In this document: positions 1 to 64,000 of the stretch, piece by piece
Numbering within the stretch: position 1 is the stretch's first letter
Layout: every line of letters starts with the position of its first letter
Assembly (NCBI RefSeq): GCF_003473485.1
Contig: NC_053046.1
Span: 41,749,832-41,813,831 of the forward strand
From: Medicago truncatula
Taxonomy: Eukaryota > Streptophyta > Magnoliopsida > Fabales > Fabaceae
Length of the DNA: 64,000 nucleotides
Direction: 5' to 3'
Position numbers and translations under genes: made by a program
Notes under the pieces: generated by a model
The model's database searches: none
Told to the model about the DNA's origin: nothing
The model's input: only the letters and a program-made list of their open reading frames with translations

Positions 1-407
1 AATTTGAGTTAAAAAAGCACATATGTCTATTTTGTTTCCTACATGACTTAAAATAGGTGAGACATTTTCCAGTTCATCCCTGTCTTTGGCCCCTATATTT
101 CTCCCCTTTGGATCCCAAATCGATTCAAGAAAATTAAAAATTTCCTTGTAAAGCAATTTTTTATGCATGTGTTATCTGACAACGTTTTCACAGTACATTT
201 ATATATATATGGTTCCACCACAAACAATGTGTTATCTTCTTACTACACTTATACCACACCTACATTTTCTTGGGCACATGCAATGCAATGAATATATGGC
301 CCAGCACAATAATGTTAAGCCACACTTTATCTATATGCTATAGTATAGAGATATATATATTAATCCACATCCTAACATGAATAATACTCCATATATAATC
401 AAGAGAT

Positions 408-1367
408 TTAAATATTCAAGAAAGTTTTAATTGCATCAACCTCTTTATCCTTAAAAAACTTTAGTTCCTGGATTGCCAAATTTCTTGCTTCAACAACTTC
501 TTTATGATCTTCCTTGAATCCCCATTTTATCATTCCTTGAATGATTCCAACATAGTACCCAAATTTCCTCAATCTCTCAATTTCCTCTTCACACCCCCCA
601 CCCAGAACACCACCACATACAGCCCCACACGAATGCAACCTACCTTCATATTTCTCCACCACATGCCTGATTTCTTCCACGTGGCACTTCTCCTCACCGT
701 CGGATCCACTATACAAAATCTTCCCGTACTGCGCATCTATCACTCCTCCTCCTGAACCCACAGCACGTGAAATCTCAACCATCACCTTTAAGATCCTCTC
801 CGAATTTTCTCCACCGTCCGATCTAGCTAACAATTCAAATCCAAACGGGACAATTCCATCACCAGTTAAAAGCTCCATGTTAGGCCCATAAACATGATTG
901 ATCATAGGCCTGGGCCTGTCTGTGAGTGGAAGATGCTCGTGGGTGTAAGTGGCTGCTTCCATTAGTAACAAAGCTGAAGCAGCGGATATGGCTTGGTGGC
1001 GTTGACCTCCGACGAGCTCACATGTGGCGAGGCATAACGCCGGCACGGTTGTTTTTGGAGCTGTGAAAATGAGGTGGTGCATGGGCTCAAAAACCACGAG
1101 GGGTTCTTTGATAGTAATGGTTTGTTTGAGATGAGCTTCTATGTCAGCATGCAAGGAAGCCCAATACGGAGTTTGAGTCATACTCATTCTAAGGGTGGTG
1201 GACTTGAGCTTGGTGTTTAAGTGGGAACGGTGTTGATTTGATATGCATGAGAAATGAACGGTGGATTTAACATTTGTGACGTATGAAGTTGTAGTAACCA
1301 TATTGGAAAAAAAATGAGGTGAAGGTTGAAGAAGAGAAAGGAGGGAGAAGAATGAAATAAGTCTCAA
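408..1367 (-). CDS. GPPS.SSU: Geranyl diphosphate synthase small subunit, type I (plastid)
   Basis: Single uninterrupted frame of 319 aa, intronless as usual for this family. It resembles trans-prenyltransferases but lacks the Asp-rich catalytic motifs; where the first DDxxD should be it reads THEHLPLTDRPRP, the hallmark of the non-catalytic type I small subunit (snapdragon, hop, mint). Both CxxxC motifs that mediate binding to the large GGPPS subunit are present: CLATC near residue 112 and CGAVC near 248. Known role of the family: it binds plastid GGPP synthase and shifts its product towards geranyl diphosphate for monoterpenes. The first ~60 residues are Ser/Thr-rich and fit a chloroplast transit peptide. 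The first Met is used here; Met23 (MVTTTSYVTN) is an equally good start. No truncation or frameshift seen. Type II small subunits are less likely because they keep DDLPCMD-like residues. Confidence 0.9.
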   Translation of the reverse strand: MRLISFFSLLSLLQPSPHFFSNMVTTTSYVTNVKSTVHFSCISNQHRSHLNTKLKSTTLRMSMTQTPYWASLHADIEAHLKQTITIKEPLVVFEPMHHLIFTAPKTTVPALCLATCELVGGQRHQAISAASALLLMEAATYTHEHLPLTDRPRPMINHVYGPNMELLTGDGIVPFGFELLARSDGGENSERILKVMVEISRAVGSGGGVIDAQYGKILYSGSDGEEKCHVEEIRHVVEKYEGRLHSCGAVCGGVLGGGCEEEIERLRKFGYYVGIIQGMIKWGFKEDHKEVVEARNLAIQELKFFKDKEVDAIKTFLNI

Positions 1368-1380
1368 GTTGAGTTATTTT

Positions 1381-2290
1381 GATATTGATGGGATCCTTGA
1401 TTATTATTATATCTATGGTGTTGATATTCAACTAATAGAAATTTGTCTGTTTTGCTTGACATTTTTTAATGTGTTTATTTAGATATTTTCTTATAAAGGA
1501 AATCAAATAAAAATTAGACTAAATTATAGATGAGAGAGAACGGGAAAGCGATTGGTGGACATGTCTATAATAATAGAGTGCTGTATGAAATAAATTACAA
1601 GTGGTGCAATTGATGATATTGATAGATCCTTAATTACAATTTTTATGGTTGTGTTCATTCTTCCGTCAAAATGTTCGTTCCATGATGTTGATGTTCAACT
1701 AAGGGAAATTTGGCTGCTTTGCATGGTCATCTTTTTCAATGTCTCCCTTACGTTAGGTAAGGTGAGAAACTCGTGTCAAATGTCAAAATAAAAAAAGGAA
1801 CTTCTACGGTACACTCATAAAATGAGGTGTACCGATACTCTTGCTTCATAATTTTATAAATTAACGATCATTTTGTGTGAAATAAATAATTATTTGTCAA
1901 CATTTATATTTTATAGAACATCATTTCATAAGAAAAAACATCATTTCATTGTTTATAAGAATTGTAGTAACTTTTTTACATATTATCGTAAAAAAATAAT
2001 ATCAAAGTTCTCAATTATGGATGATAAAAATTCAAAAAATTAATAATTTTATTTCGTTGATGCTTTTAATGAATAAGATTTAGTTATTATAATTATAAAT
2101 TATAAATAATAAAAAAAAATTATCAAAAAAATAACTCATTTAACTATTATTCTAAAGAGTGAGTGTACCAGTGCACTCAAATATATTGAGTGTACCATAA
2201 AATTTGCCAATAAAAAATACAATGAATTATAGATGAGACAGAAAAGGAAAAGCAAGTGGAGGAGAGAGTTGATTTATTTTAGAGGAAACT
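1381..2290. repeat. Degenerate local duplication upstream of GPPS.SSU
   Basis: Two related units lie end to end (about 1381-1600 and 1601-2290). Each begins with a stretch containing GATCCTT and 'ttgatattcaactaa', and each ends with 'aattatagatgaga' followed by a purine-rich run. The second unit is longer because a MITE (1808-2196) sits in it. A third partial copy lies at about 3370-3480, itself interrupted by a retroposon. No coding potential seen. The copies may carry upstream sequence of the GPPS.SSU gene, whose 5' end is at 1367. Confidence 0.55.
1808..2196. mobile_element. MITE family A, copy 1
   Basis: About 389 bp bounded by GGTACACTC on the left and its inverse GAGTGTACC on the right. 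A second, subterminal GTGTACC lies just inside the left end and an extra GTGCACTC just inside the right end. No ORF. A diverged second copy lies at 23552-23925 with the same internal order of motifs, so this is a dispersed family and not chance similarity. A target duplication could not be fixed; a TA dinucleotide on each side is possible. Confidence 0.65.
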
Positions 2291-3075
2291 TATACCAATA
2301 AGTAATTGATAATTGATAAATTAATGGATTGAATCAATGGTGTGTTTGATGTGCTACAAAATAAAGTATGGGATGAGACAATTTTAGTTTTGCGGTGTTT
2401 GATTTGTAAAATTGTTTTAATTTTAGTTTTATCTCTCATTAAACCACATCACAACTTTTTATACCACGCATAAGTTGTCTGAAATAAGAAAATCATTTTT
2501 TGTTCATTGAAAATCGTATAAGATCAAAAATTATTCAATATCATAAAAATTTGTCTTGTGTTAGTTGTTTTGCGTTATATTGTATTGTTATGTTTTGTGT
2601 TGTTATGTCATATACATATTGTTTAGCATATCAAGCACACTAATATTATTTGATAAAGAGTAACTGAAGGTTAATAAACTAGTAGATAGTGGAGCACATA
2701 ATAGATAAATTCGTTTATAGTTAATAATTAATAGGTCGTGCATAGAAAAAGTAATTTAAATCAGTGTACTAGATGTCAGAGCTGAATTGTTGTTATAGTG
2801 TGTTAAACATGTATAGTTACCAGTTATTGATATGTTTGATGGTGTAATAAAAAAGGTCATGCTAACTTCTTAAGAAGACAAAAAAGAAAATAAATAAGAT
2901 TTTCAAAAGCTTCTGCGTAGTCACGCGTTTGAAACCTTAAAGTTAGATTTTAGAATGACATTTAGAATGATTTTTAGAAATACAAAGAAAAACCTTTTTT
3001 TCTAAAAATAACTATTCAAATACTAGCTTTAAGTTAAAATGGTTTTTAGAATGATTATAGCAAAAAACATTACAA
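2291..3075. other. Spacer, no gene seen
   Basis: AT-rich DNA with no convincing ORF, repeat end or RNA gene. A short stretch around 2940-3060 repeats 'tttagaatgattttta' motifs imperfectly. Confidence 0.5.
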
Positions 3076-3084
3076 TATAAAAAA

Positions 3085-3269
3085 GGGTCCTGCTAACCGG
3101 TGCCCTTGGGGTATTGGTTAAGCATACCATAAAAGAGAATTATTACCATAAAAAAAAATTGTTTTTGACTTTATTATAAATTAATTACACAATTTCAATG
3201 CATTAACTACTATATAATTTCCTTTTTCAAATCCTTAATCGATGTCCCGGACACCGGTTAGCATTTCCC
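3085..3269. mobile_element. MULE-type MITE (family CTAACCGGTG), copy 1
   Basis: 185 bp with inverted ends: left GGGTCCTGCTAACCGGTG, right CACCGGTTAGCATTTCCC. It is flanked by a perfect 9-bp direct duplication TATAAAAAA (3076-3084 and 3270-3278), the target-site size of Mutator-like elements. No ORF. A second copy with its own target duplication lies at 47210-47397. Confidence 0.85.
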
Positions 3270-3481
3270 TATAAAAAAACTATTTTAAAAAAGTTATAAC
3301 AAACTGGGCTAACTTGAGCTTAAGATTAAAGAAGCCGAAAGAAATGAGAAGAAAGAAACACGCCACACCAAATGGTGGTATTGATGAATCCTTAATTGAA
3401 ATTGATGTTGCCTTGTTTGTCCCATGACGTTGATATTCAACTAACGGAAATCTGGCTGTTTTGTTTGGGTATATATCAATG

Positions 3482-3976
3482 ACTTTTTTTTTTTTTTTTA
3501 CACAAAACAAAGGACACATTCATTCATTCAAATTGATAGAGTACATCGATGCAATACAAATTTGCTAAAAACAAAAAAGATGAATTTGTGAACAAACTCA
3601 CAACATCTATGTTAATAGCATAAAACGACAAAGTACATAAGCCTACAAATATGACTATATTAAAATCTCCGGAATAGCCATGTCTCCGGATCTGCAACGT
3701 TGATGACGCCAAAGTCATTGGTTGGATTTGCACTGGATCGAAACTGATCTGACAATATGAATCAAACAAACACCTGAACTAGGGAAAAGACAAACAACGT
3801 CGCACAAAGACGACAAACAAAACATGGTCGCACTAAGACGACGAAATCACAAAAGGAAAACCTAATTCAATGTGAAAATCACTTATTTAAATAGAAAGGA
3901 AGGAGAAAAACGATTTAGAGAGGTGATTTGGGGTCAAAAATCAACCCTAAACCACCCCTCTTTGGTGGATGAAAGA
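3482..3976 (-). mobile_element. Non-LTR retroposon insertion with poly(A) tail
   Basis: A 495-bp insertion flanked by a 14-bp direct duplication GGTATATATCAATG (3468-3481 and 3977-3990). The plus strand begins with a long T run, so the element lies on the minus strand and ends ...TGTGTAAAAAA. Internal frames are closed and no reverse transcriptase is visible, so it is either the untranslated 3' end of a 5'-truncated LINE or a retroposed transcript. Its last bases match the tiny insertion at 39325-39342. Confidence 0.75.
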
Positions 3977-4012
3977 GGTATATATCAATGTCTTTGTTAT
4001 ATTAAACACATA

Positions 4013-4092
4013 CTTCGTTCATCCAAAAATATAAGTAAGAATTAGTCAGTTTATATTGATGCAATTTTGTTTATATTTTAAAATGGAAGAAG
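4013..4092. mobile_element. Stowaway-like MITE
   Basis: About 80 bp with inverted ends, CTTCGTTC...ATATAAG on the left and a matching TATATTTT...GGAAGAAG on the right, between TA dinucleotides (4011-4012 and 4093-4094). The size, TA target and ATATAAG subterminal motif fit plant Stowaway elements. Confidence 0.5.
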
Positions 4093-4384
4093 TATGTAAA
4101 AAAAATAAAATAAAGAGTTACAGTGGTTGGATTTAAATAAACTCATACTTGATTTTTTTAGTCTAAGGACGAAAATTTTACCTTTAATATAGAATAAATG
4201 TGAGGTTTAAGATTCGAACACTAATTACCACATACATAAAGTAATGTTCATACTAAATAAATGATATTTATAGGAACACTTGTATTTGAATCTAACATAC
4301 TGGCTTCATTTTTATTTTGTTCCATCCATTGGAATTTGTAGTCACTTACTTCAGTTTGGTAATTTGGTTAGGTTACCGCGCTCA

Positions 4385-4757
4385 TTTCTTCCTTCGAATA
4401 ATCTGGTTGTCTTATGTTTGGGTTATTTAGAAGGAGCGGAATAAACGCATTTTTCATCAATAGGTTGCAGATTCCTACAACTTAGTAAACTTTGTAAAAT
4501 TGATTTCCTTTCAATGGCTTAAGGCTAATATATCCACCTTCGTTTATAGTTATCACGATTAGTGGAACCACCATTTGTATTGTATGGGTGTAATGATGTA
4601 ATCTTCAGGTTTTTGTTTCTTTTGTTGGAGTGCGTTGTTGATACACCTGTAGCTTGACATTGTAACTTTGTTGGTGGCTCGCTTTGCACGTCTTGTGCGA
4701 GTTGAGTCACTATTGGTTTCAATTTAATTCCATTTTGCCTTGTTTTAAAAAAAAGTT
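4385..4757 (+). mobile_element. LINE ORF2 3' end, decayed
   Basis: The frame from about 4412 reads WLSYVWVI*KERNKRIF and then FVKLISFQWLKAN and SYHD*WNHHLYCMGV. This is the C-terminal end of a plant L1-type LINE ORF2 (zf-RVT/WKERN region, then the WLKA...YHDWW tail). Three in-frame stops, two of them TAG at conserved Trp positions, show long decay. A 3' UTR-like stretch and an A-run at about 4744-4754 follow. Confidence 0.75.
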
Positions 4758-4784
4758 TTGCTGGGTCTTTAGTTGTTGCGAATA

Positions 4785-4958
4785 GAGTAGTGATATTTGA
4801 ACATCCATTTGAGACAACTTTTTTAACAACTTTTTATTTTCTCTCTTTTCATTGGTCAAAAACAATGGAGAGAGAAAAATGAAGAGAGAGAATAAGAATA
4901 TAATGTGAATATGAGAGTGAAAGTTGTCAACTCATGATTATACAAATATCATTTCTCT
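4785..4958. mobile_element. MULE-type MITE family B, copy 1
   Basis: 174 bp. The left end GAGTAGTGATATTTG pairs with the right end CAAATATCATTTCTC. It is flanked by a 9-bp target duplication with one mismatch, TTGCGAATA (4776-4784) and TTGGGAATA (4959-4967). Inner parts carry GACAACTTTT inverted copies and a GA-rich core. Related to 22772-22964. Confidence 0.8.
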
Positions 4959-5534
4959 TGGGAATAATGTTCATCATCTAACCATTAAAATTTGTTGGCT
5001 TTAATTTTTTTTTTTATGGGTCTTAGTTTTTTTTTTTTTTTTTGTCTTATTTAAGTTGTTGACGAGGTATCATCCATGATTTCATCGTTTTAAATATATA
5101 GAGTAACTCACAACACACGAGACTATCTAAAAAAAAGCACACGAGACCATCTAAATTTTTTGGAGGTCCTATTTCAATTTTGAAAATATTATATGCTTTG
5201 TTGGTTTACTTTGCACAGCCTGACCACATTTACTTAAACATAAAATAAATATAAATCAAATTAATATATATTTTGTCAATATACAATTATTTTATACATG
5301 GCATTATGCCTATAAAATATGTTGTCAAGTTAATTAATACTAAGTGTTAGGAGAAAAAAAATTAACATAAGCTGTCATTTCTTTCGTTACAAAAAAAATT
5401 CATCTTAAAATAAAAAAAAAAAAAAGAAGCCAAATCCATAAGGATAATTGCATTCTTTATCCAAATTTAAATAACAATTGGATCATTTATCTTTCATTCA
5501 TTTTAATTTTCTCTTTTTGATCCACTTGTATACG

Positions 5535-5671
5535 AACTTTTAAATTTGAAATTGATGATTTTAGTTTTTTTATGACTTTTCAATCTTTGAATATATAATT
5601 TTAACTTTTAAACTTGAAATTGATGATTTTAGTTTTATTATGACTTTTCAATCTTTGAATATATAATTTTT
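5535..5671. repeat. Tandem duplication, two ~68-bp units
   Basis: Units at 5535-5602 and 5603-5671 share 'aacttttaaa', 'ttgaaattgatgatttta' and 'caatctttgaatatataat' with few differences. Non-coding. Confidence 0.7.
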
Positions 5672-5814
5672 CATCAATGTTTATATATAATATTAGATTT
5701 AAAACATAAAAATCTATATGCAAATAGATTAAATGATAAAATTGAAATGAAAAATAGATAAAAACAAACCTATTACCGAAATTAAGATAGAGAGTAGAAG
5801 TATAATTTTGCCTG

Positions 5815-6030
5815 ATGGCTTAAATATGCAATTCGTCTCTGTAATTTGGATGCGTTTTGATTTTCGTTCTTGTAAAAAGAAAATTAAAAACATCCCTGTA
5901 AAAAAAAAAATTGTTTTAAAAAAATCTCTGGCCCTACTATTCAGTTGAAGTGGCATGGTTTTGGCCACGTGGCAGTTGCTGACTGTGCAACTTTTGCCAC
6001 GTGGCGATGACGTAGCATGCCACATAATTA
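5815..6030. repeat. MULE-like terminal sequence remnant
   Basis: Contains 'ggcttaaatatgcaattcgt' followed by fragments about 'ttttgattttcgttcttgt' and CCACGTGGC repeats. This is typical of legume Mutator-like element ends and matches in inverse the 'atatttaagcc' ends seen near 27700 and 28300. No opposite end or target duplication was found nearby. The rest of 4968-7190 shows no gene. Confidence 0.4.
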
Positions 6031-7189
6031 ATTTAAGTAAAAAAGTATAGTAAGAAATATTTGCAATCAAATACTTAAAAATGTAGAAAATGTTGTTTTC
6101 AAAGCAAAATTTACTTTCATTATCTAACTCGCACTAGTTAGTATGATCAATATTTGGAACACTGGAGGATTCAAAGCAAATATAGTTGACAATTGCTCTT
6201 ATTTTCATTGTAAACCTACAACTTTTAGTAAAAGAGTATTGGAACATTGATCTGGAGTTGGAAGTAAATTGAAAGGTTGGAAAATTAAACGCGAAGTAAT
6301 AAAAGTTAATGTGGTGTGAATTAAAAAAATATAATGTGGGGGTACCATATAAAATAAAACACACACGTTAGTAGTGATTAAATTGTGGTATTTAATTTTA
6401 AATATCTTATAATGATAAAAATAATAGTAATTACTTATACTTTTTTGTACATGAATATCACATTTTATAATTTTAGTTTATGTTGGTTGTGATAAAATTT
6501 AGATTCCAACTGAGTGCTAAAAAAAAGTTTCTGATTAATTAAGTTGATTAAAACAATTTACAATGTATGTATTGTCCACTTTTTCCTTGGTTTCAAGAGG
6601 AAAAATGGTCAAGTTCTTTGGCCAATATGCTAAAGGTTGGATCATCTATTGATATGCAAAGAGATTCGTGCATTGGAGTACAAATTTCATGTATAGCCAT
6701 TATAGTCTCTAGTATGTTTTAAGAGTAGGTGTTGTTTTTAAAAACTGCATGTTAGTAGGATTCACATTTCTGATATATATTAATGACTCTAGATGTGCAA
6801 AATTTACTTTGACATGATATATATTGAGTCTTCGGGAGAAAAATCATTTTTGCAGCAGTGAATTCTGAATTGAGAATTTGATTTACTCTGATATATTGTC
6901 TTATCGCTTGAACCTTGTAACGGATATATTTTTTCTTGTAGTAAAAATCATTCTTGTTTCTTAACTTAAAAACTTTTTAGATTATTATGATTTACGATTA
7001 GAAAACCAAAAGCTCTGCTAGGGTTCTGCTAATGGGACGGAGAACGACATCAAGATACTACGATGCTATTCTCTTCCCTACCTCCAAAACCACACGACAT
7101 AGGGGGAGGGGAGGGAACACATACTTAATTTGATGATAAGGTTATATCAGAATTGTGCAAACCTTGCAATGATGCTATGATCATAATAT

Positions 7190-7445
7190 TTCTAGGTAAA
7201 TTCATTGGTTATGTTACGACGGGAGCATGTCAAGGCGTTATGGAAACTAACTGGTGGTTTTGAGATTGTAGATATTGGCCATGGATTTTTCATGGTACAG
7301 TTCGATATAGAGGCTGATAAAGAAAAAGTGCTTGAAGGGGGGACTTATTTTCAAGCTGGCACCAATAATAACACGGCACAAAAAATATGGACAAGAAACA
7401 TCCAAGGAGTGATATTAACGGTACAAATTATAAGCCACAAGTAGA
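7190..7445 (+). pseudogene. LINE ORF1-type (DUF4283) fragment
   Basis: The frame from 7205 reads LWKLTGGFEIVDIGHGFFMV and then a QF..EADKEKVLEGG stretch. This is the core of DUF4283, found at the N-terminus of gag-like ORF1 proteins of plant LINEs. Upstream in-frame stops and loss of the zinc-knuckle part show that it is a fragment. It does not look like a host gene. Confidence 0.65.
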
Positions 7446-7675
7446 GACATACACTAACATGGGACATGTGATAACTAGCCAAAAATGTTAAGTAGCCATG
7501 GCATCAGAAGAATGACGAGAGTTTGGATGAGGAGAGTGTTAAGATGGTCGTGGAAACACCTCTTCATAATGTATGTAGTCTTATTTAGTTCAAGAATTGT
7601 GATTGTAATTCAATATTGAAAACATTGTCAATTTCGAATTCAATATTAAAATTGATGAATGCAATTAATGTTATA

Positions 7676-7790
7676 TTTAATTAGGGCGTGAAAGGTAGAC
7701 AAATTGTTAGCCGTTAAGGGTTGTTGTATCAATATGACTTCTCCACACTTTTTAGTGGGTTAAATATATTTTTAGTCCATGTTGAAAACT
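7676..7790. repeat. Direct repeat flanking the SCC3 pseudogene, left copy
   Basis: About 110 bp nearly identical to 14829-14940; both contain 'gtgaaaggtagacaaattgt' and 'cactttttagtgggttaaat' and end at 'tttttagtccat'. The left copy ends a few bases before the SCC3-like sequence starts (7795), so the pair brackets the pseudogene. Confidence 0.75.
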
Positions 7791-8089
7791 TACCCATTAC
7801 TCCTGCGGAAATTTATTTCGGAAGCGAAAGTGTCATTGCTGGTTGAGATTGTTTTGTATATGAACCTTGAACTTTATTCCTGAAGAGGCAGGAACGGGTT
7901 GGAGAATCTTTCTTGAAGGTGCTTTTAGTATATTTATGATGTTTCTGAGAAATTAATTAACGATTTCTTTTTCAGAATTTTACAAATGTCCTCCAGCTTA
8001 TGAAAGAGGCATTTTTTAAGCATGGTGACGAGGACCTTCTGAGAGCTTGTGTTAAGGCAATTAATTTCTGTTGCATAGAAAGTCGAGGG

Positions 8090-8539
8090 TGTACTTGCAG
8101 AAAAAGTACGGTAAAGATTCTAGGGTTAAGAATCGCAGATTAGGGTTCTAATCTAGGGGTTTTTAGACTGAATAATGGATCCTTTTAGAATGACCCTAAG
8201 GGGGTTATTTATAGCCTGCTAATGGGCTTTTTCCTGCGTGACTTAAGCTCTAAGAAAGCAGGGTTTTTAGTCTTTTTGGCTTATTTAGGCGGTTTAAGGC
8301 GACTTCTAGAGGTTTCTAGAAGCCGAGGTGGGCGGCGTCCTGAGGAGGACGCGCCTAGACCTCCAAAGTCCCTTCTATAGGGCGCCTAAGCCCTTCTGGA
8401 GGGCTTTTAACCCTTAGGAATATTTATGACGGTCCACAGCCCCCCAAGCACGAGGCTTGGAACAAGGCGAAGTGATGAATAATGTGGATTTGGTCCTGCT
8501 GGAGGGCTTTTAAACCCTTAGGAATATTATGACGGTCCA
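8090..8539 (-). repeat. LTR (3' LTR of the minus-strand element)
   Basis: About 450 bp, starting TGTACTTGCAG and ending GACGGTCCA on the plus strand. It contains two copies of the terminal ...GACGGTCCA boundary 103 bp apart (8436 and 8539), against six in the other LTR. Confidence 0.8.
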
Positions 8540-8979
8540 CAGCCCCCCAAGCACGAGGCTTGGTACAAGGCGTGGTGCTTTTGATTTTTTATGCGGTCGG
8601 GACGCTTTAATATGTTTGGGCTGGATGGTTCTGTTTATGAGAAGACTATCGTTTGTTCCTCGATTGGGCGTCCTTAACTTATAAGGGTTGATGAAGTTTA
8701 ATCTTTATGGGTGATTTGTTCATACCATAGACGTTCGTTGGCTTCTTTTTATGAATTATCTTCTTTTCTCCCTTTCACGGATTTGCCGAATTAGAGCTCT
8801 TTATAAAGTTTTAAAACTTTCATAGGCGCTCTGTTGATGTTTAAATATCAGTCGCCTTTAAAAAGGTCGGACTTGTTGTTCGAATATCAGTAGCTTTTAA
8901 GAAGGTCGTACTAATCAGTCGCCTTTAAAAAGGTCGGACCTGTTGCTTGGAATCTTAGTAGCCTTTAAGAAGGTCGTAC

Positions 8980-9303
8980 TGGCTTTGAATCTCAGTCGCC
9001 TTTAAGAAGGTCGTACTGGCGTTGAATCCTTTGAGTCTCAGTCGCCTTTAAGAAGGTCGTACTGGCTTTGAATCCTTTGAGTCTCAGTCGCCTTTAAGAA
9101 GGTCGTACTGGCTTTGAATCCTTTGAGTCTCAGTCGCCTTTAAGAAGGTCGTACTGGCTTTGAATCCTTTGAGTCTCAGTCGCCTTTAAGAAGGTCGTAC
9201 TGGCTTTGAATCCTTTGAGTCTCAGTCGCCTTTAAGAAGGTCGTACTGGCTTTGAATCCTTTGAGTCTCAGTCGCCTTTAAGAAGGTCGTACTGGCTTTG
9301 ATA
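8980..9303. repeat. 46-bp tandem array inside the LTR element
   Basis: About seven copies of a 46-bp unit containing 'cagtcgcctttaagaaggtc' and 'ggctttgaatcctttgagt', nearly identical to one another, with degenerate copies leading in from about 8840. The array is non-coding and lies in the element's interior. Confidence 0.85.
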
Positions 9304-9629
9304 CTTCCTTTTATAAAAAAAACCTGCAAAACAAATCTCAAAGGTCGAAAAGGTTTTTTTAGAATATAACTCCGCGTTTCATTTTTATGTTTTCCATGGC
9401 AGGACTATTGCTTCCATGCTCGTTTAATCATGGCGTGTTGATTGACGAGTTCTCTTCTTTTATTCATCTAGCCCTTGGCGAGCTTGTTAGTATCCCAACC
9501 TTGATTTATCTGAAATATAACAATTTCTCCAAACTTCCAAAGTAATCAGTATCATAAATAAACGAGTCCTTTAATCATATGCGATCATACTTCACCAAAA
9601 CTAACTATTCTTTGTCTTCTTTTATTTAG

Positions 9630-9850
9630 CTCGTATTTGATAATAAATTTTCTTCAAATCTAAACAGTATATTTTCTCAAAATATATTTGATGATAAATT
9701 TTCTTCAAATCAAACAGTATTATTTTCTCAAAATATATTTGACCATAAATTTTCTTCAAATCAAACAGTATTATTTTCTCAAAATATATTCGACGATAAA
9801 TTTTCTTCAAATCAAATAGTATATTTTCTCAAAATATATTCTTCAAATCA
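9630..9850. repeat. ~50-bp AT-rich tandem array inside the LTR element
   Basis: Four to five imperfect copies built on 'ttttcttcaaatcaaacagt' and 'ttctcaaaatatatt'. The lysine-rich frame across it is only a translation of the repeat. Confidence 0.75.
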
Positions 9851-10925
9851 AAAGTGTAAATACTCACCTTATTTCTTCTACCTATTTTTCTTATTTGTTG
9901 CATAATAAGAAATTGGAACTAACTCGCCCATTATCCTATCTATTCGCCAATCCGAGTAAAGACAAAAATATAATAGGCTATCGAAGAATAAGTCAGTTCT
10001 CAATATACAATTGTCCTACACGTAAAAATCGGAAAGATAAAACCTGGACGTTATATTTTTCTCTCTGAGTCTCGAGTGACGTTGTTACGGTTGTGCAGTG
10101 TTCCCTTGGTTCGTTGAAGTTCTTGCCCCTCTTGTTAATTCGTAAAATTCTCTTTACAAATATATTACATACATACTCGAACAAATCATGTTAGTTACTT
10201 TCAAATCAATCGTCGAAACTCATAATATCACAAATAATAAATAAATAATATTATTATTGAATTCCAGTGGCCATGAATGACTTACAGATTTATTATTTTC
10301 TATATTCTTCCAATTAACTACAGTTATGTCGGTTCTTAAATATACAATTTCTTAATTCTTGCCTAGCATTACTTACCCAACAAGCGGAAACAAAGAGTGA
10401 CAAAGGCTGCTGCTCAAGTACCAAACAATTATTGAGAAATTTATTAAAACTATTAATAGAGGCTTATAGATTTTTAGAAAATTTAGTTTACTTTGATAAT
10501 AAATTGAGAAAGCAAGAAAACAAAATTGATCATGATGGATAATTCTAAACAACAGTTTTTGCCTAGATTGAACGAACAAAATAATCAAAATTACCGCAGC
10601 CGTAACAAACAAAAAATAATTGTTTCATTCTGGAGTCAATAAATCAAGTGCAACCATGTTAATTGGTGAAGCAATCTAACACGCAGCATGATCTCAAGGT
10701 TAAACCTGCATTTTCCTCGGCATATACACGAGCTTCCTGGAGTATCAATAGCCTCGTGATTGGACAAATTGATCGTCGAAGCTGGATTGGTATTCGCCAG
10801 AATTGTTCGCCAAAGCTGGTTTGGTTTCGCCGGCTACTTTCTTTTGAGATCGCCGGGAAGGTTTTTTTTTAGGTTTGTGAGTGTGGTCTAGGTTAGTTTT
10901 ACCGTTTCCCACAGACGGCGCCAAC

Positions 10926-11786
10926 TGTACTTGCAGAAAAAGTACGGTAAAGATTTTAGGGTTAAGAATCGCAGATTAGGGTTCTAATCTAGGGGTTTTT
11001 AGACTGAATAATGGATCCTTTTAGAATGACCCTAAGGGGGTTATTTATAGCCTGCTAATGGGCTTTTTCCTGCGTGACTTAAGCTCTAAGAAAGCAGGGT
11101 TTTTAGTCTTTTTGGCTTATTTAGGCGGTTTAAGGCGACTTCTAGAGGTTCCTAGAAGCCGAGGTGGGCGGCGTCCTGAGGAGGACGCGCCTAGACCTCC
11201 AAAGTCCCTTCTATAGGGCGCCTAAGCCCTTCTGGAGGGCTTGTAACCCTTAGGAATATTTATGACGGTCCACAGCCCCCAAGCACGAGGCTTGGAACAA
11301 GGCGAAGTGATGAATAATGTGGATTTGGTCCTGCTGGAGGGCTTTTAAACCCTTAGGAATATTATGACGGTCCACAGCCCCCCAAGCACGAGGCTTGGAA
11401 CAAGGCGAAGTGATGAATAATGTGGATTTGGTCCTGCTGGAGGGCTTTTAAACCCTTAGGAATATTAATGACGGTCCACAGCCCCCCAAGCACGAGGCTT
11501 GGAACAAGGCGAAGTGATGAATAATGTGGATTTGGTCCTGCTGGAGGGCTTTTAAACCCTTAGGAATATTATGACGGTCCACAGCCCCCCAAGCACGAGG
11601 CTTGGAACAAGGCGAAGTGATGAATAATGTGGATTTGGTCCTGCTGGAGGGCTTTTAAACCCTTAGGAATATTATGACGGTCCACAGCCCCCAAGCACGA
11701 GGCTTGGAACAAGGCGAAGTGATGAATAATGTGGATTTGGTCCTGCTGGAGGGCTTTTAAACCCTTAGGAATATTATGACGGTCCA
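10926..11786 (-). repeat. LTR (5' LTR of the minus-strand element), expanded by 103-bp units
   Basis: 861 bp. The first ~347 bp match the other LTR; then come five tandem ~103-bp units, each from CAGCCCCC...AAGCACGAGG to ...GACGGTCCA. Each unit contains a copy of the polypurine-tract-like run next to the LTR terminus. The primer-binding site abuts at 10908-10925. Confidence 0.82.
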
Positions 11787-13500
11787 GAGGGGAATTGCAA
11801 GATTTTGCTCGAAATAAGTTGAAGGGATTCGAGGATGAAATTATCGATAACTTGAAGTCTGCAATTAGAGAAGTAGTGGTATGCTCATCATAACTCACAT
11901 TTCATATTTTCTGTTACTTTTGGATCCTGTTGGAGAAACCTAACAGTTAACATATAGAGTTGACACTGCAGGATGGTGGTGATGAATATTGTCTTCTTGC
12001 AAATTTGAGAAGGTTGCGTGAACTTCAATTGTCTAGATATGTGAATTAACTGGAAAAGTAAGGGAACTCTTACTCATTTTCCTTTTTCTTTCTCCAGCGT
12101 AAATATATTATGTCTTGAGGTCTGAAAAAATGTGTCATTTGCCAAAGGTATGCACTGTGCTTGCCGAAACATGGTACTTAGTATGACAAATTCAAGCACG
12201 ACAGAGCACGAACTATTGGGATATCAGCCTAATTCATATGTGCTTCAGAAGTTCTGGGAACATTGTCAACAACAGCTTGATGTTTCATGTAACCCCGACA
12301 AATATGCTAAAGAAGTTGGACTATTCATCTTATGTTTCTTAATTTTTACTTGAAACTAATTATTACACTTGAGACTGAAAATATAGTCTATTCACTGAGT
12401 ATATTTTACCTGAAACTAATTATTACACTTGAGCCTGAAAATGTTGTATATTCACTGTGTGTAGAATGAGGGTAAAGTACAATATATACATTAATCTGAC
12501 CTAACCAATCCCTCAAGATAAGGGAAAAGAATCAATAACAAAGGAAAGATTCTTGTAAAATACAATTGCGATAATATCTCGTCTCAAGGATATAATAATA
12601 TTCTCAGTTTTTAATATCTCAACCATTACAAAATGACTAAATACTCATTGGTGCATCTTTGATCCTTCGTATTTCTTTTGTGTGCTCATCTTGTTTATAA
12701 TGCTGGAAGTCTATTCATTTGCCTATACATTTTTAGATGAGGTAGAAGATGACGATGTAACAAAAGAATACTCAGAGGGGACAAATAGATGTGATGTTTT
12801 AATTGCTGCTTGCAAGCTGATTACTAATGATGTTGTCCCAAAGGTAAATTATTATTTGTTTGAGTTATGAAAATTGCCAATTTCTTGGCGTTAATCTTTT
12901 TCTTACCAGTGAAATTTATTTTGATGCCAAAATTTTGGGGCTATTACCAATGCAGGATTATCTTGCTCCTGAGATTATTTCTCATTTTGTAAGGCATGGA
13001 ACAGATGTGGCTGAGATTGTAAAACTTCTGATCACATTTTAAAAAAAAGAGAGGATGATTTGGCTCCCATTTTTCTTGAAGCACTTAAAAAGGTAATTGT
13101 ATTTCTGGATGTTGGCTGATATATTGGATCCCCTCTGCTTTTCTAAGTGCTCACCTATTTATTTTGATACGCATACCATTGTCATACTGTCGATAACTCT
13201 GGAGATGACACTATTTCATCAGAAAACTATTTTTCGGAATGTAAAAATTTGGCTGTTCAGCTTTCTGGAACTTTTATTGTTGCTGCCGGGAACAAGCATA
13301 AGTCAAACATTTTAAAACTTGTCAATCAAAACATTTGTCTTTTCTGGAAGCGGCAGTGATCCATTTTGTGTCCAAACTCCTTGCATCAGATGTGTTGGAA
13401 ATGTGAGTTTGCTTCTTATTGTTAGTGCTATTCAGAAATATTTGCTTCTGTGCACATTCTAACCAGCTTCTTTATAAATAGTAAGAAGGGTGTTGAGAAG

Positions 13501-13634
13501 CGAACCATACCACATAGTTCCAGCAACAACAAAAGCTGCAAAAAATACAGCAGCGATACTACTGGAAAGGACGGTTTCAATATTTCCCATACGCAATCCT
13601 TTGTATAAACGTTGAGGTGGACGCACACTAAGAT
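13501..13634 (-). other. psbB: Nuclear insertion of chloroplast DNA (psbB fragment)
   Basis: On the minus strand about 45 codons read [20 protein letters not shown] and continue [18 protein letters not shown], an exact-looking stretch of the photosystem II CP47 protein. The flanking frame on both sides is unrelated, so this is a short plastid fragment (NUPT) lodged between two SCC3-like blocks. It keeps an open frame but is far too short to function. Confidence 0.88.
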
Positions 13635-13745
13635 AAAAATGTAAATAAAGAAGAAAATCCCAGTGGCTGGCACCCCTATTGCTGCACATTTGTTGAGGTC
13701 TTACGTGAAAAATGTGCAAATAATGAAGTCTTTCAAGGTAGTTTA

Positions 13746-14280
13746 TGCAATTTTTTCTCTATTTTAATTATTGTACTGGAATGCCAGACACTTGTCATTT
13801 TAAAGCAGCGATAGATTTCTACCAAAACCAAAATATATAATTTATGGCTTTGAAAAGTTAAATGATACTCGTTAAAGGATACACGATACTCAATTGTTTA
13901 TGAACAATACATTGTTTGATGTATCATTTTCCTTTTTAACTGTGGCAAATAATGAATGAGTTCATATGGTTGCCTTTGTTCTTGCTGTTTTGTTTGCTTT
14001 TGCTAATGAGCCTCATAGTTCAAGAGCTTTCTGCAGTTGTAATTCTCTATGTTTCCATGTTGAACCTCTCTGGTCATGTAGTTGTCTCTCTTGCTTCTTT
14101 TGAATTTCAAGTTCTATTAAGGAGATAATATTCAAAGTTGATTATCTCATGAGATAAGTAATGCAACTTGATCACTGCTTATGGATACAACTGTATAACC
14201 TTTGGATTATCAAGACAATTCAGTATCGATTTGGCTCCTCTAAAGTGTGAATAAGGAGTTGACTTGTTCTCCTTATTATA
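13746..14280. other. Spacer after the SCC3 pseudogene
   Basis: AT-rich, no recognisable coding or repeat ends. It may be SCC3-derived intron sequence, but nothing in it proves that. Confidence 0.4.
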
Positions 14281-14284
14281 TTTA

Positions 14285-14610
14285 TTAGATAAATCAGAAA
14301 TTGCTATTCTTCCCAATTTTTCTATTATGCCTCAATCTATTGAACGTTACAAGCCAGGATTTACATATGTCAGAAAACGCATAAAACAGGTTCCCACTGC
14401 CCCTCCCGACACTGAGCCGCCACCTGATCCTGAACCAGTCGAACCAAAACGTTCTAGTCGAACATCTCGAGCACCAGATAGATTTTCACCAGACAGGTAT
14501 GATTCCAAACATACGTCTTTGACTGCCTCACTCTCTAGCATATCCATTCCTACTTGTTACTCACAGGCTGTTAAACATGAAATTGTTAGAAAATTAATGT
14601 TGGTACTTTG
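14285..14610 (+). mobile_element. Ty1/copia polyprotein fragment
   Basis: The frame contains a proline-rich stretch PPPDPEPVEPKRSSRTSRAP and then KHTSLTASLSSISIPTCYSQ followed by AVKHE, typical of the linker between integrase and reverse transcriptase in plant copia elements. No LTRs or other domains adjoin it. It is a small broken fossil. Confidence 0.75.
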
Positions 14611-14828
14611 TTTCTGCTTTTTGCCAATTTTGGAATTGAATTATTGAAGTCAATCTGGTGTATATCAACACTTGAGCTGAAGCATGAGCTAGGTTGATCG
14701 GCAATACCCTTCTTATATCAACTTTTTCACGAATATTGAAAAGTCTTCCTCTAAATGCTGTATCATCTCATTCCTTGGTGCATGAAGAAAAGTAAGAAAA
14801 TTCAAGTGAAAGTTACCTTGAAAGTCAT

Positions 14829-14940
14829 ATTTAATTAGTCTGTGAAAGGTAGACAAATTGTCAGCCATTAAGGGTTGTTATATCAATGTCTTCTCCGCAC
14901 TTTTTAGTGGGTTAAATATATTTTTAGTCCATATAAAATC
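14829..14940. repeat. Direct repeat flanking the SCC3 pseudogene, right copy
   Basis: Partner of 7676-7790, same orientation, roughly 90% similar by eye. Confidence 0.75.
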
Positions 14941-15059
14941 TCAAAATATCGTTTATTATCTACCATTCCTGGTATGATTACGTGCAAATGTTAAGTAGAT
15001 CAATCGATCTTATTAACCATGTTAAACACGACATAAGAAGTTCCAATGAGAAAAAAAAA

Positions 15060-15364
15060 AAAAAAACAATTACATTAATAACTTTCTCCTTAAGCACGAA
15101 GTTGATTAGCAATAACGTTCTAATGCCAACCTTTTCACTAAGATTAAAGTCATCCTCTAATTGCTCCAAATGTGGATATATGTGTTCGGTTTGAAACCAC
15201 TCACCTCTATCTCGATCAATTGCGAAAAGATTTTTGTAGAATATTTTCACCAAATTACGAATCTGCTCATTGTTTTCTATCCATTGACCTTGTTTATTCC
15301 AAACCATTAGAACATTGTTCTTGCTGCGTCTATTCACTGTCTTCAAGACCGGGAGTCTCTCCAA
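15060..15364 (-). mobile_element. LINE ORF2 fragment (upstream of the reverse transcriptase core)
   Basis: The minus-strand frame reads RRSKNNVLMVWNKQGQWIEN, then EQIRNLVKIFYKNLFA and WFQTEHIYP. This is the endonuclease-to-RT linker of plant LINE ORF2. The frame drifts into low-complexity sequence towards 15060, where a 17-base A run lies on the plus strand. Confidence 0.7.
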
Positions 15365-17380
15365 CCTCTTCCAAACCCCCTTTACCAGCGGACACGTTCC
15401 AACATTGTTTGGTCGGAGGTGTATCTATCAAATTTGGTGTTCTAGGCACATTTGGTCGGAGGTGTATCTATTAAAGTCCGAAAATTTGGGTTGTTACAGT
15501 TGCAGTGAAGCAACTTGACAGAAATGGAATTCAAGGGAACATGGTATTTTGATTTTGAGTCTTTTGCACCACCTTAACTTGTCAACTTAGTAGAATTATA
15601 GATAGCAAGTTTGGTGATAGTTAAAAACACAATTGTACTAGTTATGCTATATGACAAGAATGTTAAAAATGAAGCATTAACTTTTATAATCCTATTGTTG
15701 GAAAAAAGATGTAACATTAAGCTACATTGAGACAAAAATCTCTCCTTTGCCCGGTGGCCGTTGGCCACAGTTTTTGGATTAATTGTCATCTCTCTGTTCT
15801 TTTTATATAATGCTTCCTTGGTTTGTGCTTTGAAATTTAGATAAGTTCCCAAGTTGAAGATTCTTATACTGAATTTGGCTACCGGATGGTGGCATTTGAT
15901 TCCAGGCTGCTTATCAACATTACATTTTATTATTATAGTGCTTCTTTTTTGTATTTCTGAAATGATTAACCTATGGTTTTAAATGGAGGCACACGGCCGC
16001 AATTGCATCACACTGCAATTGCGGTCTGATCTTCAATCACGTGTACGAACTTTCGCAACGGCACTAGCTACCGCATCAGACAATTGAACTTGTTGCTATT
16101 TTGTAGATCATGGAATATGAGAGTTAATGAAGCTACTTATTTTGTTATGTTTATCACTTTTATCTGTTGTTAATTAAAATATTTTATAAGAAACAAATTA
16201 TGGATTGGTATTAGTGAAGAATTTGTGCATCAGAGAGTATTCCAATGTCTTATTAGTGGACTAGCAGAAAGTATTCCTACATATGACTATGACTTATCAA
16301 GTTTGGGAAAATACCATACATATAGCATTTAAAAGTAGGGAGAACAGTTTACTTTTGGGGTTCCGGGAGATATTTCCCCTGGCAAATACACGTGTTTCTT
16401 GTAGTGTGTGTGAAGCAAACACCACGGTATACTTTGAAGAAATTCCTGAAGCAAGTCATTGGAAAAATCGTGCCACAATGGAATCGTAACAGAAACGTTT
16501 TTTTTTTCAGTAGCTTTTAGTTTTACGTTTTCAGAATAGAGCTTATTTTCGCTTTTAGCTTAAGTTGTGATTTCTTAGTAATTCAATTCCGATTCAAACA
16601 ATAATCGTTCCTGCAGAATTGTATGAGATTTTCGAACCACTTTGTGAAGAAATAAATTTCAGATTCATCTTTACATTTTCGTGCAATTTGGTCCCTGAAA
16701 GTTTCTGTTTGCAATTTCTGCATCTCTGTTCTTATTTATTTATTTGCTTTTGTTTCTTTCATTCTTATTTATTCATCCAATTTCCATTGAGTCTCTTTAC
16801 TATTATTCATAGTTGTTTGATTGCTAGCTACTTTAATCCCTATTATTCATGTGCTATTGCTGGTGCCGTAAGACATATTGCTTTTGATTCCATAGCTTTT
16901 TGATTTAGTGTTCATTGCCGTGTAAATTCATTGCCTTTAGAAACTACTTATTCATGTCCAGTTGCTGTGATGTTTTACTCTAGTGATATTATTAGTTAGC
17001 CGCTTACTTCCTTGTTCCATAATTTCGTTGTTATTGAATTCAGTTAATTCTGCTGATTGTGTTCTTTCAACCGGTGCTGCTTGTTTGCCTGGCTGGTCCT
17101 ATTCTTGTTTTTATTATCATGTTGATGCTTGTTTAAGTTTTGCAGTACGGTTCCTTACATAGCAGTCTGCGGCAAAGATTGTTCGAGGGAAATTTATACT
17201 CAATTAAAGCTTCAGATTGTTGCAGTGGTCATTGTCGCACCTGCTCTTTTACTTCTTTTTAAGTTGCCATCTGATAACAGGTTCCGTTCTTACGTTATTA
17301 TTTGCTTTCTATTTAGTATGAATTCAGCAGAAGTAAATTTAGTGTCTAATTTAATTATGTCTGAGTAGTCTAAATTGAGT
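15365..17380. other. Spacer with no supported gene
   Basis: Several short frames exist but none resembles a protein. Around 15990-16080 lies a GC-richer patch with repeated GCAATTGC/CCGCA motifs like those of degenerate legume repeats. The pyrimidine-rich 16600-17100 could be part of the long LTR that ends near 18033, but this is not provable here. Confidence 0.4.
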
Positions 17381-17389
17381 CCAAAACGA

Positions 17390-18033
17390 GGTTCCGTCCG
17401 ACGCAGCTCATGTAAATTACGCGTTTCTTGTAGTGTAACGAGGATTTAAACAATTGTTTGAAAAATTCTGTTTTGTAATTGTTAAAAATCTACTACGAAA
17501 GTAGAGATACCGAGATATCTTTTACACATCGAAAGAGCGAAAACGATATCCAACTTAAAAAAATATCAAGTTTTTAATAGAAAAGGTTAAAGCAAAAGCA
17601 TTTATTTTCTTTTAATTAAGAGTTTATTGAATTTAGAAAAAGGAATTTTTAGGCCTGTAATTATACGCTACGAAAGTAGGTTGTTACGCGTCTAAAAATT
17701 CCGACAATGTGTTGCGAAAGCAAACATTGTCTCTTGTTCGATAAATCCTACAAGCAGCTTTAATTCTCTCGTTACCATTTAATTAGCGCAATAATTTACG
17801 TGAGTGATGGAAGTCGACGGAAACCGTCGTTTTGGTCTCTACTAGTCCATTAATTAATTAAAAACCTTTTTATTCCGCACAAATTCCAAAATATTTTGAT
17901 TTCGCCTTAGATAAACATAGAAACAACAGAAAGCGGTACTTCTTAGTTTGGTCTCTGTAGATACGATACTTTTTATACTAAAACTGACATAGCCGTGCAC
18001 TTGCGGCCCTGTCAAGTTTTTTGCGCCAAATAT
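17390..18033 (+). mobile_element. Probable Athila-like gypsy LTR/leader relic
   Basis: The end reads 'ccgtgcacttgcggccctgt', 'caagttttttgcgcc', which resembles the segment leading into the TGGCGCC primer-binding site of Athila-type elements. Upstream 'acgctacgaaagtaggttg' type repeats also fit. No coding domains or second LTR were found; this is an old broken piece. Confidence 0.4.
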
Positions 18034-18357
18034 GAAGAGTATAATTTAGTGTGTCAGTTGTTCTCAATACTATACTAGTAATCCTTACAAAATGAAAGTT
18101 GCTAGAAAGAAACTATGTGAACTTCTTCAATTATTGAAAATCACGTTGCTCTCTCAGAACAAAATCTTACAATATTGAAGGATAGGAATTAAAATTCTTC
18201 TTACAATATTGAATTATTCTGGATAGATACAATATTGAGAAATTTAGAAGCAAGTGAACGTGAGTTAAAATATTTTAATTAATTTTTTTTTCTTGAGGGG
18301 ATTAAATATATATTGTTTGTTACTATCCCATCATTTGTCTTACAAATATAACATAGC

Positions 18358-18359
<2 letters not shown>

Positions 18360-18439
<80 letters not shown>
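18360..18439 (+). tRNA. tRNA-Leu (anticodon UAG)
   Basis: 80 bp folding as a class II tRNA. The acceptor stem GACAGTT pairs with AGCTGTC, followed by discriminator A. Box A reads TGGCCGAGTGG. The anticodon stem CCAGA/TCTGG encloses TTTAGGC, placing TAG at 34-36. There is a long variable arm, and the T arm GTGGGTTCAAATCCCAC contains box B. No intron, and CCA is not encoded, as expected for a nuclear gene. Downstream T runs from 18443 can serve as a Pol III terminator. Confidence 0.96.
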
Positions 18440-18440
<1 letters not shown>

Positions 18441-18899
18441 TATTTTTGTTTTTTCATCATTTTTCACCAAAACTGTTTGTGTCCATTACTATGAATACTC
18501 ATTAAGGTTCATATTGATTAATGGATAAAATATAGCAAGTACCTTAGTGGTGTACATGATTGTCCTATTTATAGAGACAATCACACCAATTGAGAAATAA
18601 ACTAATTAGGTAGCTCATCCCTTTATTAGTGTTCTATTTAATGATTTGGAAATGGACAAATTGGATTACCTGCACTCAAATTTTTGTAGAAACTTTCAGT
18701 AATGAGTTTGTATCTCAGGCATGTGATTTCTTCTCAGATTCAACTGTGGAGATCAACTCATTTATTCAGGGAGCCAGAATTGATGGGATCATTCACAAAA
18801 ATAAATTTGAAACCTATGTGAACTAATTTAACAACAAATATTCGTTTCTAAGAACTGATTTGAAATATAACTGGGTCTATATGGCTGGCTTCACTTACA

Positions 18900-20747
18900 A
18901 TGTCATTAGACTATTTTAAGGATGATGTATGGAACAAAAGTTTTTGGGGTGATATTGAATATGCTATGAGTGATAATAAAAATGGTAGTAAGATATTTAT
19001 TACCTCAGGTGAGATTGAATATGCTATGAGTGATAATAAAAATGGTAGTAAGATATTTATTACCTCAAGAAGTATGGATGTTGCAGTGTATTGTAAGAAA
19101 TTTTCTTTTATTGAAGTGCATGAACTACAACCTTTAACAGAAGAAAAATCATTTGATTTGTTCAACAAGAAGGCATTTCAATTTGACTTTGCAAGGGCTT
19201 ACCACTAGCAATTGTTACTATTGGTGGTCTTTTATCTACAAAGGAGAGAAATGCATTTGAATGGCAGAGATTTAGTGAAAATATGACTTTAGAGCTAAGG
19301 AATGATTCCGATTTGATCGGGATAAAAAAGATTTTAGGATTTAGCTACGATAATTTGCTTTTTTTATCTTAAATCCTGTTTGTTATATTTTGGAATGTAT
19401 CCAGAAGATTATGAAGTTAAATCAAAGAGAGTGATTCTACAGTGGATAGCTGAAGGGTTTGTGAAGGAGGAAAGTGGAAAGACTTTGGAAGAAGTTGCTG
19501 AAGTATATTTAACTGAGTTGATTCGTCGTAGTTTGGTGCAAGTATCCTCAATTAGAATTGATGGAAAAACTAAAAGTTGTTTTGTTCACGATTTGATACG
19601 TATGATGATCCATGAAAAGTGTGAGGAATTAAGTTTTTGCAAGCATTTCAATGAAGATGGTCATTCATCTTTAAGTGGAACTCTTAGACGCCTATCAGTA
19701 ACAACCAATTCCAGTGATTTCATAGCACGTATTGAAAACTCACATATTCGGTCACTACAACTTTTCACAAATAAAAATTTAGATGAATCCATGGTGAATA
19801 GAATCTTGAAAAAGCACAGGACACTGAAGGTGCTTGATTTTCAAGATGACTCATTGATTATTGATTTTAAACATTTTAGAAGTCTGGTCCACTTGAAATA
19901 TTTAAGCTTCAAGATTAGATCCGAACAACACCAAAATGTACTTCCCAAATGGATTGGTCTTCTCCTAAATCTGGAGACCTTGGATCTAAGGGCTTCTTAT
20001 TATTGTAGCGTTATACCAAAGGACATTAGCAAACTTAGAAAGCTACGCCATCTTATGGGCTACAAGATGTGTTTGTCTAAATGGAAGGATGTTATAGGAT
20101 GCATGGAATCTCTACAAACATTGAGTGCAGTGAAAATTGGTAAGGGTGGAATAGAGTTAATTAAAGAGTTGAGAAAGCTAAGGCAGTTAAGGAAGTTGAA
20201 CTTGTTTTATGCGAGGGCAGAACATTTTAGCGCTTTATCTTCCTCATTGAATGAGATGCGACACTTGAAAAAATTAAGCATTGTATCAGGATGGGGACAA
20301 GATTTTGTTTATGATGTCATTGATTTACATTTGGTTTCGCCTCCACCTATGCTTCGAAAGCTTAAACTATGTGGCAAGTTGAAGAAGTTTCCAGAGTGGG
20401 TTCCTCAACTTAAAAATCTTGTTAAGTTTGATTTAGCAAATTCCTTCTTAAATGATGATCCAATTAAGTATCTAGAAAACATGCTAAACATGTTGTCCCT
20501 CTCAATCATCTACAATGCTTATGAAGGCGAAAGCTTACATTTTCATGACGGAGGTTGTCAAAATCTAAAGGAACTGTACATTGGAGGCTTGCTCAACGTG
20601 AATTCAATTGTTATCGATAAAGGAGCATTGCATTCTCTAAAATTGTTTGAGTTATTCCATATCCCCAACCTCAAGACGGTTCCTTCTGGGATCCAACACC
20701 TAGAGAAGCTTGAAGTTCTACATGTTCCGTATGAACTCCTTGCATAA
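18900..20747 (+). pseudogene. CC-NB-LRR (RPM1-like) resistance gene, 5'-truncated and broken
   Basis: The order is that of a plant CNL from kinase-2 onward. DDVWNKSFW (kinase 2, ~18918) comes first, then GSKIFITSRSMDVA (RNBS-B), VHELQPLTEEKSFDLF (RNBS-C), GLPLAIVTIGGLLS (GLPL, ~19194, frame +1), LYFGMYPEDYEVK (RNBS-D, ~19381), VHDLIR (MHD region) and then LRRs. From 19380 a 455-aa frame stays open to the stop at 20747. The coiled coil and P-loop are missing; frameshifts lie near 19195 and in the T-run near 19362. A 60-bp unit in RNBS-B is duplicated in frame. The open LRR frame suggests that the breakage is fairly young. Making a functional receptor is unlikely. Confidence 0.85.
18948..19067 (+). 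repeat. 60-bp in-frame tandem duplication within the NB domain
   Basis: Units at 18948-19007 and 19008-19067 differ at one base (GATATT/GAGATT) and each encode YAMSDNKNGSKIFITS. The unit is a multiple of three, so it does not itself break the frame. It duplicates the RNBS-B strand. Confidence 0.95.
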
Positions 20748-21031
20748 TTTAATCTTAGTGTGGCAAATCAATCCAAAACTTTAATGACTAAGGAGATAGA
20801 AATCAAATTCCATATAATTGTAAAAATATATTGGCAATATTTCTGGTTCTGTCATCAAAGCAAAACATTTTTTATTTTTCCTAAATTTATTTATTTATTT
20901 TGCCTCACTTTACATTTCTTCTGCCACATGCTTTGTATTTTTTTTTGTTATTCTACGTCAATAATTATAAGGTTTCTATTGTGTTGTACCCTCAAGAGGT
21001 TTTTGGTTGGAATCATTTCATTCTAAGCAGT

Positions 21032-22140
21032 CTAATCTCCACAATAGTAATAATTTGTTGTTAAATCTGTAGGTCGTTGGCTTCTATGCAGGCATGGATG
21101 CAGGTAGTGGGGTTTGGGGTCAGCTGACCCCACTCTTAGTGATGACATATTGTCATTACGTAATTTTATATTCATTTTGATCATAATTTGGAGTTCACAA
21201 GGCAACTTATGCAGCAAAAAGAGCAGAAAACTGAAGAAAATACAAAGAAAGAAAACGTGTCTAGATTTGGTAAAAACGTGACACGATTTTGGAAGACCAA
21301 AACATGCTTTCGACATTGAGGAAAACGTGTCACGATGGCAAAAACGTGACATGATTTGAGGAAATCCTAATTCAGCTGTTTACGATTCAAAGGAAAACGT
21401 GTCACGATTCACTTAAAACGTGACACGATTTTAGGCAAATTTTTGTGCCTATTTAAGCTGAAGACTATTCCAAAGACAAGGGTTACGATTTGGAGAGAGC
21501 AAAGTGCGATTTTGAGACTACAAGACGGCTAGGAGGGCGATTTCTTCACTCTTTTACCAGTTCATGTATGTATTGATTCCTCTAATGATTATGTTATTTG
21601 TAAACACCATTATGAGTAGCTAAATCCATTAGAGGTTAGGTCTGAGATGATTCTTTGTAACCCTAATTGAACCATGTTGCTGTGAAACTCTATTTATTGT
21701 GAATGACAATCTAGTTTTTATTCAATTCAATTGTTCTTAATGCTTTTTATATCCTGATCAAATATAAATATGATTTAGTGAGAACGAATGACTACTGACC
21801 ATAGCTTTCGACTTAGACCTAATTAAATTGTTCTAATAAAGATGGTTAGTCTAGGAATAGATAATCGTTTCTTAGTGATATTAGGTTAACGTGCTTAAAC
21901 CTTCGAAGATTATTAGACCACCTAAGGAATTAGGGGTTGTAGTTTAAGAAGAGGGTCATAACTCAAGGGATTGATTAGGACTATTTTGTTAACTATCGTG
22001 GAATTATAGAATCATTCATAAGAATAGGTGCAGTATACCAATTAGGAGAACATCGAGGATTCGAAAGACCTAAACTCATCTCTCTTTTATTCTTAACACA
22101 AACTTTATTTTCCGTTAGTTAATTTTATGCAATCAATTGG
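21032..22140 (+). mobile_element. Probable LTR-retrotransposon LTR/leader relic
   Basis: It begins near a GTCAGCTGACCC palindrome, carries several AAACGTGTCACGATT/AACGTGACACGATTTT repeats (21250-21435), then a short 'cctatttaagctg' promoter-like stretch and a long non-coding leader with features seen in legume gypsy LTRs. No partner LTR, primer site or coding domain was identified. Fossil; the family call is weak. Confidence 0.35.
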
Positions 22141-22771
22141 CTCAAGTCTGATAATATTTTAGGCCCTTTTTACGAGATTTGCTATATATATCCTCAAATA
22201 ACACAAAATTTCTATTTATACCCTCCCTATAAAAAATTTGATTTTTCTTGATAATGTGGAAAAAATTTATTATCGAAGAAATTGAATATATCTTTATGGG
22301 CCCGTTGTTCCTAATAATGTGTGTCACTAATATTAAAGATATTGGTGATATTTACCATGATGATTTCACCTTACGATTAAAAACGAGCTATTGGACTAAA
22401 ATTAGCTGCATTGGTAGGATTGGTTGGTTTTTATTTTTCGGTAAGTATTCAATTTTAATTATAAAAGTGCTACCATTTATTTGAGTTTTGTTAAAAATTA
22501 TGCTACAATATTAAAATTATTTTCAATGTTTCTAAACAAAATTTTAAAACTAAATCTTAAGAAGTACTTGGAATGCCCAAACTTAAGATGTAATTGGAAT
22601 CCCCAAATTTAATCACATGTTCTTGAACATAATTGTATCATAAGAAAATATTGTTACGCAATTATAATATTGTAGATTTAAACCGTATGATTGTGATCTA
22701 CTTATTAGCATTTCAATTTGTGTTTTAAACCTTATTATGTAGAGTCAAAATACAAGTCATCAATTAAGATA

Positions 22772-22964
22772 GAGGTATGTTATTTGAACAATCACTTTTT
22801 GTACAATTTATGGGACAACCAAGAATATAGAAAGAAATGTATGTCTAGACACGAAAATCAAAGCAATAGAGAGAGAGAGAAAAAAAACAAGGGCATAATG
22901 AGTGTATGAGAGAGAGAGTTGTCCCAAAAGTTGTAAAAAAATAGTTGTAGAAATATCATTTCTC
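22772..22964. mobile_element. MULE-type MITE family B, copy 2
   Basis: 193 bp, left end GAGGTATGTTATTTG, right end AAATATCATTTCTC, inner GACAAC inverted copies and a GAGAGA core. It has a perfect 9-bp target duplication ATTAAGATA (22763-22771 and 22965-22973). Confidence 0.85.
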
Positions 22965-23551
22965 ATTAAGATAAGACACCTAAGATAAAAGATTTTATTG
23001 ATGCGTGGACATCGTAAGTCACGAAATAGGAAATTCAGGTCCACATTTTCATTGCTGTTTTTTTTAGTAAACTAGGGATTTATCTTGTAGTTTTATGAGA
23101 TCTAAATAACGGCAAACTTTCTCTAAAAGTTTTGACATTTTTACATGTCCAAATTTGAGTTTGAACCCAAAACCTTAATTAAGTTAAAATTGACTCGAGT
23201 CATCTCATCCTAATGTTCTTGAGCATATTCGTTGATGTCTATAATAAAATAACTATCGTATTTGTTATGAAAAATATCAGAATTGAGAATCATTTTTATG
23301 CAGCAAAAGATCAAGCATAGATAAAAGGGGTGGGCATAGGGTCGGTTCGGTTCGGGTCCAAACCCTCGAACCGAACAAACCCACTAGTTACATATGTATA
23401 CACAACATAACCATTATAAAATTCGTCGTTTTTTGGGTTATCGGGTTCGTCTGTTCGATTTTTTGGTTAAACATTACTCCTCATTCAATTTTTTTCCCCA
23501 ATTCACGTAAAAGAATTAAACATAGATTAATTTAGACAGATATAGTTTTGG

Positions 23552-23925
23552 GGTACACTCGTAAATTATAGTGTACCGATACTCTTATTTTCTAAATTTA
23601 TAAATTGACGATCAATTTTATGAGATAAATAGTTATTTGTCGGCATTTATATTTTAGAAAATATCATTTCATAAGAAAAACACATCATTCATTTTTTGTA
23701 AGAATCATAGTAAATTTTTAAAATATTATCGTATAAAATAATCAAAGTTGTCTATTATGAACGATAAAAATTCAATTTTATTTCATTGACGCTTTTAGTG
23801 AATAACATTTAATCATTATAATTATACATTATAAAAAATAATATTTTTTCTTAAAAAAATAAAAAACTCATTTAAGTATAAATTTTAGAGGTTGAGTACC
23901 TATACACTCAAATATATTGGGCTAG
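23552..23925. mobile_element. MITE family A, copy 2, just upstream of the F-box gene
   Basis: It shares its whole internal layout with 1808-2196. The left end GGTACACTC and inner GTGTACCGATACTC are clear; the right end has decayed beyond 'cactcaaatatattg'. It ends about 50 bp before the ATG at 23975, so it supplies part of the 5' UTR or core promoter. Confidence 0.65.
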
Positions 23926-23974
23926 ATATTTATAGTTTAAGCTTACACTCCCCGGACATTGGAAGAAGGAGGCG

Positions 23975-25769
23975 ATGGATACTCCGATGGCGGAGGCGGC
24001 AGAGTCAATCTCCGATGATGACGGCATTGACAGAATAAACCAACTACCAAACTCCTTACTACATCACATCCTCTCCTTCCTCCCTACCAAAACCTGCGTT
24101 CAGACCACACCCCTCGTTTCTCGCAAATGGCGCAATCTATGGAAGAATCTCGAAGCCTTGGATTTCTGCGACAGTTCCAGCCCCCAAATTTATGAATTCG
24201 ATAACGACGAACAGTTCTTGATCTTCTCCGTTTTCGTCAACACTGTCCTCACTCTCCGCAAATCTCGCGTTGTTCGGAAGTTCTGTCTCTCATGCTATCA
24301 CGTTCAACTCGATCCCTTCTATAACCACTCGATTGATACGTGGATCAATGCCACCATTGGCCCAAACCTTGAGGAGTTTCATCTTACTCTGCTTACCGCC
24401 GCCGGCTTCAACAGGGTGCCTCTCTCCCTCTTCTCTTGCCCTAACCTTGTCTCTCTCAGGTAACAATTCCTTTTTGTTTTTTATCGTCAAATTCTCTAAA
24501 AATGTCATTATATAAGTTTGTTAGTCTGTGCTTCATGGAACTGGATAATTAAGTTCACATGACAGTCAAGTTAACAGGTTATAGTAGTAGGGACTACAAA
24601 TATATTTAATTTTATATTTGCACAGTTCAGCTGTTCTCTGATTTAGTTTAAATGAGATATGATATGTTGACATAACATTCATGTAATGTACTTTCAGTTT
24701 CAATGACTATATCATTCTGCAATTGCAAGACAATTCGAAAATTTGCTTACCGTCACTGAAGTTGCTGCAACTACTAGACATGTATAATTTGGATTTAAAT
24801 TCTGTGAATGCCCTTCTCTCTGGCTGTCCTGTTCTCGAAAATCTGGAAATTTCTTTTGCTCCTGAATCTTTGGCCACACTTCGGCTGTCATCTTCAACCT
24901 TGAAGAGGTTAAAAATCGATGTTGAGAATGAGGTTGGGGCTTACCTTGAAATAGACGCTCCTGATCTCAAGTACCTTAGCCTCACCAATATCATGTTTCT
25001 TAATGCTGCTTCTGTTGGGAACTTGCACAATGTGGAAGAAGCACATCTTGATGTATTTTCCACTCATAGAGCTCCGTCTTCTCCGAGCACAAGTGAATCT
25101 GTTGAACCTGTACTCCGTCTTCTCCAAGCTCTCTCTGGAATTAAACATCTAAAGCTGCTTAGTTCAACAACAAAGGTGACTGAAGTTTTCATAATTTGTA
25201 TTATATGCTGCTTTGTATTAATTATTATTTAATAAACAGTTAATCACTTGATTTTGTTTTGTACAAGCAGTGGCTATTTGCCGCCCCTGTTTTAGATTTT
25301 CCAGAATTTTGCCACTTGCTTTATCTAGAGCTCTGGCTTCTCTCTTTCAACTCAAGTTTTCTGATTGACATGCTTCAAAAATGTCCTGTGCTACAAACTC
25401 TCATAACATTCAACGACAAGGTTTGTCTAGAGCTTTGTTGTGTGCATGTGTTTTTTGTTTGGATCTTATATGTGAGTTGTCCATTGTTGCCAGATGCATC
25501 CATCATATGATTCATCACCTTCATATGGATGGGAGGTGAAGCCAAAAAGTGTTCCTAAATGTCTCGTATCCCATTTGACCTTTATTGACCTTCAAAGATA
25601 TCTAGGAAATTCAAATGAGCTGGAGTTTACAAGCTATGTTTTGCAAAATGGACTTGTTTTGAAGACAATGCTTATTAGTGGTTTTTCGCTAGAACAACGG
25701 GGGGAATGGTTGAAAAAAATCTCCAATCTACCAAGGGCATCTGCCATGTGTCAAGTTACATTTCACTGA
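23975..25769 (+). CDS. F-box/FBD/LRR-repeat protein
   Basis: Four exons with GT-AG introns: 23975-24459, 24698-25175, 25271-25420 and 25494-25769, giving 462 aa with consistent phases. An N-terminal F-box lies at about residues 18-60 (INQLPNSLLHHILSFLPTK, then VSRKWRNLW). A central LRR-like region has repeated CPNL/CPVLENLEIS motifs, and a C-terminal FBD-like part ends SHLTFIDLQRYLGNSNELEF. Proteins of this large plant family act as substrate receptors in SCF ubiquitin ligases through SKP1/ASK; substrates are mostly unknown. The length is typical and the frame intact. The first ATG lies in good context; Met5 is a possible alternative. Confidence 0.9.
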
Positions 25770-26870
25770 GCGGCATCATCTTAAGGTGTGAGTGAGCTCT
25801 GACCATCTTTATTTTATGAGTCTGCACAATTAGCTTTCCCAACAAATTTATCGACACCATTCTACCGATATCCTAGCAGCAGTGTCTTGTTTCCTATTTC
25901 TTGTCTTTCCCATTTTTCATATCGGAAGGAAGTGGTGGAATACTCTATTCCTGCCTGAACACATTTTCAGGATCCACTCTAGACTTTATCTTAATCAACT
26001 TGTTGAAATTATCCTTAAAATACCTATATCCCCAAGCACATGCTTCAATATAGCATTATGAAGCACAGTAGATTGAAATCACGTGAACTACTAACGGTAG
26101 ATTTATGAAGTAAAGCCCTATAGATTTGGCATTTGCAAAGTATGGCTAGTTATTTGTAGTCTTTCTTGTCGGGAACATACCTAATGAAATTTGAATAGCA
26201 TTTCTCATATGATGACATTTGCAGTGTGCTTTGAGGCTTCACTAAGAAGAAGATGTTGGGAGCAAAACGGAAGATTATGCATTTTTTAATTTCAGCACGT
26301 TCACAAGGCTCTGGCCGTGGCAGCTATTATGTTTGTTTCTTCCTGTTAGTCTCATGGATGATTCCTTTTATTGTTGGTCTGGAAAAATCAGTCAAGACAT
26401 TGTCTCGTTATCTTCTCATTCTCTTTTTTTATATGCTCTATAGTCTGTCTATATACTCTTTAAATTTCTTGATCATGAGAAAAGACAGAACATCTTATAT
26501 TTGAACTGTTATACCCATCTATCTGATTATTTGTTAACCACTTTATTGGAAACACAGGTTTCATGTTGATTGATACCAAGTCCCCATTCAGTTATTTCAC
26601 AGTTAAAAATTGGTTTCTAATCCCATTGTTGATAAATATACAAAATTTCCTTTTCCCATACCTTTGGAATGCCCTCTTTATTTTACAATTTCAAATGTTT
26701 TATATTATTCTCTTGTGATGAGGATTGTCAACAATACATTTAACAAAAAAGAGTGAATTTGGAAAACATTTTCAAAGTTGAGACTAAATTGAAATATTTA
26801 TATTTTCAAGACTAAATCAGAAGAACTACAATGCCAACAACCATTTTGATTCATTTCGGTTGCCAATATA
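25770..26870. other. 3' flank of the F-box gene and spacer
   Basis: Probable 3' UTR followed by AT-rich DNA. A short frame at 26253-26504 is hydrophobic but resembles nothing and is not called. Confidence 0.4.
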
Positions 26871-26877
26871 CTTAATA

Positions 26878-26992
26878 AGAGAAATGTTCGGAACATTTTA
26901 TTTTCAACACTCTTTTATCAAGTTTTACATAAAGTGATGAGACCTATATGAATTTCATCCACTAAAAAAATTGAATGTTGTTAACATTCTCT
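26878..26992. mobile_element. Small MULE-type MITE
   Basis: 115 bp with imperfect inverted ends (GAGAAATGTTCGGAACATT against AGAGAATGTTAACAACATT). The 9-bp flanks match at eight positions: ACTTAATAA (26869-26877) and ACTTAAGAA (26993-27001). Confidence 0.55.
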
Positions 26993-27314
26993 ACTTAAGA
27001 AACACTTTGCAATGTTTAGTATATGGCATTAATAATAGAAGAGTTAAACTGTGAAAAGCGTTTTACAGGAGTCCTCGAAGTATGAAATTGAAATATTCAT
27101 CTTCTTATGTGGAGCTTTTAAGGAGTATAAATCTTCATTTTATTTTACAAGAGTTCAATTACGAGGAATGTTATTTGAGCAACTAAAAATTGTTTCAATA
27201 AAAACACCACTTTGTTATAACTATTGATTTAATATTAAAAGAGACAAAAACTACTATAAAAAACAAAATCGTATCGATATCGTATTTTTTTTTTTGAGCA
27301 AAGGCAAAGTTAAC

Positions 27315-27338
27315 TATCGATACGATATCGTATCGATA
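27315..27338. repeat. Perfect 24-bp palindrome of TATCGATA/CGATATCG
   Basis: Both halves are exact inverse copies centred on ATAT. A shorter related stretch lies about 50 bp upstream (27270-27285). Non-coding. Confidence 0.85.
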
Positions 27339-27730
27339 TCGTATTTATATACGTTGTTGTTGAACAATTTAATAGTTGTTCAGAAAAATTTAACATTCTC
27401 ATGCATAAAACTACATAATCCGCTTTTAAGGTGCATTCACAAAATTGAACTTTTTTTGGGTATATTTGTTTCAACCTTTTTTTTTCGTTGTAATACGTAG
27501 AATATTTTATTTTAGTCCCTCAAAATGAGGACTAAAGTGAATATTATAGAGACCAATTTTAATATGAAATGATTTTACAAGAATTAAAACAAAATACCAA
27601 GGATCAAACCAAATATTTTATATTTGCAGGGACTAAAAACAAAAAATTTTTTTTATAGGGATTAAAAGCAAAACTCCAGATATTTGCAGGGACCATTTCC
27701 ATATTTAAGCCAATGTTATATTAAATTTTT

Positions 27731-28117
27731 GGCTAAATTGCATTTTTGGTCCCTTAACTATTTAGGTAGTTTCACTTTGGTCTCCAAATTAAAATTCGAT
27801 TTATTTTGGTCCCTTGACTTCTCTTTGTTACACATTTTGGTCATTTCTGTTAGTTTTAATTCAAAAACGTTAGATTTTCTTCATTATCTTCTCCTCTTTT
27901 TCATCTTTATATCATCTCCATCAACCTTCAACAACAAGAATCCCATAAAAATTTCAAAAGAAAATGAAGAAAATCTAACATTTTTGAATTAAAACTAATG
28001 GAAAGGACCAGAATATGTAACGGAGAGAAGTTAAAGGACCAAAATAAATCGAATTTTAATTAAGGGACCAAAACGATACTACCTAAATAGTTAAGGAACC
28101 AAAAATGCAATTTAGCC
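27731..28117. mobile_element. Fold-back MULE-type MITE (copy 1)
   Basis: 387 bp with long inverted ends, GGCTAAATTGCATTTTTGG to CCAAAAATGCAATTTAGCC, pairing for ~130 bp. It is flanked by the 9-bp duplication TAAATTTTT (27722-27730, 28118-28126). Confidence 0.88.
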
Positions 28118-28333
28118 TAAATTTTTCTATATCCTTAAAAAAAAAAATGTTATACTAAATTTTAATATGAAATGATTTTACAAGAATTAAAACAAAATAC
28201 CAAGGATCAAACCAAATATTTTATATTTGCAGGGACTAAAAACAAATTTTTTTTTTTATAGGGATTAAAAGCAAAACGCCAGATATTTGCAGGGACCATT
28301 TCCATATTTAAGCCAATGTTATATTAAATTTTT

Positions 28334-28720
28334 GGCTAAATTGCATTTTTGGTCCCTTAACTATTTAGGTAGTTTCACTTTGGTCTCCAAATTAAAATTC
28401 GATTTATTTTGGTCCCTTGACTTCTCTTTGTTACACATTTTGGTCATTTCTGTTAGTTTTAATTCAAAAACGTTAGATTTTCTTCATCATCTTCTCCTCT
28501 TTTTCATCTTTATATCATCTCCATCAACCTTCAACAACAAGAATCCCATAAAAATTTCAAAAGAAAATGAAGAAAATCTAACATTTTTGAATTAAAACTA
28601 ATGGAAAGGACCAGAATATGTAACGGAGAGAAGTTAAAGGACCAAAATAAATCGAATTTTAATTAAGGGACCAAAACGATACTACCTAAATAGTTAAGGA
28701 ACCAAAAATGCAATTTAGCC
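28334..28720. mobile_element. Fold-back MULE-type MITE (copy 2, by tandem duplication)
   Basis: Same element and same target duplication as 27731-28117, offset by exactly 603 bp. It was copied with its surroundings and did not transpose separately. Confidence 0.88.
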
Positions 28721-28898
28721 TAAATTTTTCTATATCCTTCAAAAAAAAAATGTTATATTAAATTAAAATTGAACAGTGTTGGGTAATGTCGGTTTGGTTT
28801 ATTTGAGAACAACAATAAACTAGTCCTCCAGTTTTTTTGGTTCCTCTGAATTTTTTTCCTAGGTCATTGCACATTCATCGTAGGATTTTTCAATTTTG

Positions 28899-31800
28899 AT
28901 GGATAATAAAGGTAAAGGTGCAAAAGCATTATCAACCTCTTTGCAAAACCTTAATTTGAATCTGAATTCCCAATCCAACTTCAAATCCAACAAGTCTTCC
29001 ATTACAACAACAATCACCCGTCCTCAATTTCCCGGTAATTCTTTCTTTCTTTTAACCCCCCCGCCCCCCCCCCCCCCCTTCTATTGTGTTTCATTTCATG
29101 TTTTTATAGCACAAGCGCTTCTTGCTTATCACGAGATAAGCGCTTATGTATAAGCTACTTCTATAGAAAAAGATAAAATAAAGTTATACTGTTTTCGTTA
29201 GATAAGCTCGAGTAAGTCAATTCAAACAGGTACTATGTATTATAATGACAAGCTTATAACAAAAGTTTGGAGCTTGAATAGGAATATAGGATGGTTGAAG
29301 TTTAATCGTTAGTTCTGAGTTCTGACTTATGAGGAGTTTGTGATTGTAGGTCATTGGTTTAAACAACTTTATTAAGCGCTTATGCTATAAGCACTCGTCA
29401 ATATAAGTTTTGTGAGACTGTTGGGAGGGAGTATGTATAAGCTATTTTCACAAGCTAACTTGGAGAGCTTATGGAAATAAGCTCAAAACAACTTATAAAG
29501 CACTCCCAAACAATCTGTCAACTCAAGTGCTTATGCCAGTAAATGCTCAAATATGTCAATCCAAACAGGCCTTGGTGGTAAACATGCACAAATGCTTTTT
29601 TACCCCAAACATATGCAACAGAAGATGGTATTACATAATTATGAGGGGTTTGTGTGATTTACATCAGGTCATTCGTTTAAATCTTGGGTCATGTTTGAAT
29701 AAACAACTTAATTAAGCGTTTATGTCATAATCGCTTATCATAAAGTGTATGTATAAGCTATTTTTATAACTGATAAAATGAAGTCTCATATAATCTATAA
29801 GCTGTTTTCACTAACTATCTTGTAGAGCTCTCTGAAATAAGCTGAAAACAACTTATAGGCCTGTTTGTTACGGATTAAAATAAAAGTGATTTTGACATAA
29901 ATTAATTTAGAGATTATATTTTAGAGATTTTATGAAAAATCAGAATTTATTTTGCGTTTGTTTGTTTAACGTAATAAAAATCACTTTTATTAAACAAATC
30001 ATTTAGTTTGTTTGGATACAACTATTAAAAGGGATTTTTTTGTTACAAAATTAGTACAATTTTTTAAACCATATTTTCTCTCTCTAAAAAAAATCAATTT
30101 TTTGAGAAGCTGCTCTTAACAGCTTCTCATTTGAAGCTGCTTTTATATTTTTTTTTAGATTCTGATTTTTTGAAAAAGCTGTACCAAATGGATGTAACAC
30201 TCTTAAAAGTGATTATTTTTTTTTAAAAAGTGATTTTTTTCTTAAAAAAGCTATAACAAACGGGATCATAATCTGTTTCCATGAGCTCTTTATAACCAAT
30301 ATACTGAAGTCAAACTAGTTACATATAATCTATAAGTTATTTTCACAAACTATCTTAGAGAGTTTACGGACATAAGCTGAAAACACAGTATTAGCTTCCA
30401 TAAGCTCTCCCGAATGATCTCTCTACTCAAAAGCTTATGACAGTGAATACTCAAATACGCCAATCGAAACAGTCCCTCGGAGGTGCTTTTTTCCCCAATT
30501 ATATGCCACAGAAGATGACATTAACTAAATTCCTTGAGAAATTTGTTGCGCAGGATTCCTTACTAAGACAAAACCTCCAAGTCTAGTCAACCTCTGCATT
30601 GGACTTATTGGAAGACATTTGGAGGATATTATTGAAGATTTAGATGAGATTGCTATCGGCTTGCCGGCTGAAATTAAGGTAACTTAGTTGAGAATGATTT
30701 TATCTCTCCTCAAATCTTGTCATATGTCATTTATCCCGATGCACATACTTGTCTAAAACGAGAATCGTTAATGATGTAATTGACAAAGTAAACTTACATG
30801 ACAGTTAGCAGTAGCAGCTATTGCTAGACGAAGAAAGTTTCTGAATGATGATGTCCTAATTGCATTAGCTGATGCTTCTTGGGAAATCCTTGACGTCTCT
30901 GGCTCAGATGTTTCAGATCTTGGCTTGGTAAAAGCAGCTGAAGTATGTAGATCCGTTAAAGCTCTAGACATAAGGTATATAATTATAACTTTTGTTTTTA
31001 AAAAATGACTGAGCTAGGAGCCTTTGACTATGTCGTCATTTTAATGCAAAAAAATATTCTTCATGTTTGAGAATAATAGAAATTGTCATTATTTTTCCAG
31101 CATTATTTAGTCTTGAGTTTTGATGTATATTCAAATTTCATAAACATTTCTTACAATATGCTTCAGTTTTAGTCTTAAGCTTATGTGATGTTACAAGCAC
31201 TTCCTGCAAATATTGTTCTGTTTGGAGTTGGACTATACTCGAGTATATTGGAAGTAGTTGATCAACACAGATTTTGGTTTCTACTTTGGTATTCCATTAT
31301 ATTTTGTAGGTTTGCTTATATTAGATGCGATGATTATTAATTTTCTTCACTTTGAATCTGATCTGTCAACAACTTTACATGGGGTTAACATATTGTGATT
31401 CGTGTCTTGCTTTCTAGAAACATCTTTATAGTGTCTAGTATGTTTTTTATATTATATTTCTTTCTTTCAGAATCACTTGATATATTGAGCCTATTTGCAG
31501 CCGGTGCACCAAAATTACTGCAACTGGTATATCTGAACTTGTGAAGCACTGCCATTCATTGGAGACACTGAGATGCGGGTACGTCTATTGCATCTAACCA
31601 TTTTCAGTTATAATTCTATGTTAGTACATTTTACCCACTATGTTGCTTTTGAAGTGTATTTCATTTGTCATTTAATAGAAGTTAATTTTGGAATTCAAAG
31701 TTTTGCTTCAATGGGCTATTTTGATACCATATTCACATTACAGTTGCATCTGTCATTCTTTTGTAGTTAGGATATATAATTGAAGTTCACGTATAAATAT

Positions 31801-32754
31801 CATCAAAACATGTCCACTCTTAATTATCTATGATGTCAAAAAATGTATTTAGATCACATAAGCTACTTTCCTACTATATCATCATGTTTTTCTTTTCACT
31901 CACTGTAACCACGCCGGCTAAAAAAATGTTTTAACTTAGGATTACAAACCCCATAACAGGTAATGAACCATAATTAATATTGCAGAGGGTGTCCAAGGAG
32001 TGACAACACTGCACGGAGATGCTTGAGTATATTTAAACCAAAGCTAGAGTATGTGGCGGAGGATTCTTGGGAGGAGCTTGATACTAAAGAAATGGCTAAT
32101 GGTGCACAATCACTCCGGTGGCTAGTATGGGTATGAAGTTAAAATCGTTCTGTCTGGATTATGATAACTTGTAAATTCGTAATTGAATGCAGATTCTGCC
32201 CTTTCACAAATTGAAAAGAAATTATTTTTCTTGCATATTATGATGTTGTTTTACCGTATAATTGGTTGACAGAGAGACATATATATGTTGAAGGTATATA
32301 CTTATTGTTAATTTAATCTTAAACTATTTCGTTTTTGCAGCCAAACATTGATAATAATTCTTTAGAGGACTTTTCCACCGAGTGCCCGCGTATCGTAGTA
32401 AATCCCAAGCCATCTCCATTTGGGTTTATGGGAACTCAAGTTCCTTTTGAAGCATTTCAAAATATCATATTAGATGATGCAGTTGTGAAAGATATTGATC
32501 CCAAGACATGGACAATGCATGGGATTGCAAAGAGGCCCATTTCTTCACCTTCAAGCTCTACTGAATTATCAGTAGCTGAAAAATTCAGACTTGCCTTTGA
32601 GGAAAGGGATAATCGATTAGCTCCGAAGCGAGCTAAAAATGCTCGGCAACATCAGCGTCGGGCAGCACGGGACATGTTGTTGATGAGCACAAGTGCCAAG
32701 GCAGTGGTCTTAGCATCACAAGCAAGCAAATCTCTCCATAGTCGAAACTTGTAG
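28899..32754 (+). CDS. RNI-like (LRR-type) superfamily protein
   Basis: Six exons: 28899-29034, 30554-30678, 30805-30974, 31501-31578, 31986-32130 and 32341-32754. All have GT-AG borders and matching phases, giving 355 aa. The N-terminus is Ser/Asn-rich. The middle has LRR/RNI-like helices and strands (NLCIGLIGRHLEDIIEDLDE; then LADASWEILDVSGSDVSD; TGISELVKHCHSLETLRCGG). The C-terminus is basic (APKRAKNARQHQRRAARDML) and could bind nucleic acid or act as a nuclear signal. There is no F-box. It looks like a conserved plant family of unknown function; I cannot name it more precisely. The ATG at 28899 is the first good start. Intron 1 (1.5 kb) is full of repeats. Confidence 0.85.
29100..30480. 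repeat. Degenerate AAGCGCTTAT-type repeats in intron 1
   Basis: Stretches at ~29100-29240, 29370-29580, 29700-29850 and 30290-30470 share 'aagcgcttatg', 'gagcttatggaaataagct' and 'caatccaaacagg' motifs. They look like overlapping copies of one dispersed legume repeat. A C-run of more than 15 bases lies near 29065. Confidence 0.6.
29858..30267. mobile_element. PIF/Harbinger-like MITE in intron 1
   Basis: About 410 bp. The left end GGCCTGTTTGTTA and the right end TAACAAACGGGATC are imperfect inverses, and ATA lies on both sides, fitting a 3-bp target. It splits an older AAGCGCTTAT repeat. Confidence 0.5.
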
Positions 32755-34435
32755 TCTCGGAGAATTCTGAAATGATGAGTTTTTTTTGGGTGGAATGTAC
32801 TATTAACTTCTGTATATATGTAAGTTGTTTCTTGGTTATTTTATGCTAACAAGTTGGAATTGGGAAAGATTGTACCTTTGAATTTTTGTCCTGTTTGTTG
32901 TTTTACAAAGTGAAAATATATTTTAAATTAAAATGTTACAAAAGAAACATGATGGCTTGGTGCTCAATTTATTTTTCAAATGTCACCTGACGATAATGGT
33001 GCTTAGAAAGACTCTGTAGTGGAATATTGAGAAGTTAGAATTATGTTGATGGTGGAGATCAAATCCTTGACATCCTTGTCACTCCCTAATATTATATAAG
33101 TTATAATGGATTGATATATGGACTCATATTTTTGGTACAAATAATTGATTGGTTATGATTGATGAGAACGAAGGCATTGTTTGGCATTAATGTACAGGTG
33201 TAATATTTCGAACAATAGGCTCGCAAATTCACTTTATCAATTTTTTTCCTCCATAAACTAAAAATGGAGTTTCTTGATTTTGCCTTCAAAATTGATTCGA
33301 ATTTGAAGCTTTTGATCATTGAATTGACTTTTAGAATCGAATTTATTGTTCAACTTAATTTTACATAAATGTATTCAAAGTTTCAAACATAAATTACTCA
33401 ACATTCAACTTACTTTAGTTTTTAGATAATCAATTGATTAATTTGTAGTACATTTTTGTCATCAGAGAATCAAGCGCACACTAACCATGACTCTCAACCG
33501 AATCATTCACGGAATTTGGATGAGACTTGTCAAGTTGTCCCATACAAATCTACTAATTTATATTGTTAAATGTTGTCATTTCAAAAAAGAAAATGTTGAA
33601 GTGCAGGATACAACAACTTGACAGCTCTTGTACCAATCCTGCATCATGATTTGCCATCTTGATGCGGCCATTCTCTTAAGCTCTACTCTAATACAAAATA
33701 CACAATTTGATCCTAGATTTTTTGTCGCGCTACAACTCTGAACTTGAAATATGGGCAGCAAAAGATCTCGTGTCGCAGCAAAAAGCATTCATGTTAAGTG
33801 TTGTCGGTGCAACACACTCACTGAAATCCCTCACAACGCTCTAACACACTATCACTAAACACCATTTCACCAATTCACTCTCCACATACTTTGAATAATC
33901 TATCAAGTCTTAAACATCTCACTATAGAATTCATAAAATATTAATTCTTAAATATCACATTGGAAAAACCATCAAGTCTTATACTTGTGTTTGGGAGAGT
34001 GCTTTGACAAACACTATGGAATGGTATCTGGTGTATACTTGTGTAATGTGATGCTATCTCAATTACCAAACTTGAACTCTATAGTTGGGGTTTATTAGTG
34101 GCTTTTAGGCTTATGGCCAATTGGATTATATCCATTTTAATGGAGAATAACTTATTGCAAATTGGTTGTTGTATATTGTCGATTAAAATTCCCTCTAATG
34201 GTGATGGTTAATCATTTCTTATGGATAAATAATTAAACCACATGCTGGTGGAAATGAGATGGGTGTAGTCTTGTGAAGTTGAATTAAGGTAATTGATCTA
34301 GAGTAAGGAATATTACACAGTCCTTGCTTGCAGTAACTTCTAGATTTGGAGTGTGTCGCTCATAGATATAGTAGACTTATATATATAGTGTAGTTACTTT
34401 ACTGCTAGAATAAGATTATGCACACAAATTCCAGA
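32755..34435. other. Spacer, no gene seen
   Basis: 3' UTR of the RNI-like gene, then AT-rich DNA. No convincing ORF, repeat end or RNA gene. Confidence 0.45.
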
Positions 34436-34442
34436 CTTAAAC

Positions 34443-35263
34443 TTGGACATAAGGGTAAAATATTTTGTGACTAAGTCAAAGCTGAGAAGGAGGTTTGTTC
34501 TTGATGGAGGATCCCAAGTGGCGTGCTGTAGGCAACATGTTTCTCATATGCCTATTTTCCATTTGGAGCAGCAGGTCATCATAATGAACCATCCTGGTTA
34601 CGTTATTATTGTTTGTAGAATAGAACACAAATAATCTGCAAGTCCTAGCTCAACTGGCAAAATGCCGAAATTGTTAGGCCGATGCCATGACTGGGGTTCG
34701 AACCCCGGTACCTCCACTTGTGTGTGTGAGTTTATAATGACTTTGTCATTTCGTCTATCTACCAAAAAAAGAATAGAACACAAATATCAAGGCTTCTCTT
34801 TCTATTTCTATATACTATTACTATAAGATCCTCAAAATCTTGTGCAACTTATGGACGGCATAGTTTCTTCAAGAACTCGTCAGGCTAAGTTTCTTTTTAA
34901 TCATGACATCTATTCTGATAGATACACTTTTTCTGTTGAAATCGTCCCCATTTGCTACGGGGATTTGATTTTTCTGCCTCCTAAGGTTGCATCCAGTTGG
35001 GAAATATTAGTCCTATTATCATTTGTAGGTTGCTAAAAGAATTACTTTGCTTGATTTTCACCTTGAGGTACTGTATCTTAAATGTTGATCAGTACTGGAA
35101 TGCACTTTTCACGCCTTCACTCACTAGGAGTCAGTTAGTGGAATATTCTGTGCTCGATATTGTTGAGAGATATTCTGTGGTTCCATATTATGCAAAATAT
35201 GTAGACATAAGCAACAAAGATAGTGAAACTGTAACAGCCAATAGACAAATAAATTCACAGTGA
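34443..35263 (+). pseudogene. NMD3: NMD3 (60S ribosome export adaptor) pseudogene
   Basis: Pieces in order match plant NMD3. CRQHVSHMPIFHLEQQ lies at ~34528. After a SINE come SDRYTFSVEIVPICYGDLIF and LPPKVASS (~34915-35000), then IFTLRYCILNVDQYW (~35057) and LTRSQLVEYSVLDIVE (~35125). NMD3 exports the 60S subunit through CRM1. Frames shift between the blocks and stops occur, only the middle of the protein is present, and no start is seen. A nearby functional gene is not in this window. Confidence 0.8.
34634..34769 (+). mobile_element. tRNA-derived SINE, intact-looking, inserted in the NMD3 pseudogene
   Basis: 136 bp with Pol III box A TAGCTCAACTGG (~34646) and box B GGTTCGAACCC (34695-34705), ending in an A run. 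It is flanked by a perfect 17-bp target duplication AGAATAGAACACAAATA (34617-34633 and 34770-34786). It is not a real tRNA gene: there is no acceptor stem or anticodon arm. Confidence 0.93.
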
Positions 35264-35919
35264 AGAATGCAACTTGCTCCACAAATTAGATACAGGTAAT
35301 TATTGTTTGTATTTTTCACATTTCAAGAAATTTTCAACTACTAGTACTACTATATATCCACAGCTCTAAGCCTAAATAGAGGAGGTGTTTGCTATAATAA
35401 CATGGACATTTAGTATGATCCACACTCCACTCATAATAGAGAAAGGTTGACGATTTAGATCGTTCCAAAAACCTTTGCCATGCAAAACAACTTTTAATAT
35501 GATTCGCATCTTTCTAATCCATATCTATGTGCTTCGTATTTGCAAACGACTTTTTTTACGATTGGCATCTTCCAAAATCTTTTGAATAAATTCATGTTCG
35601 TACCTGCAAAAGTTAAAACTTTCAATTCATTTATGCATATAGTTTTGAACTTATTTAGTCAAAAAAACATATAAAGTGCAATCTGACTATCAGTTTTTCA
35701 CAAGAACAAGTTGTCGCATAGAATACAAAAACTGCACTGAAACTTAAAACAAAACTTAAACAACAAAATATTTCATGTCTAAATTTCTTGATGGTAAATT
35801 ATACTTCAATTGATAGCAGCTATAAAGAAGAGCAGATTTCTTTTCTTTTCTGTTTTTACCAATTCACATACCTTCCGAGACTATGGAATTATATTATATC
35901 ATATTCTTAACTGCTATCG
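35264..35919. other. Spacer 3' of the NB-ARC-TIR gene
   Basis: Searched on the minus strand for an exon continuing the TIR gene; none recognised. AT-rich and without clear repeats. Confidence 0.4.
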
Positions 35920-37491
35920 CTAGTAAAGTAAAAATTGGTTATTATAGAATAATGCAAATAGAAGTCTTTTGAAGGATATTACATACCCGGTTGTATAAGC
36001 CTTTCCGGACAAATTCGACACTTCAAACAAAGCTGACTTCCATTTCTGTACTCTCTCTGAGTCAATTCCAAAATTATTTTCATGTTGAGCCATGTCTTCG
36101 CCATAACAATTTCTCAAATGCCTTATGTCTGACGGTTTCACTTTGTAAAAGATTGGCCAAACTAATTGATTCTTCAATTTCATACACTCCATAATTTTGA
36201 CAAGTTCTTCAAGACACCATGAGGAATTCGCATAGTTTTCAGACAAAATGATAATCGACAGCCTTGATTCTTCAATTGCATTTAGAAGAGTGGGTGAAAT
36301 TTTGTCTCCAGTGTGCAGTCCTCCATCATCCATGAAGGTCTTGAATCCCCCTTGACATAAAGCTTTATACAGATTACCTGTAAAAGAGTAGCGTGTATCT
36401 TCTCCTCTAAAACTTAAGAAAATTTGCCATTTGGCCATTGAATGTCTCAGACTATCTAGTGATGCTTTCCATTCCTCAATTGGTTTACCTCTTAAGGAAG
36501 ATCCCACATCTTTAATTGTTCTCGGTAACCCTTCGCATTCAAAGGAAACTTCACGTGCCACATTCAATAAGTCAAATGAAGACGAGTGCCCTTCATCATG
36601 AATACCAGAATGTTTTTGGAACAAAGTCCAAGATTCCTCTATAGATAAGGGACCAAGTTGAATATTCCTTTTGGAGTGCATCAATTCACAATCTTGTTGG
36701 GCAAGTGCGGTCAAAAGGATCTTGCATCGATTACTATTACAAGGAATGCCTACATCTTCTGGATCAAATTTTACCCGAACATCATCGAAAATCACTAGAA
36801 TTGGACGACTCATACTTTCTATTCTTGAGAATATTCTTCTTGCTCTTACAGTTTCACTTTTTTTATCGAATGTCATGTCTAACAAGTCAGCAATTTCTTC
36901 TTGCATAGTTCTGATATTCAGGTTTTGCGTCACCGTGGCAAATAAAACCTCATGAAAAATCTTTAGATGCTTAACTTTCTCACCCATTGCTTTTGCCAAC
37001 GCTGTCTTACCAGAGCCCTTGCTACCATACAATCCAATCATAGAGCAATTATCATCTCGCAGTGCCTCTAAAATTTGATCTGAAGTCTTATCTCTAGACT
37101 TAAAACACAAAATATTTCCTGAAGAGAAGTGCTCTAAACTTGGAATTGGAGTTGAAAATGGATCAAATTCGCATTTTACATTCAACGCAGTTATTTTTCT
37201 CAGCAATTTCCTAAATTCATTCCATTGTCGTTTTCTTGATTGTAGTGTCAGATTTTCAACCTCTTGCATGAGTATATCTGTTTCTTTTAGCCACTCAAAC
37301 ACAGCATCGTTGACCTTTTCAGTTTTGTGATCAGTTGCTTCAACTTTTACGCGCACAAGATCTCGATTTGAAATCAGCCTATTCTTTTCTGTTTCGACTT
37401 CTTCAAAGACTTTGCCGAACCAATCAGATAGATATTTCTTTCCTTCATCGTCCTCTAACACCATCTTTACCGCCTTACCAACAAAAAACAT
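35920..37491 (-). CDS. NB-ARC-TIR protein (reversed domain order, no LRR)
   Basis: One open frame of 523 aa. Residues 1-150 are helical and Lys/Glu-rich, like the end of an RPS2/RPS5-type coiled-coil region. An NB-ARC domain follows: P-loop GLYGSKGSGKTALAK (153-167), kinase 2 ILVIFDDV (231-238), RNBS-B CKILLTAL (256-263), RNBS-C LGPLSIEESWTLFQ (279-292), and GLPR instead of GLPL (321-324). A complete-looking TIR domain then runs from about 355 to 500: FLSFRGEDTR (358-367), SENYANSSWCLEELVKI with the conserved Glu429, and a WPIFYKVKPSDIRH strand. No LRR or MHD motif. Canonical TNLs put TIR first. Met352 directly precedes the TIR, as if a TIR gene start were fused in frame. A CTTTGCAG acceptor just upstream (~37519) suggests that a first exon may exist; a GTATGT donor at TTG|GTATGT-like sequence (~35986) may end the TIR exon. 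Confidence 0.85.
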   Translation of the reverse strand: MFFVGKAVKMVLEDDEGKKYLSDWFGKVFEEVETEKNRLISNRDLVRVKVEATDHKTEKVNDAVFEWLKETDILMQEVENLTLQSRKRQWNEFRKLLRKITALNVKCEFDPFSTPIPSLEHFSSGNILCFKSRDKTSDQILEALRDDNCSMIGLYGSKGSGKTALAKAMGEKVKHLKIFHEVLFATVTQNLNIRTMQEEIADLLDMTFDKKSETVRARRIFSRIESMSRPILVIFDDVRVKFDPEDVGIPCNSNRCKILLTALAQQDCELMHSKRNIQLGPLSIEESWTLFQKHSGIHDEGHSSSFDLLNVAREVSFECEGLPRTIKDVGSSLRGKPIEEWKASLDSLRHSMAKWQIFLSFRGEDTRYSFTGNLYKALCQGGFKTFMDDGGLHTGDKISPTLLNAIEESRLSIIILSENYANSSWCLEELVKIMECMKLKNQLVWPIFYKVKPSDIRHLRNCYGEDMAQHENNFGIDSERVQKWKSALFEVSNLSGKAYTTGYVISFKRLLFALFYNNQFLLY

Positions 37492-38370
37492 GGCATATCG
37501 AAGATTTGCTGCTGCTGCAAAGTTTTATTGATGTAAACATTTAAATCAGCATACGTTTCACAATGAATTTCATTTTCACTTTTCAATGTAAAATGAATAT
37601 TATTTTTTTCAATTGTGTCTTCTAATATATACAATATTCCCAAAGTACTATATTCTATTAACGACGGTGGAAAACACATCAATAGTTAACAAGATTAATG
37701 TAATAAAAAGTGTCATGTTGTTTTACATACAATTTTATTGCATTTCTTACTCTGTGTGTACAGACTTTGAACGACGTATGCAATTTAAAACGGAGAGAGT
37801 AACTGAAACAAAAATTTAAATGAAAGGAATTGGAACTCACACATGTTGCAGCATGCATAAAGGATGTATCAATGAATTTTGAATAAATGAATGTCTCTTA
37901 GCTTCAACTCTTAGCTTCAAAGTAGAAGGTTAGTCAACAAATAAATGGTTGGAGGGTGAGTGGTAGATGTATATATTGTGAAGTGTGATGTGATCAGCTT
38001 CCAACTAGACTCTATATATGAGATATCATCAAGTCAAGTCCACACTTTTGTGTAGTAACAATAATGATGGCTATGTGATTATTTCATAGGAAGCTTCATT
38101 TATAAATAAGAAGCTGATTCAAACTTGAACTCACCAAAACTTACAAGAAAGAAACAAGTAGTCAACCTGGTTTGTTTCTTCAACGAAAATACAGAGAAGA
38201 TAGAATGGGGTCCTACTTCAATTATTAATCTTGGTTCGGAAAATCTGTGGGCATATAAAAAGAGTTTTTTTTATTTCTTCTCTCAATTGAATTTTTTTAT
38301 AAACAACGTAAAAAATCAAACATTCACCAAAAAAAAAAAAAGTAAAAAATCAAACTAATAAAAACAAATA
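37492..38370. other. 5' flank of the NB-ARC-TIR gene
   Basis: AT-rich, no convincing ORF. An upstream first exon could lie here, but no CC-type coding stretch was recognised. Confidence 0.35.
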
Positions 38371-38379
38371 ATATTTTTT

Positions 38380-39205
38380 TTTTGAGTCAACGATGATGTG
38401 GGTGGTTATTAGTGTTGGTTACATAAGGTTTTTGCACTTGGGTTGGTAGTTGGAATGTAATGGTGTCTTTTTTGCATGGTGGTGATATTTTGGTGTTGAT
38501 GTTGAGAAGCTTGTGAGTTGGTTTTATTTTTGGAGATTTTTTTTCTACGTTTGTGGTGCTTCGTGGTGGTTTTCACGGTGGTGTTGATACTAGGTCTTTT
38601 GTGGTGGTGCTCGTGGTGGTGATGCTTGTGGTGGCTGGTGTTGGTTTTCGTGGTGGCTGGTGTTGATTTTTGGTGAGGATTAATGGTGGTTTTTGTGGTG
38701 GTTAATGGTAGTTTTGTGTGGTGATGGTTATGTTTATTGTGGGTTTTCTTCTATGAGTTTGTTGTTAATGGGGTTTTCAAATACTTAGGTGGTGATTTTA
38801 CCAGTGCTTAACTGCGCTCAACTGCAGAAGAGAAGCAAAGTGCAGTTATACGAGTTTTTGGTAGGTTTGATGGTTATTTTGGACGGGTTTTGCAACGGTT
38901 TGGCACAAGACTTGTTTTTGCTATTGCTTAGGCGTTCATACTTTGATTTTTGGAGATGACTTTTTGGTTCTGGTGTTTAGTTTTTATTGGTTTCAGGGGC
39001 CCTCGGTGGAGGGTGTTTTTGGTTTGTTTGTTGAAGTTTGTATTTGATGCATGAGTGTTTGTTTGGGTGTTCCACATATACACACCACACTTTTCCTTTG
39101 TATATTCCTACTTAAGTCTCCTAACCAAACATTCCTTATGTTTGCTAGGATTCTTTGCGTTTTGAATAAACTTTATTTTAGCTTCTTAAAAAAAAAAAAA
39201 AAACT
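38380..39205 (+). mobile_element. Probable retroposon with poly(A) tail, GGTGGT-rich
   Basis: A GT-rich block (GGTGGT and TGGTGGTG repeats, 38480-38720) is followed by a 3' UTR-like part with 'gaataaacttta' and a 16-base A run at about 39188-39203. This looks like the 3' part of a LINE or a retroposed transcript. No RT motif or target duplication was found. Confidence 0.4.
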
Positions 39206-39324
39206 TATACCCAAAAAATATTTATTTAGTAATTTTTTGAAAAATCAATAGTATTTTAGTAATTTTCCCTTTAAAGAAATATAATTGTGGGGTGGGACAT
39301 GGCCCACCTAGGTCCTAATGTGGT

Positions 39325-39342
39325 TTTTTTTTTTTTTACACA
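39325..39342 (-). mobile_element. Minimal retroposon insertion: 18 bp of tail only
   Basis: An 18-bp block (T run then ACACA) sits between exact 12-bp direct repeats TCCTAATGTGGT (39313-39324 and 39343-39354). On the minus strand it reads TGTGTAAAA..., the same terminus as the retroposon at 3482-3976. Confidence 0.65.
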
Positions 39343-39404
39343 TCCTAATGTGGTGTTTGGATGTTGAAGTTTAATACAAATTTTTCTAGAAGTATTTTGT
39401 AGAA

Positions 39405-40137
39405 GAAAAATACTAGGATCACACCCACTAACACTCTCTTTTAACACATCCAATAAAAATTAGCCATGTATCCCATTTTTTTAATTCAATTTACTTGTAA
39501 CCTGCTCATCCAGTTTTTAAAAGTTTGATTTTATTTGTTTGGAGAGAGAAGAGAAAAAAGAAAAAGAAAAAGAAGGCTTTTGTCTCTATCACATGCAATT
39601 TGAATGATTTTGATTTTGGTAAATCAAATTTTCACCTGAACATATAATTATTGGAGGATTATTATAATTAGGGCTAATTTTCTCACCAAAGATATTTAAT
39701 TTGAAAATAGACGTTCACACAGCAGATTTGGGTTTTTCAAATTGATAGATTCCAATTTGTTGCCCTGAGAAAGAAAACAGATGTTTGACAGTGGGAGTAG
39801 AAGTGTCGTAAATTCTGAGAAGAAGGCAGAGAGATTAATGCAATTTTGGAGAATGGGAGAAGAGGGTGAATAGATTCACACTTTGTTTCATAAGCAAGGA
39901 AATTCCATCTTATTGAAGACTTGATTTAGATCCAAACTCATCTATGTTGTTTCTCAACACTTTCTCTTTCCTCTTTTTCTTTTTTCTCGTTCTCTCTTCA
40001 AAATAAAAAATAAATAAACGTTTAGAAGCAGGGTGAGCAGGTTACAAGGAATTTAAATTAAAAAAATGGGACACATAGCTAATTTTTATTGGGTGTGTTA
40101 AAAGAGAGTGTTAGTGGGTGTGACCCTAACATTTTTC
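39405..40137. mobile_element. MULE-type non-autonomous element, ~730 bp
   Basis: Inverted ends pair for ~170 bp (left GAAAAATACTAGGATCACACC, right GGTGTGACCCTAACATTTTTC). Flanks TTTGTAGAA (39396-39404) and TTTTTAGAA (40138-40146) match at eight of nine positions. No transposase ORF inside. Its right end lies ~510 bp upstream of the p32 gene start. Confidence 0.8.
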
Positions 40138-40648
40138 TTTTTAGAATATCTCTAGAGTATAATTACACATATATGACCGTATCTTATCTTAATCTAAGAA
40201 TACATTACTTTTTATATTACATTAACGAACCTCCTAAAATGTAGAGAGAAAAACAAAAACAAACACAAACACATTTCACATGGTTATGTCAGATACATTA
40301 CTTTTCATTTTACATATACACATCTTCTGATCATTATTATAAACAAGGTTCATTTAATAAATGATCTATGTGATCATTTCTTCATAGATACATAGTACTA
40401 TCCAAAAACTATAAGCAAGAATCTAAGTGTTTTTAAAATTTTAAAAAAATAATTTAAAATTAACATAAGCAATTGCAAACACATAAAATATGTTATTATA
40501 AATCAAAAATTATTTTTGGTCTAACCAAAAATTGATATATTTTTTAAAATATTTGTGTTTAACAAAAATTGAATTTGTTAAATGTAGAATATGCATGTGT
40601 GTTACACTTAGGGAGGTTCAAACAGAAGAAACATAACGCGAAATAGAA

Positions 40649-43600
40649 ATGTGGAAGAGAGGTTTATTCACCGCCGTCGGCGCACTCCGCCACCGCACAA
40701 CTCCGTCAGGAGTTCGCGGCGCCGCCACTATGTCATCCGCCGTAGACACCATGGTTCTCCGTTCCCTCAAAGAACACTACATGGAAGTCGCCAAAATGAA
40801 CATGCCACCTGTACTCTCTCTCTCTCTCTCTAAAAATCTCGTTCTCTCTCTAGGGTTTAGGGTTTAACCTTTTTCATGCATTTCAATTTCAGAAAGTGAG
40901 TCCTCCATCAAACTTCACAATCGTGAAAGGAGCGCTTGATTCCGAAGGTCCTGTTCTGAAGCGAAACTACGGCGAAGAAGAAATCAGCATCTACGTGATG
41001 CGATTGAACAATATCGGTGAAGAACAAGACGGTGCTATTGATCAATTGTTCATTCATGTTGATGTATCTAAACCTGAACAGAAGGAATCGTTGAATTTTC
41101 TTTGTGGTTTGTATGAAGATGCTCTTGGGATTCACTCTGTTTCTATGAGACCTAAGCTTCTTGATTCTAGTGGATACATTCTGACTCCTACACATTATAC
41201 CGGTCCTGTTTTTGCGTATGTTTCTTCAATCTCAATCTCTTTCTATACATATGGATTCTTGATATATGGAGCATTGGCGCAGACAAGAGAAACACTAACA
41301 CCGACTGTTGACATCGATAATTATTTGGAAGAAAAAAAATGACATAATTGATTGAATTCACATGTATCGGTGTTGTATCCGTGTCAGACACTGACATAAC
41401 AAACACACCTTTAATCATAGTGTCGGTGTTACAAAAAAATGATACACTAGGCTTTTACTCTGCTAATTTTCATTTTTTGTTTTGTTCTGTTTTGAGTATT
41501 TTTGTTTGATAGTGACATATATGATTCTGATAAGTTGAAAATTTATGGTTTCTGTTGTAGTTTAGGTTAATTGAAATAGTTGAAGTATGTAACAATATAA
41601 GCTGAAATAAGATAGATTATAGTGCAGAATGGTTGGAAAGAGATTTTGTTAGAAGTATATTCACCTCCTAAATCACAACGGTTTTGCTCTGTCCACATTC
41701 GTGTTTTGTTTCAAACTTTTTTGTTTTATAGGGAAGTCTATGATTCTGATGTGTTTAGAGTTTATGGTTTTTGTTTGTGTAGTTTAGGTAATTGAAATAG
41801 TTGGAGTTTGTAACATTATAAACTGAGAAAAGATAGATGAAAGTGGAGAATTAGATGGGGAGAATGGTTTTGGATATGTTTAATGAGTATAGAGGATTTT
41901 CTATATGGTTAAAACTAGCTGAATTCATGATACTGTAGGGTTTTAATCTGTTAATATCCATTTTTGTTTTGTTTTGTTATGTTTGAATCATGTTTTTTAT
42001 AGTGAAATCGATGATCCTGTTATATGAGTTCAGGGTTTTTGTTTGTGTAGTTTCGGGTTTTGATGGGTAGAGAAGATTTGCTATATGCTAAAGAAATTTC
42101 TCAAGTGTAGTTTTGGGTTTTGATGTGTATAGAAGATTTGCTATATGCTAAAGAAATTTCTGAGTTTAGTGATTTGAAGAATGGAGCTGAAGTAGAATTC
42201 CCCTCCATTATTAAGCACTCTTCGTGTTTCTAAGTGGAGCATAGGCTTATGTTGATTCTTGGGGAAATTGCACATACCACCGTTAGATATTCTGAATTGA
42301 AGTGTTGTCCATTATTGGTCATATGGCGCTGCCATGGTGGATTGCGGTGGCGGATTCTTTGATAACCACCATGGCCAACTTATGAAAGATGGCGGCGCCA
42401 TAGCGTATTTTTGGCTTTCCACAGTTGATAACTCTGGAAATTACACCCCTCTGTTTTGAAAAAGACATTTATCTCCCTTCAATCACACACATCCTCTACA
42501 AGGGATGTCATTTAAGCATATCTTAGGAGACTTAAGTGCAATTTCCCCTTTATCCTAAAATAGTTTTCTATTGCAACAACGTAACGAAAATGACAAGGGT
42601 GTACCACACATGATAATATAGTGCCTACTGGATTCAAAATGGATCCAATCCTTTCATGCATCCTATCACAGTGATAGTTTTACAGTATCAGATTATCCTT
42701 CAGTGGTATTAGAAGTATAAAAGATAGTTACACTTTGTTAGTAGGTGTTTTGTTTGTTAATCCTCCATAAGCTCTATATATAAAACATCTTGTACTCATT
42801 TTATGCATCTTTTACTCAATTCAATATGTTGCCTTCGGAGTATACTCTCTACCTATACCATGCCTATGACCTTTACCCCACACCCTTGGATTTCTCACAA
42901 CTGTTCCTAAACTAACAATGACAACTGATAGCTGTTATCAGAAAATATTGAGATTGTGTGTTCTTTCATTTTTTGTATGGAACTTAATGTGGGTGCTTAA
43001 TTGCTGTCAATGTGAATGCTTCACATATATGCTCTTTTCTGGATGACATAAGATAGGAAGGGTTAAGCAAGGTAGAACTGCTGAATCCTGTTTTGCATAA
43101 AACCAGAAGTTCTTTTGTGGTCACATTCTTATTCCTACTTAATACACTGGTCCACTTTTTGCGCATGTCTCCTCAATCTCTTCTCTACTATGAATTGATG
43201 ATACACTAGAGTTTTACTCTGTTAATATTCCTCTTTTGTTTTGTTGTTTCACGTATTTTTGTTTAATAGTGATATCTATGATCCTGTGGGGTTTAGAGTT
43301 TAGGGATTATGTTGTGTAGTTTAGGGTAATTGAAACAGTTGGTGTGTGTAGCAATATAAGCTGAAAAAAGATAGATGAACATGGAGAATTGATTTGGGGG
43401 GGGGGTCCCGATATGTTTATGAGTACACTACCTTTAAGATATGCTTCAATGAAGTTTTGTCAACCGCCATGGCCAATTTGTGAAGGACGGAGTGACCAGG
43501 ATGTCTTGTGGTGGATATGACAGGGCCATATGGTTGATTTTTGGCTTTCAGCCATGGTCCGCCATCAATAACTCTGGAAATGACACCCCTCTATTCTGCA

Positions 43601-44353
43601 AAAGACAGTAATCTCCCTTTAATTAGACAAACCCTCTACAAGGGATGCATGCATGATTTAAGCGCATCTCAGACGAGATGAATGCAATTTCCTTTCATTC
43701 TAATAATCTTCTATTAACACAATGAAAAGACAAGGCTGTACCACATGCAACATTATAGTGCATACAGTAGATTCACCATGGATCCAATCCTTTGCTGCAC
43801 CCTATCACAGTGATAGTTTTACAGCATCAGATTGTTCTTTAATGGATATTGGCCACAAGCTCTATATATAAAACATCTTGCACTCATTTTCTGTCTGTTA
43901 ATCAGTTCAATTTGCTGCCTTCAGAGTATGCTCTCTATCTGGCCTATGCCCTTTACCCCTCACCCTTGGATTTCTTTCAAATAATCACAAACTAACAATG
44001 ACAACTGTTATCAGAAAATATCTGTGTTCCTTCATTATTATTATTTTTAAACTGGAACTTATTGTTAGTCTTAATTACTGTCAATGTGAATGCTTCATTT
44101 ATATGCTAGATGAATGTGGTAAACTAGGAAGTGTATTGACACTTTTTGACTGACTTGCGTGTAAATTGACAGGGAACTAGATGAAAAGATGAGAGATGCA
44201 TTTCACAGTTACATAGAGGAACGAGGTGTAAATGATAGCCTCTTCAAATTTCTTCAAGCATGGCTATATGTGAAGGAACATCGAAATTTAATGCGTTGGT
44301 TCAAAACGATGGGCTTGTTCATTGATGGAAAGAAGCAAGCCGTAGATGCATAA
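40649..44353 (+). CDS. Mitochondrial glycoprotein family protein (MAM33/p32-like)
   Basis: Three exons, 40649-40810, 40893-41215 and 44173-44353, giving 221 aa; phases agree (0, 2) and the borders are GT-AG. The N-terminus is Arg/Ser/Ala-rich without acids (MWKRGLFTAVGALRHR), a good mitochondrial presequence. The body matches the MAM33/p32 fold: acidic stretches in the middle, then SLNFLCGLYEDALGIHSVSM, YTGPVFAELDEKMRDAFHSY and FKFLQAWLYVKEHRNLMRWF. Family members form acidic trimers in the mitochondrial matrix and are linked to oxidative phosphorylation and ribosome assembly. Length and C-terminus are normal for the family. Met28 or Met35 are unlikely starts because they would lose the presequence. 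Intron 2 is nearly 3 kb and internally duplicated. Confidence 0.92.
41440..44110. repeat. Internal duplications in intron 2 of the p32 gene
   Basis: A block with 'gatacacta', 'ttttactctg' and 'taattgaaatagttg' followed by 'aagatagat' occurs near 41440-41640, 41740-41860 and 43200-43400. A second block (42290-43000) recurs at 43430-44080, ~1.1 kb away, sharing 'aactctggaaat', 'ctctacaagggatg', 'tcacagtgatagttttacag' and 'cacccttggatttct'. Divergence is moderate. Confidence 0.8.
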
Positions 44354-44729
44354 TTTTCTCATCTTGCAGAGGGCATGTATTTTTCCTATGAGATCCAACA
44401 GTCAGCAATTAATTTATTCAAAACTCTTAGAATTCTGACTACTTTTAAAGGAATGAGCAAGAAGAGCAATTTTCATTTTTCATCTACTAGAGGATGGGCA
44501 TAATATTATAGTAAATCCGTTTTATTTTTCTTTATCCTTACTATTACATAGGGGAAAAGAAAAGTTGCATTCAAATGTGTGTAAACAACAACTTTAAAAG
44601 GTGGACATCCAATTATTTCCATACCAACTTTTTCTATAACTCCTCTAAAAAAACTTGTTATTGCTATTTCGTTCAAACTTGTTTTTGTCACATGAGAAAA
44701 GGAAAGCAAAATAAAGGAGACACTAAGGC

Positions 44730-45085
44730 CAAGTCAAATCACTAAAGCCAGTAGCAGGATCATCAAGAGCAAACCAAAGAAGAGCCTTGAGAAACTTCCA
44801 ACTAAGGTAGTCTATGCAAAAATTGTCTTCTCTGATTGAAAGAATAAGGCAACCTTGAGAAGAAAGATCTTTAGTATCACGAATTACAAACACATAGATG
44901 AAAACTCAAATCACTTGAGAGGATCAAGGCTAGGACAAAGAGACAATATGAGTAAAGATCACACCTCTATAACCAAGAGACCAAGTAATATACAATCCAT
45001 GAAAAATGTCAAGAAACTCAACAATCTTGCTTGAAATCCCAGAGTAACCAACCAACTCCTGAGTTCTACTAATTCCACCAAAACC
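44730..45085 (-). mobile_element. LINE-type RNase H domain, decayed
   Basis: The minus strand reads IFHGLYITWSLGYRGVIF then IREDNFCIDYLSWKFLKALL and LDDPATGFSDL. This is the C-terminal RNase H domain attached to plant non-LTR reverse transcriptases. Interrupting stops lie in the middle; no start or neighbouring RT. Confidence 0.6.
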
Positions 45086-46260
45086 TTATATACCAGATTT
45101 CTAGTAATTATACCATAAACATTTAAGGTAATTGCAATTGCAATTTCCCTTTGATGGATGCCACTGAATTTCTCAAGATATTAAATTTAATCAATTAAAC
45201 TGTTGAATACTGTCATATTATCTTATTGATTGATCACAGCTTTATCTTTATTTTTTATATAAATTTACATTCATATTCATGTATTCTTATGGTTAATGAT
45301 TAGCTATTAGTTCCTCTCAAAAAAATATTAGCTATTATTAGTTATATTTAAAACCAGGTCAGTAGTATTGAAAATCACTGTACTGAACCCAATATAAAAT
45401 ATCGTTGAAAAGATCAATTTTCTCAAACTCTGTTTTTTTAAATCAATTTTTCATAATCAATCTCAATCAAAAATAAGTTACATAGTTAAGATAACGCCAA
45501 CAGTGCATACCTACTTCTGACTTGTGGCACAAGTCATTGTCAGCCTTCTCATGTTTTTATAAGTACATTCTTGTTGTTTTACATGCTATACACGTTTCAT
45601 GTATTATTTCTAGTTTTATAATCAATTAATTTTTACAATAGTTTTATAATTGATGCTTTATTTTAAAAAAATATATTGCTAGGTGAAGTTTTTTCTTATA
45701 TCAGTTTTATAAGAATTCAAACAATATGTCATGCTCAATATATGTTTGGGAAAATTTAAAGGTCTTGACTCATCTAACAAATGTCAAGATTGTTAAATTG
45801 AGTATTTTTCGTAGTTACTCGAATTTGAATTTATAGAGGATTTTATAATTTGTAATTTTTCAAACGATATTTGTCACTTTGTCTATAAAAGACTTCATTT
45901 GTAAAATGTAATTTTCTTGAGTGATTTATAAAACGTTCTTAAAGGGAGTCAATAATGTAACAAAAAAACGGGAGTAAATGTATGTACTGCAATTGTACCC
46001 GAAAATAAAATGTGCTGCAAAAATATTAATTTACCAAAAAAAAATATATTTTATAAATATAACTTGACGAACCTTCCATCAATAATATTTTGAATTGCAA
46101 ATAAAAATGGTAATAAATTAACAAACTAATCATCAAATTTTTAGTACCACAGATACCAATTATTAAACTTATTCAAACATTCCTCAAAATTTGCCAAATC
46201 TAGTAGCAAAAAATAAAATCTCCAAATCAATTGAATTTTTGAATATTATCCAAAAATAAG
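45086..46260. other. Spacer, no gene seen
   Basis: AT-rich DNA downstream of the LBD gene on its strand. No repeats with clear ends noticed. Confidence 0.45.
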
Positions 46261-46273
46261 ATCAAGCTATTGC

Positions 46274-46845
46274 TTAATTGAACCAATTAGGAGTTTGATT
46301 AGGCCATTGAAACTGCTCCATGCTGCTACTTTGTGGAGGCAAAAGGTTGAAGTTTGATCCAGCTTCATATTGTTGATTTTGGAGCTTATGACAAGCAATC
46401 TGAGTTTGGATTTTGGCCAGCTCAGCTTCTGTATCATGAATTTGTTGATACAATTTAGAGATAATCCCAACACATCCATAAACTGGATTTTGAATCCTAC
46501 ATTGTGCTTCTAAATATAGAGTATTTGCAGCTTGTTCTCTTACATAGTGAGGTAATTGCTGCACCAATAAAAATACTATATAAGAAAAAACATATATTTT
46601 TTTACAACTTTGATATTCTTTCCATATGTTATAATTATATTACATAATATAGATACTAGATACTATATATCAATACATTATTAAAAGTATACCTGAAGCA
46701 TTTTTCCAACATTGCCACCACCATAGATTTTGTGGACAGAAGCAAATCTTTGAGGATTATTGGCTGGAAAATATGGAGAGAAAATGCAATCAGAAGGGCA
46801 CCTTCTTCTTTGACTCTTGCAAGCAGCACACCTACCATAAATCAT
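46274..46845 (-). CDS. LOB-domain (LBD/ASL) transcription factor, LBD23/24-like
   Basis: Two exons on the minus strand, 46845-46693 and 46558-46274, giving 145 aa with a phase-0 junction (KMLQ|QLPHYV). The LOB domain begins almost at the start: zinc-finger-like CAACKSQRRRCPSDC (Cx2Cx6Cx3C), then FSPYFPANNPQRFASVHKIY (GAS block) and CRIQNPVYGCVGIISKLYQQ with the Leu-spaced coiled coil. Family members are plant-specific DNA-binding proteins that act in lateral organ boundaries and root development; close relatives LBD23/24 are little studied. The short tail (SSSMEQFQWPNQTPNWFN) lacks a known motif. Met at 46845 is preferred because family members start just before the first Cys pair; an upstream in-frame Met (46884) would add 13 residues. 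Confidence 0.92.
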
Positions 46846-47209
46846 GATGTCAAAATCAAATCCAAATACAAAATCTGACAACAAAGAAAGAATTTTTGTT
46901 TTCTAAATTTGTGCTCTTGGTAATCTTGCACAAAATCTGATGAATAATGTGCCAAGAGAATAGTATTTGTATTGTAGATACTAGGTTTATTAAGGAAATC
47001 CTAACGGCTATATTGCAATGCTAAGAAGGAAAGTTTTGTACATTAAAATTGTGAAATTCATAGAGGGCATGGATCAAGGCAATATGCATGATTTCGGTAT
47101 TAGAAATTAGAACTAGAAAAGGAAGTAAATAAATACCTGCGTTGACATCATATTTTGTTCTCCTTCTAACAATTATAAATTTAAGAAAAGAGATGTAGTT
47201 AAAAGAGAA

Positions 47210-47397
47210 GGGTCATGTTAAACGGTGCCCTCATGACACTGGTTAAACATACAAAAAAAAGGAAATTCTTACCATAAAAGGAAGTTTTGTTGATTTATTA
47301 TGGATTAATTAAACAATTTTCAATGCAATAATTAACATATAATTTCCCTTTTTATTATCCTTAACCAGTGTCCCGGGAGCACCGGTTAGCATTTCCC
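47210..47397. mobile_element. MULE-type MITE (family CTAACCGGTG), copy 2
   Basis: 188 bp, left GGGTCATGTTAAACGGTG, right CACCGGTTAGCATTTCCC. It is flanked by AAAAGAGAA (47201-47209) and AAAAGGGAA (47398-47406), eight of nine matching. It lies ~365 bp upstream of the LBD gene start. Confidence 0.85.
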
Positions 47398-47469
47398 AAA
47401 AGGGAAATATGATTGTATGAAAAATTGGAAATAAAAAAGAGATAAAAATATTGAGTGTCCATTTATAGT

Positions 47470-48140
47470 TAAAAGATGGAAGTGCTTTTTTAAAATTTTG
47501 ATTATGTTACTCCGGTAGATAACTATTGGAAGTGTATTTTTAAAAGGTTTTTATACGTGTTTAATCTCTGCAAATATGAGTCATTTAAAAAATGGTCCAT
47601 GTATTCCTTAATCCTGGCATTTTACTCCGGTAGATATATGAACACTTTCCTGACATTTGTCTGAGGGATCGTGATATGAGTTATACAGAGGACCGCCCAC
47701 GTGCTACTCAGTACATGTTAAGACAGGGTCATGCTATACAACAATCTTACATGGTGGCGTTGGATCGTCTTGAGGTTGATGACATCAATTTATGTACATA
47801 CGATAGTCATCGAGAGAGTCTTCTGGTGGAGGACATCATTTGGTTTTCAGACTAAATAATGTGTGGCATGTCATGTTATTGTCCACACTTGCCAGAGCGC
47901 GTGTTGAGGCAATTTGGATATGTTCATAACATTCCTAGACATCCTGCTATTGGCGCACCATACACATTGAGTTATCTACCAGAGTAACAAAAGTGGAATT
48001 TTAAAAATACATTTCCAGTAGTTATCTACCGGAGTAAAAAAAATCGAAATTTAAAAAAAAACACTTTCGGGAGTTATCTAGCGGAAGCACAAAATCGAAA
48101 TGTTTAAAAATGAACCTCCGGAAGTGTTATTCAGGACAGT
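47470..48140 (+). mobile_element. MULE-like element with plant mobile domain (PMD) fragment
   Basis: Inverted ends share TTACTCCGGTAGATAACTA and a TTTTTAAAA-type extension (47510-47550 against 47967-48008), with further CCGGAAGTG-type copies outside. Between them, from ~47636, the plus strand reads DRPRATQYMLRQGHAIQQ, VALDRLEVDDI and, in a shifted frame, CPHLPERVLRQFGYVHNIPR, the C-terminal part of the plant mobile domain. A stop and a shift split it. The outer limits are approximate and no target duplication was fixed. Confidence 0.65.
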
Positions 48141-48239
48141 TTTGTAATTTGGGGGGGGGGGCATGAAGAGATATGGGGGCCTAAAAAGAAACCTCCGACA
48201 ATAAAGGCTAATTTTTTTTTTTTAACCTGTGTTTGGGCT

Positions 48240-49028
48240 GAAGTAAACTTCCGTAAAAGTCGGTTGATGGGTATTAACGTGAATCCATCTTGGTTGCATG
48301 AAACGACAAGTATCAATTGCAAATCTAAGTGCCTTGGTGTAAGATTTGAGTTCAAATTCACAACAAAGGCTTTATTGTTTTTATGGGGATTATTGAATAT
48401 AAGGTTAACGTTCAAGGTTAATCTATTTAAAGGTGGCATTGTGAACAAGGACTCTCAACCTTGTGTTATGAATCGCGGTGTTGAGGAAACCGTTCAGCAC
48501 TTGTTTCCAAATGCTATTTTTTCATATCAATCAGTGGCGGAGGCCCATTAGAGCCAAGGTGGGCCATGGCCCACCCCACCAAAAAAAGATCATTTTTTTT
48601 ATAAAGAAAATTATTAAAATATTATTGATTTTTAATTAAAATTACATTGCCACCCACCCTCTTCTCCATCTCAATATGTTTCATCGTCACACTTTTAAGT
48701 CAATTAAAGTGTGTAAATATTTATTTGGAATTTGTAAGGCATACAATTTAATTTTGTTTTATGATCCACTTTGTGCTTAATGCTAATTAAAAAATAAATT
48801 TTGTCTAAATATATAAGTTTATTTTTGTGGTCCAACAAAAAAAATTGGCTCCGCCCCTGCTCTCAATTATGGTATGGTATTTTGACATGATTAGGAAGCT
48901 CTTGTGCTCTAATAAAGCAATTTTGCACTATAATTTGGTGGCTTGTTTGCTTGGTAAAGTTTTATCTTCAAGCTTTCTTCTTATTTGGTTGACATGGGAT
49001 ATGTGGAAATTAAGAATAACGTCGTTTG
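48240..49028 (+). mobile_element. LINE ORF2 fragment (RT end plus zf-RVT), split by a hAT MITE
   Basis: It begins KSRLMGINVNPSWLHE (reverse-transcriptase end) and jumps to LTFKVNLFKGGIVNKDSQPC then GVEETVQHLF (zf-RVT). After the MITE it resumes with WYFDMIRKLL and LLIWLTWDMWKLR. Internal deletion and decay are clear. Confidence 0.75.
48532..48859. mobile_element. hAT-type MITE
   Basis: 328 bp with ends CAGTGGCGGAG and CTCCGCCCCTG, the classic CAG..GGCGGAG hAT terminus. The 8-bp flanks match at six positions, ATATCAAT (48524-48531) and CTCTCAAT (48860-48867). It is inserted in the zf-RVT part of a LINE fragment. No transposase. Confidence 0.82.
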
Positions 49029-49321
49029 TGGTAACCTTGATGTGAAACTCAGTCTTTAATTGAGAGCTTAAGTTGCTTTCTTGGGGTACTTAGGTTTGAT
49101 GATGGTATTTGATTTTCTTGTATTAGATTTATTATCCCTGTTTCGGTTGGGTTTGAGGGTAATTTTTATTTTAGTGGCAGGTTGTATAATTTTCCCCTTC
49201 TACAAGGCACACCCTTTTGGCCACGTTTATTTTTTTCTCAACTCTCTAATTTTCCCCTTCGACAAGTCACATGTGTTTCGCGACATTTATTTATTTAAAT
49301 AACAAAATATAATAGTTCCTC

Positions 49322-49358
49322 TAAGCCCTAAAACCCTCCCTCGAACCCTAAAACCCTT
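49322..49358 (+). promoter_or_regulatory. Telo-box-like repeats upstream of the prohibitin-like gene
   Basis: Three CCCTAAAACCC-type motifs in the 45 bp before the ATG. AAACCCTA telo-boxes are common near the start of plant genes for translation and mitochondrial biogenesis. The paralogue keeps them at 53285-53325. Confidence 0.45.
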
Positions 49359-49366
49359 TCTTGAGA

Positions 49367-49912
49367 ATGGTAAGCAGCCAAGCAAAAGCATCCAACCTCT
49401 TCAAGAAAGCACGCTTTGTCTCGGGTTTCGGCGCTGCCGTAACTATCGGGCACTCCTCATTCTACATTGTGAAGAGTGGCGAACGCGCCGTCCTCGTCGA
49501 CCGATTCCACGGCACTCTTCCCAGATCCGTCGGCAAAGGAATTCATTTCAAGATCCCATGGGTTCAAAAGCCCTACATCTTCGACCTCCGCCCTCGTACT
49601 CACAGGCTCTCAGCCATCTCCGCTACCGATGATCATGAGCCGGTGAATCTCACTCTCCGTGTTATCTCTCGTCCCGAGGTTCAACGTCTTCCTACTATTG
49701 TTCAGAATCTTGGTCTTGAATATGACAAGATTCTTAATTTTATTGCTAATGAGGTTCTCGAATCTATTGTTGCTAAATCGAGTCTTTTAATGCTTTTTAG
49801 AAGTCATTCTTGGTTTTCTGAACGTGTTAAGGATGCTTTTGTTGGACGTGCTAAGGATTTAAATATTCTTATTGACGAGATTGATATTACTCATTTCTCT
49901 AACCCTAGGTAA
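49367..49912 (+). CDS. Prohibitin-like protein, C-terminally short
   Basis: 181 aa in one frame. The N-terminal hydrophobic segment (GFGAAVTIGHSSFYIV) and the SPFH/PHB core are prohibitin-like: GERAVLVDRFHGTLPRSVGK, HFKIPWVQKPYIFDLRPRTH, VNLTLRVISRPEVQRLPTIV, LGLEYDKILNFIANEVLESI and LNILIDEIDITHFS. Plant prohibitins (~280 aa) form ring complexes in the mitochondrial inner membrane. Here the frame stops right after the core, so the C-terminal coiled coil needed for ring assembly is missing. A GTAAAT donor at the same spot (CCTAG|GTAAAT) allows splicing, but the next shared block (51561) gives an immediate stop. It is either a truncated paralogue or an early pseudogene. Confidence 0.7.
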   Translation: MVSSQAKASNLFKKARFVSGFGAAVTIGHSSFYIVKSGERAVLVDRFHGTLPRSVGKGIHFKIPWVQKPYIFDLRPRTHRLSAISATDDHEPVNLTLRVISRPEVQRLPTIVQNLGLEYDKILNFIANEVLESIVAKSSLLMLFRSHSWFSERVKDAFVGRAKDLNILIDEIDITHFSNPR

Positions 49913-49959
49913 ATATTTATTTATTTGTCTATTATCATTCTAGTCAAGAGTTTAATTTA

Positions 49960-51457
49960 GAGCAAATAGTCACTTTGGTCCTCACTCTGCACCTCGCGTC
50001 CCTGACTCAGGATTAAATACAAACTTCCCTTATCACTTTAGTCTCTGACGTTAAAAAAATATGTTAGGTGATGATGTGGCGCATATGAGGTGTCACAGGG
50101 ACCAAAGTGAAAGTAGAAAATGGTCACTTGGGTCCCTGAACCAAAAATCAATATTCCCAAATTGAATATCAAATTCCTAAATCCTTAAATCTCAAATCCC
50201 TAAATGTCATATAATTCTCTCTTTTGTTCAAAATTAATCTTTCATTAAACACAACTTAGTGTTAGGTCCCTGACTGTACATACTTACTATCAGTTAGGTC
50301 CCAGACAATGAATTGGCAAATCCATTAACATCTATTACTCTTGATTATTGTTATATTCACATGATAATTCATATCTCTACCCCGTAGGTCTGAGTATACG
50401 GTAATCAAGAGCTCGATATATATTCAAATGATAATTCATTTTTGTTGAATTTCTTTTAACATAATTTCTAACTTAAAATTTGTTCTACTTTGTAGGTACT
50501 AGTGCTACATCTAACATAAGTTGTTTATGTTTCCAAGTTTATTATCAAATTTCTCACTTTAATTTTTTTCTTTCATGAGAAGTTAAAGCAACTAAAGCAT
50601 AAGTCCTTTCATGTAACTTAATAGCATGAATATGATATTTGATATTATTGAATCAACGCCTTTTTGTACAAATCTGAATGTCATATTGTCTATGCACAAT
50701 GTCTTAAATTATGGTAATAATAATCACAACAGGCAACTTCAAGCCTGTATATTTTAGTAAGTGAAGTTATGCATTAGTTATTCAAATCTCTCCACCAAAA
50801 ATTGGATATTGTTGTTGAAAGACACATCAAAAATCAAGCTATGACTTTAAAATACTTACATGGATTATAATATTAAACACACCATTCATAATTCATTTCT
50901 CTATATATGTAATCTTGATGCCATTATATACTAAAGGGAGAAATAGGTAACATAACCACAACATCATGGCACTACTATAAAACTCCAAACCTTAACCCAA
51001 CGTACCATTGCTTCAAGATCAACTTTCAAGCCAAAAAGGTTCCTAATAGTCAGGGACTTTAGTGAAATTTCGTGTTTACTGTCAGGGACCTAACTGATAG
51101 TAAGTATGCACAGTCAGGGACCTAACAGTAGGTTGGTGTTTAATGGAAGATTGATTTTGAACAAAAGAGATAATTAGATGATATTTAGGGATTTAAGATT
51201 TAGGGATTTAGGGATTTGTTATTCAATTTGGGCATATTGATTTTTGGTTCAGGGACCAAAGTAACCATTTTCTACTTTCACTTTGGTCCTTGTGACACCT
51301 CATATGCGCCATATCATCACTTAACAGATTTTTTTAACGTCAGGAATTAAAGTGATAACGGAAGTGCAGAGTCAGGAAAATATCTGTATTTAATCCTGAG
51401 TCAGGGACCTACGTGACAGTGAGCTGCAAAATCAGGGACTAAAGTGACTATTTGCTC
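49960..51457. mobile_element. MULE-type element with ~380-bp inverted ends
   Basis: 1,498 bp, ends GAGCAAATAGTCACTTTGG and CTAAAGTGACTATTTGCTC. It is flanked by a perfect 10-bp duplication GTTTAATTTA (49950-49959, 51458-51467). Both arms carry repeated GGTCCCTGAC-type blocks and the sequence 'gacacctcatatgcgcca' (or its inverse). The ~700-bp centre has no transposase. It is absent from the paralogous unit at 53870, giving an empty-site comparison. Confidence 0.92.
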
Positions 51458-51800
51458 GTTTAATTTATTGACTTCTCTATGCATCTATTTTATAAAAATC
51501 ATTTTTTGAAATATATTGATAATCTATATGACTAACTTGATGTTGCTCTATACATTTCAGAGACTGAATTGGGTGGGTATTTATTTACTCATTCGTAAAT
51601 TGTTTGTTTTAGCAATTTGAGATTGAAACAACAAATATAAGGATGAATTTGATCTTCATAGGTAGCTTACTGCAACAAACTAATTAATTTACTAACTTGT
51701 ATTCTTAAAATAACCGTAACAAGACTGTCAAAATAAAAACCGTAACAAGCTAATTAATTTACTAATAGGTTCTAGATCATTAACTCTAACCAATCATGAA

Positions 51801-52075
51801 GTGGCATTTTCATGTACTCATTCTCTGTATGATCCAATATCAGGTTTTTTGACCAGAAGCTGGTGGCACCAACGGAGGAGGAAAAACTATTTTATGATAA
51901 CTTTGATGACGGAATGCCGAAAGCGTCCGGAAAAATATGAAGCTCTCAAGATGTTTCTTCGTCTTGAGCATAGCCCTGGGACTGACCATAATCCTGCTGC
52001 TCATCTGGACATTGGATACCTCTTGATTTTATGAATATGTACATGGGTCGTAATCCTTCGTGTTGATGGAACGTG
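51801..52075 (+). pseudogene. Paralogous block of unknown origin (copy 1)
   Basis: It matches 54290-54565. Copy 2 reads FFEQKLVAPMEEKDDFMITL followed by CHRIGHNTTVC, which hints at a zinc-knuckle-like Cx2... pattern but is not enough to name it. In copy 1 the frame shifts within the block. It could be a downstream exon of an ancestral gene. Not recognised. Confidence 0.35.
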
Positions 52076-52174
52076 ATCTGATAGTGATAAATTTTTGGTT
52101 GAATCATCTAACTCAACCATAGATGATAGAACTCTTAACAATTATGTTTATGAACTCTTACCGGCAAAGTCTCT

Positions 52175-52622
52175 TAAGAAGTCACATCTAAGGGAGTCAT
52201 GATCCTTATTTTTTTTCTTATTTTTTGAGGAAGTTTCGGAGCAATCTGATCAAGTAGCTCAAAAACTGGATTTTTAACTAAGAACAGTTAGCAATGACCT
52301 AATACATAAGGATGAAAGTTAGGAAGATTAATAATGTCCTTAAAATAATTATCCATGTTACAAACATGTTCATAATTTTTGCTCATACAGTTCGGATTAT
52401 ATAATCCGAACTGTTTTTCCCTTAAAAAATGGTGTTTATGGGATGTTCGAATTCTATAATCTGAAAAATTCAAGTAACACGCCCAATTTTTTGAGGTGAA
52501 AAACTCATTTCTTCACCCTATAACAAAGGAAAAACTCAGTTCGGATTTTAAAATCTGAAAACCTCAAGGCATTTTTGGAGAAAAAAATATGGTGCGTGAG
52601 AAATGGATAGGGTGGAAAAATT
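52175..52622. repeat. Repeat family C (CGGATTATATAATCCG palindromes), copy 1
   Basis: Shares over most of its length motifs with 58480-58967: 'gaagtttcggagcaatc', 'gagttaggaagatta'-type stretches, 'ccatgttacaaacatgtt' and several CGGATTATATAATCCG-type palindromes. A perfect 26-bp palindrome lies at 52389-52414. No ORF. Confidence 0.7.
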
Positions 52623-52635
52623 AATAGTTTAATGT

Positions 52636-53007
52636 TAAGTGTCTTTCTTTTTGGTGGTTAAAGGCAAAATTTAAAATTATTGTTCTTGATTATCATAGGT
52701 GGTGGCTTAATCCTTTAATGTATGTGGGCATATGCTGATTTTGTTTCGTTCCTTGGTTTTGCTCTTGCGGTTTTTGTAACAAAATTATATAATTTTTTTA
52801 TCCTCTTTCTCGATACACCTTGTGCGGTAGAGAGTGAGATTTAGCATTAATATATTTCATTTTACCCTTAAAAAAATTATTTCTTGCATGATTGATGCTG
52901 GAAATATTGATAAGAGGAGTCGCATTCTAACTTCTAATTAGGTTGAGGTGATGAACCCAATTTTTAGTTACATCAGGTCCAAAATAAATGCATCTCCATG
53001 TGCTCAG
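52636..53007 (+). repeat. LINE 3' tail plus adjoining block, copy 1
   Basis: About 370 bp repeated at 55945-56322. The first part reads (in one frame) FDYHRWWLNPLMYVGIC, the end of a plant LINE ORF2, followed by 'cattttaccctta' and A runs. Then comes a shared non-LINE stretch with 'gcatgattgatgctggaaat' and 'atgcatctccatgtgctca'. The shared extra block shows that it was copied as a segment, not by two LINE insertions. Confidence 0.7.
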
Positions 53008-53330
53008 TCTTTAATTGAGAGCATACGTTGCTTTCTTGGGGTACTTAGGTTTGATGGTATTTGATTTGCTTGTACTATTAAATTAGATTTATTATCCCTA
53101 TTTCGGTTGGGTTTGAGGGTAATTTCTTGTTTTAGTAGCAGGTTTTATAATTTTCCTCTTCTACAAGGCACACCCTTTTGGCCACATTTATTTTTTTCTC
53201 AACTCTATAATTTTCCCCTTCGACAAGTCACAGGTGTTTCGCCACATTTATTTATTTAAATAACAAAAAATAAAAACAGTTCCCCTAAACCCTAAAACCC
53301 TCCCTCCAACCCTAAAACCCTTTCTCCAAA

Positions 53331-53860
53331 ATGATAAGCAGCAAAGCAATAGCATCCATCGTCTCCAAGAAAGCTCGCTTGGCTTTGGGTCTCGGCGCCG
53401 CTGCAACTACTGTGTACTCCTCTGTCCTTGTCGACCAATTCCACGGCACTCTTCCAGAATCTGTTGGTGAAGGAACTCATTTCCTGATCCCATGGGTTCA
53501 AAAGCCCTACATCTTGGATGTCCGCGCTCGTACTCACACTCTCTCAGCCATCTTCGCTACCGATGATCATGAGCCGGTGAATCTCACTCTCCGTGTTATC
53601 TCTCGTCCCGATGTTCAATGTCTTCCTACTATTGTTCAGAATCTTGGTCTTGATTCTTGAATATGATAAGATTCTTCATTCTATTGCTAATGAGGTTCTC
53701 GATCCGTTGTTGCTAAATCTAGTCCGTTGATGCTTTTTATAAGTCATTCTTGGTATTCTGATCGAGTTAGAGATGCTTTTGTTCAACGTGCTAAGGATGT
53801 AAATATTCTTATTGACGAGGTTGACATTACTCGTTTCTCTTGTACTGACAACCCTAGATA
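53331..53860 (+). pseudogene. Prohibitin-like pseudogene (second copy)
   Basis: Starts MISSKAIASIVSKKARLALG and keeps LVDQFHGTLPESVGEGTHFL and VNLTLRVISRPDVQCLPTIV. It lacks ~11 residues after VYSS (the GERAV part of the core), and a 7-bp insertion (TTCTTGA) after LGLDS at ~53655 ends the frame at 109 aa. Matching sequence continues in another frame to 53860. The 5' flank and telo-boxes are kept. It is more decayed than the copy at 49367. Confidence 0.85.
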
Positions 53861-54289
53861 AATATTTATTTGTCTATTTGATAATAATCATATTTTTGAA
53901 TATATTGATAATCTATATGACTAACTTGATGTTGCTCTACATTTCAGAGACTGAATTGTTTGGGTATTTATTTATTTTACGGATCCATCTGATTTTAGGG
54001 TTTCAACTTTAGGGACCAATCTGAAAGTGCTAACTAAAGATAACATTTGAACTAAAATTACCCGCAATTTATCATATCAAGATGTTTTGTCAAATTTTTT
54101 TTCATTTCAGTGACCATTTTGTTTGTGCCTCCGTATTTCAGGGACCAATTGAAGTTTCACTAGCTTACTGCAACAACAAACTATTAATTTATTACTAACT
54201 TATATATCTAATTAATTTATTAATAGGCTCGAGATCACTTAATCATTAACTCCAACTGACTAATTAATCTACTTAATCATGAAGTGGCA

Positions 54290-54565
54290 TTTTCATTTTC
54301 ATGTACTCATTCTCCGTATGACCCAACATCAGGCTTTTTGAGCAGAAGCTGGTGGCACCAATGGAGGAGAAAGACGATTTTATGATTACTTTGATGACGG
54401 AATGCCAAAAGAGTCCAGAAATATGTGATGTTCTTAAGACGCTACGTCGTTTTGAGCGTTGCCATCGGATTGGCCATAATACGACTGTTTGTCTGGACAT
54501 TATTGGAGACCTCCCTCTTGATTTTATGAATATGCAATTGGGTCGTAATCCTCCGTATTGATGGA
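54290..54565 (+). pseudogene. Paralogous block of unknown origin (copy 2)
   Basis: Partner of 51801-52075. It has a 69-aa open frame starting MAPMEEKDDFMITLMTECQK and ending FMNMQLGRNPPY. No family recognised. Confidence 0.35.
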
Positions 54566-54694
54566 ACGTCATCCGATAGTGGTAAATTTTGGGTTGAATC
54601 AAACTCAACCATAGAAGTCTTAACAGTTATGTTTATGAACTCTTATAGCATATATATTCCAATGCTTACATTTTGTACGTGGGTTGAAGATAAC

Positions 54695-55269
54695 TCCTCC
54701 TTCCGTCTCAGTTTGATTGTTGCTTCCGGATTGTGGACGGTTCTTAGCGAAATGATTAATTATGTTGATTGCAATGGTAAAATTAGTAGAAATCATTTAC
54801 TAAAAACACATTTTTTATTAATTGTAATTAGTTGAGTAGTTAAGTAACTTAAAATTCAATAAATAAAAGTAGGGTTAATAATGTTTTTCACCCTTGTAAT
54901 ATATGTCATTTTCGCTTTTCGCCCCTATAAAATTTTCGGTTTGATTTGCACCCTCGTAATTTTTTTTTCTTCCGGAAAACACCTCTAATAGGCCATTTTC
55001 AGAATTTTTTCAAGAAATTTTGGTTTTTGAATGACCTATTAAGGGTGTTTTTCGGAAAATAAAAATTTTACGAGGGTGCAAATCAAACCGAAAATTTTAT
55101 AGGGGCGAAAACCGGAAATGACATATATTATAGGGGTGAAAAACACTATTAATCCATAAAAGTATATTGGTGGAAAAATATAATAAATGTTTTATTAATA
55201 TTCTAAAGTGACAACTTTTTTGAGATAGAGAAAAAAATGTTTAAGTGACCATTAAAATTGGACGGAGAA
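54695..55269. mobile_element. Stowaway-like element split by another MITE
   Basis: The left end CTCCTTCCGTCTCAGTTTG and the right end AATTGGACGGAG are the inverted, CTCC.TCCG-type ends of plant Tc1/mariner MITEs. The middle is occupied by the 284-bp element at 54872-55155; without it the host element is ~290 bp. Confidence 0.6.
54872..55155. mobile_element. MULE-type fold-back MITE
   Basis: 284 bp with ~105-bp inverted arms (GGGTTAATAATGTTTTTCACC; inner CGGTTTGATTTGCACCCTCG). It has a perfect 9-bp duplication ATAAAAGTA (54863-54871, 55156-55164). Confidence 0.92.
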
Positions 55270-55299
55270 TAAATAAATAAATAGTCTCTATAAGAGCAA

Positions 55300-55640
55300 C
55301 TGCATTACATATTTTAAATAGTCTATATACCTTTTGGTCCCTATAAAAAAAAAAAAAATCTTCAACATTTTTTAGTTCCCGTAAAAGATTTCTTCAACAT
55401 TTTTAATTGCTATAACAAAATTATGTCAATATTTTTTGTCCTAAAGATGTTAAAGGAAAATAGTTTACAATTTTTTGCCAACATTTTTAGTTACCGTAAA
55501 GAATTTCGGTCAACATTTTATGTCCCTTAAAATGTTAAAGGAAAATATTATATAGACTAAAAATTATGATTTTATTTTGTATGGACTAAAAATAAAACTC
55601 TGGATATTTACAAAGACTCATTTACAGCAAAAAAAAAAAA
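55300..55640. repeat. Decayed MULE-like repeat
   Basis: Repeated 'tcaacatttttagt' and 'ggtccctataaaa' blocks with an opposite 'atggactaaaaataaaact' end. The boundaries are not clear. Confidence 0.35.
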
Positions 55641-55944
55641 AAAACTTAATCAATCCTTTTAAATATATTTTTAAATGTTTTATGTTAAAAAACATGTTGA
55701 CATAGATTTAATGACAATACATGAAAATGTTCTTAATTTTATTGCATCTGCCAAGATCCTAACTCCTAAGCAACAGCCGACTACTATATATAACTTTTTG
55801 TTTGAAGGTGTGTTACTTTTGTTTAGATGTTTTAACCTCAACTTCTTTTTTTTATAGAATTTAAAGTTAGAGAATCGAAATTCACTTTATTCCATTTATT
55901 CAAGTGAAGTGTTCTAAGCCTCTCCGATTTCTATACTTCTAAAT

Positions 55945-56322
55945 AATATTAAGCTTCTTTCTTTTTGATGGTTAAAGACAAAATCTAAAATATTGTTTTT
56001 GACCATCATAGATGGTGGCTTAACCTTTTGTTGTGTGTGGGCATATGTTGATTTTGTTTCACTCCTTGGTTTTGCTCTTGCGGGTTTTGTAACACAATTA
56101 TATAACTTTTTTAACCTCTTCTTCAGTACACCTTATATTGGAGAGAGTGCGATTTAGCAGTAATGTATTTCATTTTACCCTTCTTCAAAAAAAATCTTTC
56201 TTGCATGATTGATGCTGGAAATATTGATGAGAGGAGTCGCATTCTAACTTCTAATTAGGTTGAGGTGATGAACCCAATTTTTAGTTACATCAGGTCCAAA
56301 ATAAATGCATCTCCATGTGCTC
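55945..56322 (+). repeat. LINE 3' tail plus adjoining block, copy 2
   Basis: Partner of 52636-53007. It reads HRWWLNPLLCVGICW-like sequence and carries the same 3' tail and flanking block. Confidence 0.7.
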
Positions 56323-56718
56323 AAAGAATAAAATTTTGATTGACAATTTTATTTTATTTTTGCAAGCAGTAACGACAACAAAATATTTTAATTCTTCTTT
56401 TTTTTTTTGACAAAAATATTTTAATTCTTCTTTTTGAAAGCATTTTAGTCGTGTTAATTAAGACAGTGCTATCCTACGTCAAACAGTCTTACTCGGTTAC
56501 TCCTATATTTCATTAATGTATATATGATTTTTTTTTTAATTAAAAAGTAGTTCTAGAAAGCAAAATGGGACAATGTGAACACAGAGAGAAATCGTCAACC
56601 AAATAAGTTAGCCCAACACGTTTTGAATTAATAAATCATTTGACTATGTTATACCCTTTTATTAGAGGCAAAATGTGCTTAAATATAGGGATGGAGGAAG
56701 TAAAAAACAATTCATCAT

Positions 56719-56834
56719 CCCCGTGAACTTAGCTCATTTGAAGGATATTAAATATTATATGCAGAAATCAGGGTTCGAACATGGACACTCCATGAGTTCT
56801 AGTCACTAGACTATTTGACCAAAAAAAAAAAAAA
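56719..56834 (+). mobile_element. tRNA-derived SINE, older copy
   Basis: Box A-like CTTAGCTCATTTG (56728) and box B-like GGGTTCGAACA (~56771), then 'ctagtcactagactatttga' and a 15-base A run. Imperfect flanks AACAATTCATC and AACAACTCACTC. It looks related to the SINE at 34634 by its head and is more decayed. Confidence 0.75.
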
Positions 56835-56949
56835 CAACTCACTCGTTTACGGTTTTGCCTATGAAAATAAAATTAAAAATATCATTTGAGTGTCTAACAT
56901 GAATCAACGCGTGGTCATACCACCATTGATCAGCCGGGATCAAGCAAAT

Positions 56950-57437
56950 TAGCAACACACTAGTGGCCAAAACCCACTCATGGGTGGTATAAGTGCAATA
57001 TAGATACATTGGTTTCATTGTCGCTCAATAAGTTAGGACTCGGTATATGTATAAGAGATAATGAAGGTGGCTTTGTCATTACTAAAACTGATTAGTTCTC
57101 TCCACTTTGTGCTGTAAAAGTGGATGAAGCAATGAGATTGTATATTGCTTTAGGTTTGGTGGCAGACCTTCAGTTAGATAACATTGATGTTGATTTTGTA
57201 TTAGATATAAAGAAGATCATTGATTACTTTAAAACATGGATAGATGATGTTACTAAGTTTGGTTGTATAACGTATGCTTGTAAGCAACTGTTTCAAAACA
57301 CTTTTCAAAACTCTCATATCAATGTCAAGTTTAATCGAAGACAAACAAATGATAACGTTCATGCATTAGTAAAGATTGTCTCGTTTAATGTCTGCCTCCA
57401 CTTCTATACTAATGTAGCGCCAGTATTTATTTCATGA
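56950..57437 (+). mobile_element. LINE-type RNase H domain, decayed
   Basis: A 105-aa open frame from 57120 reads VDEAMRLYIALGLVADLQLD, then LDIKKIIDYF and FNRRQTNDNVHALVKI, the RNase H domain of plant non-LTR retroelements. Upstream the same fold begins (GLGICIRDNE-like around 57035) with stops between. No RT nearby. Confidence 0.7.
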
Positions 57438-57439
57438 TT

Positions 57440-58130
57440 GACGATTGCTAAGAAAATGAATTGAGTTTGTTTCCTAAAAAATAAAAAATAAAATAAACTT
57501 AGAAACTACTAACGTAATACCAGCATTGTGTGTCACTGTTCGTAAATGTATGAGGAAAAAAATAATTTAACATACCTCGAGTGTGTTCAGAAAATGCAAA
57601 GTGAAATATTAATTTTACACCATTATATAATGCGTTTTACACGATCGACAAATCACGACCTCTTAAAAGTGCGATTTTAGAAATAATTATAGATAAAATC
57701 AAACACTGTCAATGATAATTGTAAATGGTAGACAATATTATTTTTTTACGTATTTCATCAAATAGTGCAGTAAATTTTATATAGTCAATTAGACATACTA
57801 ATTTTAGTAACAAAAAATAAAACACATGAAATTCTAATTAATCTAACTAATATGTATGTAGCTAATTTTTACACATTTATTTTTGTTAACCATCAAGGGC
57901 CATAATATTTTAGTCGTAGTAAGTATTGTCTAACTAATAACTTTTACATCTTTAATAATTCAGATGATGTATACCTAAATTAAATTTAAAGGTTAATGAG
58001 AATCGTTTTTTTTTTTTGGTTACAAATTACAATCGTCATTTTACAACAACGTTGAACTGGACTAGTTACTTTTTTTGTACAAATTTTATAATATTATTTT
58101 GACTATTACTTTTCTCATCCTATGGTCTTC
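57440..58130. other. Spacer, no gene seen
   Basis: AT-rich, no recognisable coding sequence or element ends. Confidence 0.45.
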
Positions 58131-58479
58131 TCCCGCGTGCTGTAAAATTTTTAAAAATGTCTTTGTGCATTCCAGATTTTAAAATCAGAATTCATGTTTA
58201 CTATTTCAGATTTTATAATCCGAACAATTCTTATGTATCAGTCATCAGACTCTCTCACATTTCAGTAGTTTTGAGTTTTGCTTTAAAAACAACAAAAAAA
58301 CTAAAAAATGCAAAAAATCTGTCAAATAAAATCATAAAAATATAAAAATAGCACCAAAAAATTCTAAAAATCAAATAAAACTAATGCAAATTTTTTCAGA
58401 TTTTTCTGAGAATATGAAAAATTAAAAATTAAAAAAATGGGTCTAAATGATGGAATTTTGGATTTTGAGGGGCGGAGTC

Positions 58480-58967
58480 CCGTAAGAAGTTCCTTCTTTT
58501 GGAGTCATGATCCTTGAATTTTTTATGATTTTCTAGGGAAGTTTCGGAACAATCCGACCAAGTAGTCCGGAAACCCGATTTTTGACTAATTAAGAACAGG
58601 TAACAATGACCCAAAACAGAAGGGATGAGAGTTAGGAAGATTAATATTGTCCCTAAAATGATTGTCCATGTTACAAGCATGTTTAGAATTTGTACTGATA
58701 CAATTCGGATTATATAATCTGAAATATTTTACCTTGAAAAATGATGTTTAGGGGGTTTCCGGATTATGTAATCCGAAAACATCATATAACGTGCCCTATT
58801 TTTTGAAGTTTCCGGATTACAAAATCCGGAAAAATCTGTTACTCATTTTTTCACCCTTCAACAAAAGAAAACATCATTATGGATTATATAATCTGGAATG
58901 CTCCGAGGGTAATTTTGGAGAAAAAAAATAGGGCGCGCGAAGAAATGCATAGTGTGAGAAAAGTAAT
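58480..58967. repeat. Repeat family C (CGGATTATATAATCCG palindromes), copy 2
   Basis: Matches 52175-52622 over most of its length. TCCGGATTATGTAATCCG, TCCGGATTACAAAATCCGG and related palindromes occur four times. Similar motifs at 58170-58225 may be the element's other end. It stops ~190 bp before the small gene at 59158, so it may lie in its promoter region. Confidence 0.7.
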
Positions 58968-59157
58968 GCTCTATTATTTTATTCAAACAAAGGAAATTGT
59001 CATGTTATACAGTTTTCCACCCCAGCAGCCAACCAGAATTGACCCCTATAACGTCCCTACTTTCAACTACCATAATTATCATATATACACACAACTTTGT
59101 ATATGTGTGAAAGTTGCATATTTTGCATACATTTTTCATTTTCATTTTCATTTCAAT

Positions 59158-59358
59158 ATGGCTTTGTATTTATCAAATATCTTTGGGTGCTTCTCTGAGT
59201 CCTCATCTCCACAATCTAAAAGATACGAATGCAACGGTGATGTTTGTGTTCTCAGAAATCCAAAGGAAAATATTAACAAAAAAGCATCCAACACCAATAA
59301 TAAGCAAAAGCAATTTTCTCGTTTTTCTATCAAATGGTCTCCAAGATCACGCTTCTGA
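59158..59358 (+). CDS. Small 66-aa protein of unknown function
   Basis: Begins MALYLSNIFGCFSESSSPQS, has a Cys pair in YECNGDVCVLRNPKE, and ends basic (FSRFSIKWSPRSRF). A hydrophobic start, then a CxxxxC motif and a basic tail resemble a family of short stress-responsive plant proteins, but I cannot name it. An ATATATACAC TATA-like stretch lies ~75 bp upstream. A longer in-frame start at 58879 would run through a repeat and is rejected. Met is in a favourable context (CAATATGGC). Confidence 0.6.
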   Translation: MALYLSNIFGCFSESSSPQSKRYECNGDVCVLRNPKENINKKASNTNNKQKQFSRFSIKWSPRSRF

Positions 59359-59359
59359 A

Positions 59360-61070
59360 TAGCAAGGCTCATGATTCTTCTATAAACAGGTTGATTAGTG
59401 TTATTGATTCATCAGTGTAATTCTCTTTGTTCCATCTATATATTGTTTTTTTTTTTTTTTTGGAGAGGATATATTGTATTTTTTGTTGTTATTATGAATT
59501 AGCATGCATATGCATATGAGGTATAGGATTGTGATCGTTAAGTGAACTATTGGAGGCTACAAAAAGTGGCATATTATTTATTTTTCTTCTCATCAATTAA
59601 TATATATCCTACCTTATTCCATCTTGATTTTTTCTTAATGTGACTTTATTTTAATCTCTTATGGTTACACGATTCTGCTGAATCATTAAGGTGATCGCAT
59701 GAAATAATTGTTTTTATGTTTTAGTTATTTCTTGTAAACAATTAAAGTAAATTTTTAGGATTGAAGAAAATAATTTGTCTTAATCCTCCAAATTATAAGA
59801 AAAATGTCATATAATCTACAATTTGGTTGAAATATAACTAAATATTAATTAAAGATTGTTTCGATCAACAACCAAATATCAAACTCAGGTGGTACGGATC
59901 GATTTGATCCTAATCAAAGTTCATTAATCAATTGAGTACACTTTGTTTTAAAAAAAAAAAAAAAAAACTAGATGCCTGTAAATACTTGCTTATAAGTATT
60001 TGACGGATACTCGTGTGGATATAAAGTGATCACGAATAGTATATTTACCTAACAGATCTAATAAGGAATCGTACTCATTGACATCCCTTGGTAACTTTGC
60101 TGGAGGATTTGTATTTGCTTGTGGGAAAAGTTTTGTTTTGAACTGAGTTGGAGTAAATTGTAATTCACTCAATATTAAGAAAGTTAACCATATATATACA
60201 CGGTGTGACATCAGTATTATATGTATATTAAACTATATAGCTTAGGGATTTCTCTCTTCTTTTTTTTTTGGATAAAAAGGGGCAACCGCAACAGACAACG
60301 AAACTGAAAAGAACCTAAAATCTTTTGAAAATGGTACAGAACAACTATCACCTAACAAAGCTACATAAGCAAAAGGAGGAATGAGATCACCATCGTAATG
60401 ATAAGTTCATTACTCTCTTTAAGTTGGACGGATCTTTTCATGAATGCAAATTATACGGACCCTTAAACTGAACCTAACCATATGTTTAAACTTTAAAGAG
60501 CTAAATTACTCTATCCGATCTCGAATATAAACAACAAAATAGTAGTTTTAGATAATGAGAATGGTCAAAAAAAAGTTGTACAGTGAGTCAAAAAAGAGTT
60601 GTAGAAGTTTTTTATTGACGTCGTAATACAAGTTAAGTTACAATCACATGAAACAATACAAAAATATGGAAGATAAACATAAATGTACGATGATTAGGTG
60701 ATGAATGAATCTACAAGGTACCGACTCCCAACGACCAAAATCATGTTAGATGGAATGAATGAATGGGGTAGATTAGGTAATGAATGAAAGAATTAATGAA
60801 CAATTTTGTCAGATGACATTATCTTCTGAGTCAATTTTATGATATTCAAGTGAGACAAGTTTCGCATCATATAAAAACTTATTTTGAATATTTGATCAAT
60901 ACATCTTGCTAAATATGAGATCATATGAGTGATTGATTCAATGATACAAAATATTTGTGCTTGGTATGAGAACTGAGTCGTATTCAGCTATGCATATTTA
61001 AACAAACTTTAGTCTAATGTTGATAATTAGTAAATTTTTCTCGAGACAAGAGTTACCAGTTACCACTAAG
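59360..61070. other. Spacer, no supported gene
   Basis: AT-rich. A 73-aa minus-strand frame (60211-59990) starts with a signal-peptide-like stretch (IWLTFLILSE), but codon use and context are not convincing. Another poly-T at 60262 may be a retroposon tail. Confidence 0.4.
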
Positions 61071-61083
61071 TTCATAATGGTGT

Positions 61084-63724
61084 GAAAATTGCTGTTGACA
61101 CATCTTGTTAGGCAGAAACACGAGTAAAATACCAAAATACCTCTCGGTAGTTAACTGCAGAGGAAACAGGAAAATACCCTTCGGTATCAAAATACCAAAG
61201 CAGAGGCAGTAGCTTCATTTCCTAAACCTGTAATGTGTTTCAAACACAAAACACAACATATGTACTTGTTTTTTTTACGCATAATGGTTCAAATCACAAA
61301 ATAAATATTGGCGCAAATGCACATCTTAATTAAACCAACATTTTTACCATTAAACAAAGTAAAATATCCCAATGAAATTAAAACTAATGTCATCAAAATA
61401 CGAATATACAAATCAATGTCATCAAAATACAAAAACTAAAAAACAAGTCCTAAAAAACGAACTACTGCTAGTCCTGGTCCTGCTGATGTTGTTGGTGCCT
61501 CCTCCTCGGCCTCTGGCCTTGCCTCCTGGCCAATATCGCCGCGATCTGCTCTCTAACATGGCTCATGGCCTGAAACCATTGTTGAGGGCTCATGACCTCC
61601 GTCTGACCCATCTGCACATCTGCATAGGCAACAACACTGCTAACCATGTCATATGTATCAAGCGAGCTTCTCGCCTCGTACCGCTCTCACTGCTCTTCAA
61701 TGATATGTTCCTCATTTGCTGGCCTCGGAAGATCTCTTGGAAGAGGTGGCAAAATCTGAGGATGAGGCACCTTAGTGTACCATAACACATAGCCCTCCTT
61801 CATACGCCATGTCGGCTCACCCCAATCAGGCTCCTTAAGCGTGTGAGTGCGGAAGTCAACAAATGTCTGCACAATCTGAGGCGGTGGCAGCTTTACAACA
61901 TCCGACGGGCATGTGAAAAGTGTTGGTCTCGGGATGTCATCTCTCGCATAGAGTCATCAACAAAGCATGAGGCACAATGGCGTAGCCCAGGTAAACCAAA
62001 TCATGTAATCCGCTCTCCCTAAGCGGATCCCAAAACCATCTCTGATTGTCGTTTGGACGTCCGAGACTCAAAATCTTAGCCCCATGATTAATTGGTTTTA
62101 CAACACGCGCCTTACGAACCTGAAATAATAGAAAAATAAACATAGTTTAAACAATGTAAACATTTAACTAAACAAAATAAAACTTAACAAATGCAAAAAT
62201 AAAAATCACAAATTTAAATTGCCGCACGTATTTTTAATTTAAGACATAACACATGTAAAACTTAAAACTTAAAAAAAACACATAACAAAAACAATTTAAA
62301 TCATAATTAAACATAAAGAAAACATTAAAAGTTGAAAAAAAAAATATAAAGAAAATAATTAAATACAAAAAAAAAAAAAAAAACTTATGTTATTTGAATT
62401 ATACCAAAGCGGCAATGACACATGGTTGGAATAAGAGTGCAGCAGAGATATATTTTCCGGTCCTCCAGGAAAGGGAGGCTCCACAGGTAACACTACTGGG
62501 GCAGCCGCTGCTGCAATGTCATCATCATCTGGTATATGTTGTTGCTCTGGTATATGATCCTGGTCATACCCACCATCAGTCGCATCGTGGTGTACCTGAT
62601 CCTGATAATTCAGGTACTCCACCTCCTAGGTCGGGCCAACCACCTGCGACTCTTCAGACTGTGTAGCCTGCGAAGCCTTAGAAGCCTGAGAAGTCCCTGA
62701 ACCATCCCCCCTCCGACCTCTACCCCTCTTTGGGATGTGCCCCCTTTGCCTCTCCTTTCGATGGCTCTAAGTCATCGCACGCCTACCACCAATCATCTTA
62801 AATGGATCAATCGGGTCCTGCTCAGACATATCTACACAAACAATTAAAAAATTTACATCATTTCCATAACCTAATCAAACACTTTGTGTGCATCATTTCA
62901 ATATAATCTAAACTAAACCTTCACATTTAAATATAATCATTCACATCTCAATATAACCTTCACATTTCAATATAAACATAAACATTCAATATAATCATTA
63001 TAATCATCATTTCAACATAAACATAAACATTCACATTTCAATAAACATAAACATAACTAAACCTAAAACCATTCAATATAATCATCATTTCAATATAATT
63101 TATGTGCATCATTTCTATCATAACCTAAACATCATTCAATATAATTTTCATAATCTAAACTAACTAAATAATCAATAAAATTGTTATTAAGGCATTTTAT
63201 CAAACACTTTGTGTGCAAAGTATAAAACATATTCAAATTGTGTTCATTTGTCACCATTCAAAACCACATTATCATTAAACATCATTTAAACAGCATAGGC
63301 AACAACTACATTCATTTATCAATTCATAAAATACACATGCAATCATCAAATTGTCAATTTTAAAATTAACCCTAACACATGCAAACTACTCAAAAAAAAA
63401 TTAAAAACTTAACCTAAACAAACTAACATTAACATTGCAATGATCAATGGTACTTACTTGTGATAATGTGGGGATGATTGGCTTGCAATTCGTGAAAATG
63501 GAATTTGGAGAGAATTTGGGACATTTTTGAACAAAAGAAGGAAACTGCAAAACTGAGTTTCTGCTTCTGTTTATGTTTAGCACGTCTCGGCAGTTATCTG
63601 CCGAGCTTTTCCTCGAGAGTTAACTGCCGCCGGTTCATTTTTTCCTCGGCAGTAACTGCCGAGGGGCATTTGCGTCTTTTATATGTGTTTCTCAGCCAAA
63701 TCAAATGTGTCAACAGCAATCTTC
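61084..63724 (-). mobile_element. MULE with complete ends carrying a broken PMD gene
   Basis: 2,641 bp, inverted ends GAAAATTGCTGTTGACACAT and GTGTCAACAGCAATCTTC, followed inside by CTCGGCAGTTACTGCCGAGG-type palindromic arms. A perfect 9-bp duplication TAATGGTGT (61075-61083, 63725-63733). On the minus strand one gene is visible: MSEQDPIDPFKMIGGRRAMT (62829, first exon with Arg/Gly-rich stretch), then VVKPINHGAKILSLGRPNDN and GLHDLVYLGYAIVPHALLMT (62119-61945), then EPDWGEPTWRMKEGYVLWYT (~61840-61780). These are the two ends of a plant-mobile-domain protein; most of the middle of the domain is deleted and there are in-frame stops. No transposase, so it moves in trans. Confidence 0.85.
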
Positions 63725-63733
63725 TAATGGTGT

Positions 63734-63957
63734 GGACCTAGTTTGTTACCTAAACCTTGGACCCAGAAAGAAACTTTCACGGCTTTGTCCTTCTCAAATA
63801 TTTCTGCTGCCCCTATGAATCTTCTAGGAAGGAATCCAAGCCACTTATAGTTGTTTAAAACGGCTATGGTTGTACTCAAAAGGACAGAAAAAGACACAGC
63901 TGGAAAGTATTCAAAGAGTGTGTTTTCAGACTTTGGATAAATTGATAAAAATACACT
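63734..63957 (-). pseudogene. Possible host exon interrupted by the MULE
   Basis: The minus strand is open for ~75 codons: SVFLSIYPKSENTLFEYFPA, then LSTTIAVLNNYKWLGFLPRR and FWVQGLGNKLGPHH. The MULE lies immediately after; across the target site the host reading would end within about six codons (YELSGNW then stop at ~61050). Not recognised. It may be the last exon of a gene that continues beyond the window end, or chance. An AG at about 63958 could be an acceptor, but weakly. Confidence 0.3.
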
Positions 63958-64000
63958 TGCTTAGCATTTTTTTAACAAATTATTTTCTTTATCTTATGTA

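Follow-up and report, generated by a model that had tools for sequence, protein, structure and literature searches.

A clustered Medicago truncatula gene family with a predicted CC-NB-ARC1 module joined in frame to a downstream TIR domain

The window analysed here, a 64,000-nt stretch of the 430-Mb Medicago truncatula genome (C5:41749832-41813831), carries on its minus strand an open frame of 534 codons (35920..37524). Across 30 first-order Markov versions of the window, the longest stop-free frame was 155 codons, and chance is therefore excluded for a frame of this length. Pfam placed an NB-ARC domain (PF00931, 3.6e-30, residues 145-365, profile positions 2-227 of 248) upstream of a TIR domain (PF01582, 6e-42, residues 365-508), and the motifs P-loop GSKGSGKT, GLPR, SFRGEDTR and CLEEL were all present. 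The initial annotation had described a single undecayed frame running from an RPS2-like NB-ARC into a TIR, with an intact P-loop, GLPL changed to GLPR, and SFRGEDTR and the Glu of CLEEL kept; the Pfam domain order and seven further in-frame copies bear this out, with the Glu kept and GLPL altered in all eight copies. Its statement that MHD and LRR are missing also stands, as homology to CC-NB-LRR (CNL) proteins ends at the join and a Pfam scan of the focal frame at E 0.001 returned neither an LRR nor a winged-helix family; the missing winged-helix match counts for little by itself, since the winged-helix match of the control CNL L017 fell below its cut-off and L021 gave none. The window contained no match to a degenerate GG-x-GKTT P-loop pattern, probably since the focal P-loop differs. 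Against the PDB, the TIR half best matched RPV1, Roq1 and RUN1 (8e-43 to 2.6e-40), while the best entry matched mainly via the NB half was 9h2l ('NB-ARC domain-containing protein'); single-sequence AlphaFold prediction of the fusion protein returned a pLDDT of 34.8, too low for use.

Comparison with paralogous copies gave the following predicted gene structure (window coordinates):

37813..37907, minus strand: conserved 5′ block with predicted exon 1 and splice donor (blastn to upstream DNA)
37841..37844, minus strand: coding portion predicted for exon 1, an ATG and one further base (GTGAGT donor from 37840)
37515..37840, minus strand: predicted intron 1, GTGAGT ... TTTGCAG (paralog comparison)
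35987..37514, minus strand: predicted exon 2, with CC, NB, ARC1 and TIR in one frame (open frame, Pfam)
36430..37092, minus strand: NB-ARC match, NB and ARC1 only (PF00931 profile 2-227 of 248)
37003..37026, minus strand: P-loop GSKGSGKT (G-x4-G-K-T in 8/8 copies)
36424..36441, minus strand: fusion join S-M-A-K-W-Q, where CNL-like homology ends and the TIR starts (BLASTP)
35987..36423, minus strand: TIR domain (PF01582, 6e-42; RPV1, Roq1, RUN1)
36205..36207, minus strand: putative catalytic Glu, second E of WCLEEL (aligns with the E of WCLDEL in RPV1)
35604..35986, minus strand: predicted intron 2, GTATGT ... TTTTGCAG (alignment of nine copies)
35525..35603, minus strand: predicted exon 3, the 25-residue tail YEHEFIQKILEDANRKKSRLQIRST plus stop (alignment of nine copies)

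The predicted focal protein has 536 residues in the order CC-NB-ARC1-TIR-tail and includes the stretch SLRHSMAKWQIFLSFR; the TIR query used in genome searches begins at window position 36423. Elsewhere in the window, 19190..20747 (+) holds the winged-helix and LRR half of a different CC-NB-LRR gene, a 469-codon frame with WH_DRP and LRR_14 that has short CNL homology just upstream (19190..19357), and 23936..25232 (+) holds exons of an F-box and FBD-associated LRR gene. A stretch at 34640..34720 with GGTTCGAACCCC is tRNA T-arm-like by eye and is perhaps a tRNA-derived SINE; ARAGORN found no tRNA in that interval, its only call being a tRNA-Leu at 18360..18439.

The initial annotation had presented a single gene. 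The fusion exists as described, but it is not isolated, being one among eight in-frame copies of the same genome. Searched against the genome, the CC-NB half gave at least 116 matches (114 of 683 first-look candidates scored), the TIR half at least 150 (150 of 469 candidates scored) and a 92-residue peptide spanning the join at least 150 (150 of 428 candidates scored). Chromosomes 3 and 6 carried many of the NB-ARC and TIR matches. At eight places, compared by eye, an NB match runs into a same-strand TIR match with 0 to 3 bases between them:

C5, 41.446 Mb: join of c445
C5, 41.466 Mb: join of c465
C5, 41.500 Mb: join of c498
C5, 41.515 Mb: join of c513
C5, 41.522 Mb: join of c521
C5, 41.566 Mb: join of c564
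C5, 41.576 Mb: join of c574
C5, 41.786 Mb: join of the focal copy

These copies form a cluster spanning 41.445-41.787 Mb of C5 (~342 kb), and in each of the eight the join falls where ARC1 ends. The order NB-ARC then TIR was also found by Pfam in the three further copies scanned (L010, L015 and L016) and in the alignment of all eight. An assembly error joining two genes, a caveat of the initial annotation, is unlikely in view of eight genomic copies whose frame runs unbroken, and we rejected it on finding the same join at seven other loci. The ten best matches of the join peptide all lie in the cluster, comprising the eight copies, the NB-deleted c471 (41.472 Mb) and a broken copy at 41.492 Mb; weaker matches starting at or before query position 10 showed 48-61 % identity. 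Three matches on other chromosomes were inspected and none shows an NB-ARC followed by a TIR: at C6:5.136 Mb (L039, 619-codon frame), a candidate second reversed fusion, the TIR precedes the NB-ARC and the candidate was rejected; at C6:34.34 Mb (L037) the TIR is likewise ahead; and at C6:36.80 Mb (L035) no NB-ARC-like frame was found in the 1.5 kb before its TIR.

At the 5′ end of the gene, the whole of block 37813..37907 was matched by blastn upstream of c498 and c521, and parts of it in c513, c564 and c574. The exon 1 and donor sequence ATGTGTGAGT (ATGT/GTGAGT, the slash marking the splice site) is present in the focal copy, c521, c574, c564 and c498; c513 matches part of the block, but the ATGT/GTGAGT motif was absent in the scan, and exon 1 was not found in c445, c465 and c471 within the DNA examined. 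Joining ATG-T to the next TTTGCAG acceptor gives an in-frame start in four copies, with the predicted N-termini MSAANLRYAM (focal), MSGKKPYAV (c521), MSGRKPYAV (c574) and MSGKNPYAV (c564). The start at 37491 given by the initial annotation is thus probably not the first Met, given an acceptor-like TTTGCAG at 37515-37521 and the conserved ATG-T/GTGAGT at 37841-37844. Its 3′ end needs revision as well, as 35920 falls within a predicted intron; coding would leave exon 2 at 35987 and end at 35525, and the C-terminal residues YVISFK... correspond to predicted intron 2 in the alignment of nine copies.

A GT..AG intron separates the TIR from the short last exon in the focal copy, c465, c498, c513, c445 and probably c471, and the predicted tails stop 17-32 codons past the TIR in 9/9 copies examined (the splice donor of c471 being uncertain). 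A second NB-ARC or an LRR after the TIR, as follows the TIR exons of TIR-NB-LRR (TNL) genes, was rejected on account of these stops. In c521 (C5:41.521), c564 (41.564) and c574 (41.574 Mb), intron 2 is exactly absent, with the tail codons directly after the TIR, while predicted intron 1 persists, a pattern like that of a cDNA-mediated conversion affecting the 3′ part. Such exact loss is what cDNA gene conversion leaves and would imply a past spliced transcript, exact deletion being the alternative; its occurrence in three copies is what one would expect had spliced transcripts existed in the past.

The CC and NB-ARC1 portion is homologous to L017, L018 and L021 (39 % identity to L017). Outside the cluster, its NB-ARC is closest to L017 (42 %), L018 (40 %) and L019 (39 %), whose frames begin CNL-like without a TIR, a lineage call that follows from these nearest matches. 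By BLASTP, the CNL homology of the focal protein extends as far as Ser351 in comparison with L017 and L021, and as far as Ala353 with L018. The Pfam NB-ARC match reaches profile positions 247 and 248 in L017 and L021, and 225-227 in the focal copy and three paralogs; L017 and L021, the two CNL relatives scanned, continue into RPS2-type LRRs. In a tblastn search of the window with four CNL frames as queries (L017, L018, L019 and L021, each 865-899 residues and ended by the locus edge), ARC2 and LRR sequences had no match near the focal gene. The only matches, at 19.19-19.60 kb (+), belong to a different CNL, and a CNL-type ARC2/LRR continuation of the focal gene was rejected on these grounds.

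Such a gene is most simply derived from a CN piece and a TIR-X piece that were joined locally. An in-frame fusion would have linked the 5′ piece (CC, NB and ARC1) of an RPS2-like CC-NB-ARC-LRR gene with a gene of TIR-X type, in a region that houses genes of both sorts, the TIR-X part contributing the TIR plus a short spliced tail. L021, a CNL, lies inside the cluster span. So do L038 (C5:41.595 Mb) and L032 (41.645 Mb), which carry tandem TIR exons and are likely TIR-TIR genes; in both, the second TIR comes soon after [YF]EYxxIQKIVE, the sequence that begins the TIR-tail exons.

Trees of the NB and TIR halves share their main groups, c498 with c513 and the focal copy with c465 and the c521, c574 and c564 trio. 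Placement of c465 differs, as the NB tree groups it with the focal copy (89/90) but the TIR tree with the c521 trio (90/88), and the stand-alone TIRs of L032 and L038 sit in an unresolved fork among the fusions in the TIR tree; a single fusion is therefore not proven. One old fusion that was later duplicated would nevertheless be the simplest account of the agreement between the trees. Gene conversion within the cluster could mimic co-descent and lower divergence, and could strengthen all of these signals.

The initial annotation had proposed comparing dN/dS of the two halves, and both medians are below 1. Over the 28 pairs of the eight copies, which are not independent of one another, median dN/dS was 0.59 for the CC and linker, 0.38 for the NB-ARC and 0.27 for the TIR. 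Values below 1 were obtained in 28/28 pairs for the NB-ARC, in all 28 for the TIR and in 27/28 for the CC and linker, the top pair of which reached 1.21 and another 1.00, so that the CC half is weakly constrained. Pooled dN/dS was 0.31 over the 20 codons preceding the TIR and 0.23 over the 20 that open it; individual 20-codon windows peaked at 0.75 (NB half) and 0.61 (TIR). Codons are thus constrained on both sides of the join, suggesting that the join is probably translated. A splice between the halves, the other caveat of the initial annotation, would be unlikely given eight uninterrupted genomic frames.

Several members of the array are visibly damaged, with a frameshift and a stop at 41.4916 Mb, an NB deletion at 41.472 Mb, a TIR split by a frameshift near 41.5975 Mb and, in c445, a stop in the 5′ region and a shorter frame. 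Such copies raise the idea that the whole set is recently dead or dying, a tandem array of NLR debris with frames open by chance. However, in a substitution-only neutral simulation of the focal exon, 27/1000 versions stayed open at 5 % changed sites and 0/1000 at 10 % or more, while all eight real frames are open although the focal copy stands at a dS of 0.38-1.47, by domain, from the seven others. Copies c521, c574 and c564 are recent relatives (mutual dS 0.05-0.16) and count less. We accordingly regard decay of the family as improbable.

The low dN/dS of the TIR also bears on a second alternative, in which the TIR-X part is the unit that matters and the CC-NB-ARC1 part is a passenger that gives a promoter and first exons, or in which the TIR is translated from an internal Met. 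Met352 is present in three of the eight copies (focal, c498 and c445), and in c521, c574 and c564 a Met falls five residues further on, as the first residue of the TIR, so that in 6/8 a Met either opens the TIR or lies no more than five residues from its start. The sequences neither show nor exclude Met352 as a former TIR gene start or an internal TIR start. Copy c471 (L030, C5:41.471-41.473 Mb) has lost most of its NB region in frame and keeps the CC, the end of ARC1 and the TIR open over 345 codons, as might be expected if the TIR were the part that counts. Against this, the NB-ARC is itself constrained in every pair and keeps its P-loop in 8/8 copies, constraint extends to the codons preceding the join, and neither Met occurs in c465 or c513. 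This second alternative, in either form, therefore seems distinctly unlikely to us.

Motif content is mixed. Walker A (G-x4-G-K-T) is kept in 8/8 copies, the Walker B Asp-Asp in 7/8 (changed in c445) and the putative catalytic Glu of WCLxEL in 8/8. GLPL is kept in none of the eight, being replaced by GLPR, GLPG or RLPG, and the RNBS-B Arg is kept in four (TTR in c445; TAR in c521, c574 and c564) and lost in the focal copy. TTR, GLPL and MHD are described as functional motifs of the NB-ARC, and the TIR Glu as a requirement for both NADase activity and cell death (PMC9806590, available in part). With GLPL altered and the ARC2/MHD region absent, the copies do not have the make-up of a STAND-type nucleotide switch; these losses, together with the altered sensor motif, speak against ordinary nucleotide gating, which may have been lost. 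The nucleotide-gated TIR enzyme or helper suggested by the initial annotation would still be possible.

These features are reminiscent of a decoy or brake, a protein with little enzyme activity whose TIR or CC-NB stub is inserted into nearby CNL, TIR-TIR or TNL complexes, dampening them or baiting a pathogen protein. The altered GLPL, the sensor Arg lost in the focal copy and the missing ARC2 and LRR fit such a role, as do the CNL and TIR-TIR genes within the cluster span. A pure decoy would, however, need neither the WCLxEL Glu and P-loop that all eight copies keep, nor a TIR more constrained than the NB half (0.27 versus 0.38), and we consider this explanation unlikely, if still deserving of attention.

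The reading that we favour, at a little under an even chance, is that of a CN plus TIR-X fusion whose CC-NB module bears a TIR enzyme and serves to dock or restrain it. It draws on the sequence and its copies, the gene structure obtained by comparison, the selection estimates and the kept motifs; transcription, enzyme activity, partners and use of EDS1 are what we infer from them. Under this reading, the C-terminal TIR would be the output, an NAD+-cleaving enzyme that requires TIR-TIR contact. CC-NB-ARC1 would act as a docking or regulatory module, binding related CC-NB-LRR receptors or itself, keeping TIRs apart at rest and gathering them upon activation, and the activated TIRs would feed EDS1-type signalling. 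Without ARC2, a canonical wheel with a nucleotide lock is unlikely.

Precedents for parts of this scheme come from articles available in part. TIR-only proteins are activated by self-association and condensation, which BB-loop and AE mutations reduce or abolish; when RBA1 was given the RPP1 NBD-LRR at its C-terminus, condensation was disrupted and cell death was weaker (PMC10972746). Association with clustered TNLs is described for Arabidopsis TN10, a truncated TN protein (PMC8069298). The CN half of the fusion might, by analogy, bind relatives such as the CNL of the cluster and set the local TIR concentration.

If so, the family may represent a separate legume-lineage class of TIR enzyme with inverted NLR order, in which a C-terminal TIR is held in check by a CC-NB-ARC1 stub without a sensor of its own and CNL receptors are linked to TIR/EDS1 signalling in a single polypeptide; we offer this as a speculative proposal that is on balance doubtful. 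In plants, the CC and TIR signalling branches normally sit in different proteins. The cluster offers natural material for three questions: does a TIR function when placed C-terminally, is a CC-NB module that lacks ARC2 and LRR able to gate it, and do CNLs have the capacity for direct recruitment of TIR output? Should the family exist across legumes, it would be one more architecture to consider in crop resistance loci.

In M. truncatula, Ameline-Torregrosa et al. reportedly described fusions, novel domain compositions and atypical NBS combinations in 2008. The grouping used for the Arabidopsis pan-NLRome disregards domain order (PMC6709784), and the NLR-ID pipeline filters out TIR before integrated domains are listed (PMC4759884), according to the available portions of both papers; such fusions would therefore be counted with the TIR classes, and surveys that ignore domain order have a blind spot that would hide reversed fusions. 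Similar labels do occur in partly accessible sources. The 'CC-NBS-TIR' of PMC2893199 was apparently written in error for CC-NBS-LRR, and 'NBS-TIR' in PMC4008172 and PMC2175511 occurs inside TIR-NBS-TIR-NBS-LRR. Table 1 of PMC4881053 lists 20 'CC-TIR-NBS' genes in barrel clover, the most of any species there, a label that may or may not cover members of the fusion family. The accessible parts of PMC11734081, PMC9871256 and PMC10318170 name no such domain order, and our literature search found no report of a CC-NB-TIR protein without LRR, a weak negative from a search that took in few subscription articles.

Among known systems, TIR-X and TIR-only proteins (Arabidopsis RBA1 and TX14) share with the fusion a plant-type TIR, the conserved Glu, a short non-NB tail and the lack of an LRR, but their TIR is N-terminal and free of NB-ARC, whereas that of the fusion follows a CC-NB-ARC1 module. 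CN proteins and RPS2-like CC-NB-LRRs resemble it in the CC and NB-ARC1 with a kept P-loop; the fusion differs in stopping at the end of ARC1, without ARC2/MHD or a C-terminal LRR, and in ending with a TIR. TN and TIR-NBS-LRR proteins likewise combine a TIR with an NB-ARC, yet the fusion has the reverse order and an NB-ARC of CNL type. As in catalytic plant TIRs, the WCLxEL Glu is present throughout the family, making it a putative NADase. In the animal protein SARM1, the TIR is C-terminal. SARM1 is alike in that its TIR, an NADase, is mounted on a scaffold holding the TIRs apart (PMC9153377, a review available in part), although this scaffold is ARM-SAM rather than NB-ARC and no common descent is claimed; in plant and bacterial NBD proteins, by the same source, TIRs are attached N-terminally. 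A TIR downstream of an NB domain is also found in the TIR-NBS-TIR-NBS-LRR proteins of Arabidopsis (AT4G19500, AT4G36140) and in one TIR-NBS-LRR-TIR (Bra011665), as given in the accessible text of PMC4008172; those begin with a TIR and have LRRs, whereas the fusion begins with a CC and has neither feature. A single cashew 'NBS-TIR' gene (a table of PMC9616956, seen as an excerpt) is named for the same two domains, though the label may not give their order. By its predicted architecture, the fusion fits none of TN/TNL (by order), CNL (by ARC2 and LRR) and TIR-X (by its NB-ARC), and is built like a CN protein plus a TIR-X protein.
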